Both the position numbers and the translations under genes were made by a program. 64,000 bases of DNA from Massilia oculi (GTDB lineage Bacteria; Pseudomonadota; Gammaproteobacteria; Burkholderiales; Burkholderiaceae_D). Under the pieces are notes generated by a model. It worked only from the letters and a program-made list of their open reading frames with translations. It made no database searches and had not been told where the DNA came from. This document shows positions 1 to 64,000 of the stretch, piece by piece. How positions within the stretch are numbered: position 1 is the first letter of the stretch; each line of letters starts with the position of its first letter. The stretch is taken from positions 1,116,001 through 1,180,000 of the forward strand of contig NZ_CP029343.1 in NCBI RefSeq assembly GCF_003143515.1, given 5' to 3'.

Positions 1-159
1 GATGATGTTCAGCTCGGGGTCGGTAACGACCACCGCCACTTCGATGATGCGGTCGTTGTCCGGATCCAGGCCGGTCATTTCCATGTCCACCCAGACCAGG
101 TTGAACTCGTTCGGGCGCTGGGCTGCGGCGGACTCGGTGGTTGGTGTAGCTTGTGACAT
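1..159 (-). CDS. orn: Oligoribonuclease, N-terminal part (cut by window edge)
   Basis: Only the first 53 codons are present; the gene runs off the left edge. Read leftward from ATG at 159, the product carries the start of a DEDD-type 3'-5' exonuclease: after a short Ala/Thr-rich leader comes [15 protein letters not shown], which holds the first catalytic D-x-E pair of the family, followed by [17 protein letters not shown]. Oligoribonuclease degrades 2-5 nt RNA fragments to mononucleotides in the cytoplasm. It is divergent from the M48 peptidase gene, with about 70 bp between the two starts. The identification rests on the well conserved N-terminal exonuclease motif only. Confidence 0.9.
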
Positions 160-229
160 AATTCTCTCTTTGCCTAGTCGTGTTTAGTCGTGTCTTACAC
201 TTAATCCTGCATTTTCTCACAGGCACAGA

Positions 230-1492
230 ATGTCTTCATTCGGGTTTTCGGTTTTGTTCGTCGTTTTCTTCGTGCTCACCATGGTGCTGCGCACCTGGCT
301 GGCCGCGCGCCACATCCGGCACATCGCGCGCCACCGCGCCAGCGTGCCGGCCGAGTTTGCACCAAAGGTGCCGCTGGCGGCGCACCAGAAAGCGGCCGAC
401 TACACCGTCGCCAAGACCCGCCTTGGCCTGGTGGGCATGCTGTGGGGCGGCGCGGTCCTGATCGGCTTTACCCTGCTGGGCGGACTGCAGCTGCTGTCGC
501 TGGCACTGTTGCCATTGACCGGCCCGGGGCTGTGGCACCAGATGACGCTGGTGGTGGCCTTCGGCGTCATCTCCGGCCTGCTCGACCTGCCGCTGGACTG
601 GTATCGCCAGTTCGTGCTGGAGCAGCGCTTCGGCTTCAACAAGATGACGCCCGGCCTGTGGTTCACCGACCTGGTCAAGAGCACGATCGTGGGCGCCGTC
701 ATCGGCCTGCCGCTGCTGTGGGTCGTGCTCACCCTGATGGAGCAATCTGGCGAGCTGTGGTGGTTCTATACCTGGCTGGTGTGGAGCGGCTTCCAGCTGC
801 TCATGATCGCGATCTACCCGAGCGTGATCGCGCCGATGTTCAACAAATTCAGCCCGCTCGAAGACGCCAGCCTCAAGCAGCGCATCGAGGGCCTGATGGC
901 GCGCGTCGGCTTCGCGTCGCGCGGCCTGTTCGTGATGGACGGTTCCAGGCGCAGCGCCCACGGCAACGCCTATTTCTCGGGCTTCGGCCGCGCCAAGCGC
1001 ATCGTGTTCTTCGACACCCTGCTGTCGCGCCTCGAGCCGCAAGAGATCGAGGCCGTGCTGGCGCACGAACTTGGCCACTTTAAATTGCGCCACATCGTCA
1101 AGCGCGTCGCCGTGATGTTCGCCATGTCGCTGGCCTTCCTGGCCCTGCTCGGCTACCTGAAGGGCCAGGCCTGGTTCTATACCGGCCTGGGCGTGATGCC
1201 CTTCATGAACGCCTCCAACGACGGCATGGCCCTGGTGCTTTTCGTTTTAGTTCTGCCGGTGTTCACCTTCCCGCTGGCGCCACTGTCCTCGATCACCTCG
1301 CGCAAGCACGAGTTCGAGGCCGACGCCTTCGCGGCCAAGCATACCGATGGCCGCCACCTGGTGTCGGCCCTGGTCAAGATGTACGAGGACAACGCCTCCA
1401 CGCTCACCCCTGACCCGCTGCATTCGGCCTTTTACGATTCGCATCCGCCGGCCTCGGTGCGCGTGAAACACCTGACGATGGCGGGCGCATGA
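230..1492 (+). CDS. M48-family integral membrane metalloprotease (Ste24/CAAX type)
   Basis: A 420-residue membrane protein with several hydrophobic segments: one at the N-terminus (about 4-20), several between 65 and 200, and a pair around 285-345. The zinc-binding HExxH motif appears as [11 protein letters not shown] (about residues 280-290), and a second motif, HEFEADAFA, about 70 residues later supplies the usual third ligand region of M48 peptidases. Length and arrangement match Ste24-like CAAX prenyl protease homologues of proteobacteria rather than the shorter HtpX. These enzymes cleave membrane or membrane-associated proteins; the bacterial substrate is not known. The start has only a weak ribosome-binding site. 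The stop overlaps the next start by 4 bp (ATGA), so translation is probably coupled. Confidence 0.87.
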
Positions 1493-1821
1493 AGCTGGAG
1501 CATCGCGACTGCGTCCGCCACGCGAACGCCCTCGATCCGCGGACGATCGACACCTTGCTGAACGACGTCCCCGGCTGGACGGCGGTCGACGGCGTCCTGT
1601 CGCGCGAGTTCCGCCTGCCGGACTACCGCGCCACCATCGCCTTCGTGAACGCCGTGGCCCAGGTCGCCGAAACGCAGGACCACCATCCGGAGATGACGGT
1701 CGGCCACGCAAGCTGCAGCGTCGCCTGGAGCACCCACTCGGCCGGCGGCGCCCTGACCGAAAACGATTTTATCTGCGCCGCGAAAGTGAATGCGCTTTAC
1801 CCTGGAATGACGAGCGCATGA
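1489..1821 (+). CDS. phhB: 4a-hydroxytetrahydrobiopterin dehydratase
   Basis: A 110-residue protein of the pterin-4a-carbinolamine dehydratase family. The conserved active-site region is visible as TQDHHPEM followed by a later histidine in AWSTHSAGG, and the length is normal for the family. The enzyme dehydrates 4a-hydroxytetrahydropterin, recycling the cofactor of aromatic amino acid hydroxylases; some bacterial members also act in molybdopterin or regulatory contexts. No phenylalanine hydroxylase gene lies nearby. Both ends overlap neighbours by 4 bp (ATGA with the M48 gene and with rsgA), so the three genes form one tight operon. Confidence 0.88.
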
Positions 1822-2720
1822 GCGAACTCAAAGGCACCATCATCGCGGCCCACGGCCGCCACTACCTGGCCGACGTCGACGGCGAAAAACTGCAATGCGT
1901 CACGCGCGGCAAGAAGACCAACGTCGCCGTGGGCGACGTGGTGCACCTCAAGCGCACCTCCGCCGACCAGGCCGTGATCGAAAAGATCGCGGACCGCACC
2001 ACCCTGCTCTACCGCTCCGACCAATACAAATCGAAGCTGCTGGCGGCGAACATCTCGCGCCTGTTCATCGTCGTCGCCACCGAGCCCGGTTTTACCGACG
2101 ACCTGGTGTCGCGCGCGCTGGTCGCCTGCGAGGCGGCCGGCATCGAGGCCCACCTGATCCTGAACAAGACCGACGTCGCAGACCTGCTGCCGCGCGCCCG
2201 CGAGCGCGTCGCGCCGTATGCCGCGCTGGGCTATCCGGTGCACGAGGTATCGGCCACCGGCCAGCCCGAACAGACCGTTGCCACCTTGATGCCGCTGCTG
2301 GCAGGACACTCGTCGATCTTCATCGGCCAGTCCGGCATGGGCAAGTCGTCGATGATCAACCTGCTGGTGCCGGACGCCGACATCGCGGTGCGCGAGATCT
2401 CGGCCGCCCTCGACACCGGCAAGCACACCACGACATTCACCAGGCTGTACCGGCTCCCGGGCGCGGAAGGGAAAACCGCGACGATCATCGACTCGCCCGG
2501 CTTCCAGGAATTCGGCCTGTACCACCTGACGGAAGGCATGCTGGAGCGCGCCTTCGTCGAGTTCAAGCCCTACCTGGGCGGCTGCAAGTACTACAACTGC
2601 CGCCACCTGGCCGAACCGCAGTGCGCCGTGCTGGATGCGGTGGCCGACGGCAAGATCGCGCGCATGCGCCACGAACTGTATGCGCAGCTGTTGCACGAAT
2701 CGTCGCAGACCTTGTACTGA
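1818..2720 (+). CDS. rsgA: Ribosome small subunit-dependent GTPase RsgA
   Basis: A 300-residue circularly permuted GTPase. An N-terminal OB-fold precedes the GTPase domain, where the G4 motif (NKTD, about residue 115) comes before the G1 P-loop (GQSGMGKSS, about 170-178) and G3 (DSPG), the permuted order typical of RsgA/YjeQ. The C-terminal zinc finger is seen as CKYYNCRH and a later Cys (about 255-270). RsgA binds the 30S subunit and assists late maturation of the decoding site. It overlaps the upstream pterin dehydratase by 4 bp and closes the operon. Confidence 0.95.
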
Positions 2721-2768
2721 GACCAGGGACGAGAGACTATACTTTCCCTAACGGAAAGAAAAACCCCT

Positions 2769-2774
2769 TATAAT
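2769..2774 (+). promoter_or_regulatory. Candidate -10 element of argF
   Basis: A perfect TATAAT lies 30 bp before the argF ATG. No convincing -35 hexamer is seen 16-18 bp upstream; the best is a weak TTTCCC at a longer spacing, so an activator may assist. Confidence 0.4.
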
Positions 2775-2803
2775 TCAAGGGATAACATTCGAGTAGACCC
2801 ACT

Positions 2804-3730
2804 ATGCCAGGCACCACTCCGATCAAGCACTTCCTGCAATTCTCCGACTTCACGCGCGACGAGTTCGAATACGTCATCAAGCGCGCGGCGATCATCAAGC
2901 GCAAGTTCAAGGCCTACGAGGTGTATCACCCGCTGGTCGACCGCACCCTCATGATGGTGTTCGAGAAGAGCTCGACCCGTACCCGCCTCTCGTTCGAGGC
3001 CGGCATGCACCAGCTGGGCGGCGCCGCCATCTACCTGAATACCCGCGACAGCCAGCTGGGCCGCGGAGAGCCGGTCGAAGACGCCGGCCAGGTGATGAGC
3101 CGCATGTGCGACATCATCATGGTCCGCACCTTTGGCCAGGACATCATCGAGCGCTTCGCCGCCCATTCGCGCGTCCCGGTCATCAACGGCCTCACCAACG
3201 AACACCATCCCTGCCAGGTGCTGGCCGACGTGTTCACGTTCTGGGAACACCGCGGCTCGATCGCCGGCAAGACGGTGGCCTGGATCGGCGACGCCAACAA
3301 TATGCTGTACTCGTGGCTGCAGGCGGCCGAGGTGTTCGGCTTCCACCTGAACGTCTCGACGCCGAAGGGCTACGAACTGGACCCGAGCCTGGTCTCGACC
3401 TCGCGCTACACCCTGTTCGACAACCCGTCGGACGCCTGCGCCGGCGCCCACCTGGTCAATACCGACGTCTGGACCAGCATGGGCTACGAGAAGGAAAACG
3501 CGGAGCGCCTGAAAGCCTTCGACGGCTTCATCGTCGACGAGGACAAGATGGCGCGCGCGGCCAGCGACGCCCTGTTCATGCACTGCCTGCCCGCGCACCG
3601 CGGCGAGGAAGTCTCGGCCGGCGTCATCGACGGCCCGCAATCGGTGGTCTGGGACGAGGCCGAGAACCGCCTGCACGTGCAAAAAGCCCTGATCGAGTAC
3701 CTGCTGCTCGGTCGTATCGAAGATAATTGA
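2804..3730 (+). CDS. argF: Ornithine carbamoyltransferase
   Basis: A 308-residue enzyme joining carbamoyl phosphate and L-ornithine to citrulline in arginine biosynthesis. The carbamoyl phosphate-binding loop SSTRTR (about residues 50-55), the HPCQ motif (about 128-131) and the ornithine-binding HCLPAHRG motif near the C-terminus are all intact. Length is normal. The gene is followed by argG 113 bp downstream, so the two last-but-one steps of arginine synthesis are adjacent. A TATAAT lies 30 bp upstream of the start. Confidence 0.97.
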   Translation: MPGTTPIKHFLQFSDFTRDEFEYVIKRAAIIKRKFKAYEVYHPLVDRTLMMVFEKSSTRTRLSFEAGMHQLGGAAIYLNTRDSQLGRGEPVEDAGQVMSRMCDIIMVRTFGQDIIERFAAHSRVPVINGLTNEHHPCQVLADVFTFWEHRGSIAGKTVAWIGDANNMLYSWLQAAEVFGFHLNVSTPKGYELDPSLVSTSRYTLFDNPSDACAGAHLVNTDVWTSMGYEKENAERLKAFDGFIVDEDKMARAASDALFMHCLPAHRGEEVSAGVIDGPQSVVWDEAENRLHVQKALIEYLLLGRIEDN

Positions 3731-3843
3731 TTTTTTTCACCCACTGAAGCTTGATCGTTGGCCGTTCATTGCCCTCCCGGGCGGTGAACCTGTGCGCCAG
3801 CTGACCATTACTCCTCTACCATCCCTCCATCACTGGAACTCCC

Positions 3844-5064
<1,221 letters not shown>

Positions 5065-5076
<12 letters not shown>

Positions 5077-5136
5077 GGCGGCCAATAAGGTGGTCAATAA
5101 AGCGGCCAATAAGGTGGCCAACAAGGTGGCCAACAA
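5065..5136 (+). repeat. 12-bp minisatellite spanning the argG stop codon
   Basis: Six consecutive 12-bp units with the pattern (C/G/A)G(T/C)GG(T/C)CAA(T/C)AA. The first unit holds the last codons and TAA of argG, and the next three units repeat an in-frame TAA at the same place. The last two units carry CAACAA instead of CAATAA. Replication slippage could add or remove units without changing more than the tail of ArgG. Confidence 0.85.
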
Positions 5137-5180
5137 GGGCTGACGCAACCGGCTTCACAGCCGGTTTCAAGCTGATCGGG

Positions 5181-5205
5181 AAGCCGCCTTCGGGCGGCTT
5201 TTTTT
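5181..5205 (+). terminator. Intrinsic terminator after argG
   Basis: Stem AAGCCGCC / GGCGGCTT closed by a TTCG loop and followed by a run of T. It sits before the cysteine-cluster gene and ends the argF-argG transcript. Confidence 0.9.
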
Positions 5206-5235
5206 CGTCCCGTGTCCGCGCTAGAATTGGCCACC

Positions 5236-5559
5236 ATGAGCGCCGACGACGTCCTTCCCTGCCTGAGCTGCGGAGCTTGTTGCAAGAGCTACCGCGTGTC
5301 CTTCTACTGGGCCGAAGCCCTCGACCTCGGTCTGCCCGACGCCATGACCGAACAGGTCACGCCGCATATTTCGTGCATGAAGGGGACCAGTGCTTCCCGC
5401 CCCTATTGCATCGCGCTCGGAACGGGCGACGCCGGGCCGATGGCTTGTGGCGTGTATGCGCAACGGCCTTCGGCATGCAGGGAGGTGCAGATCGGGGATG
5501 GCAAGTGCAATGGGGCGCGTGAGCGGCATGGCTTGGGGGTGATCGGAGGCGTGGCGTGA
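5236..5559 (+). CDS. YkgJ-family cysteine-cluster protein
   Basis: A 107-residue protein starting at ATG 5236; an upstream in-frame start at 5212 would add eight residues but lies against the terminator. Conserved cysteines occur as CLSCGACCKSYR at the N-terminus, then Cys in HISCMKG, PYCIAL, MACGVY, SACREV and GKCNG, the pattern of the YkgJ/Fe-S (or zinc) cluster family. The function of the family is not established; a metal cluster is likely. It stands alone between a terminator and a hairpin repeat. Confidence 0.8.
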   Translation: MSADDVLPCLSCGACCKSYRVSFYWAEALDLGLPDAMTEQVTPHISCMKGTSASRPYCIALGTGDAGPMACGVYAQRPSACREVQIGDGKCNGARERHGLGVIGGVA

Positions 5560-5601
5560 TGGCTTGGGTGGCCGTTGGCGGGAGGTGGTGGTGTGCGTGC
5601 G

Positions 5602-5716
5602 GGCTTGGGTTCCCGCCTTCGCGGGAACGACGTTGATGCTGGTCGCGATGCGTTGAAGAAGCGACTTCGGCCACGCCCCCGAGCACGTCGTTCCCGCAAC
5701 GGCGGGAACCCAAGCC
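5602..5716. repeat. Intergenic inverted repeat (REP-like), copy 1
   Basis: Two 32-bp arms (5602-5633 and 5685-5716) are near-perfect reverse complements with two mismatches. Each arm has the core GGTTCCCGCC..GCGGGAAC and each core is itself a small hairpin. A related element lies at 48238-48341. These are the widespread short palindromic intergenic repeats whose translation reads like VPAKAGTQ. Confidence 0.85.
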
Positions 5717-5767
5717 GATTTGACCCACCACAAACACACACCAGGGCCAGACACCAAACTGGCCGGC

Positions 5768-6061
5768 ATGGACAAACCATCCTGCGTTTACATCCTGGCC
5801 AGCCGCCCCTACGGCACTCTCTACATCGGCGTTACCTCTGACCTGATCAAGCGCGTGTGGCAGCACAAGGAAGCTGTCGTGCCGAGCTTCACCAGCAAAC
5901 ACGGGGTCAAACGCCTCTTCTGGTACGAAACCCGCACCGACATCACCCACGCCATCCTTCGCGAGAAACAGCTCAAGCGCTGGAACCGGGACTGGAAGAT
6001 CAACCTGATCCAGTCCACCAATCCGACGTGGCACGACCTGTACGCCGCGATATGTGGCTGA
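5768..6061 (+). CDS. Small GIY-YIG nuclease-like protein
   Basis: A 97-residue single-domain GIY-YIG protein. The two signature elements appear as CVYIL (about residues 6-10) and LYIGVT (about 18-23), followed by the conserved Arg-x3-His in KRVWQHK, a Tyr in WYET and the catalytic Glu region REKQLKRW. This corresponds to the short YhbQ/URI-like group found in many proteobacteria, with roles inferred in DNA repair or as orphan nucleases. ATG 5768 is preferred over the upstream start at 5720, which lies close to the repeat. It converges on the beta-lactamase gene with 6 bp between the stops. Confidence 0.85.
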   Translation: MDKPSCVYILASRPYGTLYIGVTSDLIKRVWQHKEAVVPSFTSKHGVKRLFWYETRTDITHAILREKQLKRWNRDWKINLIQSTNPTWHDLYAAICG

Positions 6062-6067
6062 AAAGGT

Positions 6068-7666
6068 CTACAACAGCCCTAACGACTGCAAAGCCGCCTT
6101 CCCCAGCGGCACCCGCTTGGCGCCAACCGTATCGTCGGTGATGTCGGCATTCAGCGCGAACGCATACACCTTGCCGTCCTTCTCGACCCAGCCGACCCAC
6201 CAGCCGATCTGGTTCTTGCGATCGTCGGGCATATACCAGCCGGTCTTGGCGTACAGGTTCGCGTGATCGTCCTGGCGCACGATCTCGCGCACCGCCGCCA
6301 TCGCGGCTTTCGGAAACGGCAGCTGGTCCTGCGCCAGCCGGCCCAGGAAACGGGTCTGCTCGATTGCGCTGATCTTCAACGGCCCTTCGAGCCAGAAGGC
6401 GTCGATGACAGCCCCCGCATCCATATTGCCGTAATCGAGCTGGCGCAGGCCCTCTCGCATGCGCGGCATGCCGATGCGGCGCGCCAGTTCCTTGTACACC
6501 GGGACGTTCGATATCCTGATCGCCTCGCGTAGCGGCATGTCCCTGGCCCATTGCGGCAGGTAGGTCGGCCCGCCGCCGTACGGCAACACTTCGTCGACGC
6601 TGGAGACGGCGCCGGTCGCCAGGCCGATCAGCGAATTGGGAATCTTGTAGGTCGACGCCGGGACGTAGCGGATATTGGCGCGCTGGCGGTCATGCCCTGT
6701 GTAGACGTTGGCGGCGACGTCGTGCACGACGAAGGTGCCGGTCACGCCCGCCTTCTCGAACATCTCGGCGATCTTCGCATCGTCGCGCCAGACGATCGCA
6801 GGCGTCTTCGCTTCTTCCGCCAGCGTCTTCTGCAGCCGCGCGCGGCCCTTGTCGGCATAGGCGCGGCAAGCGGTCTTGTCGACGAAGGCCGCGTTGCCGA
6901 GCGTGGCGCGTTGCGCGTGACGCTTCCATACATCGCTCCCTTCAGGATGGGCCGAGACCAGCACGTCGCAAGGCAGGGCCGCGACTTTCGCGATCGAGCG
7001 CTCCACGTCGCCGCGCGCGTTCGGATAGGCCGGGTCGCCGCTGTAGCGGAAGCCCCCGGCGCCGATGGCGTTCAGGCTGTCGGCATACACCATGTTCACG
7101 CGCTTGCCGCCATCGTTCGACGTCCAGGTCCAGGTCGATCCCCCCTGGGTGTGGCCGGGGGTCGCATGCAGGGTGACGGCCAGCGGACCGACCTTGACCG
7201 TCTCGCCGTCGCGCACGACGCCGACCCTGGCCACCGGCGCCATGTCGTTTTCCAGCAGGCCGGCATATTGCGGATCGCCGCGGCTGACTTTACCGGTGCG
7301 CAGGACCGCGGCCGCGGCGGGCGTGGCCCTGACCTCGGCGCCGGACAGCCGTTGCAGCTCGGCGATCCCGCCCGCGTGGTCGAAGTGCTCGTGCGAATTG
7401 AGGATGATGCGGATGTCCTCGACCTTGAAACCGAGCCTGCGGACATTGGCGGCGATCTGGCCTGCCGCCTCCGGCGTAGCGCCGTCGATCAGGATGTGGC
7501 CTGTTTTGGAGGTAATCAAGACGGCGCTCAGGCCGCGCGTGCCGACGTAGTAGCTGTCGGCGGAGAGCGCGAACGGGTCCTGCGGCGTGTTCCAGTCACT
7601 GGCGGATGCGAAAGGCATGCACGTGACGAGGCCAGCCGCGGCCAATGCCAGGCTTGTGATCTTCAT
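6068..7666 (-). CDS. Fused subclass B3 metallo-beta-lactamase / class D (OXA) beta-lactamase
   Basis: A 532-residue exported protein with two complete beta-lactamase domains. After a signal peptide (about 1-22), residues 25-285 form a B3 metallo-beta-lactamase: HEHFDH (His92, His94, Asp96, His97), GHTQGG (His172), Ser197 in ADSLN and His240 in SAHPEG supply the expected ligands of both zinc sites. Residues about 289-532 form a class D serine enzyme: STYK (Ser338, Lys341), SNV (386-388), YGN (412-414) and KTG (474-476). The OXA half has no signal of its own, so both act in the periplasm as one chain. Start ATG 7666 follows AAAGGA and lies 22 bp after the blaR1 stop. B3 enzymes usually hydrolyse carbapenems. 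From memory, the Massilia B3 enzyme MSI-1 was reported to overlap a putative OXA gene; this should be checked. Confidence 0.93.
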   Translation of the reverse strand: MKITSLALAAAGLVTCMPFASASDWNTPQDPFALSADSYYVGTRGLSAVLITSKTGHILIDGATPEAAGQIAANVRRLGFKVEDIRIILNSHEHFDHAGGIAELQRLSGAEVRATPAAAAVLRTGKVSRGDPQYAGLLENDMAPVARVGVVRDGETVKVGPLAVTLHATPGHTQGGSTWTWTSNDGGKRVNMVYADSLNAIGAGGFRYSGDPAYPNARGDVERSIAKVAALPCDVLVSAHPEGSDVWKRHAQRATLGNAAFVDKTACRAYADKGRARLQKTLAEEAKTPAIVWRDDAKIAEMFEKAGVTGTFVVHDVAANVYTGHDRQRANIRYVPASTYKIPNSLIGLATGAVSSVDEVLPYGGGPTYLPQWARDMPLREAIRISNVPVYKELARRIGMPRMREGLRQLDYGNMDAGAVIDAFWLEGPLKISAIEQTRFLGRLAQDQLPFPKAAMAAVREIVRQDDHANLYAKTGWYMPDDRKNQIGWWVGWVEKDGKVYAFALNADITDDTVGAKRVPLGKAALQSLGLL

Positions 7667-7688
7667 GGAGATGTCCTTTGATGGAGGT

Positions 7689-9413
7689 TTAGAGCGCGTC
7701 CAGTCTTGCAGGCAGTTCGCGCAGGAAGGCTTCTTTCAATAGCGGACCGGCTGCGCGATCGGGATTCTCCCGGTCCAGGATCAGGCGCGCGAACACGATC
7801 GTGCGCCCTTCCTTGCTGGCCCAACCGACGAACCAGCCATAGGAGCGCGGCGGATCTTGCGAACCCTTCGGCCGATCCAGCACGGCGGTGCCGGTCTTGG
7901 CGTACACGTCCCAGCCGTTCGGCAGCGTGGGCAGGCGCAGCAGCGTCGCCGTCATGTCGTAGGCCTGCGCATTCAAACCCAGCTCGCGGTTGACGACCTT
8001 GCGCAGGAACGCCGCCTGCTCTTGCGCCGAGATCTGCAGCGAGGAACCGATCCAGGCATCGGTCACGCCACCCGACAGGTCCCGGTTGCCGTAGTCGAAA
8101 CGCTGCAAATACGATTGCAAGCCATCGAGACCAAGGCGCGCGGTCACCTGCTGCGCATACCACACGGTCGAGTTGCGGATCCAGCCCGTGGGGTCGGTGG
8201 TGGTGCGCCAGGCCGGCAGCCAGTCGACATAACCCTTCCTGAACGGCAGCGCCGGCGTGTGGGCGTCGACCAGGATGCCCGCGTCGTAGCCCATCAGGCT
8301 GACGACGATATTAAAAGTGGAGGCCGGCGTGGCGCGCACATCGCAGTCGCCCTGCTCGACGAGGGGGGCGCCGCTCGCGGCGTCGAGCATGAGGGTGCAA
8401 TCGAGCCTGGCCGGCTGATCGCTCCAGGCCAGCGCGGGCTGCAGCGCCAGGTTGCCGCCGAAGGCCAGCGCCAGGATCGCGAGTCCCGCGCCGCGCGCCC
8501 ATGCCGCATGCCGCGCGGCGCCGGGAGCACGGATCAGTTCAACGCGGGCCGCCAGCGTATCGGGGCTGACGCCGCCAAATGCCAATGCCCCGTTCACCGT
8601 ACGGTGCTGCATGCGCAGCTGCGCGACCAGCGCGGCGGCATAGGCGCGGCGTTCGAGCGGCGGCCGGCCGCGCAACACGTCGCGGTCGCAGCCGAGTTCC
8701 TGCGCCCAGGCGAGTCGTTCGCGCAGCAGGCGCATGGCGGGATTGAACCAGCACAGCGCCTGCAGCCCGGCGCCCACCGTCAGCCACCACAGGTCGCCGC
8801 GGCGCCAGTGCGTCAGTTCATGGGCCACGATCAGCTCGCGCTGGAGCGGATCGATGTCGCGCAGGCCGCGCGGCAGCAGCAGGCGCGGCTTGAATGGGCC
8901 GACCAGCATCGGAGGTATGGGGGCGTCGACTTCGATGACGGCAGGGTGCGCCGGATGCGCCTGGGGCGCCTGGGGCGCCCCGCATCGCATCAGGCGCTGC
9001 ACGATCCGCTGGCCCTGCCACAGCCTGCCGACCATCCAGGCGAGGCCGCAGGCATAGATCGACACCCAGGCCCAGGCCAGCCACGCCAGCCAGGAACGCT
9101 CACCTGCGATGGTGGCCGGCATGCCGGCGGCGGGGCCCGATGGCGCCAGGGCGGCGGGCAGGCTTGCCGCCACCGCGCTCACGTCGACTTCGAACACCGG
9201 CTGCATCTCCGCCTGCCGGGCGGGCGCTATCAACAGCAACAGGAAAGTGGCCGCGATCGCGGCCTGGCCCAGCAGCCAGGTCGAGCGCTGCATGCCCAGC
9301 GCCGGCAGCGCACGGCGCGCCAGCCGGGTCGCGCCCCACACCGCCAGCCCGGCCGCCAGGCAACCCGCGCTGGCGAACAGGAAGCGGATGGCCAACTTGT
9401 CGAGCGCGGTCAT
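7689..9413 (-). CDS. blaR1: BlaR1-family M56 sensor/signal-transducer for beta-lactams
   Basis: A 574-residue membrane protein. Hydrophobic segments lie at about 8-28, 46-63, 108-128 and 306-328. The cytoplasmic M56 metallopeptidase domain carries HELTH (198-202) with the downstream ELGCDRD motif. The C-terminal periplasmic sensor (335-574) is class D-like, with STV (415-417), YGN (441-443) and KTG (506-508). In known BlaR1, drug acylation of the sensor serine triggers cleavage of BlaI. Here the S-x-x-K motif reads S365-T-F-N368, so the usual carboxylated lysine is missing. ATG 9413 is chosen because it overlaps the blaI stop by 4 bp (ATGA); the reading frame stays open upstream, but that part matches nothing in the family. 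Confidence 0.9.
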   Translation of the reverse strand: MTALDKLAIRFLFASAGCLAAGLAVWGATRLARRALPALGMQRSTWLLGQAAIAATFLLLLIAPARQAEMQPVFEVDVSAVAASLPAALAPSGPAAGMPATIAGERSWLAWLAWAWVSIYACGLAWMVGRLWQGQRIVQRLMRCGAPQAPQAHPAHPAVIEVDAPIPPMLVGPFKPRLLLPRGLRDIDPLQRELIVAHELTHWRRGDLWWLTVGAGLQALCWFNPAMRLLRERLAWAQELGCDRDVLRGRPPLERRAYAAALVAQLRMQHRTVNGALAFGGVSPDTLAARVELIRAPGAARHAAWARGAGLAILALAFGGNLALQPALAWSDQPARLDCTLMLDAASGAPLVEQGDCDVRATPASTFNIVVSLMGYDAGILVDAHTPALPFRKGYVDWLPAWRTTTDPTGWIRNSTVWYAQQVTARLGLDGLQSYLQRFDYGNRDLSGGVTDAWIGSSLQISAQEQAAFLRKVVNRELGLNAQAYDMTATLLRLPTLPNGWDVYAKTGTAVLDRPKGSQDPPRSYGWFVGWASKEGRTIVFARLILDRENPDRAAGPLLKEAFLRELPARLDAL

Positions 9414-9793
9414 GGGGCCCCGTCCGTGTCGACCGGCCAGTCGTTGAGGAGCCGCTCCAGGCGGGCCAGCTCCGCATCGTCGACCAGCTTGCTGCCAGTG
9501 AACATATTGACCGGCAGAGGCGTATCGATTTCCATTACGCGCCGGCCGAAGTCGTGGGCGAAGGCGGCCAGGGTATCGACCTTGTCGCTGACCGCCTCGT
9601 ACACCTGCACGCCATGGCGCAGCTCCTGGCGCACCATGTTTTTCTCGAGCATGCGCTCGAGCGTCTTGCGGGTCGACGAATACGACCACGCCAGCTCCTC
9701 GACCACCGCGTCATGGATTTCGCGGGCGCTCAATGGCTGCCGGCGCCACAGCGCTTTCAGCAGGCTCAGTTCGGAGATCGAGGGGACGGCCAT
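9410..9793 (-). CDS. blaI: BlaI/MecI-type repressor
   Basis: A 127-residue winged-helix repressor. The N-terminal part (ISELSLLKALWRRQPLSARE, then SYSSTRKTLERMLEK) matches the DNA-binding domain of the BlaI/MecI/CopY family, and the C-terminal half is the dimerisation region normally cleaved on induction. ATG 9793 follows a GGAG-type ribosome site. It is first in the operon blaI-blaR1-bla and overlaps blaR1 by 4 bp. A perfect 7-bp-arm palindrome lies inside its promoter, consistent with autorepression. The operon is collinear, unlike the divergent staphylococcal arrangement. Confidence 0.9.
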   Translation of the reverse strand: MAVPSISELSLLKALWRRQPLSAREIHDAVVEELAWSYSSTRKTLERMLEKNMVRQELRHGVQVYEAVSDKVDTLAAFAHDFGRRVMEIDTPLPVNMFTGSKLVDDAELARLERLLNDWPVDTDGAP

Positions 9794-9825
9794 GGACAAC
9801 ACTCCAGCGTGTGACGGCAGCCACA

Positions 9826-9855
9826 ATCATGCGACAAGTGTCGCACGCCTGTCAA
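9826..9855 (-). promoter_or_regulatory. blaI promoter with BlaI operator
   Basis: On the minus strand a perfect -35 TTGACA (9855-9850) is followed after 18 bp by CATGAT (9831-9826). The spacer and -10 overlap the palindrome TGCGACA-AG-TGTCGCA (9830-9845 on the plus strand), whose ACA-N2-TGT core resembles known BlaI/MecI operators. Repressor bound there would block the promoter about 35 bp before the blaI start. Confidence 0.75.
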
Positions 9856-10563
9856 CTAGTTACGCAAGTCATCTACCGGCTCGCTGCCAAATCCCGGCGC
9901 CAGCAGGTAATCGACCAGCTTGCTGGCGCACGCCTCGGGCGTATCCAGCGCGCCGCCCTCCTTCAGCGCGACGAACCGCTCGCGCATCGGGAAATCGGCA
10001 TCCGGCGTGGCGCGGATGGCCGCCTGCATATCGGTGTCGATCACGCCCGGCGCCAGGCTGCAGGCGCGCACGCCCGGATCGCCATCGAGCAGCACGGCGC
10101 GCGCATGCTGGTCGAGCGCCGCCTTGGTCGCGCAATACACGGCCCAGCCGGGATAGGCATTGCGCGCCGCGCCGCTCGAGACGTGCAGGATGCGGCGCTG
10201 GGCCTTTGGCGCGGCCCGCACGAAGGCGGCGGCCAGCGCCAAGGGCGCGCCGACGTTGAGCGCGACGGCGCGCAGCACCTCGGCCGGATCCTGGACGGCA
10301 AGCGGACCGACCGGCGCGACGACGCCGGCATTGTTCACCAGGAGTGCATCGTTTGCGTCCTGCAGAAAATCGCGCAGCGCATCGCCCGCGAGCCAGGCTT
10401 GCAGGGCGGCGGGATCGGCCATGTCGAGCACGACCTGTTCGATGCCGGCCCGTGGCGAGCGTCCGCGCGCCAGGCCCAGCACGGCGATGCCGCGCGCCTG
10501 CAGTTCGGCCGCGACGGCGGCGCCGAGGCCGCGGGTGTGGCCTGTGACGATTGCCTTCTTCAT
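9856..10563 (-). CDS. Short-chain dehydrogenase/reductase (SDR) family protein
   Basis: A 235-residue classical SDR. The NAD(P)-binding TGxxxGxG motif is TGHTRGLG near the N-terminus, NNAG follows in the Rossmann core (LVNNAGVV), and the catalytic Ser (HVSSGA) and Y-x3-K (YCATK) are intact. Substrate cannot be told from the sequence. ATG 10563 lies 10 bp after the murB stop, so it is likely co-transcribed with murB; no biochemical link between the two is evident. Confidence 0.85.
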   Translation of the reverse strand: MKKAIVTGHTRGLGAAVAAELQARGIAVLGLARGRSPRAGIEQVVLDMADPAALQAWLAGDALRDFLQDANDALLVNNAGVVAPVGPLAVQDPAEVLRAVALNVGAPLALAAAFVRAAPKAQRRILHVSSGAARNAYPGWAVYCATKAALDQHARAVLLDGDPGVRACSLAPGVIDTDMQAAIRATPDADFPMRERFVALKEGGALDTPEACASKLVDYLLAPGFGSEPVDDLRN

Positions 10564-10573
10564 GGTGGGTTCC

Positions 10574-11602
10574 TTAAATGAATACGGGTTCGGGTTCCAG
10601 CGCCACGCCGTAGCGGGCCGCCACGTCGGCCTGGATGGCCTGGGCCAGGCGCACCACATCGGTCCCGATCGCGCCGCCCAGATTGACCAGGACCAGCGCC
10701 TGCTTGTGATAGACACCGGCCGGGCCGATGTTCTTTCCCTTCCAGCCGCACTGGTCGATCAGCCAGCCCGCCGCCAGCTTCTGGCTGCCGTCCGGCTGGG
10801 CATGGTGGACGAGGTTCGGATACGTCTCCAGCAGGCGCCGGCATTCCTCGTCTGAGACCACCGGGTTCTTGAAGAAGCTGCCGGCATTGCCGATCTCCTG
10901 GGGATCGGGCAGCTTGCGGCGACGGATCGCTTCGACGATGGCGCCGATATCGCGCGGCGTCGGCGCCGCCAGCCCCGCCTCCTGCACCGCGTTGGCCAGT
11001 TCGGCATAGCGCAGGTTCGGCTGCCAGGCCGCCGGCAGCGCGAAGGTGACGTCCAGCACGATGAGATCGCGTCCCTCGGCATGCTTGAAGATGCTGTCGC
11101 GGTAGCCGAAGCGGCAGGCGGCGGCGTCCAGGGTGCGGAGTTCGCCGCTGGCCATGTCGAAGGCCGTCAGGCTGTGGAACACATCCCTGGTTTCGACGCC
11201 GTACGCCCCCACGTTCTGGATGGGTGCGGCGCCGACCGTGCCGGGGATCAGTGACAGGTTTTCCAGCCCGCCCAGCCCCTGCGCCAGGGTAAACTGGACG
11301 AAGGCATGCCAGTTCTCGCCGGCCTGGGCGCGCACGAGGACCTTGTCGCCGTGCTGGCCCAGGATCTCCCGCCCCTGGCCGGCCATGTGCAGCACCAGGC
11401 CGTCGACATCCTGGGTGAACAGCAGGTTGCTGCCGCCGCCCAGCACCAGGCGCGGCAGGTTGGCGAGAGACGGATCGGCGCGCAGCGCCGTCAATTGCCC
11501 GGCGCTTGTCACGCGCAGGTAGTGACGGGCGGTGGCGGGGATACGGAAGGTATTCAGCCCGGCAAGCGGCTGATCGTGGACGATGGGCAGGTCTGGATGC
11601 AT
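10574..11602 (-). CDS. murB: UDP-N-acetylenolpyruvoylglucosamine reductase
   Basis: A 342-residue flavoprotein, the length of the E. coli type I enzyme. It reduces UDP-GlcNAc-enolpyruvate to UDP-MurNAc in peptidoglycan precursor synthesis. The FAD-binding GGGSN loop, the SLIPGTVGAAPIQNVGAYG segment and the catalytic Ser in NAGSFFKNP are visible. ATG 11602 (MHPDLP) is preferred over an upstream in-frame start at 11665 because homologues begin near this point. It is divergent from yajQ. Confidence 0.95.
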   Translation of the reverse strand: MHPDLPIVHDQPLAGLNTFRIPATARHYLRVTSAGQLTALRADPSLANLPRLVLGGGSNLLFTQDVDGLVLHMAGQGREILGQHGDKVLVRAQAGENWHAFVQFTLAQGLGGLENLSLIPGTVGAAPIQNVGAYGVETRDVFHSLTAFDMASGELRTLDAAACRFGYRDSIFKHAEGRDLIVLDVTFALPAAWQPNLRYAELANAVQEAGLAAPTPRDIGAIVEAIRRRKLPDPQEIGNAGSFFKNPVVSDEECRRLLETYPNLVHHAQPDGSQKLAAGWLIDQCGWKGKNIGPAGVYHKQALVLVNLGGAIGTDVVRLAQAIQADVAARYGVALEPEPVFI

Positions 11603-11735
11603 GACGGTTGGGATGGAAAATGTCGTTTCATTATAGTGGTTCACGCATTCCCGACTTTCCAGCATGGCAAAACGGTCGCGATTCGGGCCGTTGTCCGCTA
11701 AAATAGAGGGATTAATCTAAACAAGGACACACTCC

Positions 11736-12221
11736 ATGCCATCGTTTGATGTGGTCTGCGAAGCAGACATGGTCGAAGTCAAGAACGCGGTCGAGCAATC
11801 GAACAAGGAAATCGCGACCCGCTTCGACTTCAAGGGCAGCTCGGCCAATGTCGAACAAAAAGAGCGCGAACTGACGCTGCTGGCCGATTCCGACTTCCAG
11901 CTCAGCCAGGTCAAGGACGTGCTCATCAACAAGATGTCGAAGCGCAAGGTCGACGTGCGCTTCCTCGACGAAGGCAAGGTCGAGAAGATCGGCGGCGACA
12001 AGGTCAAGCAGGTGATCAAGGTGCGCAACGGCATTGAAACCGAAGACGCGAAAAAGATCACCAAGCTGATCAAGGAAAGCAAGATGAAGGTACAGGCCAG
12101 CATCCAGGGCGAGTCGGTGCGCGTGACTGGCGCCAAGCGCGACGACCTGCAGACTGCGATGGCGATGCTGCGCAAGGACGTGCAGGAGCTGCCGCTGGCT
12201 TTCAATAATTTCCGCGACTGA
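11736..12221 (+). CDS. yajQ: YajQ-family nucleotide-binding protein
   Basis: A 161-residue member of the YajQ (UPF0234/DUF520) family, starting MPSFDVV and carrying the characteristic segments [11 protein letters not shown] and [11 protein letters not shown], then [12 protein letters not shown]. The family has a double-RRM-like fold and binds nucleotides; in Xanthomonas and Pseudomonas members bind cyclic di-GMP and act as effectors. Two GGDEF/EAL proteins in this window make a c-di-GMP role plausible but unproven. A GGA-containing ribosome site precedes ATG 11736. Confidence 0.93.
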
Positions 12222-12395
12222 TTCATAGCCCAGTCGCCGGTGGCCGGCATGGCCGGCTCGAGAGCGTGGCGCAGGCGGACGTGTTCCGCGGCGCGTAGCC
12301 CCGCTTGGAGTAGAATGGCGCCTTGACATTCGTGCGTTTTCGTGACGCCGTGCGCCGCCGCAACCCCAGGCAGTTTAGGTAGTCTAAGGATAGCA

Positions 12396-13664
12396 ATGAA
12401 ACGTGTTGATGATTTCCGCCTACGTATGGGCAACAAGGAATATGTGCCCATCATGATCGGCGGAATGGGTGTGGACATTTCGACGTCCGAGCTGGCCCTT
12501 GAAGCGGCCCGCCTCGGTGGGATCGGTCATATCTCCGACGCCATGTCCCAGGACGTGTCCGACCGCAAGTTCGACACCACCTTCGTTAAAGACAAGACGA
12601 AGACCTACAAGTTCAACATCAACAATATGAACAAGGCGGTGGTCCAGTTCGACCTGGATCACCTTGCCGAGGCGACCCGTCGCCACGTCGGTGCGACCAT
12701 GGAAGCGAAGAAAGGCGATGGCCTTATCTACGTCAATTGCATGGAAAAGCTGACCATGAATGCGCCGAAGGAAACCCTGCGCGTGCGCCTGGCGTCGGCA
12801 CTGGACGCCGGCATCGACGGCATCACCCTGTCGGCCGGCCTGCACCTGGGCTCGTTCGAGCTGATCAAGGACCATCCACGCTTCCGCGACGCCCATCTGG
12901 GCATCATCGTGTCTTCGGTGCGCGCGCTGCAGCTCTTCCTCAAGAAGGTCTCGCGCCTGGACCGCAAGCCGGATTTCGTGATCGTCGAAGGCCCGCTGGC
13001 CGGCGGCCACCTGGGCTTCGGCATCGATGACTGGAAGCAGTACGACCTGCACACCATCATGGACGAAGTCCTCGCCTTCATGCAGGCCGAGCAGCTGGGC
13101 ATCCCGGTGATCGCGGCCGGCGGCGTGTTCACCGGCTCGGATGCGGTCGGCTTCCTGGAAAAAGGCGCCGGCGGCGTGCAGGTGGCGACCCGCTTCACCG
13201 TCACCCACGAGTGCGGCCTGCCGGACAGCGTCAAGCAGGAGTACTTCCGCGCCAGCGAAGAAGACATCGAAGTCAACGGCGTGTCGCCGACCGGCTACCC
13301 GATGCGCATGCTCAAGAATACCCCGGCGATCGGCTCCGGCATCCGTCCCGGCTGCGAATCCTACGGCTACCTGCTGGACGCCACTGGCAACTGCGCCTAC
13401 ATCAACTCGTACAACCGCGAGGTGCAGGCCCATCCGGACCAGAAGAAAGTGGTCGTGATGGACAAGACCTGCCTGTGCACGCACATGCGCAACTTCAATT
13501 GCTGGACCTGCGGCCACTACACCTACCGCCTGAAGGACACCACCCACCTGCTGGCGGACGGCAACTACCAGATCCTGAGCGCGGAACACGTGTTCAAGGA
13601 TTACCAGTTCAGCGTGAACAACGAGATCGCGCTGCCCGAGAAGCAGGATATCGCGGCTGCGTAA
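12396..13664 (+). CDS. Nitronate monooxygenase-like FMN protein with C-terminal cysteine motif
   Basis: A 422-residue TIM-barrel flavoprotein of the NMO/2-nitropropane dioxygenase superfamily. The N-terminal PIMIGGMGV, the central EGPLAGGHLGF and the phosphate-binding AAGGVFTG motif are present. The C-terminal quarter holds C359-x-C361-x7-C369-x2-C372, which suggests a metal site beyond the FMN domain. The true substrate is not known; the family also includes enoyl reductases. ATG 12396 is chosen because AAGGA lies just upstream; the frame is open to 12342. A clear terminator follows the stop. Confidence 0.8.
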   Translation: MKRVDDFRLRMGNKEYVPIMIGGMGVDISTSELALEAARLGGIGHISDAMSQDVSDRKFDTTFVKDKTKTYKFNINNMNKAVVQFDLDHLAEATRRHVGATMEAKKGDGLIYVNCMEKLTMNAPKETLRVRLASALDAGIDGITLSAGLHLGSFELIKDHPRFRDAHLGIIVSSVRALQLFLKKVSRLDRKPDFVIVEGPLAGGHLGFGIDDWKQYDLHTIMDEVLAFMQAEQLGIPVIAAGGVFTGSDAVGFLEKGAGGVQVATRFTVTHECGLPDSVKQEYFRASEEDIEVNGVSPTGYPMRMLKNTPAIGSGIRPGCESYGYLLDATGNCAYINSYNREVQAHPDQKKVVVMDKTCLCTHMRNFNCWTCGHYTYRLKDTTHLLADGNYQILSAEHVFKDYQFSVNNEIALPEKQDIAAA

Positions 13665-13683
13665 GGCTGCCGCGCTCCTCATG

Positions 13684-13709
13684 AAGCCACGGCCTGCCGT
13701 GGCTTTTTT
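13684..13709 (+). terminator. Intrinsic terminator after the NMO-like gene
   Basis: Stem AAGCCACGG / CCGTGGCTT with a CCTG loop and a T-run. The T-tract is directly abutted by the left end of an IS1595-type remnant. Confidence 0.88.
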
Positions 13710-13712
13710 GTT

Positions 13713-13980
13713 GGCGCTGTACGCATCAGCTGTTGATGACCCCGAATCCAATACGCAGCAATTGCTCGACGGAATTGACTCTCCCGCCGTCGCGTGCCCA
13801 GTGCCAGCCCAGGTAATCGGGGAGACGGCGCGCGGCCACGCCATGGCTGACGAGTACCGCGCTTTTTGCTGGCGCCCTCCCCCCCCATCGGCGCGATGCT
13901 CCGACCTGCCCTTGTCCCGCACCGCGACGATGGATTGCACCTCAATGTGCGCGGACGCACCGAGGCATTCCCCCTGCAAC
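13713..13980 (-). mobile_element. Decayed IS1595-family transposase remnant
   Basis: The left end GGCGCTGT (13713-13720) matches the terminal repeat of the element at 60723-61107. Read on the minus strand, 13727-13830 encodes the transposase C-terminus (LPDYLGWHWARDGG, then SVEQLLRIGFGVIN and a stop), closely similar to the C-terminus in the other copy. Further upstream a different frame reads VQSIVAVRDKGRSEH, which resembles a more internal part of the transposase, so frameshift and deletion have occurred. No matching right inverted repeat is found before fdhF; the right boundary is approximate. Confidence 0.7.
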
Positions 13981-14014
13981 GTTACGGTGGAACTCCACCA
14001 GCAGGGAGAGCCAG

Positions 14015-16324
14015 ATGAGTGATCGAGAACACCGCCTCCGCGTCGAAGACGCCACCATGCCCGCAGGCGGCTGGGGCTCAGTCGATGACGTGAAGAAGGT
14101 CCTGACCGGGCAGAACGTGGTGCTGAAGGACACGGTGCTGCTGCTCAAGCAGAACAAGCCCGACGGCTTTGCCTGCGTCAGCTGCGCCTGGGCCAAGCCG
14201 GCCGACCCGCATCCATTCGAGTTCTGTGCCAACGGCGCCAAGGCCACCGCCTGGGAAACCACGAGCAAGGCGATCGGTCCCGACTTTTTCGACCGCCACA
14301 CGCTCACCGAACTGGAAGGCTGGAGCGACCACGCGCTGGAAGACCACGGCCGCCTGACGGTGCCGCTGCGCTACGACGCCGCCAGCGACAAGTACCGTCC
14401 GGTCGACTGGGACGCGGCGTTCGCCGAGATCGGCGCCCACTTGCGCGCCTGCGAGCCCAGGCAAGTGGTGTTCTACGCCTCCGGCCGCGCTTCGCTGGAA
14501 ACCTCGTATATGTACCAGCTCCTGGCGCGCATGTACGGCAACAACAACCTGCCGGACAGCTCGAACATGTGCCACGAAAGCACTTCGGTCGGCTTGCAGA
14601 AGAGCATCGGGGTCGGCGTCGGCACCGTGGGGTTGAACGATTTCAAGCATACCGACTGCATCCTGTTCTTCGGCCAGAACGTGGGCGTGAACAGCCCGCG
14701 CATGCTGCACCAGCTGCAGGAAGCGCGCGGACGCGACGTGCCGATCGTCACCTTCAACCCGCTGCGCGAACGCGGCCTGGTGAGCTTCACCAATCCGCAA
14801 TCGCCGCTCGAGATGCTGACCGGGCACGAGACCGTGATCAGCACCCATTACCACCAGATCAGGCCGGGCGGCGACACGGCCGCCATCATGGGCATCTGCA
14901 AGACCGTCTTCGCGCTGGACGACGTCGCCCGGGAGAGCGGCGCGCAGCGCGTGATCGACGTCGCCTTCGTCCAGGAGCACACCCACGGCTTCGAGGACTT
15001 CGAGCGCGCCGTGCGCGCCTGCGGCTGGGATGCGATCGAGCGCGAATCGGGCCTGCCGCGCGCCGCGCTGGAACAGGCGGCCGAGGTCTATTGCCAGGCC
15101 GGCGCCGCGATGGCTGTCTACGGCATGGGCGTCACCCAGCACCGCAATGGCGTGCAGAACGTGACGATGCTGGTCAACCTGCTGCTGTTGCGCGGCAATA
15201 TCGGCAAGCCCGGGGCCGGCATCTGCCCGGTGCGCGGCCACTCGAACGTGCAGGGCCAGCGCACGGTCGGCATCACCGAAAAGCCCGAGCTCGCCCCGCT
15301 CGACAAGCTCAAGGAGCAGTACGGCTTCGAGCCGCCGCGCGACGAAGGCCTGACCACCGTCGACGCCTGCGAAGCGATCCTGAAGCACGAGCTGCAAGCC
15401 TTTATTGGCCTGGGCGGCAATTTCTTGCGCGCGGTGCCGGAGACGCGCCTGATGGAAGCGGCCTGGCGCGAGCTGCCGCTGACGGTGCAGGTCGCAACCA
15501 AGCTCAACCGTAATCACGTCATCCACGGCAAGGCCGCCTACCTGCTGCCCTGCCTGGGACGGATCGAGATCGACCGCCAGCGCACGGGAGCGCAGGCGGT
15601 GACGGTCGAGGACAGCACCTCGTGCATGCACGGTTCGCGCGGCATGGCCGAGCCGGTGGCGCCATCCCTGCTGTCCGAACCGGCCATCGTGGCCGGCATC
15701 GCCAAGGCCACGCTCGATCCGAACCCGCGCGTGGACTGGGATGCCTGGGTCGCCGACTACGGCACGATCCGCGCCGCCATCGCCGAGACCTTCCCCGAGA
15801 TCTTCCACGATTTCAATGAGCGCATGTGGACCCCCGGCGGCTTCCGCAAGCCGCTCGCCGCCGCCGAACGGATCTGGAAGACCGAGAGCGGCAAGGCCGA
15901 GTTCACGGCGCCGGACGAGCTGCCCGGCAACCCGGACATGGACGGCGGGCCCGAGGTGCTGCGCCTGTTCACGATCCGCAGCGACGGCCAGTTCAACACC
16001 ACGATCTACAGCCACGACGACCGCTTCCGCGGCGTGTACGGCAGCCGCATGGTGCTGTTCATGGGCGAAGCCGACATGGCGAGATACGGTCTCGCCAAGG
16101 GCGACGTGGTGGCACTGCGCACGAAAGCCGACGACGGCGTCGAGCGCCGCGTCGACGGCCTGCAGATCGTGCCCTACGACGTGCCTCCCGGCTGCATCGC
16201 CGGCTACTACCCGGAATGCAATCCCCTGATTCCGCTGTGGCACCATGCCAAGGAAAGCAAGGTGCCGGCGGCCAAGTCGATCGACGTGCTGCTCGAACGC
16301 AGCGCCGCCGTGACGACGCCATGA
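14015..16324 (+). CDS. FdhF/YdeP-family molybdopterin oxidoreductase
   Basis: A 769-residue molybdopterin-dependent oxidoreductase of the formate dehydrogenase alpha-like (YdeP) group. Near the N-terminus Cys54, Cys57 and Cys71 (CVSCAWAKP..FEFC) could ligate an Fe-S cluster, but the classical four-Cys spacing is absent. Molybdopterin-binding segments follow, including LLLRGNIGKPGAGICPVRGHSN and a C-terminal dinucleotide-binding domain. Family members are linked to formate or acid-stress metabolism, but the reaction here is not proven. A strong AGGGAGAG ribosome site precedes ATG 14015. It overlaps fdhD by 4 bp. No NAD-binding or membrane subunits are encoded beside it. Confidence 0.83.
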   Translation: MSDREHRLRVEDATMPAGGWGSVDDVKKVLTGQNVVLKDTVLLLKQNKPDGFACVSCAWAKPADPHPFEFCANGAKATAWETTSKAIGPDFFDRHTLTELEGWSDHALEDHGRLTVPLRYDAASDKYRPVDWDAAFAEIGAHLRACEPRQVVFYASGRASLETSYMYQLLARMYGNNNLPDSSNMCHESTSVGLQKSIGVGVGTVGLNDFKHTDCILFFGQNVGVNSPRMLHQLQEARGRDVPIVTFNPLRERGLVSFTNPQSPLEMLTGHETVISTHYHQIRPGGDTAAIMGICKTVFALDDVARESGAQRVIDVAFVQEHTHGFEDFERAVRACGWDAIERESGLPRAALEQAAEVYCQAGAAMAVYGMGVTQHRNGVQNVTMLVNLLLLRGNIGKPGAGICPVRGHSNVQGQRTVGITEKPELAPLDKLKEQYGFEPPRDEGLTTVDACEAILKHELQAFIGLGGNFLRAVPETRLMEAAWRELPLTVQVATKLNRNHVIHGKAAYLLPCLGRIEIDRQRTGAQAVTVEDSTSCMHGSRGMAEPVAPSLLSEPAIVAGIAKATLDPNPRVDWDAWVADYGTIRAAIAETFPEIFHDFNERMWTPGGFRKPLAAAERIWKTESGKAEFTAPDELPGNPDMDGGPEVLRLFTIRSDGQFNTTIYSHDDRFRGVYGSRMVLFMGEADMARYGLAKGDVVALRTKADDGVERRVDGLQIVPYDVPPGCIAGYYPECNPLIPLWHHAKESKVPAAKSIDVLLERSAAVTTP

Positions 16325-17202
16325 ACGCGCGCGCACCGATTGCCGAAGCCGGCGACGCGACGTTCGCGCTCGCCAGCAGCGTGCCGGCAGCAAGCTGGCG
16401 CGATGGCGCGATCGAGGACGGCAGCGAGCTGCTGGCCGAGGAAGTGCCGGTAGCCCTGGTCTACAACGGCATCAGCCACGCCGTGATGCTGGCGTCGCCG
16501 CAAGACCTGGAAGACTTCGCCATCGGCTTTTCGCTCTCCGAACGCATCGTCCGCGCCGCGCATGACGTCCGTGACATCGAGATCGAGGCCGGCCCGCACG
16601 GCATCGCGCTGTCCATCGACATCGCGCCCGGCGCCATGGCGCGCCTGAAGGCAACGCGGCGCGCACGCCTGGGCCAGACCGGCTGCGGCCTGTGCGGCAT
16701 CGACAGCCTGGCCTGGTTCGAGCACGAGATGGCGCAGAACGACCCGCGCGACGGCGGCGCCCGCGAGACCAACGCCCCGCTCGCCCCGGCCGCGCTGCAG
16801 CGCGCCATGGCCGCCATGCCCGGCCAGCAGCGCCTGCACCAGGCCACCGGCGCCATGCATGCCGCCGGCTGGGCCGACCGCGACGGCCGCCTGCTGCTGG
16901 TGCGCGAAGACGTGGGCCGTCACAACGCGCTGGATAAGCTGGTCGGGGCGCTGGCGCGCACGGGCATCGATGCTCACGACGGCTTCGCGCTCGTCACCAG
17001 CCGCGCCAGCTTCGAGATGGTGCAGAAGGCGGCCCGCGCCGGCATTGGCTTGCTGGCGGCCATCTCGGCACCGACCGCGATGGCGGTGCGACTGGCGGAC
17101 CGGGCCGGGCTGACCCTGGCCGGTTTCGTGCGCGGCGGCCGCCACGTGACCTACACCCACCCGCGCCGCCTGCATGACGCTACTGTCGCGCACGTCACAT
17201 AA
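16321..17202 (+). CDS. fdhD: Formate dehydrogenase accessory sulfurtransferase FdhD
   Basis: A 293-residue FdhD-family protein. The conserved sulfur-carrying cysteines are C122 and C125 in TGCGLCGID; the C-terminal half holds the conserved VREDVGRHNALDKLVG and TSRASFEMVQKAA motifs. FdhD moves sulfur from IscS to the molybdenum cofactor, which active formate dehydrogenases need. ATG 16321 overlaps the oxidoreductase stop (ATGA), so enzyme and maturation factor are translationally coupled. This supports the assignment of the upstream gene as a formate dehydrogenase-like enzyme. Confidence 0.93.
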   Translation: MNARAPIAEAGDATFALASSVPAASWRDGAIEDGSELLAEEVPVALVYNGISHAVMLASPQDLEDFAIGFSLSERIVRAAHDVRDIEIEAGPHGIALSIDIAPGAMARLKATRRARLGQTGCGLCGIDSLAWFEHEMAQNDPRDGGARETNAPLAPAALQRAMAAMPGQQRLHQATGAMHAAGWADRDGRLLLVREDVGRHNALDKLVGALARTGIDAHDGFALVTSRASFEMVQKAARAGIGLLAAISAPTAMAVRLADRAGLTLAGFVRGGRHVTYTHPRRLHDATVAHVT

Positions 17203-17296
17203 CGCTTGCCAAGCTAATTTGGAACAGGTGTAAGCTGGCTTCACGCAAGCGCTGGCCGTGGCGGCACGCGCTGCGTTGCAAGAAAGGCGACCCGGC

Positions 17297-19651
17297 ATGT
17301 CAGCGTTCGACCCCTCCGAGCAGGCCAGTTTCCTGGCCGACGACACAGGTACGATTGTCACCTGGAACCCGCGATGCGTCGCGTTGTTCGGCCTGGCGGC
17401 GGCGGATGCGCTCGGCCGGGAGGTCTCGCGGTTGCTGGGCGCGCCGCCCTGGCCCGAGCTGCTCGACGCCGGCGCCGTCCGGCTCGTGTTGCCGGCGGGG
17501 CGCGCGGCCAGCGTCACGCTCTCGGCCCAGCTCGATGCGAGCGGCGGCGCGCGCGGCGTCAGCGTCACCGTCATTCCGGCAGCCGATGCCATGTCCGACG
17601 CCGAGCGTCTCGGCGCCACCGCGCTGAAGGACGTGGTCGATCTGCTGCCTGGCACCTTCTACATCCTCGACCGCGAAGGTCGCATCCTGATGTGGAACCA
17701 CAATCTTGAACGCGTCTGCGAAATGATGCCCGACGAACTGGCGGCAGCCAATGCGTTCGAGATGCTCGATCCGTGCGACCGTGTCGAATTCACCGACAAG
17801 GTTCATCGCATGTTCGACGACAACATCGAGCTGGAGATGGAGGTCGACTACGTCGCGCGCAGCGGGCGGGAAATTCCCGTCCTGCTGCGGGGCGCCCGCA
17901 TCGACTGCGAAGGCGGCCGGTACCTGTTCGGCATGGGCATCGACATCTCCAGGCGGCGCGCGCACGAACGCCAGCTGAACCTGTACAAGCGGGCCCTGGA
18001 CGCGGCCAGCAACGGCGTGATCATCGCCCACAATGGCGACCCAGACCATCCGGTCGAGTACGTCAATCCCGCCTTCGAACGCATCACCGGCTACACGGCC
18101 GACGAGATCATCGGCAAGGATACGCGCTTCATGGCCGCACCCGGGCTGGACGAGGACGAACGCAAGCGCTTGAGCAGGGCGCTGCACGAGCAGCGCTCGG
18201 TGCACGCGGTGCTGCGCAACCTGCGCAAGAACGGCGAGCTGTTCTGGAACGACCTGCACATCACGCCGGTGCATGACGACAACGGCCAGGTGACCCACTT
18301 CGTCGGCATCGTGACCGACGTCACGGCCAGCAAGCAGCGCACCGACCACCTCGAGCACGAGGTCAACCACGACAACCTGACCGGCCTGGCCAACCGCACG
18401 CTGCTGTGGGACCGGCTCGGCCACGCGGTGCACCTGGCCCAGCGCCACCAGACGCTGGTGGCGACCGTGCTGATCGACCTGGACAACTTCAAGCCCATCA
18501 ACGACACCTTTGGCCACGACGCCGGCGACGTGGTGCTGAAGGTGGTGGCGCGCCGCCTGCAGGCCACGGTGCGTGACAGCGACACGGTGGCGCGCATGTC
18601 GGGCGACGAATTCGTGATGGTGCTGGTCGACCAGCCCAACCTGCGCTATACGCTGCGCATGGTCGAGCGCGTGCGCCGTGCGCTGACCATGCCGGTGGCC
18701 TTCGGCGGCAGCGAGATCCCGGTCGGCGCCAGCCTGGGCGTGGCGTCCTTCCCGCACGACGGCCGCACCCCGGCCGACCTGGTGCGGGCGGCGGACATGG
18801 CCATGTACCGGGCCAAGAACAGTGGCGGGGGCGTGCATTTCTATTCCAGCGAGATGCGTTTGGCCAGCGAAGCGCGCGCGACCCTGGCCGGCAGCATGAA
18901 AAGCGCGCTGGACAACGACGAACTGTTCCTGCTGTTCCAGCCGCGCATGGACGCGCGCAGCGGCAAGGTGCGCGGCTTCGAGGCGCTGCTACGCTGGCGC
19001 CATCCCGAACACGGGGTGATGCTGCCAGCGGCCTTCCTGAGCGAGGCCGAGGAGAACGGGCTGATCGTCGAGATCGGCAACCGGGTGCTGGACCAGGCCT
19101 GCGCCTTCGCGCGCGAGCTGCGCCATGCCGGCTTTACGGCGCTGCCGGTGGCGGTCAATGTCTCGCATCGCGAGTACAGCCGGCCCACCTTCATCGCCGG
19201 CATCGCCGAGCGCATGTCGCGCTACGGCCTGCCACCCGGCGCCCTCGAGATCGAGATCCCCGAGGCCGACCTGATCAGGAATCCGGGACTGGGACGCGAC
19301 CTGGCGGCCCAATTGCGCGACGTCGGCGCCATGCTGTCGATCGACCAGTTCGGGCGCGGCATCTCCGACCTGAATTTCCTGCAGCAGCTGTCGGTGCGCC
19401 AGGTCAAGCTGTCGAAGGCGGCGGTGCACGATATCGCCGACCACGGCCGCGGCGGCTCGCTGGCCAGGGCCCTGATCGACATCGGCCGCAACCTCGACAT
19501 CACGGTGGTCGGCGAGGCGGTCGAAACCGAGGAGCAGGTGGAATTCCTGCGCAGCCACGGCTGCGACCAGATGCAGGGCCAGTGGTTCTGCGAACCGCTG
19601 TCGGCCGACGCGGCGCGGCATTTGCTGGCGCAGCGGCAGCATACTGCCTGA
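17297..19651 (+). CDS. PAS-GGDEF-EAL protein with eroded catalytic motifs
   Basis: A 784-residue cytoplasmic signalling protein: a degenerate N-terminal PAS (1-100), two further PAS domains (about 108-365), GGDEF (about 375-530) and EAL (about 545-784). The GGDEF signature reads SGDEF (435-439) and an RxxD inhibitory site lies five residues before it. In the EAL domain the first Glu (EALLRW, 562) is kept, but DDFG has become DQFG (683-686) and KID has become KLS, which removes metal-binding acids. It may bind c-di-GMP more than turn it over. ATG 17297 has an AAGG site upstream; the frame is open to 17258. It converges on the DHH gene with 3 bp between. Confidence 0.88.
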   Translation: MSAFDPSEQASFLADDTGTIVTWNPRCVALFGLAAADALGREVSRLLGAPPWPELLDAGAVRLVLPAGRAASVTLSAQLDASGGARGVSVTVIPAADAMSDAERLGATALKDVVDLLPGTFYILDREGRILMWNHNLERVCEMMPDELAAANAFEMLDPCDRVEFTDKVHRMFDDNIELEMEVDYVARSGREIPVLLRGARIDCEGGRYLFGMGIDISRRRAHERQLNLYKRALDAASNGVIIAHNGDPDHPVEYVNPAFERITGYTADEIIGKDTRFMAAPGLDEDERKRLSRALHEQRSVHAVLRNLRKNGELFWNDLHITPVHDDNGQVTHFVGIVTDVTASKQRTDHLEHEVNHDNLTGLANRTLLWDRLGHAVHLAQRHQTLVATVLIDLDNFKPINDTFGHDAGDVVLKVVARRLQATVRDSDTVARMSGDEFVMVLVDQPNLRYTLRMVERVRRALTMPVAFGGSEIPVGASLGVASFPHDGRTPADLVRAADMAMYRAKNSGGGVHFYSSEMRLASEARATLAGSMKSALDNDELFLLFQPRMDARSGKVRGFEALLRWRHPEHGVMLPAAFLSEAEENGLIVEIGNRVLDQACAFARELRHAGFTALPVAVNVSHREYSRPTFIAGIAERMSRYGLPPGALEIEIPEADLIRNPGLGRDLAAQLRDVGAMLSIDQFGRGISDLNFLQQLSVRQVKLSKAAVHDIADHGRGGSLARALIDIGRNLDITVVGEAVETEEQVEFLRSHGCDQMQGQWFCEPLSADAARHLLAQRQHTA

Positions 19652-19654
19652 GTA

Positions 19655-20593
19655 CTATCCCTCGCTGGTAATGCGCTTGACCAGCGCCCCAAGCACGTCC
19701 TCGGCCAGCTCGTTGTCCACCTGGCAGGTGCCGGCATTCTCGTGCCCGCCCCCGCCGTATTCCAGCATCAGCGCGCCGATATTCGTCTTCGAAGACCGGT
19801 TGAGGATCGACTTGCCGGCGGCGAACACCGTGTTCTGCTGCTTGACGCCCCACAGCACGTGGATCGAGATGTTCGTCTCGGGGAACAGGGCATAGATGAT
19901 GAAGCGGTTGCCGGCATAGATCACGGGCTCTTCCCGCAGGTCGAGCACCACCAGGTTGCCTTCGACCCGCGCGCAGCGCCGGATCTGCTCCTTGCAGCGC
20001 TCGCTGTGCTCGCGGTACAGGGTGCTGCGTTCGACCACGTCCGGCAGCGCCATCAGTTGTTCGACGTCCTGGGTGGCGCAGTAGCCGATCAGGTCCATCA
20101 TGAGCTGGTAGTTCGAGATGCGGAAATCGTGGAAGCGCCCGAGGCCGGTGCGCGCATCCATCAAGAAATTGAGCAGGTCCCAGCCCTGCGGATCGAGCAC
20201 TTCTTCGCGTGTAAAACGCGCCGAATCGCCCTTGTCGACCGCCGCCATCATGGTGTTCCAGGCGGCCGGGAAGGTGCGCGCGCCGCCGTAGTGGTCATAC
20301 ACCACCCGCGCCGCCGACGGCGCTTCGGGGTGGATGATGTGGTTCTCGCGGCGGCCGGTGTTGCGGATGGTTTCCGACAGGTGGTGGTCGAACACCAGGT
20401 GGGCGCCGGCGACGTAAGGCAGATTGGTCGTGATGTCGCGGGCGGTGATCACGATTTTGCCGTCCTGCATGTCCTTGGGATGGACGAACAGGATGTCGTC
20501 GATCAGCTCGAGATGCCTGAGCAGCACGGCGCACACGAGACCGTCGAAATCGCTACGGGTTACGAGGCGGAATTTTTGGGGAATAGCGGACAT
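19655..20593 (-). CDS. DHH-family phosphoesterase
   Basis: A 312-residue protein of the DHH/DHHA1 superfamily. The first metal motif SDFDG lies near residue 15, the signature DHH is in VFDHHLSE, and the C-terminal DHHA1 motif is GGGGHENAG. Members hydrolyse phosphodiester or phosphoanhydride bonds in oligonucleotides, cyclic dinucleotides or polyphosphate; this subgroup is often annotated as exopolyphosphatase-related, but the substrate is undetermined. ATG 20593 has GAAAGGG seven bases upstream and is preferred over GTG 20599. A role in clearing pGpG is possible given the adjacent GGDEF/EAL gene, but this is speculation. Confidence 0.85.
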   Translation of the reverse strand: MSAIPQKFRLVTRSDFDGLVCAVLLRHLELIDDILFVHPKDMQDGKIVITARDITTNLPYVAGAHLVFDHHLSETIRNTGRRENHIIHPEAPSAARVVYDHYGGARTFPAAWNTMMAAVDKGDSARFTREEVLDPQGWDLLNFLMDARTGLGRFHDFRISNYQLMMDLIGYCATQDVEQLMALPDVVERSTLYREHSERCKEQIRRCARVEGNLVVLDLREEPVIYAGNRFIIYALFPETNISIHVLWGVKQQNTVFAAGKSILNRSSKTNIGALMLEYGGGGHENAGTCQVDNELAEDVLGALVKRITSEG

Positions 20594-20860
20594 CTGCACA
20601 CCCTTTCGTCATCGGTTGTGATTGGTCCCGGAACGTGCCCGGAAGGCCCGGCCATCGGAGATGAGCATCATACCTTGCAATGTTTTTAATTAATAGCTGT
20701 TGAGTTCGATCATTTCCAGCGCATGCGCACCGTCCATTCCCCGAATCCTGCAGGCTGTCGCAGGGGGCTGGTCCTGACGCGTCCGGCGCGTTAAAGTTGC
20801 AACATTCCAACGCTCCATCGTCGGCTATCCCGCAACGACGAGCACACAAGATTGACGACC

Positions 20861-22168
20861 ATGCAAGCACGCAGTTCGACACAACAGTATTTGACGGGCA
20901 TCCTGTCCTGGCTCTACCGGGCCTTCGACGCGGTGGCGACCTGGGTTACCCAGCTATCGTGGTGGAAATTCCTCCTGTTTGCCTGCCTGACCCTGACCGC
21001 CGCCGGCATCCTGCAGGAAGAACTGTTCAATGGACCGGCCCAGGAAGAGATCGCGCGCGCCGAGCGCGAGGCAGGGCGGCGCAGCGAAGCCAGCATCCTG
21101 ATCGACGAGAGCGGCATCCGCTTCAATCCGCGCACCCGTGCGCGCAGCGGCGCGGCCGAGCCGGCGGAACCTGTCGAACCGGTTCCGCCGGCCGATCCGG
21201 ATGCCACGGAGGCGCCGCGTCCGCCGCTGCCGCCGAAACCGCCCGCCACCGGCGGCAGCGGCAGCGGCAGCGGCAGCGGCAGCGGCATCAATATCCACCC
21301 GGGCGACGATTCCGTCCATATCGAGCTGCCGCCGCAGATCGGCGAAGAACTGTCGAACGCGATCGAAGCGGCGGTCGAGGACGCCGCCGAGCAGAAGGTG
21401 TCGCGCTACCACAAGCAGGCCTCGACCTGGTTCATGAACTTCGTGCTGCTGCTCCTGCTCGCCCTGTTCGGCACCAAGGCCCTGGTCGGCGGCAAGAAGC
21501 GCGCCGATGCCGAGGCCCAGGTCGCCAACGCCGCCGCCGAGCGCGAAGCCATGCAGCGCCAGCTGTCCGAAACGAAGATGCAGATGATGCAGGCCCAGGT
21601 CGAACCGCACTTCCTGTTCAACACGCTGGCCTCGGTCGAGCACCTGATCCGGGTCGACCCGCCGCGCGCCTCGGCCATGCAGCGCAGCCTGATCCAATAC
21701 TTGCGGGCGGTGCTGCCGCAGATGCGCGACAACGCCGTGCTCACCGGCCTCGGGCGCGAAGTGGACATGGTCAGCGCCTATCTCGCCCTGCTCAAGATGC
21801 GGATGGAAGAACGCCTGACGGTCGATCTGCAGATCCCGGAGGGCCTGCGCAGCGCCGCCTTCCCGCCGATGATGCTGCAGTCGATGGTCGAGAACGCGAT
21901 CAAGCACGGCCTGGAGTGCAAGCCCGAAGGCGGCACCCTCAGGATCGTGGCCGAGGTGGCCGACAGCAAGCTGCGCGTGACCGTGACCGACGACGGCGTG
22001 GGCTTCGGCGTGGTGCCGAGCGACGGCACCGGCCTGGGCCTGCAGACGATCCGCGACCGCCTCAAGCTGCTGCACGGGGACAGCGCCCGCCTGCACATCG
22101 GCGCCAACAGCCCGACCGGCGTGATCGCGACGATCGAGGTGCCTTACCAGCTGTCGAAACAGGCTTGA
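20861..22168 (+). CDS. LytS/AlgZ-type sensor histidine kinase
   Basis: A 435-residue kinase of the His_kinase (PF06580) type. Transmembrane segments lie at about 36-51 and 191-208. The intervening 140 residues, presumably periplasmic, hold a proline-rich tract (about 100-128) and a (Gly-Ser)5 tract (133-142). A coiled segment leads to the phosphoacceptor motif PHFLFNTL (His250), then the N box (MVENAIKHG) and the G boxes (DDGVGFG, GTGLGLQ). ATG 20861 is preferred to TTG 20852, though neither has a strong ribosome site. The cognate LytTR regulator starts 98 bp downstream. The signal is not known. Confidence 0.88.
   Translation: MQARSSTQQYLTGILSWLYRAFDAVATWVTQLSWWKFLLFACLTLTAAGILQEELFNGPAQEEIARAEREAGRRSEASILIDESGIRFNPRTRARSGAAEPAEPVEPVPPADPDATEAPRPPLPPKPPATGGSGSGSGSGSGINIHPGDDSVHIELPPQIGEELSNAIEAAVEDAAEQKVSRYHKQASTWFMNFVLLLLLALFGTKALVGGKKRADAEAQVANAAAEREAMQRQLSETKMQMMQAQVEPHFLFNTLASVEHLIRVDPPRASAMQRSLIQYLRAVLPQMRDNAVLTGLGREVDMVSAYLALLKMRMEERLTVDLQIPEGLRSAAFPPMMLQSMVENAIKHGLECKPEGGTLRIVAEVADSKLRVTVTDDGVGFGVVPSDGTGLGLQTIRDRLKLLHGDSARLHIGANSPTGVIATIEVPYQLSKQA
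21254..21283 (+). repeat. Hexanucleotide tandem repeat (GGCAGC)5 inside the sensor kinase
   Basis: Five perfect GGCAGC units in frame encode alternating Gly-Ser in the predicted periplasmic part of the kinase. Slippage would change linker length in two-residue steps without a frameshift. Confidence 0.9.
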
Positions 22169-22266
22169 AGGTAGGGCTGGAAATGCGCGTCGCTGGCGGC
22201 CCGGCTTGCCTGACGCCCGGTTTCATTGAATAATCATTGCATAATAAACCTGAGAAGAGACTCACC

Positions 22267-23034
22267 ATGCCTACCGCGATTATTGCCGATGACGAGAGAC
22301 TGATGCGCGACCAGCTGCGCATGCGCCTGCAGGAAGCCTGGCCCGAACTGCAGATCGTCGGCGAAGCGAAGAATGGCGAAGAAGCCGTGCAACTGGTCGG
22401 CGAGCTCAAGCCCGACCTGACCTTCCTCGACATCCGCATGCCGGGCAAGACCGGCATGGAAGCGGCGCGCGAGATCGGCGACGCCAGCCAGATCGTGTTC
22501 GTCACCGCCTACGACCAGTACGCGGTGGAAGCCTTCGAGCGCGGCGCGATCGACTACGTGCTCAAGCCGACCGAGCCGGACCGCCTGAAGATCACGGTCG
22601 ACCGCCTCAAGGAACGCCTCGAGAAGCCGCAGGCAGCCGGCAGCGTCAACGACAGCGTGTCGGCCATGCTGAGCCAGCTGGCCGAGAAGATCGCCGCGCC
22701 GAAGCAAAAACACCTGCAATGGATCCAGGCCAGCATCGGCCAGGACTTGCGCATGATCCCGGTCGAGGACATCCTGTTCTTCCGGTCGGACGAGAAATAC
22801 ACGGCCGTGCAGACGGCCAGCTTCGAAGCCCTGATCCGCAAGCCGGTGCGCGACCTGGCCGACGAGCTCGATCCTTCGCTGTTCTGGCAGATCCACCGCG
22901 CGACCCTGGTCAACGTGAATGCGATCGAGGGCGTGACGCGCGACATCCGCGGCCGTCACCTCGTGCTGGTCAAGGGGCGCCCGGAAAAACTCGAGGTCAG
23001 CCGCAGCTTCCTGCACCTGTTCAAGCAGATGTGA
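22267..23034 (+). CDS. LytTR-family response regulator
   Basis: A 255-residue two-domain regulator. The receiver domain has the acidic pair (ADDE, residues 7-10), the phosphoacceptor Asp55 in FLDIRMPG and Lys in LKPTEPD. The C-terminal LytTR DNA-binding domain covers about 145-255 with the typical IPVEDILFFRSDEKYT and WQIHRATLVNVNAI segments. It pairs with the kinase just upstream. ATG 22267 lies after AGAAGAG; an earlier in-frame start at 22237 is less likely. The AlgR/LytR class controls polysaccharide, competence or carbon-uptake genes in various species; targets here are unknown. Confidence 0.92.
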   Translation: MPTAIIADDERLMRDQLRMRLQEAWPELQIVGEAKNGEEAVQLVGELKPDLTFLDIRMPGKTGMEAAREIGDASQIVFVTAYDQYAVEAFERGAIDYVLKPTEPDRLKITVDRLKERLEKPQAAGSVNDSVSAMLSQLAEKIAAPKQKHLQWIQASIGQDLRMIPVEDILFFRSDEKYTAVQTASFEALIRKPVRDLADELDPSLFWQIHRATLVNVNAIEGVTRDIRGRHLVLVKGRPEKLEVSRSFLHLFKQM

Positions 23035-23156
23035 AGCCGGCCGGCGCGGCTGAGCGCTGGCGCCTTGTCTCGTCTCAACGCCCACCCTCCTCCTTGCGCA
23101 TAATGTAGAGGGCCAGGTCCGCGTCTGCGGCCCTCCCCTCTATATATCTATTCCGC

Positions 23157-24335
23157 ATGAGACCTCAGCGCAGGGCACGCAGCCGCCGCACGGGTCCGGC
23201 TGAGCTGGTGGCCGGCTTCCTGTCCGACTATTGCACCGGCAATATGGCCGCTGCGCCGAGGCGCGCCCGCGGCCCACAGCGCGGCGCGCGCGGCTTCGAC
23301 AGCCGCCGCATCGTGCACAGCGCAAGCGACGCCATCCTGTCGGTCGACGAGGACACCACCATCCTGCTGGCCAACCCGGCCGCGGCCCAGATGTTCAATT
23401 CGAGCGTGAGCGCCATGCAGGGCAGCCGTTTGTCGCGCTTCATCCAGCCGCCCTCGCCAGAAGCGCATACCCCATTCGACTACTTCCCGGCCGGCGGCGG
23501 CCGCGCGGGACGGCGCGCCACCGACTACGCCGTCACCGGCATCCGCGCCGGCGGCCAGCTGTTCCCCATCGAGGGATCGATCTCGAGCGTCGAGCACGAA
23601 GGCCGCCTCGTGTTTACGGTGATCCTGCGCGACGTGTCCGAGCGCCACCTGGTGCAGCAAAAGCTGGCGCGCTCGCACGACCAGCTGCGCCAGCTGTCCT
23701 CGGCCCTGCAAAGCATCCGCGAAGAAGAGCGCACCCACATCGCGCGCGAGCTGCACGACGACCTCGGCCAGCTGCTGGCTTCGCTGCGCATGGACCTGAC
23801 GTTGCTGGCCCGGGTCGACCAATTGCCGGACGATAGCGTGCGCCTGGTCGCCGGCATGGAAACCAACCTGCTCACCGCCATCGCCTCGCTGCGCCGGATC
23901 GCCGCCAACCTGCGTCCGCGGGCCCTCGACGAAGGCGGCCTGTATTTCGCGCTGCAGGGCTTGCGCGACGAATTCGTCGAACGCCACGGCATCGCCTGCA
24001 CCCTGCTTGCCGACGAGGCCGAGCTGCGCCTGGACGATGCCGCCAGCACGGCCGTGTTTCGCATCGTGCAAGAGGCGCTGATCAATATCGCGCGCCATGC
24101 GGGGGCGCAGAACGTCCTGCTCAACCTCTACCGCACCAATGGAGAATTGCTGGTGACGATCCAGGACGACGGCCGCGGCATCCGCGCCGAAGACATGGAG
24201 AAGGCGCAGTCGCTGGGCCTGGTCGGCATGCGCGAACGGGTCTGGGGGATGGGGGGCGACATCACCATCGCCGGCGACGAAGCGCCGGGCACCCGCATCG
24301 ACATCGTGCTGCCGCTGAGCGGACATGTCGTCTAA
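23157..24335 (+). CDS. PAS-containing NarX/UhpB-type sensor histidine kinase (orphan)
   Basis: A 392-residue cytoplasmic kinase with no clear transmembrane segment. A PAS domain covers about 50-160 (ASDAILSVDEDTTILLANPA start), then a HisKA_3 dimerisation domain with the phosphoacceptor in ARELHDDLGQ (His200), and a HATPase domain (DDGRGI, LGLVGMRERV, near the end). HisKA_3 kinases normally pair with LuxR/NarL-type regulators; none is adjacent, and the next gene is a porin. The basic N-terminus makes the start uncertain: ATG 23244 would remove 29 residues that show no family similarity. Confidence 0.85.
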   Translation: MRPQRRARSRRTGPAELVAGFLSDYCTGNMAAAPRRARGPQRGARGFDSRRIVHSASDAILSVDEDTTILLANPAAAQMFNSSVSAMQGSRLSRFIQPPSPEAHTPFDYFPAGGGRAGRRATDYAVTGIRAGGQLFPIEGSISSVEHEGRLVFTVILRDVSERHLVQQKLARSHDQLRQLSSALQSIREEERTHIARELHDDLGQLLASLRMDLTLLARVDQLPDDSVRLVAGMETNLLTAIASLRRIAANLRPRALDEGGLYFALQGLRDEFVERHGIACTLLADEAELRLDDAASTAVFRIVQEALINIARHAGAQNVLLNLYRTNGELLVTIQDDGRGIRAEDMEKAQSLGLVGMRERVWGMGGDITIAGDEAPGTRIDIVLPLSGHVV

Positions 24336-24497
24336 AGTTTTCTACGGATGCCGAAAGTAAAGAATATTATTCGGGCTATTGCGTAAAAACAACATAGTCA
24401 GGATGTCATGAACTCGACATATTGGCTCGATAAGATCGCTGTCGATCTGAGTTGATTGATAACTCAACATCTTGTCGAAACTAAACTGGAGATCTTC

Positions 24498-25526
24498 ATG
24501 AAGTATAAGTTCCTGGCCGCCGCTGTGCTGTCGTCCCTGCCACTGTTCGCCCAAGCCCAGACCAACGTCCAGATCTACGGCGTGATGGACGCAGCCATCG
24601 CCCTGGAAGACACCGATGCACCGGGCGAAGACCGCCGCACCACCGTCAGCTCGGGCAACCAGTCGAGCAGCCGCCTGGGCTTCCGCGGTACCGAAGATCT
24701 CGGCAATGGCCTGAAAGCCCTGTTCAACATCGAAGCCGGCGTGTCGCTCGACACCGGCGCCACCGATTCGCAGACGTTCGGCCGCCGCGCCGTGGTCGGC
24801 CTGCAGGGCGACTTCGGTACCCTGACCGTCGGCCGCGAATACTCGCCGATCGCCGCCGTCGCCGCCGCATCGGACATCAACGGCCAGGGCCTGTACGGCT
24901 CGAACCTGTCGGCCTTCGGCACCAACCGCCTGACCCGCCGCCTGGCCAACTCGGTCAACTACAAATCGAACGCGCTGTCGGGCTTCGTCGTCAACGCCGC
25001 CTACTCGACCGGCGAAAAAACCGTCGACCCATCGGGCGACCTGCTGGGCGCGTCGCTGGAATACAAGAACGGCGGCCTGTACCTGGGCGCCGGCTACCAC
25101 ACCATCGAGCGCCTGAGCGAGGGCGACGACAAGGAAATGGCCTTCGGCGCCGGCTACAACTTCGGCGCGTTCGAGATCAAGGGTAACTGGATGAAGGCCG
25201 AGCTGGAAGGCGCCGGCAACGCGGTCAACCCAGAGTACACCAACGCCAACATCGGCGCTTCGTACGCCGTCGGCGCGAACAAGTTCTTCCTGAACTTCCA
25301 GCAGCAGAAGCTGGACAACACCGATGCCAAGGGCAACACCGTGTCGGTGTCGTACACCTACTCGCTGTCGAAGCGCACCAACATCTACACGACCTACGCC
25401 CAACTGCGCAACAACAGCCGCGGCGTGTTCGGCATCAACGCCTCGTCGAACAACGTGACCCCGCCAGCCACCGCGCTGGGCGCCGATCCTTCGGTGTTCA
25501 CCGTCGGCCTGCGTCACTCGTTCTGA
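24498..25526 (+). CDS. Gram-negative general porin
   Basis: A 342-residue outer-membrane porin of the betaproteobacterial (OmpC/Omp32-like) family. It has a signal peptide ending at AQAQ (about residue 21), the opening strand NVQIYGVMDAAI, the SSRLGFRGTEDLGNGLKALFNIE region typical of these porins, and a C-terminal strand ending in Phe (GLRHSF), the BAM recognition signal. ATG 24498 has CTGGAG upstream. A strong terminator follows. About 160 bp of AT-richer DNA lies upstream and probably carries its promoter. Confidence 0.93.
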   Translation: MKYKFLAAAVLSSLPLFAQAQTNVQIYGVMDAAIALEDTDAPGEDRRTTVSSGNQSSSRLGFRGTEDLGNGLKALFNIEAGVSLDTGATDSQTFGRRAVVGLQGDFGTLTVGREYSPIAAVAAASDINGQGLYGSNLSAFGTNRLTRRLANSVNYKSNALSGFVVNAAYSTGEKTVDPSGDLLGASLEYKNGGLYLGAGYHTIERLSEGDDKEMAFGAGYNFGAFEIKGNWMKAELEGAGNAVNPEYTNANIGASYAVGANKFFLNFQQQKLDNTDAKGNTVSVSYTYSLSKRTNIYTTYAQLRNNSRGVFGINASSNNVTPPATALGADPSVFTVGLRHSF

Positions 25527-25602
25527 TCACGCAAGGCCGCGCGTGTCGCCTGCGGGCGGCATGCGCGGTTTCCACTCCGTCCCCGCGCCCGCGGGGACGC
25601 TT

Positions 25603-25626
25603 GACGCCGGCCATGCCGGCGTTTTT
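25603..25626 (+). terminator. Intrinsic terminator after the porin gene
   Basis: Stem ACGCCGGC / GCCGGCGT with a CAT loop and a T-run. A second GC-rich hairpin (GTCCCCGC/GCGGGGAC, 25579-25598) lies just before it. Confidence 0.88.
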
Positions 25627-25653
25627 CATCCCACCGGCTGGCCAGGTCCCGGC

Positions 25654-26319
25654 TCAGCGATCGGCGTCGGCGGCCCCGCTGCGCAGCAGCCGCGCCGCGA
25701 TGCCGCGCTCCTCTTCCGGCGAGAAGAAATAGGGGTAGAAAGAGCGCTCGCCGGTGTCGATGCCGCGCTTGAACGCGCCGCCGACCGCCTCGACCTGTTG
25801 CGCCACATAGGCCAGGCTGACGTGCAGCAGGAAGGATGGCGCGTTCACCCGCGGATTCACCTTCAGCTCCCCCACCTGCCGAAAACCGAGCATGCGCTCG
25901 TAGAAGCGGCGATGGCGCGGATTGACTTCGATGACGGCGTCGGTGCAGCCGTGCATCTCGCGCGCGTAGATGAATGCAAGGTGAAACACGCTGGCCAGCG
26001 CATGCTTGGACTGGACCGAATGGTCGAACGCCAGCTTGGTGACCTCGGCCAGGCGCGCGCCCTGGCCCCGGAGGGCATCGAGTTCTTCCTTGTACATACC
26101 GTCGGCCATCAGACCGCGGCCGGCGTCGATCCCGATGGTCAGCGTGCCTACCACCTCGCCCCGGTCGGACGCGGTCAGTGTGATGCGGTGCGGGTCGTCG
26201 GCGTCGAGCCTTGCCGCCTGGTAGCCGCGCCAGGCGTACATCCGCTCGATCAGCAGGCTGGCGCCGCTGCGGCCGTCGGGGCTGTCGGGAGAGCGCAGGC
26301 CGTAGCGGGTGCGCGTCAT
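25654..26319 (-). CDS. FeeM-like N-acyl amino acid synthase domain protein
   Basis: A 221-residue GNAT-fold protein resembling the FeeM catalytic core that makes long-chain N-acyl amino acids from acyl-ACP. Features seen include the N-terminal RMYAWRGYQAARLD, the TLTASDRGEVVGTLTIGID strand pair, the EVTKLAFD segment and FIYAREMHGCTDAVIEVNPRHRRFYERMLGF, which resemble autoinducer-synthase/FeeM-type acyltransferases. Product and acyl donor cannot be told from the sequence. It stands alone; two inverted repeats lie in the 270 bp upstream. The match was made by eye, so the family name is moderately certain. Confidence 0.7.
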   Translation of the reverse strand: MTRTRYGLRSPDSPDGRSGASLLIERMYAWRGYQAARLDADDPHRITLTASDRGEVVGTLTIGIDAGRGLMADGMYKEELDALRGQGARLAEVTKLAFDHSVQSKHALASVFHLAFIYAREMHGCTDAVIEVNPRHRRFYERMLGFRQVGELKVNPRVNAPSFLLHVSLAYVAQQVEAVGGAFKRGIDTGERSFYPYFFSPEEERGIAARLLRSGAADADR

Positions 26320-26401
26320 GCGGCCATCCTCGGGAATGGTGGCGACAGTGGCCTGGTGCGGTGATCGGGTAGTACGTTAGCGTGCATGGCAAGCTCTCAA
26401 C

Positions 26402-26436
26402 GTTCACGCCAGCGTCCGGTTGACACGGGCGTGAAC
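26402..26436. promoter_or_regulatory. Inverted repeat upstream of the FeeM-like gene
   Basis: Arms GTTCACGCC (26402-26410) and GGCGTGAAC (26428-26436) are exact reverse complements with centres 26 bp apart. The spacing suits a dimeric regulator or tandem half-sites. It lies 83 bp before the start at 26319. Confidence 0.4.
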
Positions 26437-26507
26437 TGTTACGCGTGGCGGCCCGACCATCGCGCATCCTGCCACGCCTTTGATGACGTGTGCACCCTTG
26501 CCTCATT

Positions 26508-26529
26508 ATAACAAGAACAACATTGTTAT
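26508..26529. promoter_or_regulatory. AT-rich palindrome ATAACAA-N8-TTGTTAT
   Basis: Exact 7-bp arms separated by 8 bp in the intergenic region between yaiI and the FeeM-like gene. The form suits a TetR- or LysR-type operator. It is about 190 bp before the FeeM-like start, so its role is uncertain. Confidence 0.4.
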
Positions 26530-26592
26530 CAATGGCACAACTGTATCGTGCGCAGGTCAACAGGTGTTGCCATCGGGCGCGGCGGCGTGGAT

Positions 26593-27081
26593 CTAGCGGT
26601 CCGCCGCGCGCGGCCTCGATCGCGCCAGCTGGCGATCGAGCGCATTCGCGAAGTTCTGGCGGTCGGCCTGGCTGAAGGCGGCCGGCCCGCCGGTATCGAC
26701 GCCGCTGCCGCGCAGCTCTTCCATGAAGGCGCGCATCGTCAATTGCTGGGCGATGGTGTCCTTGGTGTACCACTCGCCGCGCGGATTGAGGGGCAGGCCG
26801 CCCTTGTCCAGCACCTGTGCGGCCAGCGGGATATCGCCGGTCACGACGATGTCGCCGGGGTTCACCCGGGCGACGATCTCGGCGTCGGCCACGTCAGGTC
26901 CGGCCGGCACCTGCAGCGCGCGGATGAAACGCGAGCCGGGCACCCGGATCAGCTGGTTGGCGACCAGCGTCACGTTCAGCTGCAGGCGCTCGGCCACCCG
27001 GAACAGGATGTCCTTGATGACGGCGGGACAGGCGTCGGCGTCGACCCAGATGTGCAAGTCCCGCGCTGCTCCCTGATCCAT
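26593..27081 (-). CDS. yaiI: YaiI/YqxD family (DUF188) protein
   Basis: A 162-residue member of the DUF188 family. The N-terminal [19 protein letters not shown], the [10 protein letters not shown] strand and LNPRGEWYT are the conserved family segments and suggest a PIN-like nuclease fold with acidic active-site residues. No function has been proven. ATG 27081 overlaps the methyltransferase stop by one base (TGATG), so it is probably translated by reinitiation as the last gene of cysB-methyltransferase-yaiI. Confidence 0.9.
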
Positions 27082-27761
27082 CACTTGAGGCGGCAGGTCA
27101 GCACCCAATAGAACTCCCAGCGCGCGATCTTGATCTCGCGGCCGACCTTGTCGAGGCGCTTGCGCAGGTAGCTGTCGGTCGGGTAATTCTTGACCAGCTC
27201 GTGGCGGTTGCCGTCGGCGTCGAGCTGGAATTCATGGGTATTGCCCTGCAGGTCGGTGCGGGCGATGGTGGCGCTCTCGGTTTCGACATAGGCATCGTCG
27301 AAGACCACCAGCAGCACGTCCTTGCCCAGGCGTTTCTTGAGCGACAGCAGCAGCGCTTCCTGCTGGTCGCGCGTCAGACGCGACCACAGACCGGCCATGA
27401 ACACCGCAGTGAACTTGTCCTCGCCGCAGCCGATATCGTCCGGCAGGGCCAGCGCATCGACCAGGCGGTATTCGACATTGTCCAGGTCTTCGCCATGCAT
27501 GCGCGCCAGGTCGAGCATGGCTGCGCTGGCATCAGTCGCGAGCACCGATTCGGCGGTCTCGCTCAGCACCTCGGTCCAGGCGCCGGTGCCGCAACCCAGT
27601 TCCAGGATGCGGTGACCGCTGAGCAAGGTGGCGAGCTGCTCGCGCGCCTCGTCCAGGTCTTCCAGCTGCTCTTCCGAATACCCGGCGCCAGCGTTGTCGT
27701 AGTGGGCGGCGATGCCGTCGTAGTAGGCAATGACCTCGTTCTTGTCCATCGTTGATTCCAT
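27081..27761 (-). CDS. Class I SAM-dependent methyltransferase
   Basis: A 226-residue Rossmann-fold methyltransferase. Motif I is [14 protein letters not shown] (about residues 52-65), followed by the acidic residue in ATDASAAML and the motif IV-like region [17 protein letters not shown]. The substrate is unknown. ATG 27761 (MESTMDK) overlaps the cysB stop by one base (TGATG), which favours it over GTG 27764 or ATG 27749. Its place in the cysB transcript hints at a link to sulfur or SAM metabolism, but this is inference only. Confidence 0.82.
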
Positions 27762-28699
27762 CACAGTTCGTAGTTTTCCCCACCGCGCATCGCCGACTCG
27801 ACCATCTTGCGGTTGAGCGTCGGCGTCAGCAGCTCGATGAAGGTATAGATATAGCTGCGCAGGTAGGCGCCCTGCTTGATCGCCACGCGCGAGGTGTTCA
27901 TGCCGAACAGGTGGCCGACCGGCAGCGCGCGCAGGTTGCGGTCGCGCTCGGGGTCGAAGGCCATGCCGGCGATGATGCCGACGCCCATGCCCAGCTCGAC
28001 ATAGGTCTTGATCACGTCGGCGTCGATCGCTTCGAGCAGCACGTCCGGCTTCAGGTTGCGTAAGGAGAAAGCGTGGTCGATCTTGCTGCGGCCGGCGAAG
28101 GCGGCATCATACGTGATCACGGGATAGCTGGCGATTTCTTCCAGTGAAATGGCGCGCGACTTGAACAGCGGGTGGTCCGGCGGCGCCACCACCACGTGCT
28201 CCCACTGGTAGGCGGGCAAGGTGATCAGGCCGTCGACGGCCGCGATCGATTCTGTGGCGATGGCCAGGTCGGCCTGGTCGTTCTTGACCATGTCGGCGAT
28301 CTGCTTCGGGTTGCCCTGCAGCAGCGACAGGCGCACTTTCGGATACTTCTGCATGAAGCCCTGCACCACTCTCGGCAGCATGTAGCGCGCCTGGGTGTGG
28401 GTGGTGGCGATGGTGAAGCTGCCGCTGTCGTGGGCGGCGTACTCCTTGCCGATGCGTTTCAGGCTGTCGATCTCCTGCATGATCAGCTCGACCGATTGCA
28501 GCACCAGCCGCCCCGGCTCGGTCAGGCCGCGGATGCGCTTGCCGTGCCGGGTGAAGATGTCGACGCCAAGCTCTTCTTCCAGTTCGATGATGGCCTTCGA
28601 GACGCCGGGCTGGGAAGTGAACAATGCCTTGGCGGCATCGGTCAGATTGTAGTTCTGACGGACGGCCTCGCGCACGAAGCGCAGTTGGTGGAGATTCAT
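27761..28699 (-). CDS. cysB: CysB-type LysR transcriptional regulator
   Basis: A 312-residue LysR-family regulator. The N-terminal helix-turn-helix (MNLHQLRFVREAV, NLTDAAKALFTSQPGVSKAI) is the CysB/Cbl form, and the C-terminal effector domain has the TTHTQARYMLP and GIIAGMAF segments of CysB. CysB activates assimilatory sulfate-reduction genes in response to O- or N-acetylserine. ATG 28699 is chosen by homology; the frame is open to 28783. It is divergent from cysI with 182 bp between, the usual arrangement of a LysR regulator and its target. Confidence 0.93.
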   Translation of the reverse strand: MNLHQLRFVREAVRQNYNLTDAAKALFTSQPGVSKAIIELEEELGVDIFTRHGKRIRGLTEPGRLVLQSVELIMQEIDSLKRIGKEYAAHDSGSFTIATTHTQARYMLPRVVQGFMQKYPKVRLSLLQGNPKQIADMVKNDQADLAIATESIAAVDGLITLPAYQWEHVVVAPPDHPLFKSRAISLEEIASYPVITYDAAFAGRSKIDHAFSLRNLKPDVLLEAIDADVIKTYVELGMGVGIIAGMAFDPERDRNLRALPVGHLFGMNTSRVAIKQGAYLRSYIYTFIELLTPTLNRKMVESAMRGGENYEL

Positions 28700-28773
28700 T
28701 TGATAATTATTGTTGTTAAGGAGGCAGCAAACCAGGTAAGAACGACATTCTAAGATGCTTATTCGGGTTACGT

Positions 28774-28812
28774 ATATAAGCAAATAAATTATCCGTAGTT
28801 TGGAATATAAGC
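28774..28812. promoter_or_regulatory. Candidate CysB-binding direct repeats
   Basis: Two exact ATATAAGC copies (28774-28781 and 28805-28812) are spaced 31 bp start to start, about three helical turns, in the AT-rich cysB/cysI intergenic region. CysB sites in other species are loosely conserved, so this is a location-based guess. Confidence 0.35.
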
Positions 28813-28881
28813 TTGGCTCCGTATCATCGGCACATTATTTAATGGGCGAGCACCATCCGCCTCTCCATACGGACCCTGCAC

Positions 28882-30577
<1,696 letters not shown>

Positions 30578-30585
<8 letters not shown>

Positions 30586-31135
30586 CCGACACCCGCAAAT
30601 CATCAAGGGTCGCGAAGTGGTCGATGACGACTGGAGCGTCTTGAGCCTCGACGAAGGACAGACCGCCGAAGGCGTTGAAGTCCCGGCCGGCAAGATCATC
30701 GTGCCGCTGACCGTGTGGCAGGCGCAGCGCGCTGCACTGCTCGAACGCGCCGAACTGGGCGTGTGGCTGGCGCCGGACGAAAGCGCCGCCGCGTTGAAGG
30801 ACGACCTGCAGCGCTTTGCCGTGATCGCGATCTCCTTCCCCAAATTCACCGATGGCCGCGGCTATTCGATCGCCTACAACCTGCGCAAGCGCCTGGGCTG
30901 GACCGGCGAATTGCGCGCGATCGGCGACGTGCTGCGCGACCAGCTGTTCCAGATGGCGCGCTGCGGCTTCGACGCCTTCGCCACCAGGCAAGACCGCAGC
31001 ATCGACGACGCACTCAAGGGCCTGTCGGTGTTTTCGGAAACCTACCAGGCGACGGTCGACAATCCGATCCCGCTGTTCCGCAGGGTCCCGCGTGATACCC
31101 CGGCGGAGCACCGCGACGTCGGCGCCGGCATCTAG
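30578..31135 (+). CDS. DUF934 protein, partner of CysI
   Basis: A 185-residue protein of the DUF934 family that commonly follows cysI in beta- and alphaproteobacteria. The conserved core is FPKFTDGRGYSIAYNLRKRLGW followed by LRAIGDVLRDQLFQMARCGFDAF. There are no cysteine clusters or cofactor motifs. From context it may help sulfite reductase assembly or electron delivery, but no function is established. ATG 30578 follows GGAGAGG and overlaps the cysI stop by 8 bp, which implies tight stoichiometry with CysI. Confidence 0.9.
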
Positions 31136-31146
31136 GAGCTGTCAAG

Positions 31147-31863
31147 ATGAGCGACCTGCATCGTCGCGTGGATGAAACCCACGCGATACTGACCCGTATT
31201 GCCCGCGATCTCACGCCCGCCGTGTTCGCATCGAGCCTGGCGGCCGAAGACATGGTGCTGACCGACCTGATCCTGAAGGCGAAACTGCCGATCGCGATCT
31301 TCTCGCTCGAGACCGGCCGCCTGCATGCCGAGACGCTGTCGATGGTCGAGCGCGTCAAGCAGGTGTATGACTACGACATCGCCCTGTACCGCCCGCAGCC
31401 CGGGGCGGTGGAACGCTACGTCGCGGACCATGGCCTGAACGCCTTCTACGACAGCGTCGAGATGCGCAAGGAATGCTGCCGCATCCGCAAGGTCGAGCCG
31501 CTGGGCCGCGCCCTGGCCGGCAAGCGCGCCTGGATCACCGGCCAGCGCCGCGCCCAGTCGACCACGCGCGCCGAACTGGCGGTACAGGAAGACGACCATG
31601 CACACGGCATGCAGAAGTTCAATCCGCTGGCCGACTGGAGCGAGCAGAACGTCTGGGACTACCTGCGTAGCAACAACGTCCCCTACAACGCCCTGCATGA
31701 CCGCGGCTACCCGTCGATCGGCTGCGAACCCTGCACCCGGGCCATCCAGCCGGGCGAGGACGTGCGCGCCGGGCGCTGGTGGTGGGAAAACCCGGAATCG
31801 AAGGAATGCGGCCTGCACGTCGTGGACGGCAAACTTATTCGCATCAAATCCGTGGCCGCTTGA
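31147..31863 (+). CDS. cysH: Phosphoadenylyl/adenylyl-sulfate reductase (4Fe-4S type)
   Basis: A 238-residue thioredoxin-dependent reductase giving sulfite and AMP or PAP. Cys110, Cys111, Cys193 and Cys196 (ECCRIRK and GCEPC) are the 4Fe-4S ligands that mark the APS-preferring bacterial assimilatory group. The catalytic Cys221 lies in the C-terminal KECGLH motif. With no cysC (APS kinase) gene seen in the operon, direct reduction of APS is likely. The start lies 11 bp after the DUF934 stop, with AGGAG overlapping that stop region. Confidence 0.95.
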   Translation: MSDLHRRVDETHAILTRIARDLTPAVFASSLAAEDMVLTDLILKAKLPIAIFSLETGRLHAETLSMVERVKQVYDYDIALYRPQPGAVERYVADHGLNAFYDSVEMRKECCRIRKVEPLGRALAGKRAWITGQRRAQSTTRAELAVQEDDHAHGMQKFNPLADWSEQNVWDYLRSNNVPYNALHDRGYPSIGCEPCTRAIQPGEDVRAGRWWWENPESKECGLHVVDGKLIRIKSVAA

Positions 31864-31894
31864 GCCACGACCCGAGAAAAGAACAGGCACAGCC

Positions 31895-32830
31895 ATGACA
31901 ACTATCAGCGACAATGTAGTACTGAGCGACGTGAACGCCGCCCACCTGGACGCGCTGGAATCGGAAGCGATCCACATCCTGCGCGAAGTGGCGGCCGAAT
32001 GCAGCAACCCTGCCCTGCTGTTCTCGGGCGGCAAGGATTCGGTGGTCCTGCTGCGCCTGGCCGAAAAGGCTTTCCGCCCGGGCAAATTTCCCTTCCCGCT
32101 GGTGCACATCGACACCGGCCACAACTTCGACGAAGTGATCGCCTTCCGCGATGCGCGCGCCGCCGAACTGGGCGAACGCCTGATCGTCGGCAGCGTCGAA
32201 GACTCGATCAAGCGCGGCACCGTGCGCCTGCGCAATCCTCAGACGGATTCGCGCAATGCGGCCCAGGCCGTGACCCTGCTGGAAACCATCGCCGAGCACG
32301 GCTTCGACGCCTGCATCGGCGGCGCGCGCCGCGACGAAGAAAAGGCGCGCGCCAAGGAACGCATCTTTTCCTTCCGCGACGAGTTCGGCCAGTGGGACCC
32401 GAAAGCCCAGCGCCCCGAGCTGTGGGACCTGTATAACACCCGCGTCCATCCGGGCGAGAACATGCGCGTATTCCCGATCTCGAACTGGACCGAGCTGGAT
32501 GTGTGGCAGTACATCGCGCGCGAAAAGCTGGCGCTGCCGTCGATCTATTTTGCCCACCAGCGCGACGTCATCCCGCGCAACGGCCTGCTGGTGCCGCTGA
32601 CCCCGCTGACCCCGGCGCGCGAAGGCGAGACCGTCGAAAACCGCACCGTGCGCTTCCGGACCGTGGGCGACATCTCCTGCACCTGCCCGGTGGCGTCAAG
32701 CGCGGATACCGTGGCCGGCATCATCGCCGAGACCGCCGTCACCGAAGTGACGGAGCGCGGTGCGACCCGGATGGACGACCAGACCTCCGAAGCCTCGATG
32801 GAAAAACGCAAGAAAGCAGGATACTTCTGA
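31895..32830 (+). CDS. cysD: Sulfate adenylyltransferase subunit 2
   Basis: A 311-residue ATP-PPi-loop enzyme. The SGGKDSVVLL motif (about residues 44-53) binds ATP; conserved segments GGARRDEEKARAKER and FPISNWTELDVWQYI follow. With CysN it forms APS from sulfate and ATP. ATG 31895 is chosen from homology. Its stop overlaps the cysN start by one base (TGATG), so the two subunits are translationally coupled. Confidence 0.96.
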   Translation: MTTISDNVVLSDVNAAHLDALESEAIHILREVAAECSNPALLFSGGKDSVVLLRLAEKAFRPGKFPFPLVHIDTGHNFDEVIAFRDARAAELGERLIVGSVEDSIKRGTVRLRNPQTDSRNAAQAVTLLETIAEHGFDACIGGARRDEEKARAKERIFSFRDEFGQWDPKAQRPELWDLYNTRVHPGENMRVFPISNWTELDVWQYIAREKLALPSIYFAHQRDVIPRNGLLVPLTPLTPAREGETVENRTVRFRTVGDISCTCPVASSADTVAGIIAETAVTEVTERGATRMDDQTSEASMEKRKKAGYF

Positions 32831-34158
32831 TGAACGCCCGCACTGACAACTTCGACGAAAAATTGAACCAGCAAGGGGGTTCGACCCTGCTGCGCTTCAT
32901 CACCGCCGGCTCGGTGGACGATGGCAAGAGCACCCTGATCGGCCGTCTGCTGTACGACAGCAAGGGCATCTTCGCCGACCAGCTGGCCGCCGTCTCGCGC
33001 GCCAAGCACAAGCGCACCGTGGGCGACACCATCGACTTGTCGCTGCTGACCGACGGCCTCGAGGCCGAGCGCGAACAAGGCATCACGATCGACGTGGCCT
33101 ACCGTTATTTCGCCACGCCGAAGCGCAAATTCATCATCGCCGACACCCCGGGCCACGAGCAGTACACCCGCAATATGGTCACCGGCGCCTCGACCGCCGA
33201 CGCCGTCATCATCCTGATCGACGTGTCGAAGGTGAAGTTCGGGGAAGACGGCAGCGTCCAGCTGCTGACGCAGACCAAGCGCCATTCGACCATCGCCAAG
33301 CTGCTGCAGATCGAGCACGTCGTGGTGGCCGTGAACAAGATGGACCTGGTCGACTACGACCGCAGCGTCTACGAGCGCATCGTCGCCGAGTACGAAAAAT
33401 TCGCGCAATCGCTGGGCCTGAACGACATCACCGCGATCCCGCTGTCGGCGCTGGCCGGCGACAACGTCGTGGACCGTTCGGACAAACTGGCCTGGTACGA
33501 AGGCCCGACCCTGATCGAGCTGCTGGAGTCGCTCTCGGTCTACGACCAGTCGCACGCCGCGCCGCTGCGCTTTCCGGTACAGCTGGTGGCGCGCCACAAC
33601 GGCCACGAGGCGAACGACTTCCGCGGCTATATGGGCCGCATCGAATCGGGCGTGGTCAAGGTCGGCGACAAGCTGGTCGTGCAGCCCTCGAACCAGAGCG
33701 CGACGGTGAAAGAGATCGTCACCTTCGACGGCTCGCTGGAATCGGCCGTGGCCGGCCAGTCGGTGACCCTGGTGCTGAACGAATACGTGGACGTCTCGCG
33801 CGGCGACATGCTGGCCGGCAGCGCGCAGCCGGCGACCTTGCTCAAGCAGGTGACGGCCGACGTGTGCTGGATGGCCGACGAGCCGCTCGACCTGCGCCGC
33901 AAGTACTGGATCAAGCACGGCACGCGCCAGACCGCGGCCAAGGTGGCGCGCCTGGACACCATCCTCGACGTCAACACGCAACAGCGCCACCCTGCCGACG
34001 GCCTGAAGCTGAACGACATCGCGCGCGTGCAGCTGACGGTCCAGCAGCCGCTGGCGGCCGACGCCTACGCCGACATCCGCGCCACCGGCGCCTTCATCCT
34101 GATCGACGAAGTCACCCACCAGACCGTCGCAGCGGGTATGATCCGCATCGAAGAGTAA
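32830..34158 (+). CDS. cysN: Sulfate adenylyltransferase subunit 1 (GTPase)
   Basis: A 442-residue translation-factor-like GTPase. G1 is GSVDDGKSTLIGRL, G3 is DTPGHEQYTRNM and G4 is NKMD; beta-barrel domains follow. GTP hydrolysis drives APS synthesis by CysD. The length matches CysN alone, with no fused CysC kinase domain, in line with the APS-reductase type of CysH. It overlaps cysD by one base and is followed by cobA after 28 bp. Confidence 0.96.
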   Translation: MNARTDNFDEKLNQQGGSTLLRFITAGSVDDGKSTLIGRLLYDSKGIFADQLAAVSRAKHKRTVGDTIDLSLLTDGLEAEREQGITIDVAYRYFATPKRKFIIADTPGHEQYTRNMVTGASTADAVIILIDVSKVKFGEDGSVQLLTQTKRHSTIAKLLQIEHVVVAVNKMDLVDYDRSVYERIVAEYEKFAQSLGLNDITAIPLSALAGDNVVDRSDKLAWYEGPTLIELLESLSVYDQSHAAPLRFPVQLVARHNGHEANDFRGYMGRIESGVVKVGDKLVVQPSNQSATVKEIVTFDGSLESAVAGQSVTLVLNEYVDVSRGDMLAGSAQPATLLKQVTADVCWMADEPLDLRRKYWIKHGTRQTAAKVARLDTILDVNTQQRHPADGLKLNDIARVQLTVQQPLAADAYADIRATGAFILIDEVTHQTVAAGMIRIEE

Positions 34159-34186
34159 TCGTTTCTAGAGGACAGGGTCTGATTTC

Positions 34187-34903
34187 ATGGCGGCGCTGGG
34201 AAAAGTGTATCTGGTAGGAGCCGGACCCGGCGCGGCTGACCTCATCACGGTGCGCGGCGCGCGCCTGCTGGCGCAGGCCGATGTCGTCCTGTACGACGCC
34301 CTCGTCACGCCCGAGATGCTGAAACTGTGCGCGCAGGCCGAGAAAATCTCGGTCGGCAAGCGCTCGGGCCAGCGCTCGATGGCGCAGACCCTGATCAACG
34401 AACAGCTGGTCGAGTGCGCGCGAAAATATGCGCTGGTCGTGCGTTTGAAGGGCGGCGATCCGATGCTGTTCGGGCGCGCCGACGAAGAGTTGCGCGCGCT
34501 GGAGGCCGAGGGGATCGACGTCGAAGTCGTCCCCGGCATCACCACCGCGGTGGCCGCCGCCGCCGCGACCAAGCAGCCGCTCACCAGGCGCGGCCTCGCG
34601 CGCAGCGTCGCCTTCTTCACTTCCAGCACCGCGCCTGGCGAGCCGGATCATCCTGCCCTGCCCGAAACCGACACCCTGGTCCAGTACATGGGCGGCCGCG
34701 AAGCCGCCGCCACCGCCGAGCGCCTGCTGGCCGAGGGCCGGCGCGCCGACCTGCCGGTGGTGGTGGTGGAAAACTGCAGCCGCGCCGACGAGCGCATCCT
34801 GCGCCTGACGCTCACCGACCTTGCGCGCGGCCTCGAGCCGGGCCATGGTCCGGTGCTGGTGATGATGGGCGAGGCGCTCGCGAAACGAGCGAACCAGCCG
34901 TAG
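34187..34903 (+). CDS. cobA: Uroporphyrinogen-III C-methyltransferase
   Basis: A 238-residue SAM-dependent methyltransferase making precorrin-2 from uroporphyrinogen III. Conserved motifs are VYLVGAGPGAADLITVRG, VVLYDALV, VRLKGGDPMLFGR and VVPGITTAVAAAA. It is a stand-alone SUMT without the CysG dehydrogenase/chelatase domain. As last gene of the sulfur cluster it serves siroheme supply for CysI. A GC-rich hairpin follows the stop. Confidence 0.94.
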   Translation: MAALGKVYLVGAGPGAADLITVRGARLLAQADVVLYDALVTPEMLKLCAQAEKISVGKRSGQRSMAQTLINEQLVECARKYALVVRLKGGDPMLFGRADEELRALEAEGIDVEVVPGITTAVAAAAATKQPLTRRGLARSVAFFTSSTAPGEPDHPALPETDTLVQYMGGREAAATAERLLAEGRRADLPVVVVENCSRADERILRLTLTDLARGLEPGHGPVLVMMGEALAKRANQP

Positions 34904-34904
34904 G

Positions 34905-34925
34905 GTGGGCGGATTCCCCGCCCAC
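34905..34925. terminator. Hairpin between cobA and cbiX
   Basis: GTGGGCGG-ATTCC-CGCCCAC lies between the convergent stops of cobA and cbiX. There is no long T-run, so it may slow rather than fully terminate both transcripts. Confidence 0.5.
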
Positions 34926-34933
34926 GCGTACAA

Positions 34934-35317
34934 CTAGTCGCCGAGCGCGGCCACGCAATAATCGGCCATCGCGCGCTGCACGCCAGGGTCCTCGCCGATC
35001 GCGCCGACCACATGCAGGTTCAGGCCGGGATGCGCGGCGCGGATGCCGTCGCACAGCGCCGGCAGGTCGCGCAGCAAGTGGCCTCCCTGCCCCAGGAATA
35101 CCGGCACCACGGTGACCCGGTCGATCCCGCGCGCGACCATCGCCGCCACCGTATCCGGCAGGCTGGGCGTCATCAGTTCCAGGAAGGCCAGCGCTACTTC
35201 GGCGTCCGGCGCCTGCGCCTGCGTGGCGTCGCGCAGGCGCTCGAACGGTGCGGCCCAGCTGGCGGCGCGCGCGCCGTGGGCGAACAGGACTAGGCCACGC
35301 TGGCTCGAATGATTCAT
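34934..35317 (-). CDS. cbiX: CbiX/SirB-type sirohydrochlorin chelatase
   Basis: A 127-residue small chelatase. The N-terminal LVLFAHGAR has the metal-binding His of the family, and VTVVPVFLGQGGHLLRDLP has the second. Small CbiX proteins insert cobalt or iron into sirohydrochlorin. It faces cobA, so both provide steps of siroheme synthesis. The start overlaps the lptG stop by one base (TGATG), placing it in the LPS-export operon for expression. Confidence 0.88.
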   Translation of the reverse strand: MNHSSQRGLVLFAHGARAASWAAPFERLRDATQAQAPDAEVALAFLELMTPSLPDTVAAMVARGIDRVTVVPVFLGQGGHLLRDLPALCDGIRAAHPGLNLHVVGAIGEDPGVQRAMADYCVAALGD

Positions 35318-36501
35318 CAATGCCTTTCCACCCACCACAGCGCGCCGAGCGCCATCAGCAGGAATAGCAGGCTTGGCGCCACCGCCGTCAGGAATGCCGG
35401 CAGGATGGTCAGCACGCCCAGGTGCGAGAACAGCGAATTGATGAGCAGGAAGCTCACCCCGATCATGATGCCGATGAAGATCTTGAGGCTGACGCCGCCG
35501 CTTCTCGTGTGCAGGTAGGCGAACGGCAGCGCCAGCGCCATCAGCACGAAGATCGAGAACGGGTCGATGACCTTCTTCCAGAAGGCGACCTTGAAGCGTT
35601 CGGTCTCTTGCCGGTTTTCGGCCAGGTGGCGCGTGTACACGGCCAGTTCGGAGGCCGACATGCGTTCGGGGTCGGAACGGGACACCGACAGGATCTTGGG
35701 CGTGATCTCGGAAGCGAGCACGTAGCTGTCGAGCTTGCGGGTCGAGACCGAGGCCGTTTCCTGGCCATAGGTGCTCTGGATGGTCTGCCCGGCCGGGACC
35801 TTTGATCCGGGCGCCGGCAGCTCGCGGCTGTTGGCGAACATGGTCTCGGTGACATCAAGCAGGCGCCAGGTGTTGTTGCCGCCATAGGTGCCGCGCACCG
35901 CCGTGACGATCGAGCGCATGCGCATATTGTTGTCGAATTCGTAGAGGCGCACGTCTTCGAGCTGGCCGTCGGCCGCGATGCGGCGCACGTTGAAGAAGCG
36001 CGTGCCGGTGATGTTGCCGCGCACACCATCCGCGTGCACGCTGTCCTTGGTCCACATGCCCGAGCGGAACTCGGCCGACACCGAACCGCCCTTGGCGGTC
36101 AGGCGCATGCGCTCGGCGATCGGCGCCGTGCGCGGCGTGATCAGTTCGCCGAACACGAAGGCGATCAGGACGAACACCGCGCCAATCTTGAACAGCATCA
36201 TGGCGGCCTGGCGGGTCGACATCGACGAGGCGCGCATGATGGTGAACTCGGAGCTCGACGCGAATTGCGCCATGGTATAGATGGTGCCGATCAGGGCAGC
36301 CACCGGCATCACCTGATAGACATTGCCCGGCACCAGCAACAACACGTACAACAAGGCGTGCTGCATGCCGAAGTCGTTCTTGCCGACCGACGGCAGGATG
36401 CTGGTCAGGTCCATGAAGGCGACCAGGGCCAGGAAGGCAGCCAGCACGAAGGCCACGGCCTGGAATATATTGACGGCGAAATAGCGTTGGAGGATTTTCA
36501 T
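35317..36501 (-). CDS. lptG: LPS export permease LptG
   Basis: A 394-residue inner-membrane permease of the YjgP/YjgQ family, starting MKILQRYFAVNIF. Hydrophobic segments are near the N-terminus (about 14-34, 55-75, 95-115) and C-terminus (about 300-390), with a large periplasmic beta-jellyroll between. It forms the LptB2FG ABC transporter that extracts LPS from the inner membrane. ATG 36501 overlaps the lptF stop by 4 bp (ATGA). Confidence 0.94.
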   Translation of the reverse strand: MKILQRYFAVNIFQAVAFVLAAFLALVAFMDLTSILPSVGKNDFGMQHALLYVLLLVPGNVYQVMPVAALIGTIYTMAQFASSSEFTIMRASSMSTRQAAMMLFKIGAVFVLIAFVFGELITPRTAPIAERMRLTAKGGSVSAEFRSGMWTKDSVHADGVRGNITGTRFFNVRRIAADGQLEDVRLYEFDNNMRMRSIVTAVRGTYGGNNTWRLLDVTETMFANSRELPAPGSKVPAGQTIQSTYGQETASVSTRKLDSYVLASEITPKILSVSRSDPERMSASELAVYTRHLAENRQETERFKVAFWKKVIDPFSIFVLMALALPFAYLHTRSGGVSLKIFIGIMIGVSFLLINSLFSHLGVLTILPAFLTAVAPSLLFLLMALGALWWVERH

Positions 36502-37655
36502 TCTGCGCGCGCCTCCTCGCGCTTGGCGGCCGGCGATTTCTGCAGGTGGCGGCGGCGCTTGAAGGCGCTGATCAGGACCAGCGGATGATAGCGGTGGTTC
36601 ACGTTCAGGCGCCACGCGAACAGGCCCACCACTACCAGCAGCGCAGCGAAGTGCAATGGCCACCAGCCCATGGCGAAGGCCAGCTTGCCCTGCTTGACGC
36701 TGGCCTCGGTCAGCCGCACCAGGTTGTTATAGGTGAAGAAAATCAGCAAGGCGACGATCAGGTTGGCCGACGAACCCGCGCGCGGATTGACGAATCCAAG
36801 TGGGATGGCCAGGAGCATCAGGACCAGGCAGGTGATCGGCGCCGCGATACGGGCCAGCAGCTCGGCCTGGGTAAAGCGGTTGGGCGCGACCAGGAGCGCC
36901 GGCGTGGACAGCGCCGCTACCGGCACGTCGGCGCCGATCATCGGCGCCTGGGTCGCCACGCGCATGCTGTAGCGCTCGAATTCCATGGTCTGGAAATTGG
37001 CCTGGCCCGGCACGCCCTCGTAGCGGCGGCCATTGCTGAGCACCAGGAACTGGCCGCCCTTGCCGTCGGATTCGATGACGCCCTGCTTGGCCACCACCAC
37101 CGAGTGGCTGTCGCCGTCGACGCCGCCGACGAACACGTTCTGCACCACGGTCGAGCCCTCGGCGCTGCGTTCGACGAAGAACACGCGGTCGCTCGAGCTG
37201 GACTCGCGGAACTGGCCCGGCGCGACCCGCTGCAGGTCTTCGCGCTTCTGGAAGCGCTCGACGAATTCGGCGCTCTTCATCTTGGCCCAGGGCGTGACGA
37301 CGAAGGACAAGGCGCCGACCAGGGCCACCATCGGCAGGCCCAGGACCAGCACCGGCCGGATCCATCCGAGGAGGGATTGACCCGAGGCGAACCAGACCAC
37401 CATCTCGGAATCGCGGTAGCTGCGCGTGACGGTGGCCACCACCGCGATGAAGGACGTGAGGATCAGGATGATCGGCAAGAGCTCGGCGCTGCGGAATACG
37501 ATCAGCGCCAGCACATCGCCGGATGCCACCTTGCCGCCCGCGGCCCGGCCCAGGATGGCGATCAGGGTCCAGGTGACGAGGATGGAAAACAGCACCGTGA
37601 AAGTGGCGCCCGCGGCGCTCGCCAGTTCACGTTGCAGGGAACGTCGGAAAATCAT
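36498..37655 (-). CDS. lptF: LPS export permease LptF
   Basis: A 385-residue inner-membrane permease of the same family as LptG, starting MIFRRSLQREL. Transmembrane segments lie at about 15-37, 52-72, 97-120 and in the C-terminal part (about 270-350), around a periplasmic domain. It is the partner of LptG in LPS transport. It is divergent from pepA with 64 bp between starts, an arrangement common in proteobacteria. Confidence 0.94.
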   Translation of the reverse strand: MIFRRSLQRELASAAGATFTVLFSILVTWTLIAILGRAAGGKVASGDVLALIVFRSAELLPIILILTSFIAVVATVTRSYRDSEMVVWFASGQSLLGWIRPVLVLGLPMVALVGALSFVVTPWAKMKSAEFVERFQKREDLQRVAPGQFRESSSSDRVFFVERSAEGSTVVQNVFVGGVDGDSHSVVVAKQGVIESDGKGGQFLVLSNGRRYEGVPGQANFQTMEFERYSMRVATQAPMIGADVPVAALSTPALLVAPNRFTQAELLARIAAPITCLVLMLLAIPLGFVNPRAGSSANLIVALLIFFTYNNLVRLTEASVKQGKLAFAMGWWPLHFAALLVVVGLFAWRLNVNHRYHPLVLISAFKRRRHLQKSPAAKREEARAE

Positions 37656-37719
37656 TCAATAGAGTAGTTATAATTGCAGATTAGGCAGTCCGCCGCCAAA
37701 CATCGAAACGGAGAACCAA

Positions 37720-39213
37720 ATGGACTTTAGCATAAAAGCATTCGACACAAAAAACACCCTGGCCGCTGCGAAATCCGGCTGCATCGCGGTTGCGGTGTAC
37801 GAAAACAAGAAACTGTCGGCTGCGGCAAAAGCACTCGATGTGAACGGCGACATCAGCGCGGCGCTCAAGTCGGGCGACATCAGCGGCAAGCCGGGTTCGA
37901 CCCTGCTGCTGCGCGGCTTGACCGGCGTGGCGGCTCCCCGCGTGCTGCTGGTCGGCCTCGGCGCCGATGAAACCGTCAGCGAGAAAAGCTTCGCCACCGG
38001 CGTCACCGCCGCACTGAAGGTGTTCTCCACCCTGGGCGCGGCGGACGCCATTATCGCATTCCCGCTCGACAGCGTGAAAGAGCGCGACGCAAACTGGGCG
38101 CTGCGCGCCCTGGTGCTCGGCGCCAGCGAAGCCGAATTCCGTACCGACGGCCAGAAGAGCAAGAAAGATCCGGCCATCACCGGCGTGCGCAAGATCGTCG
38201 TCGCCGCACCAGGCGCCGGCATGGACAAGGCTACCCTGACCCAGGCCGCCGCCATCGCCAACGGCATGAACCTGACCCGCGAGCTGGGCAACCTGTCGCC
38301 GAACGTCTGCACCCCGACCTTCCTCGCCAATACCGCGCGCAAGCTGGCCGACGACTATGGCTTCGACATCGAAGTGCTGGAGCGCAAGCAGCTCGAAGCG
38401 CTCAAGATGGGCAGCTTCCTGTCGGTGGCCAAGGGCAGCGACGAAGCGCCGAAATTCATCGTCCTCAAGCACAATGGCGGCAAATCGAAGGATGCGCCGG
38501 TGGTCCTGGTCGGCAAGGGCATCACCTTCGACACCGGCGGCATCTCGCTCAAGCCCGGTCCAGGCATGGATGAGATGAAATACGATATGTGCGGCGCCGG
38601 CTCGGTGCTGGGCACCTTCCGCGCGATCGGCGAGATGGGCCTGAAGCTCAACGTGGTCGGCATCGTCGCCGCCTGCGAGAACATGCCGTCCGGCCGCGCC
38701 AGCAAGCCGGGCGACATCGTCACCGCGATGAACGGCACCACCATCGAGATCCTGAATACCGATGCCGAAGGCCGCCTGATCCTGTGCGACGCCCTGACCT
38801 ACGCCGAGCGCTTCAAGCCGGCCGCCGTGGTCGACATCGCGACCCTGACCGGCGCCTGCATCGTGGCCCTGGGCCACCACACCAGCGGCCTGTTCACCCG
38901 CGACGACGCCGCCCACGACGGCCTCGCGAACGAGCTGCTGGACGCCGGCAAGCAAGCCGGCGACGTGGCATGGCGCTTCCCGCTGGGCGAGATCTACAAC
39001 GACCAGCTCAAGTCGAACTTCGCCGACCTGGCCAATATCGGCACCCCGGGCGCGGCCTCGATCACCGCGGCCTGCTTCCTGGAGAACTTCACCCGCAAGT
39101 ACACCTGGGCCCACCTGGACATCGCCGGCACCGCCTGGAAGTCGGGCGCGAACAAGGGCGCGACCGGCCGTCCGGTGCCGCTGCTGACCACGTTCCTGAT
39201 GAATCGGGTGTAA
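37720..39213 (+). CDS. pepA: Leucyl aminopeptidase PepA (M17)
   Basis: A 497-residue cytosolic aminopeptidase with an N-terminal macro-like domain and a C-terminal M17 catalytic domain. The di-metal and active-site motifs [25 protein letters not shown] and the signature [10 protein letters not shown] are intact. It removes N-terminal residues from peptides; the E. coli homologue also binds DNA. GGAG precedes ATG 37720, and a TATAAT at 37669-37674 may be its -10. A GC-rich terminator follows. Confidence 0.97.
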
Positions 39214-39251
39214 AGCGAGGGTGTAATCGCCGCCTGAGGCGATGCAACGAG

Positions 39252-39278
39252 AACGGCCCCGCATGCGGGGCCGCTTTA
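39252..39278. terminator. Terminator between pepA and the lipoprotein gene
   Basis: A perfect palindrome, CGGCCCCGCATGCGGGGCCG, is followed by CTTT and preceded by an A-containing flank. It sits between convergent stops and may act on both strands. Confidence 0.75.
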
Positions 39279-39286
39279 CTTGGTGG

Positions 39287-39742
39287 TCAGAACACCCGCG
39301 TATCGAGCGGATTCGCCCCTGCCGCCTCGGGCGGCGGCGCGGACGGCTGCATGACGACGGTCAGGATGGCCGGATAGCCATACCCCGCCCCCGAATGACG
39401 GTCGACGAAATAGCCGAGACCGGCGCTGATGACGAGGTTGCCCATCAGGTTGCTGGTGTCGAGCCTGGCCTGGACGACCTCGGCGGCGGTGGCGGCCGAG
39501 CCCTTCTTGCAGCTGATCGAGATCGGCTGGCTGCTGCGGGTGACGGTCACGCGCCCGGGCGCAATCATGTACCAGCGGCCCACGTCATTGCTGAGGATGC
39601 AACCGACCCCGCCGACCTCGCGGTAATCGAGCACGGCGCGCACCTCGAGCTGCTGCACGGGGGATTCGGACATGGTCGCGCATCCGCCCACGGCGAGCGA
39701 AGCGAAAGCGGCAACGGCAAACGAGCGGATTGGGAACGGCAT
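39287..39742 (-). CDS. Putative lipoprotein of unknown function
   Basis: A 151-residue exported protein. The N-terminus (MPFPIRSFAVAAFASLAVGGCAT) is a signal peptide ending in a lipobox with Cys at about residue 21. The rest has no motif I recognise; a single further Cys pair (GCILS, SCKKG) might form a disulfide, and the tail is rich in Ala and Pro. ATG 39742 is preferred over 39751. It faces pepA across a terminator. Confidence 0.72.
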   Translation of the reverse strand: MPFPIRSFAVAAFASLAVGGCATMSESPVQQLEVRAVLDYREVGGVGCILSNDVGRWYMIAPGRVTVTRSSQPISISCKKGSAATAAEVVQARLDTSNLMGNLVISAGLGYFVDRHSGAGYGYPAILTVVMQPSAPPPEAAGANPLDTRVF

Positions 39743-39812
39743 GGCGAGCATCGAGAGGCAGATACCTCGTTAACGGCAGCGGCGCGCCGTACTTGATGCC
39801 CTGCCCTGCGCT

Positions 39813-40019
39813 TCACGCGGACGTCGCGTCGAGCAGGGCGAATCGCGGCAGGGTATTGCCGTCGACCACCACCGTCTCGAAGAAGGCGTCACGGGGCCTT
39901 ACCCACACGACACCATCCTGGCCGCGATAGACGACCACGGGTGTGTGATCGGCTTCCAGCACTGCTTCGCACACCAGCTCGTAGATGCCGCCCTTGTAAT
40001 GGCGGTAACACGTCGGCAT
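39813..40019 (-). CDS. DUF1653-family small protein
   Basis: A 68-residue protein with the pattern YRHYKGGIYELVCEAVLEAD, then VVVYRGQDGVVWVRPRDAFFE, matching the DUF1653 family of small beta-rich proteins. The function is unknown. It starts 9 bp after the preceding gene's stop and so probably shares its transcript. Confidence 0.8.
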   Translation of the reverse strand: MPTCYRHYKGGIYELVCEAVLEADHTPVVVYRGQDGVVWVRPRDAFFETVVVDGNTLPRFALLDATSA

Positions 40020-40028
40020 GCGGACGGG

Positions 40029-40376
40029 TCAAGCCTTCTCGGCTTCGGCCTTCTGCTTTTTCTTCAGACCCTGGATGACCTTGAGCACGCCTTCCATGCC
40101 GGCAGTCTCGTCCAGTTCGCTGAAGGCGTCCAGCACTTCGTTCAGCACGCGATTGCGCACGGCTGCTTCGTCCTGGGCGATCGCCGGCTTCTGCTCGCCA
40201 TCCTTGGCGAACTTCGACGGCGCGTCGGCGGCGGCCTTGGCGCCATGCGCCAGCGCTGCCTGCCAGATCACCCAGCGGCGCTGGGTTTCAAAAACGAGGT
40301 ATTCCTCGGGCTTGTCTTCGCGGCGGCGAACAATATGACCCTCACGCTGGGCCCACGCTTCAAATGCACTGCGCAT
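40029..40376 (-). CDS. Conserved hypothetical protein
   Basis: A 115-residue protein I do not recognise. The first third (MRSAFEAWAQREGH, YLVFETQRRWVIWQAAL) looks like the short phage-type segment found in many small bacterial proteins; the rest is charged, likely helical, ending in a Lys-rich tail (GLKKKQKAEAEKA). Codon use fits the genome, and it lies 9 bp before the DUF1653 gene. Confidence 0.65.
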   Translation of the reverse strand: MRSAFEAWAQREGHIVRRREDKPEEYLVFETQRRWVIWQAALAHGAKAAADAPSKFAKDGEQKPAIAQDEAAVRNRVLNEVLDAFSELDETAGMEGVLKVIQGLKKKQKAEAEKA

Positions 40377-40834
40377 TTCTGTCCTTTTTCAAATCTGCGT
40401 CCGGAATATTAACTCGTGAAACCGAATATTTCACAATAGTACCACTACCGCGTGTCGATGGTCTTGAACAACTGTGTGGTCCGACCGAACCTGCCTCACG
40501 ACACGCTAATGGTACAATGGAAGTTGCCCGTACGCAATTTTATTATTACCGAAAAGCAACAAACTCACACTGCCGAGTTCGTTTGTATCAAACTCCACCC
40601 GATCTCGTTTATAGCGCCGACCCGGCGGTGGAGCAATACTCTTTGGCAATCTGTTAATCAATTTTATTATCGCCTGTTGTGACTTGGCCAAGCTGGCGCC
40701 CTTGCTTCCCCCCAAGGAAAACAAAGGCCGCCCGATGGCCGATCGCGAACTCGGTGATAATAGCTCGTTGGCAAGCAACTTGGCCGCACGACAGTATGTG
40801 ACGGCCAACACTCTACCATGACACACATAGAACA
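40377..40834. other. Gene-free AT-richer intergenic region upstream of xth
   Basis: About 458 bp with no credible gene. Base use is clearly more AT-rich than the flanks. A 12-bp direct repeat, CAATTTTATTAT, occurs at 40535-40546 and 40659-40670. The open frame on the minus strand (40506-40835) has unusual codon use and no recognisable domain. The region may hold promoters of both divergent units or a small RNA, but none can be shown. Confidence 0.5.
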
Positions 40835-41602
40835 ATGAAAATAGTTACCTGGAACGTAAACTCCCTGAAGGTCCGACTCTCGCATCTGTTGCAATGGCTG
40901 GAGGCCAACCCGGTCGACGTGCTCTGCATCCAGGAGACCAAGCTCACGGATGACAAATTCCCCCTGGCCGAGCTGAACGCCGCCGGCTACCACGTCGCGT
41001 TCTCCGGCCAGAAGACCTATAACGGCGTGGCCATCCTGTCGAAGCTCCCGATCGAGGACGTGGTCAGGAACAACCCGCATTTTGAAGACGCCCAACAGCG
41101 TCTGCTGGCGGCCACGATCGGGGGCGTGCGCTTCATCTGCGCCTATGTCCCGAACGGGCAGGAAGTCGGTTCCGACAAATATACGTACAAGCTGGCCTGG
41201 CTGGACGCGCTGCGCACCTGGGTGGCGGCGGAGATGGCCGCGCACGAGCAATTCGCGATCCTGGGCGACTACAATATCGCGCCCGAAGCGCGCGACGTGC
41301 ACGACCCGGCCGAATGGGAAGGCCGCATCCACTTCTCGCTGCCCGAGCGCGCTGCGCTGCGGGAACTGATGGCGCTCGGCCTGCTTGATGCCTTCCGCCT
41401 GTTCGAGCAGCCCGAGAAGCAATACAGCTGGTGGGACTACCGCCAGATGGCGTTCCGCCGCAACCGCGGCCTGCGCATCGACCACATCCTGCTGTCGAAG
41501 ACACTGGCCGATCGCTGCACCGCCTGCCATATCGACCGCGAGACGCGCAAGTGGGAACAGCCGTCGGATCATGCGCCCGTGGTGGCGACGCTGGCGGACT
41601 GA
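40835..41602 (+). CDS. xth: Exodeoxyribonuclease III
   Basis: A 255-residue AP endonuclease/3' exonuclease of the ExoIII family. Motifs seen are MKIVTWNVNSLKVR, LCIQETKLTD (catalytic Glu), GDYNIAPEARDVHD and the C-terminal RIDHILLS and PSDHAPV. It repairs abasic sites in DNA. The length is normal. Only 39 bp separate its stop from the end of the convergent GGDEF-EAL gene. Confidence 0.95.
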   Translation: MKIVTWNVNSLKVRLSHLLQWLEANPVDVLCIQETKLTDDKFPLAELNAAGYHVAFSGQKTYNGVAILSKLPIEDVVRNNPHFEDAQQRLLAATIGGVRFICAYVPNGQEVGSDKYTYKLAWLDALRTWVAAEMAAHEQFAILGDYNIAPEARDVHDPAEWEGRIHFSLPERAALRELMALGLLDAFRLFEQPEKQYSWWDYRQMAFRRNRGLRIDHILLSKTLADRCTACHIDRETRKWEQPSDHAPVVATLAD

Positions 41603-41641
41603 TGGTGCGTTCGACCGGCGGGTGTGCGCCGGCCGGTCGAA

Positions 41642-44239
41642 TCAGCCGGCCAGCAACCTGGCCACCTGCTCCGCCGGCAACGGCCGCGCGAACAGATAGC
41701 CCTGCGCATATTGGCAACCGAAGGAGCGCAGCAAGGCATACTGCCCTTCCGTCTCCACGCCTTCGGCCACCACCGACAATTGCAGGCTGTTGGCCAGCGC
41801 CATCACCGCCGCCACGATGGCGCGGTCCTCGGTGCTGGCTTCGAGTTCGCGCACGAAGGCGCGGTCGATCTTGATCTTGCGTACCGGGAAGCGCTTCAGG
41901 TAGGCCAGGCTCGAATACCCGGTGCCGAAATCGTCGATCGAGAGGCACATCCCCATCGCATTTATCTGGCGCAGGATCTCGAGCGTCTGGCCGCCGTGCT
42001 GCATCAAGGCGGTCTCGGTGATCTCGAATTCCACCATGCCTGGCGCGATCCCCGTCTCGTCGACGATGGCGCGGATCGAGTCGATCAGGCCCTGGTGCGT
42101 GAACTGGCGCGCCGACAGGTTGATCGCCAGCGGCACGACGTCCAGCCCCTCGCGCCGCCACTGCATGACCTGGACGCAGGCGCTGCGGATCACCCACTCG
42201 CCGACTTCCATGATCATCCCGCTCTCTTCCAGGATCGGGATGAATTCGTCCGGCCCCACCAGCGCGCCGCCGCGGCGCCAGCGCAGCAGGACTTCCAGCG
42301 CGCGCGGGCGGCGCGTCTCGGTGCACATGATCGGCTGAAAGTGGAGCTCGAACTCGTCTCGCGCCAGGGCGCCGCGCAGGCTCGATTCGAGCTCGAAATG
42401 GCGCGCCGCCGCCAGGTTCATGCGCTCGGTGAAGAACTGGTAATTGTTGCGGCCGGCCGCCTTGGCCTGGTACATCGCGGCGTCGGCGTGGCGCATCAGG
42501 GTCTCGACGTCGGCGCCATCGTCCGGATACAGGCAAATCCCGATCGAGGGCGAGATGTGCAGGCAGTGGCCGTCGATCTGGCAGGACATCGACAGCGCAT
42601 CGATGATCCGGTCGGCCACCACGGCGGCATCGCCCTTGCCGGCGATCTCCGGCATCAGCACCACGAACTCGTCGCCGCCGAGGCGCGCCACCAGGTCGCG
42701 GGGCCGCACCGCCGTCACCAGGCGCAGCGCGACGTTGCGCAGCAGCTGGTCGCCGACCATGTGGCCCAGGGTATCGTTGATGTTCTTGAAGCGGTCGAGG
42801 TCGATGAACATCAGCGCCAGTTGTTGCCCGTGCTGGGGCGCGTCACCCGAGGCCACGACGCGCATCGCCGCATCGAGCCGCTCGGACAGCATGGCGCGGT
42901 TGGGCAATCCCGTCAGGCTGTCGTGGTAGGCCATGTGATGCACGCGCGCCTCGGCCTGGCGCCGCTCGTTGATCTCATCCTGCAGCAGGGCGTTGGCGCC
43001 GGCCAGTTCGGCGGTGCGCTCGGCCACCCGCACCTCGAGTTCGTCGCGTGCGCGCAGAATGGCGTTGGCCGCCTCGCGCTGGGCGGTGACGTCGTCCACC
43101 AGCCACACGCTCCTGCCGCCCGCCTGCGCCAGGTCGAACAGGCGGCCCGACAGGCGCGCCCAGAAGCGGCTGCCGTCGCGCCGCACCATCTCGTGCTCGG
43201 CCATGTGGGCCTGGCCGAGCGCGAACTGGCGTCCGGAGAGTTCACGCGCCTTCTTCCAGCTGGCGTGATCGGGATACAGCTCGCGAACCGCGAAGCCGTC
43301 CATGCCGCCCGGAGGCGCGCCGAACAGCTCTTCCATCTTGCGGTTGCAGTGCAGCGTGCGGCCGCCCTCGACCACGGCGATGCCCAGCACCGCGTTGTCG
43401 AGGATGGCGCGGTTTTCCATCAGCGCCTCGCGCAGCGATTGCTCGTCGCTGCGCTCGCGGGTGCGGTCTTCCAGCATCCAGATCGTGCCCTTGTCGGGAT
43501 CGTTCGCGTTGACCTGGTAGCCGATCATCTGGACCCAGGCCGGCGTGCCGTCCTTGCGCACCAGGGTGCGCGAAGTCGTGAACGGCCGGCCGTCGGCCAG
43601 CTGCGGATAGGCATCGGCGCCGAGCTGGCGATACGCCTCTTCGTCCGGGTAGATCACGCGCGTGGACATCCCGACCGGCTCGCCCTCGGCATAGCCGAAC
43701 ATCTGGCAGAAGGCGGGATTGGCGCGGCGGATCACGCGGTTACGGGTGAACATGATGCCGATCGAGGCATTGGTCATGATCGCCTGCACCTCGCTCATGG
43801 CCTGGCGCGCCTCGGTCACGTCCTCGACGATCCAGATGGTGCCGGCGCCGCGGTTGCCCGGTTCGACCGCGCAGCCGCGCAGGCGCGCCCAGAAGGTGCT
43901 GCCGTCGCGGCGCCGGAACTGCTGCTCGCTCTTTTCGAACAGGCCGCCCCCGGCCAGCACCGCGAACGCCTCCCGGATCAACGTTTGGTAATCCTCGGGA
44001 GAGACGCAGACCTCGGCCGGCGCGATGCTGCCAACCTCGTCCTGCGCGAAGCCGAACATCTCGCCCGCGCGCGGATTAAAGGAGCGGATCTGGTCGGGCT
44101 GGGTGACGGCGATGCCGACCGGCGCGTTCTCGAACACGGCGCGCTGCTCGCGCACCATGCGCCGCAAGGCGGCCAGGTCCGCATCGTTTCCACCGGTCTG
44201 CGCAACGTCAGCTAATTGCAGGTTCGAAAATCCATCCAT
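41642..44239 (-). CDS. Triple-PAS GGDEF-EAL protein with intact catalytic motifs
   Basis: An 865-residue cytoplasmic protein: three PAS/PAC units (about 30-155, 160-280, 295-410), a short coiled coil, GGDEF (about 440-600) and EAL (about 620-865). GGDEF is exact (521-525) with RPRD (I-site) five residues before. In the EAL domain EVL replaces EAL (Glu649 kept), and INLS, EITE, DDFGTGYSSL, KIDRAFV and AEGVET are intact. It could therefore both make and degrade c-di-GMP, with one activity set by its PAS inputs. No transmembrane segment is seen. The neighbours suggest no specific pathway. Confidence 0.92.
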   Translation of the reverse strand: MDGFSNLQLADVAQTGGNDADLAALRRMVREQRAVFENAPVGIAVTQPDQIRSFNPRAGEMFGFAQDEVGSIAPAEVCVSPEDYQTLIREAFAVLAGGGLFEKSEQQFRRRDGSTFWARLRGCAVEPGNRGAGTIWIVEDVTEARQAMSEVQAIMTNASIGIMFTRNRVIRRANPAFCQMFGYAEGEPVGMSTRVIYPDEEAYRQLGADAYPQLADGRPFTTSRTLVRKDGTPAWVQMIGYQVNANDPDKGTIWMLEDRTRERSDEQSLREALMENRAILDNAVLGIAVVEGGRTLHCNRKMEELFGAPPGGMDGFAVRELYPDHASWKKARELSGRQFALGQAHMAEHEMVRRDGSRFWARLSGRLFDLAQAGGRSVWLVDDVTAQREAANAILRARDELEVRVAERTAELAGANALLQDEINERRQAEARVHHMAYHDSLTGLPNRAMLSERLDAAMRVVASGDAPQHGQQLALMFIDLDRFKNINDTLGHMVGDQLLRNVALRLVTAVRPRDLVARLGGDEFVVLMPEIAGKGDAAVVADRIIDALSMSCQIDGHCLHISPSIGICLYPDDGADVETLMRHADAAMYQAKAAGRNNYQFFTERMNLAAARHFELESSLRGALARDEFELHFQPIMCTETRRPRALEVLLRWRRGGALVGPDEFIPILEESGMIMEVGEWVIRSACVQVMQWRREGLDVVPLAINLSARQFTHQGLIDSIRAIVDETGIAPGMVEFEITETALMQHGGQTLEILRQINAMGMCLSIDDFGTGYSSLAYLKRFPVRKIKIDRAFVRELEASTEDRAIVAAVMALANSLQLSVVAEGVETEGQYALLRSFGCQYAQGYLFARPLPAEQVARLLAG

Positions 44240-44381
44240 CGGTCGTTGCTGTCGCGGCTATGCTCATGGTTGCCATTGATTGCCGAGTGGCAACAAAGAC
44301 AAACATCATACCCTGAAACGGGCCGGTCATCGTACTGCTTGCAGCAAGAATGCGACAGCGCGCCACAGCCGTCCCGGCGCG

Positions 44382-45590
44382 TCAGAAAACGTTACCCGGC
44401 ACGCATACCCGCCCCTCCATCAAGACCCGCGCGCTACGGCTCATGATGGCCTTGCTGACGCTCCAGGCGCCGTCCCGCTGCACCGCTTCGGCGCCCACGC
44501 GCAGGGTGCCGGACGGATGACCGAAGCGCACCGCGCTGCGCTCTCCACCGCCCGCCGCGAGGTTGACCAGGGTGCCGGGAATCGCCGCAGCGGTGCCGAT
44601 CGCCACCGCTGCCGTCCCCATCATCGCGTGGTGCAGCTTGCCCATCGAGAGCGCGCGCACCAGCAGATCGACGTCGCCCTGCGCCACCTGCTTGCCGCTG
44701 GACGACCGGTAGCCCGCCGCTTTCGCGACGAAAGCGACCTTCGGGGTGTGCTGGCGCTTGCCGGCGTCCTCGATGCTCGCGATCAGGCCCATGCGCAGCG
44801 CGCCGTGGGCACGGATGGTCTCGAACATGGCCAGCGCGCGCGCGTCGCCGTTGATGGCGTCCTGCAGCTCGGTGCCGTCGTAGCCCACCGCACCCGCCTC
44901 GACGAAGATGGTCGGGATGCCGGCGTTGATCATGGTCGCGCGCAGGGTGCCGACGCCGGGCACGTCCAGTTCGTCGACCAGGTTCCCGGTCGGGAACATC
45001 GCGCCAGCCGCGCCCTCCTCCTCGGCCGCCGGATCGATGAATTCCAGCTGCACCTCGGCCGCCGGGAAGGTCACGCCATCGAGCTCGAAGTCGCCCGTTT
45101 CCTGAACCTGTCCGTCCGTCATCGGCACATGGGCATTGATGCTCTTGCCGATATTGGCCTGCCAGATGCGCACGACCGCGATGCCGTCCTGCGGCACCCG
45201 TGCCGGGTCGATCAGGCCGTTCGCGATGGCGAAGGGGCCGACCGCGGCCGACAGGTTGCCGCAGTTGCCGCTCCAGTCGACGAAGGGCTTGTCGATCGCC
45301 ACCTGGCCGAACAGGTAGTCGACGTCGTGGTCGGGACGGGTGCTGCGCTCGACGATCACGGCCTTGCTGGTGCTGGAGGTGGCGCCGCCCATGCCGTCGA
45401 TCTGCTTGCCGTAGGGGTCGGGGCTGCCGATCACGCGCAGCAGCAAGGCGTCGCGCGCGGCGCCAGGCGTGCGGCACGCTTCGGGCAGGTCTTGCAGCTT
45501 GAAGAACACGCCTTTGCTGGTGCCGCCGCGCATATAGGTGGCGGGGATCCTGATTTGTGGGGTATGGGGCATCGTGCGGTTCTCCATCAT
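44382..45590 (-). CDS. prpF: 2-methylaconitate cis-trans isomerase PrpF
   Basis: A 402-residue PrpF-family isomerase related to diaminopimelate epimerase folds. Conserved segments PATYMRGGTSKGVFF, the active-site NCGNLSAAVGPFA and MGKLHHAMMGTAAVA are visible. With AcnD it replaces PrpD in the 2-methylcitrate cycle, converting the AcnD product into a form AcnB can use. The start overlaps the acnD stop (ATGATG): ATG 45590 overlaps by 4 bp, ATG 45587 by one. Confidence 0.94.
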   Translation of the reverse strand: MMENRTMPHTPQIRIPATYMRGGTSKGVFFKLQDLPEACRTPGAARDALLLRVIGSPDPYGKQIDGMGGATSSTSKAVIVERSTRPDHDVDYLFGQVAIDKPFVDWSGNCGNLSAAVGPFAIANGLIDPARVPQDGIAVVRIWQANIGKSINAHVPMTDGQVQETGDFELDGVTFPAAEVQLEFIDPAAEEEGAAGAMFPTGNLVDELDVPGVGTLRATMINAGIPTIFVEAGAVGYDGTELQDAINGDARALAMFETIRAHGALRMGLIASIEDAGKRQHTPKVAFVAKAAGYRSSSGKQVAQGDVDLLVRALSMGKLHHAMMGTAAVAIGTAAAIPGTLVNLAAGGGERSAVRFGHPSGTLRVGAEAVQRDGAWSVSKAIMSRSARVLMEGRVCVPGNVF

Positions 45591-48205
45591 GCCGCCGCCT
45601 TCGGCGCCGACGATTCCAGGAAGTCCTGTGCGAAGCGCTGCAGCACCCCGCCCGCTTCATAGATGGCGACCTCCTCGGCCGTATCGAGGCGGCAGGTCAC
45701 CACGACCTCGAGCTGTTCTCCGTTCCTGCGATGGATCACCAGCGTGAGGTCGGCGCGCGGCGTGCGCTCGCCCACCACGTCGAAGGTCTCGGTGCCGTCG
45801 ATGCCGAGCGTGATGCGATTCATGCCGGGCTTGAACTCGAGTGGCAGCACGCCCATGCCCACCAGGTTCGTGCGGTGGATGCGCTCGAAACCTTCGGCCA
45901 CGATCGCTTCCACGCCCGCCAGGCGCACGCCCTTGGCCGCCCAGTCGCGCGACGAGCCCTGTCCATAGTCGGCGCCGGCCACGACGATCAGCGGCTGCTT
46001 GCGCTCCATATAATGCTCGATCGCTTCCCACATGCGGGTCACCTCGCCCGACGGCTCGATGCGCGCCAGCGAGCCGGCAATCACATTGCCCATGCCATCC
46101 TTGACCATCTCGTTCTTCAGGGTCGGATTGGCGAAGGTCGCGCGCTGCGCCGTCAGGTGGTCGCCACGGTGGGTGGCGTAGGAATTGAAGTCTTCTTCCG
46201 GCAAGCCCATCTTCGCCAGGTACTCGCCGGCGGCCGAGTCGAGCAGGATGGCGTTCGATGGCGACAGGTGGTCGGTGGTGATGTTGTCGCCCAGGACCGC
46301 CAGCGGGCGCATCCCGCGCAGGGTGCGCTCGCCCGCCAGCGCGCCTTCCCAGTACGGCGGACGGCGGATATAGGTGCTCTGCGCACGCCAGTCGTACAGC
46401 GGACTCACCGAGGCGCCATCGTCGACCACGCGCGCGAACATCGGCGTATACACCTTGCGGAACTGCTCGGGCTTGACGCTGGCGGCGACCACGGCGTCGA
46501 TTTCTTCGTCCGATGGCCACAGGTCGGCCAGGCGGATCTCCTTGCCGGCGGCGTCCAAGCCCAGCACGTCCTTCTCGATGTCGAAGCGGATGGTACCGGC
46601 GATCGCATACGCCACCACCAGCGCCGGCGAGGCCAGGAAGGCCTGCTTGGCATACGGGTGGATGCGGCCGTCGAAGTTGCGGTTGCCAGACAGGACGGCG
46701 GTGGCATACAGGTCGCGCTCGATGATCTCCTGCTGGATGGCCGGGTCGAGCGCGCCGCTCATGCCGTTGCAGGTGGTGCAGGCAAACGCCACGACGCCGA
46801 AGCCCAGCTGGTCCAGCTCGGGCGTGAGGCCGGCTTCGTCCAGGTAAAGGGCGACGGCTTTCGACCCCGGCGCGAGCGAACTCTTGACCCAGGGCTTGCG
46901 CAGCAGGCCGGCGCGGTTGGCGTTGCGCGCCAGCAGGCCGGCGGCGATCATGTTGCGCGGGTTGCTGGTGTTGGTGCAGCTGGTGATGGCGGCGATGATC
47001 ACGGCGCCGTCGGGCATCCGGCCTGGTTCATCTTCCACCCGATTCGCGGCCGGGTGGGCGATGCCGCGCGCCGCCAGTTCCGAGGTCGGCACGCGCTTGT
47101 GCGGATTCGACGGCCCGGCGATATTGCGCACCACGCTGGACAGGTCGAAGCTCAGGGTGCGTTCGTACTGGGCTGTTTTGAGGCTGTCGGCCCACAGGCC
47201 GGCCTGTTTCGCATAGGTCTCGACCAGGTGCACAGTCTCGTCCTCGCGGCCGGTCAGGCGCAGATACTTGATGGTCTGCTCGTCGATATAGAACATCGCG
47301 GCGGTGGCGCCGAATTCCGGCGCCATGTTCGAGATCGTGGCGCGGTCGCCCAGGGTGAGTGCGGCTGCACCCTCGCCATGGAACTCGAGGTAGCTCGATA
47401 CGACCTTCGACTTGCGCAGGAATTCGGTCAGCGCCAGCACGGTATCGGTGGCGGTGATGCCGGGACCGGGCCGGCCGGTCAACTCGACGCCGACGATGTC
47501 GGGCAGGCGCATGTAGGAGGCGCGGCCCAGCATCACGCTTTCGGCCTCCAGCCCGCCGACGCCGATCGCGATCACGCCCAGCGCGTCGACCATCGGCGTG
47601 TGCGAGTCGGTGCCGACCAGCGTGTCCGGATAGGCCACGCCGTTCTCCACCTGGATCACGGGCGACATGCGTTCCAGGTTGATCTGGTGCAGGATGCCGT
47701 TGCCGGGCGGGATCACGTCGACGTTCTGGAAGGCCTTCTTGGTCCAGTCGATGAAGTGGAAGCGGTCTTCGTTGCGGCGATCCTCGATCGCGCGGTTCTT
47801 GGCAAAGGCATCAGGGTCGAAGCCGCCGCATTCGACGGCCAGCGAGTGGTCGACCACCAGCTGGGTCGGCACCACCGGATTGACCAAGGCCGGGTCGCCC
47901 CCTTGCAGCGCAATGGCGTCGCGCAGGCCGGCCAGGTCGACCAGGGCGGTCTGGCCCAGGATGTCGTGGCACACCACGCGCGCCGGGAACCAGGGGAAAT
48001 CGAGCTCGCGCTTGCGTTCGATGATCTGCCGGAGCGAGTCGTTCATGCAGGCTGGATCGCAGCGGCGCACGAGGTTCTCGGCCAGCACGCGCGAGGTGTA
48101 GGGCAAGGTGTCGTAGGCGCCGGGCTGGATGGCGTCGACCGCGGCGCGCGTGTCGAAATACTCCAGGTCGGTGCCTGGCAGGGGTTTCAGGTGGTTGGTA
48201 TTCAT
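45587..48205 (-). CDS. acnD: Fe/S-dependent 2-methylcitrate dehydratase AcnD
   Basis: An 872-residue aconitase-family protein starting MNTNHLKPLPG. The 4Fe-4S ligands lie in ITSCTNTSN and ACTTCNGMSG; the swivel-domain segment GADYGQGSSRDWAAKG is intact. Its operon with prpF and prpC marks it as the 2-methylcitrate dehydratase rather than housekeeping AcnA. The frame is open upstream through a repeat (MTWIPAFAGMT), which is not part of the protein. A repeat-bearing 160-bp gap separates it from prpC. Confidence 0.94.
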   Translation of the reverse strand: MNTNHLKPLPGTDLEYFDTRAAVDAIQPGAYDTLPYTSRVLAENLVRRCDPACMNDSLRQIIERKRELDFPWFPARVVCHDILGQTALVDLAGLRDAIALQGGDPALVNPVVPTQLVVDHSLAVECGGFDPDAFAKNRAIEDRRNEDRFHFIDWTKKAFQNVDVIPPGNGILHQINLERMSPVIQVENGVAYPDTLVGTDSHTPMVDALGVIAIGVGGLEAESVMLGRASYMRLPDIVGVELTGRPGPGITATDTVLALTEFLRKSKVVSSYLEFHGEGAAALTLGDRATISNMAPEFGATAAMFYIDEQTIKYLRLTGREDETVHLVETYAKQAGLWADSLKTAQYERTLSFDLSSVVRNIAGPSNPHKRVPTSELAARGIAHPAANRVEDEPGRMPDGAVIIAAITSCTNTSNPRNMIAAGLLARNANRAGLLRKPWVKSSLAPGSKAVALYLDEAGLTPELDQLGFGVVAFACTTCNGMSGALDPAIQQEIIERDLYATAVLSGNRNFDGRIHPYAKQAFLASPALVVAYAIAGTIRFDIEKDVLGLDAAGKEIRLADLWPSDEEIDAVVAASVKPEQFRKVYTPMFARVVDDGASVSPLYDWRAQSTYIRRPPYWEGALAGERTLRGMRPLAVLGDNITTDHLSPSNAILLDSAAGEYLAKMGLPEEDFNSYATHRGDHLTAQRATFANPTLKNEMVKDGMGNVIAGSLARIEPSGEVTRMWEAIEHYMERKQPLIVVAGADYGQGSSRDWAAKGVRLAGVEAIVAEGFERIHRTNLVGMGVLPLEFKPGMNRITLGIDGTETFDVVGERTPRADLTLVIHRRNGEQLEVVVTCRLDTAEEVAIYEAGGVLQRFAQDFLESSAPKAAA

Positions 48206-48237
48206 GATACAGCTCAATATATAAGTTAACCGTGAAA

Positions 48238-48341
48238 CCGTCATCCCCGCGAAGGCGGGGATCCAAGTCAAGCGCGCATGGCAACGATCGCCCTTCTGGC
48301 CTGCGAACTGACTTGGGTTCCCGCCTACGCGGGAACGACGT
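48238..48341. repeat. Intergenic inverted repeat (REP-like), copy 2, inside the prp operon
   Basis: Arms 48238-48269 and 48310-48341 are imperfect reverse complements around the cores TCCCCGCGAAGGCGGGGAT and GGTTCCCGCCTACGCGGGAAC, related to copy 1 at 5602-5716. It lies between prpC and acnD and could form stable hairpins in the operon mRNA. Confidence 0.82.
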
Positions 48342-48366
48342 GCGAGATGCTGTAGTGCTGAATAAG

Positions 48367-49527
48367 TTACTTACGCTCGGCCAGCGGCACGAATTGCAGG
48401 TCTTCCGGACCGACGTAGTTCGCGCTCGGGCGGATGATCTTGTTGTCGATGCGCTGCTCGATCACGTGGGCGGCCCAGCCCGAAGTGCGCGAGATGACGA
48501 ACAGCGGCGTGAACATGGCGGTCGGCACGCCCATCATGTGGTACGACACGGCCGAGAACCAGTCCAGGTTCGGGAACATCTTTTTCACTTCCCACATCAC
48601 CGACTCCAGGCGTTCGGCGATGTCGAACATCTTCATCGAACCGGCATCGAGAGACAGCGAGCGCGCCACTTCCTTGATCACCTTGTTGCGCGGGTCCGAG
48701 ATCGTGTACACCGGATGGCCGAAGCCGATCACGACTTCCTTGTTGGCCATGCGGTTGCGGATGTCGGCCTCGGCTTCGTCGGCGTTTTCATAACGCTTCT
48801 GGATGTCGAGCGCTACTTCGTTGGCGCCGCCGTGCTTCGGACCGCGCAGCGCGCCGATGGCGCCGGTGATGGCCGAGTGCATGTCGGAACCGGTGCCGGC
48901 GACCACGCGCGCGGTGAAGGTCGAGGCATTGAATTCGTGCTCGGCATACAGGATCAGCGAGGTGTGCATCGCCTGCACCCAGGATTCGCTCGGCTTGAAG
49001 CCGTGCAGCAGGTGCAGGAAGTGGCCGCCGATCGAATCGTCGTCGGTTTCCACGTCGATGCGGCGGCCAGCATGGCTGTAGTGGTACCAGTACAGCAGCA
49101 TCGAGCCGAACGAGGCCATCAGGCGATCGGCGATGTCGCGCGCGCCGGCGATGTTGTGGTCGTCCTTCTCCGGCAGCACGCAGCCGAGGGTCGACACGCC
49201 GGTGCGCATCACGTCCATCGGATGGGCGCCGGCCGGCAGCGCTTCGAGCGCGCTTTTCACCGCCTGCGGCAGGCCGCGCAGCGACTTCAGCTTGGCTTTA
49301 TAACCGCGCAGCTCGGCCTCGTTCGGCAGCTTGCCGTGCACCAGCAGATAGGCGATTTCCTCGAATTCGCAGGCATCGGCCACGTCCAGGATATCGTAGC
49401 CGCGGTAGTGCAGGTCGTTGCCCGATTTGCCGACCGAGCACAGCGCGGTATTGCCGGCGGCGACGCCGGACAGGGCCACGGATTTCTTCGGCTTGAAGGT
49501 TGGGGTTTCGTTGTTGGTGGTGCTCAT
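48367..49527 (-). CDS. prpC: 2-methylcitrate synthase
   Basis: A 386-residue citrate synthase-family enzyme condensing propionyl-CoA with oxaloacetate. The active-site regions [27 protein letters not shown] and GFGHPVYT are present; the short length and operon context separate it from housekeeping GltA. ATG 49527 lies 15 bp after the prpB stop, with a GGAGACCAGGAC ribosome site. Confidence 0.95.
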
Positions 49528-49542
49528 GTCCTGGTCTCCTGA

Positions 49543-50433
49543 TTACTTGGCTTTGTTCTGGGCGAACAGCGCGTCGAGCTTCTGTTCGTAGCGATGGTAG
49601 TCGATGCGGTCGTACAGTTCGGCGCGGGTCTGCATGGTGTCGAGCACGTTCTGCTGGGTGCCGTCGCGACGGATCGCGGTGTACACGTTCTCGGCCGCCT
49701 TGTTCATCGCGCGGAAGGCCGACAGCGGATACAGCACCAGGCCGACACCGGCGCCCTTCAATTCGTCGACGGTGAACAGCGGCGTGGAACCGAATTCGGT
49801 GATATTGGCCAGCACCGGCACCTTGACCGCGTCGGCGAACTGCTTGTACATCTCCAGGCTCGTCATTGCCTCGGGGAAGATCATGTCGGCGCCGGCTTCC
49901 ACGCACGCCACGGCGCGCTCGATGGCGGCGTCCAGCCCGTCCACGGCCAGCGCGTCGGTGCGCGCCATGATCACGAACTCGTCGTACGGACGGGCATCGG
50001 CGGCGGCCTTGATGCGGTCGACCATCTCGTCCTTGCTGACGATTTCCTTGCCCGGACGGTGGCCGCAGCGCTTGGCGCCGACCTGGTCTTCGATGTGGCA
50101 GGCGGCGGCGCCGGCCTTGGCCAGGGTGCGCACCGTACGCGCCACGTTGAAGGCCGAGGCGCCGAAACCGGTGTCGACGTCGACCAGCAGCGGCAGGTCG
50201 CACACATCGGTGATGCGGCGCACGTCGATCAGGACGTCGTCCAGGTTCGAGATGCCGAGATCCGGCAAACCCAGCGAACCCGCCGCGACCCCGCCGCCCG
50301 ACAGGTAGATCGCCTTGAAGCCGGCACGCTGGGCCAGCAGGGCGTGGTTGGCGTTGATGGCGCCGACCACTTGCAAAGGGGATTCTTCCTGCATTGCCTT
50401 GCGGAATGCGGCGCCGGCGGAGAGCTTGGTCAT
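49543..50433 (-). CDS. prpB: 2-methylisocitrate lyase
   Basis: A 296-residue member of the isocitrate lyase/PEP mutase family. The signature KRCGHR is present, with metal-binding VDVDTGFG and IEDQV. It cleaves 2-methylisocitrate to pyruvate and succinate. ATG 50433 (MTKLSAG) has AAAGGA eight bases upstream. It is first in prpB-prpC-acnD-prpF and follows a consensus sigma-54 promoter by about 40 bp. Confidence 0.96.
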
Positions 50434-50473
50434 GCGGTGTCCTTTCAGATGCGGTTGTTGTCTGGATTGGTAT

Positions 50474-50489
50474 TGCAAACCGCGTGCCA
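50474..50489 (-). promoter_or_regulatory. Sigma-54 promoter of the prp operon
   Basis: On the minus strand the sequence reads TGGCACG-N4-TTGCA, matching the -24/-12 consensus at every fixed position. Transcription would start near 50462, about 30 nt before prpB. The sigma-54 activator PrpR is encoded in the same window. Confidence 0.9.
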
Positions 50490-50587
50490 GCCCTGTTCAT
50501 CATGGCTAAACAGCATTCATTTTCCATTGTATTCAAACACTTAGACTGCATTACCGCGCACGCCCGCGCCTGCCGTCGAGGCTCCAT

Positions 50588-50604
50588 CGTTTCATACTGA
50601 AACG
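50588..50604. promoter_or_regulatory. Putative PrpR upstream activator site
   Basis: Perfect palindrome CGTTTCA-TAC-TGAAACG, about 110 bp upstream of the prpB sigma-54 promoter, a normal distance for an enhancer site. A half-site, GTGAAAC, follows near 50619. The same palindrome form lies upstream of prpR. Confidence 0.75.
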
Positions 50605-50667
50605 GCGGGATGCAACGCGTGAAACAATTAAGGCCAGCTTAAAGGCACTACGATCTGAACGAGTGGC

Positions 50668-50695
50668 TTGACATATCGGGATATCCCGATATACT
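50668..50695 (+). promoter_or_regulatory. arsR-type gene promoter with embedded operator
   Basis: -35 TTGACA (50668-50673), 16-bp spacer, -10 TATACT (50690-50695). The perfect 18-bp palindrome TATCGGGATATCCCGATA (50674-50691) fills the spacer and enters the -10. Bound repressor would block RNA polymerase, so autorepression is likely. Start of transcription would fall at or next to the ATG at 50703. Confidence 0.82.
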
Positions 50696-50702
50696 GGAAT
50701 CC

Positions 50703-51005
50703 ATGGAACTGCTCGATGTCTTCAAAGCCCTCTCGAACCGCACACGCCTCGACATTTTGAAAGGCTTGAAGGATCCCGAGAACCATTTCCCTCCGCAGGA
50801 TGAGGGCGATGTGCACACGGTTGGCGTCTGTGTCAGCAGCATCCAGGAAGGTGTCGGCCTGTCCCAGTCGACCGTGTCCGATTATCTCGCGACGCTGCAA
50901 AGAGCCGGCCTGGTGGAAGTCAGGCGCATTGGCCAGTGGACGTACTACAAGCGCAATGAGGCAGCCATCAGTGCGCTCGCCGAGATCATCGGCAAAGAGC
51001 TATAA
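50703..51005 (+). CDS. ArsR-family winged-helix repressor
   Basis: A 100-residue regulator. The opening LDVFKALSNRTRLDILKGL and the recognition region VGLSQSTVSDYLATLQRAGLVEVRR are typical of ArsR/SmtB proteins. No metal-binding CxC motif is present; the only Cys (C43) lies just before the recognition helix, so a redox or electrophile signal is possible but unproven. It sits in front of an oxidoreductase and a monooxygenase gene and very likely controls them. No ribosome site is evident downstream of the predicted transcription start. Confidence 0.88.
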   Translation: MELLDVFKALSNRTRLDILKGLKDPENHFPPQDEGDVHTVGVCVSSIQEGVGLSQSTVSDYLATLQRAGLVEVRRIGQWTYYKRNEAAISALAEIIGKEL

Positions 51006-51022
51006 ATTTTTTTGCCAGTAAA

Positions 51023-51040
51023 TATCGATAATTCCCGATA
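51023..51040 (+). promoter_or_regulatory. Second, imperfect copy of the ArsR-type operator
   Basis: TATCGATAATTCCCGATA matches the palindrome at 50674-50691 in 14 of 18 positions and keeps the right half fully. It lies 30 bp before the oxidoreductase start, so the repressor may control this gene directly as well. Confidence 0.65.
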
Positions 51041-51069
51041 TCCCTTTTTAACGAAACGAGGAAACAATC

Positions 51070-52059
51070 ATGAAAGCTCAAGTGCTCACTTCTTTTGGCG
51101 GCCCGGAATCGTTCGAACTGCGCGACGTCCAAAAACCCGTACCGCAGGCCGGCCAGGTGCTGGTGCGTGTGCAGGCAACCTCCATCAATCCCCTCGACTA
51201 TCAGGTGCGCCGCGGCGACTACGCCGACCTGGTGCCGCTGCCGGGCATCACCGGTCACGACGTCTCGGGCGTGGTCGAGCAAGTCGGACCGGGCGTGACC
51301 GCGTTCGCGCCGGGCGACGAAGTCTGGTACACCCCGCAAATCTTCGATGGTCCCGGAAGCTATGCCGAATACCATGTCGCCAACGAGAGCATCGTCGGCA
51401 GGAAGCCCGCGTCGCTCACCCATCTCGAGGCCGCCAGCCTGACCCTCGTCGGCGGCACCGCCTGGGAAGCGCTCGCCGTCCGTGCACAGCTGAAAGCCGG
51501 GGAAAGCGTCCTGATCCATGGCGGCGCGGGCGGAGTGGGACACGTCGTGATCCAGGTCGCCAAGGCCATGGGCGCCCGCGTGTTCACCACGGTAAAGGAA
51601 GAGAACTTCGCGTTCGCACGCTCCCTGGGCGCCGACGTGGTCATCGATTACACGAAAGAGGACTATGTCGAGGCCATCGTGCGCGAGACCGGTGGCCACG
51701 GCGTCGACGTGGTGTTCGACACCATCGGCGGCGACACCTTGACGCGCAGCCCCGACGTGCTGGCGCAGCTCGGCCGCGTGGTGTCGATCGTGGACATCGC
51801 GATACCGCAGAACCTGATCCAGGCCTGGGGCAAGAATGCGAGCTACCACTTCGTCTTCACCCGCCAGAACCGCGGCAAGCTCGACGAACTGAGCGCCTTG
51901 ATCGAGCGCGGCCAGCTGAGGCCCCACGTCGGCGCCGTCTACTCGCTGGCCGACATCCCGCTTGCGCATGCGCGGCTGGAAAGCCGTGACAACGGCCTCA
52001 GGGGGAAGATCGCGATCGCGGTGGGGCCGCTGGCCGATCGCACGAGCGCGCAAGCCTGA
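51070..52059 (+). CDS. NADP-dependent quinone oxidoreductase-like (MDR family) protein
   Basis: A 329-residue zinc-free medium-chain dehydrogenase/reductase. The N-terminal GroES-like domain has [13 protein letters not shown] and GHDVSGVV; the NADPH-binding loop is [12 protein letters not shown] (about residues 152-163). Members reduce quinones, enones or similar electrophiles. GAGGAAAC precedes ATG 51070. Control by the adjacent ArsR-type protein is likely, and the small monooxygenase gene follows after 29 bp. Confidence 0.88.
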
Positions 52060-52088
52060 ACCGGTTGATTCACGTCGAAAGGAACGTC

Positions 52089-52415
52089 ATGGTTTACGAA
52101 ATCGCCACCCTGCTCGTCCGGCCTGAACACACCGACGCGTTCAGACATGCATTTGCCGACGTCGCTCACCTGCTGACCCGCGCGAAGGGTTATCGGGGCC
52201 ATTTGCTGGCGCCCGGGATCGAGCTGCCGCAACAGTTCACGCTCATCGTGCGCTGGCAGACACTGGAAGATCACACCCCACGCTTCGAAACGAGCGACGA
52301 CCACCAGCTGTTCATGGCGGGCTTGCAGGACTATCTCGCGGGCGAACCCGCCGTCCGCCACATCGAAGGTGCGGCCTTCAGCCTCGAGCCGTGGGACGCG
52401 ACGTCGGGCAAATAA
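52089..52415 (+). CDS. Antibiotic biosynthesis monooxygenase (ABM) family protein
   Basis: A 108-residue ferredoxin-like fold protein of the ABM type, with YEIATLLVRPEHTDAFRHAF at the start and FTLIVRWQTLEDHTPRFETS later. Small ABM proteins act as cofactor-free monooxygenases on quinols or as heme-degrading enzymes; no specific substrate can be given. Next to a quinone oxidoreductase, a quinone-related role is plausible. ATG 52089 has AAAGGAA upstream. A strong bidirectional terminator follows. Confidence 0.78.
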   Translation: MVYEIATLLVRPEHTDAFRHAFADVAHLLTRAKGYRGHLLAPGIELPQQFTLIVRWQTLEDHTPRFETSDDHQLFMAGLQDYLAGEPAVRHIEGAAFSLEPWDATSGK

Positions 52416-52447
52416 AAAAGGGCGGCCCTTTCAGGCCGCCCCTTTTT
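52414..52447. terminator. Bidirectional terminator between the ABM and actP genes
   Basis: Stem GGGCGGCC / GGCCGCCC with a CTTTCA loop, flanked by an A-run on the left and a T-run on the right, so it works in both directions. Confidence 0.92.
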
Positions 52448-52463
52448 GATACTCAACGACGGT

Positions 52464-54131
52464 TCAGTGCGCCGACGCGCCCGCCGCACCGATACCGGTC
52501 TCGGCGCGCACTTCCTGCGCCTCGAAGCCGGCGCGGTCGATGCGTGCGCGCGGGCCCTTGTCGGTGATCGAGAAGATCCAGATGCCGAAGAAGCCGACCG
52601 CCATCGAGAAGATCGCCGGCGACGCGTACGGGAAGATCGCGGCACCGTTGCCCAGCACGTCGACCCACACCGACTTCGACAGCACGGTCAGGATGACCGC
52701 GGTCGCCAGGCCCAGGAAGCCGCCCACGGTGGCGCCGCGGGTGGTGCAGTCTTTCCACAGCACCGACATGAACAGCACCGGGAAGTTGGCCGAAGCGGCA
52801 ATCGCGAAGGCCAGCGACACCATGAAGGCGACGTTCTGCTTTTCGAAGGCGATACCCAGCAGCACGGCGATGATGCCGAGGCAGATGGTGGTGATCTTCG
52901 ACACCTTCAGCTCGTTGGCGCTGGTTGCCTGGCCTTTCTTGAACACGGTCGCGTACAGGTCGTGCGAGACCGCCGAGGCGCCCGACAGGGTCAGGCCGGC
53001 CACCACCGCCAGGATGGTCGCGAAGGCCACGGCCGAGATGAAGCCCAGGAAGACATCGCCGCCCACGGCTTGCGCCAGGTGGACTGCCGCCATATTGTTA
53101 CCGCCCAGCAGTGCACCGGCTGCATCCTTGAAGGCCGGGTTGGTGCCGACCAGCACGATCGCGCCGAAACCGATGATGAAGGTCAGGATGTAGAAGTAGC
53201 CGATCCAGGTGGTGGCCCACAGCACCGATTTACGCGCTTCCTTGGCGCTCGGGACGGTGAAGAAGCGCATCAGGATGTGCGGCAGGCCGGCGGTGCCGAA
53301 CATCAGCGCCATGCCGAACGAAATCGCGGAAATCGGGTCCTTGATGAAGCTGCCCGGGCCCATGATGGCGTCGCCCTTGGCGTGCAGCTCGGTGGCCGAC
53401 TGGAACAGTTGCGACGGGCTGAAGTTGTACTGGGCCAGCACCGAGAACGCCATGAACGAGGCGCCCGACAGCAGCAGCACGGCCTTGATGATCTGCACCC
53501 AGGTGGTGGCGGTCATGCCACCGAACAGCACGTAGACCATCATCAGGATGCCGACCAGCACCACCGCGATCCAGTAGTCCAGGCCGAACAGCAGCTTGAT
53601 CAGCTGGCCGGCGCCGACCATCTGCGCGATCAGGTAGAAGGCCACCACGACCAGGGTGCCGGAGGCCGCGAACACGCGGATCGGCTTCTGGGCAAAGCGG
53701 TAGGAGGCCACGTCGGCGAAGGTGAAGCGGCCCAGGTTGCGCAGCCGCTCGGCCATCAGGAAGGTGATGACGGGCCAGCCGACCAGGAAGCCGATCGCAT
53801 AGATCAGGCCATCGAAGCCGTCCAGGAACACGGCGGCGGAAATGCCCAGGAAGGAGGCGGCCGACATGAAGTCGCCCGCGATCGCGAGGCCGTTCTGGAA
53901 GCCGGTGATGCCGCCGCCGGCGGTATAGAAGTCGGATGCCGAACGGGTCTTGGCTGCAGCCCATTTGGTGATGTACAGGGTGCCCAGCACGAACACGCCG
54001 AACATGATGATGGCGGTCCAGTTGGTGGCTTGCTTGACGCCCTGGCCAAGGTCAGGGGCGGCCTGGGCGATGCCGGCGGCGGCAAGGGAAGCCAACGCGG
54101 CGAGAGCGGCTGCGGTGTGGAAGCGTTTCAT
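52464..54131 (-). CDS. actP: Cation/acetate symporter ActP
   Basis: A 555-residue sodium:solute symporter family protein with a cleavable-looking N-terminus ([16 protein letters not shown]) and about 13 hydrophobic segments. Family segments such as [28 protein letters not shown] and [17 protein letters not shown] are typical of ActP. It imports acetate and, in some species, propionate and pyruvate. ATG 54131 overlaps the DUF485 stop by one base. The link to prp genes fits a short-chain-acid locus. Confidence 0.93.
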
Positions 54132-54439
54132 CAGGCACCCACTTTCGCTTTGATGGCGTCGCTCAGCTCGTCGTACTCGCGGTTGGCGCGGCGCACGTAG
54201 ATGCCGGTGATGACGACGGTGAACACGATGACGAACAGGCCCAGGGGAATGCCCCAGGTCATGACGCCGTCACCGATGCGGGAACCCATGAACTCCTTGT
54301 TGAAGGCGACCAGCAGCGTGAAGCCGTAGTACACGATCATCATGGCCCAGGTCAGCGTCCAGCCGAACCTGGAACGGGTCTCTTTGAGCTTGAGGTAATT
54401 CGGGTCGCTCTTGACCCTTTGTACGACGTCTTGATCCAA
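54131..54439 (-). CDS. yjcH: DUF485 (YjcH-like) membrane protein
   Basis: A 102-residue protein with two hydrophobic segments (about 27-47 and 60-83) and the family core [29 protein letters not shown]. YjcH proteins are usually encoded just before actP and are thought to support or regulate the symporter. One-base overlap with actP (TGATG) indicates coupling. Confidence 0.92.
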
Positions 54440-54556
54440 TTTTGTCTCCTGGTTTTTCTGGTGTTGCCTTTGCGGCTGAGACCCATCCTACGGGCGCCCC
54501 CTTACCGGATTCTTACGGCATCGAAGTTATTGACCGCCCGTTCGCTTACGTTGCGG

Positions 54557-54573
54557 CGTTTCAAATTGAAACG
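54557..54573. promoter_or_regulatory. PrpR-type palindrome upstream of prpR
   Basis: Perfect palindrome CGTTTCA-AAT-TGAAACG, the same arms as the site upstream of prpB. It lies 31 bp before the prpR start and 118 bp before yjcH, so it could serve autoregulation and perhaps yjcH-actP. No sigma-54 promoter was found for yjcH. Confidence 0.7.
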
Positions 54574-54603
54574 TTACTCCGAAAAATGCACTAGACTTGA
54601 AAC

Positions 54604-56202
54604 ATGAATTCGTCCCGTTCCCCGCTCGATGCCGGCGACAAGCCCGTCATCTGGACCGTCTCCGTCTCGCGCCTGTCCGACCTGTTCCGCGACATCACCG
54701 TCGAATACGACCACCTAGCTTTGATCGAACCGCTGCATCTTGGTTTTGACGAGGCTGCGAAACATATCCGCGAGCGCCTGGCTACTGAACACTGTGACGT
54801 GGTCATCGCGGCCGGCTCGAATGCCGCCTGGCTCAAGGGCCGCGTGTCGGTGCCGGTGGTGGCGGCCAAGGCCAGCGGCTTCGACGTACTGAAGGCGCTG
54901 GCGCGGGCGCGCCGCGTCTCGCACCGCATCGGCGTCATCAGCTACCAGGCGCCACTGCCGGAACTGGGCGACTTCGCCGCCACCTTCGGCCTCGACCTGG
55001 CCCAGCGCACTTATGTCACGCGCGAGGATGCGCGCGCCGCGGTGCACGAACTCAAGGCCGAGGGCATCGCCGTGATCGTCGGCGCCGGATTGATCACCGA
55101 CCTGGCCGAGGAAGCCGGGCTGACCGGCGTGTTCCTGTATTCGGCGGCCTCGATCCGCCAGGCCTTCGACGATGCGCTGGAACTGGCGCGCCTGACCCGG
55201 CTCGAGGCCGGCCGTGGACGGCGCAAGCCCACTGAACAACGCGCGCGGCGCGGCATGAACGACTTGCGCGGCGACTCGCCCGCGATGGAGCGCCTGCGCC
55301 AGACCGTGGTGCTGTACGCGCGCTCGCCCAGCACCGTGCTGATCGAGGGCGAGACCGGCAGCGGCAAGGAACTGGTGGCCCAGGCGATCCACCGCGAAAG
55401 TCCGCGCCGCGGCGCCAACCGCCCCTTCGTGGCGGTGAACTGCGGCGCGATCGCCGAGTCGCTGCTGGAGTCGGAACTGTTCGGCCACGAGGAAGGCGCG
55501 TTTACCGGCGCGCGCCGCGGCGGCCACGCCGGCCTGTTCGAGGCCGCCAACGGCGGCACCCTGTTCTTGGACGAGATCGGTGAAATGCCGCTGGCGCTGC
55601 AGACCCGCCTGCTGCGCGTGCTGGAAGAACGCGAGGTGATGCGGGTCGGCGGCACCCGGCCGGTGCCGATCGACGTGCGCGTGATCAGCGCCACCCACTG
55701 CGATCTGGAAGCGCGGGTGCGCGAAGGACGTTTTCGGGCCGACCTGTTCTATCGGCTGGCGGTACTGCGCCTGGCCTTGCCGCCGCTGCGTGCCCGGGCG
55801 CAGGACATCGCGCCGCTGGCCGAATGGTCGTTGAAACAGGCGTTGGCCGCGCTCGATGCGCGTCCGCATCCGAACCTGGCGGCCGAGATCACCGCTTGCG
55901 CGCCCCTGCTCGCTTCCTATGCCTGGCCGGGCAATGTGCGCGAGCTGCGCAACCTGATGGAACGGGTCGCCCTGTTCCTGGCGGCCGAGCCGCTGCAGGC
56001 CTTGACGCCGGCCTTCATGCTGTCGGTGGCGCCGGAACTGGGGCGAGAAGTGGCGGCCCCTGGCACGGCGCCCTCCCCTGCGCCTGGGCGCGAATCGGTG
56101 GCTGCCGTGCTGGCGCGCTTCGGCGGACAACGCGATCTTGCCGCGCAGCACCTCGGGATCAGCCGCACGACCCTGTGGCGCCGCCTCAAGACCGAGACTT
56201 AG
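54604..56202 (+). CDS. prpR: PrpR, sigma-54-dependent activator of propionate catabolism
   Basis: A 532-residue enhancer-binding protein: a PrpR N-terminal sensor (about 10-200) followed by an AAA+ domain with Walker A GETGSGKE (about 248-255), GAFTGA (about 298-303) and Walker B region LFLDEIGEMP, then a C-terminal Fis-type helix (LAAQHLGISRTTLWRRLK). In other bacteria 2-methylcitrate is the coinducer. It probably binds the palindromes at 50588 and 54557 and drives the sigma-54 promoter of prpB. ATG 54604 is the first in-frame start. Confidence 0.94.
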   Translation: MNSSRSPLDAGDKPVIWTVSVSRLSDLFRDITVEYDHLALIEPLHLGFDEAAKHIRERLATEHCDVVIAAGSNAAWLKGRVSVPVVAAKASGFDVLKALARARRVSHRIGVISYQAPLPELGDFAATFGLDLAQRTYVTREDARAAVHELKAEGIAVIVGAGLITDLAEEAGLTGVFLYSAASIRQAFDDALELARLTRLEAGRGRRKPTEQRARRGMNDLRGDSPAMERLRQTVVLYARSPSTVLIEGETGSGKELVAQAIHRESPRRGANRPFVAVNCGAIAESLLESELFGHEEGAFTGARRGGHAGLFEAANGGTLFLDEIGEMPLALQTRLLRVLEEREVMRVGGTRPVPIDVRVISATHCDLEARVREGRFRADLFYRLAVLRLALPPLRARAQDIAPLAEWSLKQALAALDARPHPNLAAEITACAPLLASYAWPGNVRELRNLMERVALFLAAEPLQALTPAFMLSVAPELGREVAAPGTAPSPAPGRESVAAVLARFGGQRDLAAQHLGISRTTLWRRLKTET

Positions 56203-56358
56203 CAAAACCTTAAGCTTCTCCAAAGCAGCGCTCGACAAAAGCTCGTATCATGATCCTTCAGAGTGCTGGCGCCGATCCGCGCCAGTTCGTCGTAGCACGC
56301 CGGCCCGCCGCGGACTCTTGCGCTACCCGCGCCGGCTGGCCGGCTTAACGGAGGCAAT

Positions 56359-57738
56359 ATGCAACATGCGTCGCAAGCTGCACTGTTTTCGCTGATCGGC
56401 GATACCCCGCTGGTGGAAGTCACCCGGATCGATACCGGCCCCTGCCAGCTGTTCCTCAAGCTCGAATCGCAGAACCCGGGCGGTTCCATCAAGGACCGCA
56501 TCGGCAAGACCATGATCGAGCAGGCCGAGCACGACGGCCTGCTGCAGCCCGGCGGCACCGTGATCGAGGCCACGGCCGGCAATACCGGCCTGGGCCTGGC
56601 GCTGGTGGCGTGCATCAAGGGCTACCGCGTCGTGCTCGTCGTGCCCGATAAAATGGCGGCCGAGAAAGTCCTGCACCTGAAGGCGCTCGGCGCCGAGATC
56701 CACCTGACCCGCTCCGACGTCGGCAAGGGCCATCCCGAGTATTACCAGGACTACGCCGCGCGCCTGGCGAAAGAAATTCCCGGCGCCTGGTTCGCCGACC
56801 AGTTCAACAATCCGGCCAATCCGCGCGCCCACGAAACGACGACCGGCCCCGAGATCTGGGACCAGACCAACCACAAGCTCGACGCCATCGTGGTCGGCGT
56901 CGGCTCATCCGGCACCCTCACCGGCCTGTCGCGCTATTTTAAAAAGACCCAGCCCCTGCTCGAATTCGTCCTGGCCGATCCGAAAGGCTCGATCCTGGCC
57001 GAGTACGTCGAGACCGGCCACGTCTCGCAACACGCGGGCTCGTGGGCGGTCGAGGGCATCGGCGAGGATTTCATCCCCGGCATCGCCGACCTGTCGCGCG
57101 TAAAAACCGCCTATACCATCAGCGACGAAGAGAGTTTCTCGACCGCGCGCCTGCTGCTGCAGCGCGAGGGCATCCTGGCGGGCTCCTCCACCGGCACCCT
57201 GCTGGCGGCGGCGCTGCGCTATTGCCGTGCGCAGACCCGCCCCAAGCGCGTGGTCACCTTCGTGTGCGACACCGGCACCCGCTACCTCTCCAAGGTGTAC
57301 AGCGACGGCTGGATGGTCGACCAGGGCCTGATCACGCGACCCAGAACAGGCGACCTGCGCGACCTGATCGGCCGCCGCCACGACCTGGGCGAAGTCATCA
57401 CGCTCTCGCCCGACGACACCCTGCTTACCGCCTTCAACCGCATGCGCTCGAGCGACCTGCAGCAGTTGCCGGTGGTCGACGCCGGCGGCCGGCTGCTGGG
57501 CCTGATCGACGAATCCGACCTGCTGCACCAGGTGACGCAAGATACCGCGCGCTTCAATGCGCCGGTGTCCGGCACCATGACGTCCGAACTGCAAACGCTG
57601 CATCCGGCGGCGAGCATGGGCCAGCTGCGCGAGATCCTCGACCGCGGCCTGACCGCCGTCATTGCCGACGGGCCGACCTTCTACGGCCTGATCACGCGCT
57701 ACGACCTGCTCAACCATCTGCGAAGGACCCTGTCTTGA
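56359..57738 (+). CDS. Cystathionine beta-synthase (with CBS domain pair)
   Basis: A 459-residue PLP enzyme. The catalytic domain has PLP Lys45 in GGSIKDRIG, the substrate loop EATAGNTGLG and the phosphate-binding GVGSSGTLTG. Residues about 330-459 form two CBS domains. No heme-binding N-terminus is present. It joins serine or O-acetylserine with homocysteine. It overlaps the next gene, a cystathionine gamma-lyase type, giving a reverse transsulfuration operon. GGAGGC precedes ATG 56359. Confidence 0.9.
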   Translation: MQHASQAALFSLIGDTPLVEVTRIDTGPCQLFLKLESQNPGGSIKDRIGKTMIEQAEHDGLLQPGGTVIEATAGNTGLGLALVACIKGYRVVLVVPDKMAAEKVLHLKALGAEIHLTRSDVGKGHPEYYQDYAARLAKEIPGAWFADQFNNPANPRAHETTTGPEIWDQTNHKLDAIVVGVGSSGTLTGLSRYFKKTQPLLEFVLADPKGSILAEYVETGHVSQHAGSWAVEGIGEDFIPGIADLSRVKTAYTISDEESFSTARLLLQREGILAGSSTGTLLAAALRYCRAQTRPKRVVTFVCDTGTRYLSKVYSDGWMVDQGLITRPRTGDLRDLIGRRHDLGEVITLSPDDTLLTAFNRMRSSDLQQLPVVDAGGRLLGLIDESDLLHQVTQDTARFNAPVSGTMTSELQTLHPAASMGQLREILDRGLTAVIADGPTFYGLITRYDLLNHLRRTLS

Positions 57739-58925
57739 CTAATCCATCTCATCCCATCGAATTCAAGCGCCACCTGGCCACCCGCGTCATCCACGGCGGA
57801 CAGTCGCCCGAACCGGCCACCGGCGCCGTGATGCCGCCCATCTTCGCCACCTCGACCTTCCGCCAGGAGAGCCCTGGCGTGCACAAGGGCCTCGATTACG
57901 GCCGCTCGCACAACCCGACGCGCTGGGCGCTGGAGCGCTGCGTGGCCGACATCGAGGGCGGCCGCGCCGCCTTCGCCTTCGCTTCCGGCCTGGCCGCGAT
58001 CGCGGCGGTGCTCGAGCTGCTCCCGGCCGGCGCGCACATCGTGGCCGGCGACGATATGTATGGCGGCACCTACCGCCTGTTCGAGCGCGTGCGCCGCGAC
58101 AGCGCCGGCCTGTCGTTCACCTACGTCGACCTGTCCGACCCCGACGCGCTGGCCGCCGCCATCAAGCCCGAAACGCGCATGGTGTGGGTCGAGACCCCGA
58201 CCAACCCGATGCTCAAGCTGGCCGACCTGACGGCGATCGCCGGCATCTGCCACGCGCGCGGCATCATCAGCGTGTGCGACAACACCTTCGCCAGCCCGAT
58301 CAACCAGCGTCCCCTGGCGCACGGCTTCGACATCGTGGTGCATTCCACCACCAAGTACATGAACGGCCACTCGGACGTGATCGGCGGGGTGGCCGTGGTC
58401 GGCGCCGGCGACGCCCAGACCGGCCTGGCCGAGAAGCTCGGCTTCATCCAGAACGCCGTGGGCGCCATCCAGGGCCCGTTCGACAGCTTCCTGGTGCTGC
58501 GCGGGATCAAGACGCTGGCCCTGCGCGTCGAGCGCAGCAACGCCAATGCCATGCTGCTGGCCAGCTGGCTCGAGCAGCAACCGCAAGTACGCAAGGTGTT
58601 TTACCCGGGCCTGGAATCGCACCCGCAGCACGCGCTGGCGCGCCACCAGATGCACGGTTATGGCGGCATCGTCTCGATCGACCTCGACACCGATATCGCC
58701 GGCGCGCGCCGCTTCCTGGAAGCCTGCGAAGTGTTCACCCTGGCCGAGAGCCTGGGCGGCGTGGAAAGCCTGATCGAGCATCCGGCGCTGATGACCCACG
58801 CCACCATTCCGCCCGAGCAGCGCGCCGCGCTCGGCATCGGCGATGGGCTGATCCGCCTGTCGGTGGGCATCGAGCATGTCGATGACCAGCGCGAGGATCT
58901 GCGCCGCGCATTGGCGGCGATCTGA
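57735..58925 (+). CDS. Cystathionine gamma-lyase (or gamma-synthase) family enzyme
   Basis: A 396-residue Cys/Met-metabolism PLP enzyme. Lys207 in HSTTKYMNGHSD is the Schiff-base residue; YGRSHNPTRWALE and ESLGGVESLIEHPALMTHA are family signatures. Position after a cystathionine beta-synthase favours lyase over synthase. The start appears to be TTG 57735, which overlaps the upstream stop (TTGA) and has GAAGGA seven bases before it; no ATG occurs before the conserved N-terminus. Confidence 0.88.
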   Translation: MTNPSHPIEFKRHLATRVIHGGQSPEPATGAVMPPIFATSTFRQESPGVHKGLDYGRSHNPTRWALERCVADIEGGRAAFAFASGLAAIAAVLELLPAGAHIVAGDDMYGGTYRLFERVRRDSAGLSFTYVDLSDPDALAAAIKPETRMVWVETPTNPMLKLADLTAIAGICHARGIISVCDNTFASPINQRPLAHGFDIVVHSTTKYMNGHSDVIGGVAVVGAGDAQTGLAEKLGFIQNAVGAIQGPFDSFLVLRGIKTLALRVERSNANAMLLASWLEQQPQVRKVFYPGLESHPQHALARHQMHGYGGIVSIDLDTDIAGARRFLEACEVFTLAESLGGVESLIEHPALMTHATIPPEQRAALGIGDGLIRLSVGIEHVDDQREDLRRALAAI

Positions 58926-58928
58926 ACG

Positions 58929-60524
58929 TCAAGCCGCTTCGAGCAGGCGCCGATGCGGCTGCTCCGGCGCGGCCAGCGCGCTGCGCAGCTTGAAGGTCGC
59001 CACCAGCGCCGACAACTCCGCCGCCTGCTGGCGCATCGAGGCCGCCGCCGCCGCGGCTTCTTCCACCATCGCCGCGTTCTGCTGGGTCGACATGTCGATC
59101 TCGGCGATCGACTTGCTGACCTGGGTGACACCGATGGCCTGGCCCGCGCTGGCGGTGTGGATCTGGCCGAGAATGCCGGCCACTTCGTGCACGTGCTGCA
59201 GCATCGCGCGCATGGTCGAGCCGGCCGATTCGGCCATGCCGGTGCCGGCCTCGATCTCGCTCGACGACTCCTGGACCAGCTTCTTGATTTCCTTGGCCGC
59301 TCCGGCCGAGTGCTGGGCCAGGTTGCGCACCTCGCTGGCCACCACGGCAAAGCCACGGCCTTCGCTGCCGGCGCGCGCCGCTTCCACCGCCGCGTTCAGC
59401 GCCAGGATATTGGTCTGGAAGGCGATGCTGTCGATCATGCCGGTGATGTCGACGATGCGCGCGGCCGAAACCTTGATCGCTTCCATGCGCGCCACCAGCT
59501 GCTCGACCGCCCGCGCGCCTTCGGTGGCGACGCCCGACGCGGTCTGGGCCAGGGCATTGGCGTTCTTCGCATTGGCGTTGTTGCTGGCGATCGCCTCGCT
59601 CAGTTCATCCATCGCGCTTACCGTCTGGCGCAGCGCGTCGGCCTGGCGCTCGGTGCGGTTCGACAGATCCTGGTTGCCTTCGGCGATCTCGTTCGAGGCC
59701 GAATCGATCGCCTGGGCGCCGACCAGCACCTGCGACACGGTATGCGAGACGCCGTGGGTCATGCCGTTGAGGGCGTCGAACAGGCGGCCGATCTCGTCCG
59801 TGCGCTGGTGCTGGATCGTCGGACGCAGGTCGCCGTGGGCGACCTGCTCGGCCAGCATCGCGGCCTGCTTCAGCGGCACCACCAGGTTGCGGCTCAAGGC
59901 CCAGGCCAGGCCGGCGCCGACCAGCAGCGCCGCGCCGCCCAGGCCCAGCAGCAGGATCTTGCTGAAGCTCGACGAGGCGGTCGTTTCGTCGGCCAGACGG
60001 TGCGCCTCGCTGCTCTCGTGGGCGAGCAGGGCTTCAAAGGCGCCGACCTTGGCCTTGTAGCCCGGTTCCCACTGCCTGGTCAGGATGTCCTCGACCAGGC
60101 CGGTCTGGCCCAGGTCCTTGGCCTTGAACAGCGCTTCCTGCACCGTACCCAGCGCGGCCTTGTGGCGGGCCGCGTCCTGCAGCATCGCGCGCTCGCGCTC
60201 CGACACCGGCAGCTTGGCCAGCTTCGCCTCGATGGCGGCGATGTTCTTGCGGCCTTCGGCCAGCTCGGCCTGGAAATAATCGGCCAGTTCCAGGCTGTCG
60301 CTGCGGGCGATCGAGACCGTGCGCGAGCCGTTCAGGCGTTCGATGCCGAGCAGGTCGGATACCAGCTGCTGCTTCGCCAGCTTGTCGTCGACCAGGTTGG
60401 AGGTGATGACATCCGCCGCGTGCATGCGCCATACCGCGACGGCGGCGATGATCACGATGACGAGGGAGAGGATGCCGAAGGCGCCGATGAGCTTGGCGGA
60501 AGTATTGAGCTGTGGCAGTCGCAT
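58929..60524 (-). CDS. Methyl-accepting chemotaxis protein
   Basis: A 531-residue receptor. TM1 (about 12-30) and TM2 (about 190-210) enclose a helical four-helix-bundle-type periplasmic sensor; a HAMP domain and long signalling coiled coil follow. The conserved hairpin region is FAVVASEVRNLAQHSAGAAKEI. The C-terminus (RRLLEAA) lacks the NWETF-type CheR/CheB tether. The ligand is unknown. It converges on the cystathionine lyase gene with only 3 bp between stops. Confidence 0.94.
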   Translation of the reverse strand: MRLPQLNTSAKLIGAFGILSLVIVIIAAVAVWRMHAADVITSNLVDDKLAKQQLVSDLLGIERLNGSRTVSIARSDSLELADYFQAELAEGRKNIAAIEAKLAKLPVSERERAMLQDAARHKAALGTVQEALFKAKDLGQTGLVEDILTRQWEPGYKAKVGAFEALLAHESSEAHRLADETTASSSFSKILLLGLGGAALLVGAGLAWALSRNLVVPLKQAAMLAEQVAHGDLRPTIQHQRTDEIGRLFDALNGMTHGVSHTVSQVLVGAQAIDSASNEIAEGNQDLSNRTERQADALRQTVSAMDELSEAIASNNANAKNANALAQTASGVATEGARAVEQLVARMEAIKVSAARIVDITGMIDSIAFQTNILALNAAVEAARAGSEGRGFAVVASEVRNLAQHSAGAAKEIKKLVQESSSEIEAGTGMAESAGSTMRAMLQHVHEVAGILGQIHTASAGQAIGVTQVSKSIAEIDMSTQQNAAMVEEAAAAAASMRQQAAELSALVATFKLRSALAAPEQPHRRLLEAA

Positions 60525-60722
60525 GGGTAGTCCGTGATGAGGTGGGACAACGATGCGTGCATTCTAGAAATTTTATATGACACCGTCGTGAACTCACATT
60601 TCAAGAATTACCATGGTTCTTTATAAATATTTTTAAAATAAAGACAAGAAAGTTGAATAAAAGTTATGCCGCTTGGAGTGAGCGCCGAGCGCCATCATGC
60701 ATCGTTCCGATAACAAAAAAAA

Positions 60723-61107
60723 GGCGCTGTCATCGTTATCTGTTGATGACCTTGAATGCGATACGCAGCAATTGTTCGACGGAAGGGACCCTCCCACCAT
60801 CGATCGCCCAATGCCAGCCAAGGTAGTTGGGTAGCCAGCGCGACAACGCTCGCAGCCGCAGTCCGGGCAGCAGCGCTCCTTTGACCGGATCTCGCCGATG
60901 AGGGCGATCACTCGGTCGAGCCCGGCTGCCGGATGCAGGACGGCGAGCACCTGCTGGCGCTGCGGCTGGTTCAGCAGCGGCAACCCGTTGAACAGCTTCG
61001 CAAACTCCGGCGCTTTCATTGCGCGCTCCCGATCGATGACGACCGGGGTTGGACCGCGGGTCAGCTCAGCAGTTCAATGCTCATCCATATCTAACGGGTA
61101 CAGCGCC
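60723..61107 (-). mobile_element. 385-bp internally deleted IS1595-family element with intact ends
   Basis: Terminal inverted repeats start GGCGCTGT at both ends and match in 14 of 20 bases. The element is flanked by the 8-bp direct repeat CAAAAAAA (60715-60722 and 61108-61115), the target-site length of this family. On the minus strand it encodes the transposase N-terminus from ATG 61019 (MKAPEFAKLFNGLPLLN, CCPDCGCERC), then, after a deletion and frame change near 60838, the C-terminus (LPNYLGWHWAIDGG, then SVEQLLRIAFKVIN and a stop). The transposase is therefore not functional, but the ends might be moved in trans. Confidence 0.88.
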
Positions 61108-61108
61108 C

Positions 61109-61143
61109 AAAAAAAAGCCCGCGGCACCGGGTGCGCGGGCTTC
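61109..61143 (-). terminator. Intrinsic terminator of clpS-clpA
   Basis: On the minus strand the stem AAGCCCGCG / CGCGGGCTT with a 10-nt loop is followed by eight T. The element at 60723-61107 is inserted at this T-tract. Confidence 0.9.
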
Positions 61144-61172
61144 TTGCTCAGAGCGCCTTACGGCGCGCTCCG

Positions 61173-63473
61173 TTACTCGATCTCGACCGTCTCCGCCGGT
61201 GCCGGTGGCGGCAGTGCGTCGCCTTCCGGGAACTCCAGGACCACGTCGTCCTTCTCGTTCAGGTCGACCGTCACGCGGCCGCCGTTGACCAGGCGGCCGA
61301 ACAGCAGCTCGTCGGCCAGCGCCTTGCGGATCATGTCCTGGATCAGGCGCGACATCGGACGCGCGCCCATCGCCGGGTCGAAGCCCTTCTGGCCGAGGAA
61401 CTTGCGCAGCTTCTCGGTGAACACCGCTTCGACCTTCTTCTCGTGCAGCTGCTCTTCGAGCTGCATCAGGAACTTGTCGACGACGCGCAGGATGATGTCT
61501 TCGTCCAGCGCGCGGAAGCTGATGATCGCGTCCAGGCGGTTACGGAACTCCGGCGTGAACATGCGCTTGATGTCGGCCATCTCGTCGCCAGCCGCCTTCG
61601 AATCGAGGAAGCCCAGCGAACGCTTGGTCAGGCTCTCCGCGCCCGCATTGGTGGTCATGATGATGATCACGTTACGGAAGTCCGCCTTGCGACCGTTGTT
61701 GTCGGTCAGGGTGCCATGGTCCATCACCTGCAACAGGATGTTGAAGATGTCCGGATGGGCCTTCTCGATCTCGTCCAGCAGCAGCACGGTGTGCGGCTTC
61801 TTGGTGATCGCCTCGGTCAGCAGGCCGCCCTGGTCGAAGCCGACGTAGCCCGGCGGCGCGCCGATCAGGCGCGACACGGCGTGACGCTCCATGTACTCGG
61901 ACATGTCGAAGCGCACCAGCTCGATGCCCAGGATGAAGGCCAGCTGTTTCGCCACCTCGGTCTTGCCGACGCCGGTCGGACCGGAGAACAGGAAGGAGCC
62001 GATCGGCTTGTCGGTCTTGCCCAGGCCCGCACGCGCCATCTTGATCGCGGCCGACAGCGCCTCGATCGCGGGGTCTTGGCCGAACACGACGTTGCGCAGG
62101 TCGCGGTCGATCGTCTGCAGCTTGCTGCGGTCGTCCTGGTTGACCGTTTGCGGCGGAATCCGGGCGATCTTGGCGATGATGTCCTCGATCTCGGTCTTGC
62201 CGATGGTTTTCTTCTGCTTCGACTTCGGCAGGATGCGCTGGGCCGCGCCGGCCTCGTCGATCACGTCGATCGCTTTATCTGGCAGGTGACGGTCGTTGAT
62301 GAAGCGCGCCGCCAGTTCGGCCGCGGTCGACAGCGCCGACGCCGAGTATTTCACGCCATGGTGCTCTTCGAAGCGCGACTTGAGGCCGCGCAGGATCGCC
62401 ACGGTCTGCTCGACCGACGGTTCGTTGACGTCGACTTTCTGGAACCGGCGCGAGAGCGCATGGTCTTTCTCGAACACGCCGCGGAATTCGGTGAACGTGG
62501 TCGCGCCGATGCACTTGAGCTGGCCATTGGCCAGTGCCGGCTTGAGCAGGTTCGACGCGTCGAGCGTGCCGCCCGAGGCCGAGCCGGCGCCGATGATCGT
62601 GTGGATCTCGTCGATGAACAGGATGCCGTTCGGGGTGTCCTTGATCTGCTTGAGCACGGCCTTCAGGCGCTGCTCGAAATCGCCGCGGTACTTGGTGCCG
62701 GCCAGCAGCGCGCCCATGTCGAGCGAGAACACGACGGCGTTCTGCAGAATCTCGGGCACGTCCTCCTGCACGATGCGCCAGGCCAGGCCTTCCGCGATCG
62801 CGGTCTTGCCGACGCCGGCCTCGCCCACCAGCAGCGGGTTGTTCTTGCGGCGGCGGCACAGGATCTGGATCACGCGGTCGACTTCTTCCTCGCGTCCGAT
62901 CAGCGGATCGATCTTGCCGTCGGCGGCCGCCTTGTTCAGGTTCTGGGTGAACTGGTCGAGCGGCGACTCCTTCGCCTGGCCTTCGACCTGCGCTTCTTCC
63001 ACGCCTTCGGACGCCTTCTGGGTGTCCATCTGCTGGTCCTTGCGCACGCCGTGCGAGATGAAGTTGACGACGTCCAGGCGCGTCACGCCCTGCTGGTGCA
63101 GGTAATAGACGGCATGCGAATCCTTCTCGCCGAAGATCGCGACCAGCACATTCGCGCCGGTCACTTCTTTCTTGCCGTTCGAAGCCGACTGCACGTGCAT
63201 GATGGCGCGCTGGATCACGCGCTGGAAACCGAGCGTCGGCTGTGTGTCGACCTCGCCCGTGCCCGGCACGGTCGGGGTGTTGTCACCGATAAAATTAGTC
63301 AAGGTCTTGCGCAGGTCTTCGATATTGACCGCGCACGCACGCAGGACTTCGGCGGCCGATGGATTATCGAGCAGCGCGAGCAGCAGGTGTTCCACGGTGA
63401 TGAATTCGTGGCGTGCCTGGCGTGCCTCGACAAAGGCCATGTGTAGGGATACTTCAAGTTCCTGCGCAATCAT
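61173..63473 (-). CDS. clpA: ATP-dependent Clp protease ATP-binding subunit ClpA
   Basis: A 766-residue AAA+ unfoldase that feeds substrates to ClpP. It has the double N-domain (about 1-145), AAA-1 with Walker A GEAGVGKT, and AAA-2 with Walker A GPTGVGKT and [12 protein letters not shown]. The IGL-type ClpP-binding loop would lie in AAA-2; the C-terminus is acidic and proline-containing. ATG 63473 overlaps the clpS stop by 4 bp (ATGA); the frame is open upstream through clpS. Confidence 0.97.
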
Positions 63474-63772
63474 ACTTCCTCCATCACGCACTGCAGGGGG
63501 TGCCCGGCCTTGCGCGCATGCGTTAAGACAAACTCCACTTTGGTACACGCTATATCTTTGGAAAACACCCCACACACACCCTTACCATGACGGTGAACAG
63601 AGAGCATGATCTGGGTTGCGGTTTCGCGATCCTTGTTGAAATACTCCTGGATCACGGCGACCACGAACTCCATCGGCGTGTAGTCATCGTTCAGTAGCGC
63701 CACCTGGTACAGCGGAGGCGGTTCGACGGTCTGCCGCTCGAGCAGCTGTTCAGTATCGTGCTTCGTTGCCAT
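63470..63772 (-). CDS. clpS: ClpS adaptor of the N-end rule pathway
   Basis: A 100-residue adaptor that delivers N-degron proteins to ClpA. The conserved core [17 protein letters not shown] holds the acidic pocket residues (NDDYTPMEF), with [11 protein letters not shown] later. A free N-terminal extension of about 20 residues precedes it, as in ClpS generally. ATG 63772 has no Shine-Dalgarno sequence; a promoter ends 6 bp before it. Confidence 0.96.
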
Positions 63773-63778
63773 GGGGTT

Positions 63779-63806
63779 ATTCTAATACTTCCGCGGTTGG
63801 TGCCAA
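63779..63806 (-). promoter_or_regulatory. Candidate clpS promoter (leaderless)
   Basis: On the minus strand -35 TTGGCA (63806-63801), a 16-bp spacer and -10 TAGAAT (63784-63779), each five of six to consensus. Only six bases separate the -10 from the clpS ATG, so the transcript would begin at or beside the start codon. Confidence 0.55.
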
Positions 63807-64000
63807 GCGTAAACATCAGCTCGTTTTCTGGTGCTTCCATCTTACGCGTTTTCAGATATTTGCGCAGATGGCGTTCCGATTGCGGAAATCAAGAGCACCG
63901 GTGGGTCGGCGCGGAAATATTTGGCAATAGGCACGCAAAAGCGCTTGACTTCAGTGATTATTCCACCAACAATGCAGTTATTGACATTGTACTTATGTAC

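What the first reader, a model, noticed from the sequence alone, without database searches (positions are those of the whole stretch)
6068..7666. Single-chain fusion of a B3 metallo-beta-lactamase and a class D beta-lactamase
One open frame carries a signal peptide, all expected zinc ligands of subclass B3 (His92, His94, Asp96, His97, His172, His240) and all four class D motifs (STYK, SNV, YGN, KTG). Both domains look catalytically complete, so one exported protein may combine zinc- and serine-based hydrolysis. I recall a Massilia B3 enzyme (MSI-1) described as overlapping a putative OXA; a seamless fusion in one frame would extend that.
Basis: partly seen in the sequence, partly recalled or inferred. 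Interest (0 to 1): 0.85.

Follow-up and report, generated by a model that had tools for sequence, protein, structure and literature searches.

The report
Zinc and serine beta-lactamases fused together
A soil-type bacterium carries one exported protein made of two complete, unrelated antibiotic-destroying enzymes, one zinc-based and one serine-based, joined end to end, and its relatives suggest that this joining happened more than once.

Summary
Confirmed. Window 7666..6068 (minus strand) is one 532-codon frame: signal peptide, complete subclass B3 metallo-beta-lactamase (23-286), six-residue joint, complete class D domain (293-532). Not an assembly accident: 49 full-length fusions, the window's included, keep all six zinc ligands and the class D Ser and Lys (49 of 49); both halves evolve under purifying selection. 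It is the third gene of a blaI-blaR1 operon with an operator inside the promoter. Six other genomes of the genus (of 62) carry the two enzymes as adjacent separate genes in different frames, the second with its own signal peptide; in the five fused genomes the joint is exactly 63 nt, with stop and second signal peptide gone. Trees of each domain reject one clade of fusions (p 0.0002 and 0.0003), so fusion probably happened at least twice. Catalysis was not measured. Precedents: class C-class D fusions (LRA-13) and MSI-1 beside an OXA gene; seven literature searches showed no B3-class D fusion. New variant of a known kind.

The parts
6068..7666 (-). B3-class D fusion gene, 532 aa plus stop
   Evidence: open frame and translation; family matches
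7601..7666 (-). signal peptide, residues 1-22 (cleavage site inferred, not predicted by a program)
   Evidence: hydrophobic N-terminus, best 12-residue mean hydropathy 2.18; low-confidence start of the model
6809..7600 (-). subclass B3 metallo-beta-lactamase domain, residues 23-286; zinc ligands H92 H94 D96 H97 H172 H240
7376..7393 (-). HEHFDH zinc motif, residues 92-97
6791..6808 (-). joint, residues 287-292, between last B3 helix and first class D strand; no stop, no ATG/GTG/TTG codon in frame between codons 270 and 300
6071..6790 (-). class D (OXA-50-like) domain, residues 293-532; S338TYK, S386NV, Y412GN, K474TG, W425
6644..6655 (-). STYK active-site motif, residues 338-341
7689..9413 (-). 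BlaR1-type sensor: M56 metallopeptidase (HELTH at 198) plus class D-like sensor domain, 574 aa; start overlaps blaI stop (ATGA)
8310..8321 (-). STFN in the sensor (Asn in place of the usual Lys of SxxK)
9410..9793 (-). BlaI-type repressor (Penicillinase_R), start taken as the ATG at 9793 because the TTG at 9826 lies in the -10 box
   Evidence: start choice is inference
9830..9845 (-). operator TGCGACA-CT-TGTCGCA lying between a -35 box TTGACA (9855-9850) and a -10-like CATGAT (9831-9826)
   Evidence: inverted repeat; conserved upstream of blaI in relatives; exact only once in the window; promoter boxes read by eye

Best explanation
The gene encodes a dual-mechanism periplasmic beta-lactamase: one Sec-type signal peptide exports a single chain whose N-terminal half is a zinc-dependent B3 enzyme and whose C-terminal half is a serine class D enzyme, both catalytically competent. 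It arose from a translationally coupled pair of separate genes (B3, then OXA) downstream of blaI-blaR1, by loss of the short stretch holding the B3 stop codon and the OXA signal peptide, which also brought the two frames into register. Without its own signal peptide the class D half can reach the periplasm only as part of the fusion. The gene is probably repressed by BlaI at an operator inside the promoter and induced when the BlaR1-type sensor binds a beta-lactam. Shown here: architecture, conserved residues, selection on both halves, operon order, conserved operator, the separate-gene state in relatives. Inferred: activity of both halves, export, induction, direction from separate to fused.
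Against: No activity, export or induction was measured. Outside the B3-class D core the linker is short, and pTM 0.75 does not fix the relative placing of the domains. In the D-domain tree the window's clade does not group with the MSI-1-type separate pairs; holding them together is not rejected either (p-AU 0.41), so the exact donor pair is supported by the B3 tree (96/93) and only tolerated by the D tree. Trees are unrooted: a fused ancestor with later splits is not excluded by topology alone. The signal-peptide stretch and the joint show looser constraint (dN/dS 0-1.14 and 0.10-0.95, short stretches).
Confidence: 0.8

Rival explanations
1. Sequencing or assembly error: two adjacent genes made to look fused by an indel at the joint.
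For: In 6 of 62 genomes of the genus the two genes are adjacent and separate, so a small error could in principle merge them.
Against: Separate pairs differ from fused genes by tens of nucleotides at the joint, not by one. The same 63-nt joint occurs in 5 genomes held independently, and 49 full-length fusions were found. The NCBI entry for Massilia timonae P0006 has the same frame.
Confidence: 0.01
2. A pre-protein that is cut into two independent enzymes after export.
For: The joint is surface-like and short, the two folds are independent domains, and relatives do well with two separate proteins.
Against: No second signal peptide; the joint varies in length and letters among fusions, so no conserved cleavage motif was seen. 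Not testable with these tools.
Confidence: 0.12
3. Only one half is an enzyme; the other has become a binding, stabilising or regulatory module.
For: Beta-lactamase folds do serve as sensors, as in the BlaR1 gene next door, whose class D-like domain has lost the motif lysine.
Against: In the fusions neither half has lost a catalytic residue (49 of 49 for all zinc ligands, Ser338, Lys341) and both halves are under similar purifying selection.
Confidence: 0.07
4. One ancient fusion that was split again many times, rather than repeated fusion.
For: Trees are unrooted, and separate OXA proteins are nested among the second group of fusions.
Against: Each split would have to regain a working signal peptide on the OXA gene; the nested separate OXA proteins P0194, P0201, P0206 start with one. 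Fusion needs only a loss. AU tests reject all fusions as one clade in both domain trees.
Confidence: 0.15

Closest known systems
LRA-13 and its relatives, class D-class C bifunctional beta-lactamases (PMC3675766 passages; PMC5967600 part 1 of 2)
   Same: Two complete beta-lactamase domains in one chain; same bacterial family (Massilia, Duganella, Janthinobacterium); gene lies beside a BlaR1 gene with a class D-like domain; each half shown by others to contribute to the spectrum.
   Different: LRA-13 joins two serine enzymes, class D first and class C second (609 aa). Here a zinc enzyme comes first and class D second; no class C domain was found.
MSI-1 (subclass B3, Massilia oculi) beside or overlapping a putative OXA gene (Gudeta et al. 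2016, PMID 26482314: not held; the overlap is recalled from its abstract)
   Same: Same B3 sub-family and same gene order B3 then OXA.
   Different: MSI-1 is modelled by NCBIfam as a separate protein of 289 positions; the window's protein scores 416.5 against a cut-off of 550 and is fused.
MEM-A1 (PDB 6e0s), subclass B3 enzyme from a soil metagenome
   Different: The solved chain is a stand-alone B3 of 286 residues.
OXA-50-type class D beta-lactamases; FUS-1/OXA-85 (PDB 4ied) as nearest solved structure
   Same: Whole mature class D domain matched (residues 290-532).
   Different: Below the OXA-50 family cut-offs (295.8 of 600 and 287.5 of 580); no signal peptide of its own.
B3 metallo-beta-lactamase fused to a PF00756 esterase (9 proteins in the list)
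   Same: Same B3 sub-family with an enzyme domain attached after the same C-terminal helix.
   Different: Partner is an alpha/beta hydrolase; separate clade (100/99). I know of no description of it.

Membership tests
Subclass B3 metallo-beta-lactamase (N-terminal half) | Curated NCBIfam model bla_subclass_B3 at its cut-off | tested here: met
   327 bits, cut-off 240, residues 24-285
Subclass B3 metallo-beta-lactamase (N-terminal half) | Zinc ligands His-X-His-X-Asp-His plus two further His | tested here: met
   H92 H94 D96 H97 H172 H240; 49 of 49 fusions; alignment to solved B3 enzymes. The ligand list itself is recalled, not from a call.
Subclass B3 metallo-beta-lactamase (N-terminal half) | Zinc-dependent beta-lactam hydrolysis | not testable with these tools
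   needs purified protein
Class D beta-lactamase (C-terminal half) | Curated NCBIfam model bla_class_D_main at its cut-off | tested here: met
   268.2 bits, cut-off 250, residues 299-531
Class D beta-lactamase (C-terminal half) | SxxK, SxV, YGN, KTG motifs and omega-loop Trp | tested here: met
   S338TYK, S386NV, Y412GN, K474TG, W425; motif list partly from PMC9045261 passages
Class D beta-lactamase (C-terminal half) | Serine-based hydrolysis with carboxylated lysine | not testable with these tools
   needs purified protein
MSI-1 family (NCBIfam NF000456) | Score at or above 550 bits | tested here: not met
   416.5 bits; so a relative of MSI-1, not a member by that rule
OXA-50 family (NF000432, NF047495) | Score at or above 580 and 600 bits | tested here: not met
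   287.5 and 295.8 bits
LRA-13-type class C-class D fusion | A class C beta-lactamase domain | tested here: not met
   Pfam finds only Lactamase_B, Lactamase_B_2 and Transpeptidase at E 0.001
blaI-blaR1-bla operon | Penicillinase_R repressor and M56 sensor-protease upstream on the same strand | tested here: met
   Pfam matches above cut-off; ATGA overlap and 22-nt gap
blaI-blaR1-bla operon | BlaR1 sensor with SxxK active-site motif | tested here: not met
   STFN in the window; Asn in 14 of 14 loci covering the position

The most novel reading that the evidence does not exclude
Zinc and serine beta-lactamases, two unrelated enzyme inventions, have been welded into single dual-mechanism enzymes repeatedly and independently in Massilia and relatives, each time from an inducible operon in which the two genes were already adjacent; the result is a recognisable, selected class of enzyme that neither a serine-enzyme inhibitor nor zinc removal alone would switch off.
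Probability: 0.55. Interest if true: 0.7.

Novelty: new variant of a known kind. Interest (0 to 1): 0.56.

Why it matters
If both halves work, one gene product hydrolyses beta-lactams by two unrelated chemistries, so that chelation or zinc shortage spares the serine half and serine-directed inhibitors spare the zinc half (inference). The relatives preserve the before and after states side by side, which makes gene fusion in a resistance operon directly testable: does joining change export, stability, stoichiometry or spectrum compared with the adjacent separate pair? It also exposes an annotation gap: a public record of the Massilia timonae fusion exists both as a 530-aa protein and as a 245-aa class D protein that is only its C-terminal half.

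Tried and rejected
Assembly artefact: rejected by the 49 full-length fusions and the identical 63-nt joint in 5 genomes. Internal translation start giving a separate class D enzyme: the 245-aa Massilia timonae entry P0122 starts at an ATG inside the fusion P0006; the window has no ATG, GTG or TTG in frame between codons 270 and 300, so the start is not conserved and no signal peptide would precede it.

Direct descent of the window's class D half from the MSI-1-type pair: the D tree does not show it and does not reject it (p-AU 0.41). Fusions of the second group as a single event: rejected on the D tree (p-AU 0.003), but that group was named after I had seen the tree, so this p is weaker than those. 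For the trees I used 22 of the 49 fusions (9 and 13) and every third separate protein, not all.

Flaws: the offsets printed for L077 use a stop coordinate left over from the row before, so I take L077 from the sequence only (spacer of 26 nt to the ATG; a GTG start would overlap the B3 stop). The regular expression for the BlaR1 motif found no motif in 29 of 120 proteins and gave STLD in 4, which may be chance; one search is the better count. The hydropathy comparison missed one fusion of 49 (P0037) and measured 78 of 115 separate proteins. P0051, counted among the 49, runs into another frame near its C-terminus. G037 gave a match to residues 213-532 with one TGA; no B3 piece was found beside its OXA gene at E 0.01, so I did not count it as a pair. 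Match lists were cut, so counts from them are lower bounds.

Literature: PMC8066302 was opened because it held the search words; passages show an unrelated use. PMC9952835 was not read (one search failed: a term was too short; I did not repeat it).

Full report
Observation. The frame at 6068-7666 lies on the minus strand, starts with ATG and runs 532 codons without a stop. Pfam and NCBIfam find a subclass B3 metallo-beta-lactamase in residues 24-285 and a class D beta-lactamase in residues 299-531, both above the curated cut-offs of the general family models. The genome is a single contig of 5.84 Mb and holds one such gene; the only other match is the sensor domain of the neighbouring blaR1.

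Is it real? A search of about 5.8 billion proteins gave 1847 matches, of which the best 120 are listed. Among these plus the window's own protein, 49 are full-length fusions: 32 at 77% identity or more, and 17 at about 60%. All six zinc ligands and S338, K341, S386, N387, V388, K474 and W425 are kept in 49 of 49; YGN is complete in 48 and KTG in 48. In five genomes of the genus the joint has the same length, 63 nt between a conserved Cys-Arg-x-Tyr-Ala block of the B3 end and the first class D tryptophan. Nei-Gojobori dN/dS over ten pairs of these five genes is 0.13-0.28 for the B3 half and 0.11-0.22 for the class D half. Both halves are therefore kept as working proteins by selection.

Operon. 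Upstream on the same strand lie blaI and blaR1; blaI and blaR1 overlap as ATGA, and 22 nt separate blaR1 from the fusion. A palindrome TGCGACA-CT-TGTCGCA sits between a TTGACA box and a CATGAT box in front of blaI. It is kept exactly, apart from the two central bases, in the three named fusion loci L003, L004 and L005, and with one or two mismatches in L006-L009. In the window the exact pattern occurs once; with two mismatches allowed there are 2 matches against 0.55 expected. The simplest reading is an inducible, BlaI-repressed three-gene operon. Induction itself is inference.

Before and after. In the genus search (62 genomes, own included) five genomes have the single-frame fusion (G000, G005, G010, G035, G059) and six have B3 and OXA side by side as separate genes (G008, G009, G012, G038, G039, G049). 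A search of 392 genomes of the family with a second-group fusion as query showed the same five as the only listed matches spanning both domains (three candidates scored per genome, list cut). In the six separate pairs the OXA gene is always in another frame than the B3 gene, at 113, 113, 113, 113, 146 and 176 nt between the same landmarks. In L073-L076 the B3 stop and the OXA start overlap as ATGA, and the OXA gene opens with its own signal peptide. In the fusions neither the stop nor the signal peptide is left: the best hydropathy in front of the class D core is at most 1.04 in the 48 fusions measured, against a median of 2.62 in 78 separate OXA proteins. So the difference between the two states is a stretch holding stop and signal peptide, and the class D half now depends on the B3 signal peptide for export.

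How often? In the B3 tree the window's group of fusions falls with the separate MSI-1-type pairs (96/93), while the second group falls elsewhere, among separate B3 proteins. In the D tree the window's group is one clade (100/99) and the second group is mixed with separate OXA proteins that have signal peptides. Holding all 22 fusions used in one clade is rejected for B3 (p-AU 0.00016) and for D (p-AU 0.00032). The D tree needs at least six changes between fused and separate. Since a split would have to regain a signal peptide, repeated fusion is the simpler account, at least two events and perhaps more; because the trees are unrooted this is inference. Results against a neat story: the D tree does not place the window's class D half beside the MSI-1-type OXA genes, though it does not exclude it (p-AU 0.41).

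Mechanism. The most likely working is additive: one exported chain with two independent active sites. From established knowledge of the two classes, the B3 site should handle carbapenems, cephalosporins and penicillins using zinc, and an OXA-50-like site should handle penicillins and oxacillin through an acyl-serine and a carboxylated lysine. Gains from joining could be fixed one-to-one dosage, one signal peptide, or insurance when zinc is short; none of these was tested.

What is known. LRA-13, a class D-class C fusion from Alaskan soil, is described as the first bifunctional beta-lactamase, with each half contributing to resistance (PMC3675766, passages). Relatives of LRA-13 occur in Massilia, Duganella and Janthinobacterium beside a BlaR1 gene with a class D domain (PMC5967600, part 1 of 2 of the text). 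[quoted passage not shown] MSI-1 of Massilia oculi is listed in a naming review (PMC10740994, passages); its overlap with a putative OXA gene I recall from the abstract of Gudeta et al. 2016, which is not held. Searches of the open library showed no paper on a B3-class D fusion; subscription papers are mostly missing from it. The protein itself is in public databases, for example as a hypothetical or subclass B3 protein of M. timonae and Massilia sp. REN29.

Verdict. It is a new combination within a known kind (bifunctional beta-lactamases), made more interesting by the preserved separate-gene state in close relatives and by the evidence for more than one fusion.

Noticed in passing
window 8310-8321 (minus), inside blaR1 7689-9413: The class D-like sensor domain of BlaR1 has STFN where solved class D relatives align STFK. 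Asn is conserved in 14 of 14 loci covering the position and STFN was found in 87 of 120 homologous proteins (29 without a motif hit, 4 STLD). A sensor that cannot carboxylate a lysine may hold its acyl adduct longer (inference; the PDB holds an acyl-enzyme of OXA-10 K70C, listed).
   Followed up: partly
P0067, P0071, P0088, P0094, P0098, P0104, P0106, P0109, P0117; related locus L083: B3 enzymes of the same sub-family fused to a PF00756 esterase instead of an OXA; the 8 used in the tree form one clade with L083 (100/99). The C-terminal helix of this B3 seems to accept different enzyme partners.
   Followed up: partly
P0122 against P0006 (Massilia timonae): A 245-aa 'class D beta-lactamase' entry is the C-terminal part of a 530-aa fusion, from an internal ATG not conserved in the window.
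   Followed up: yes
P0053 (Massilia sp. UYP11, 320 aa): A close relative (88% identity over the B3 part) leaves the reading frame late in the B3 domain, so that a fusion gene appears broken in that record; described only.
   Followed up: no
G016, G032 (unlinked or on different contigs) and L063 (Massilia sp. Leaf139): OXA genes of the same kind away from a B3 gene, so the partners are not always neighbours.
   Followed up: partly
window 5720-6061 (plus): A small GIY-YIG-endonuclease-like frame converges on the fusion gene and ends 7 nt before its stop; identified by eye only.
   Followed up: no
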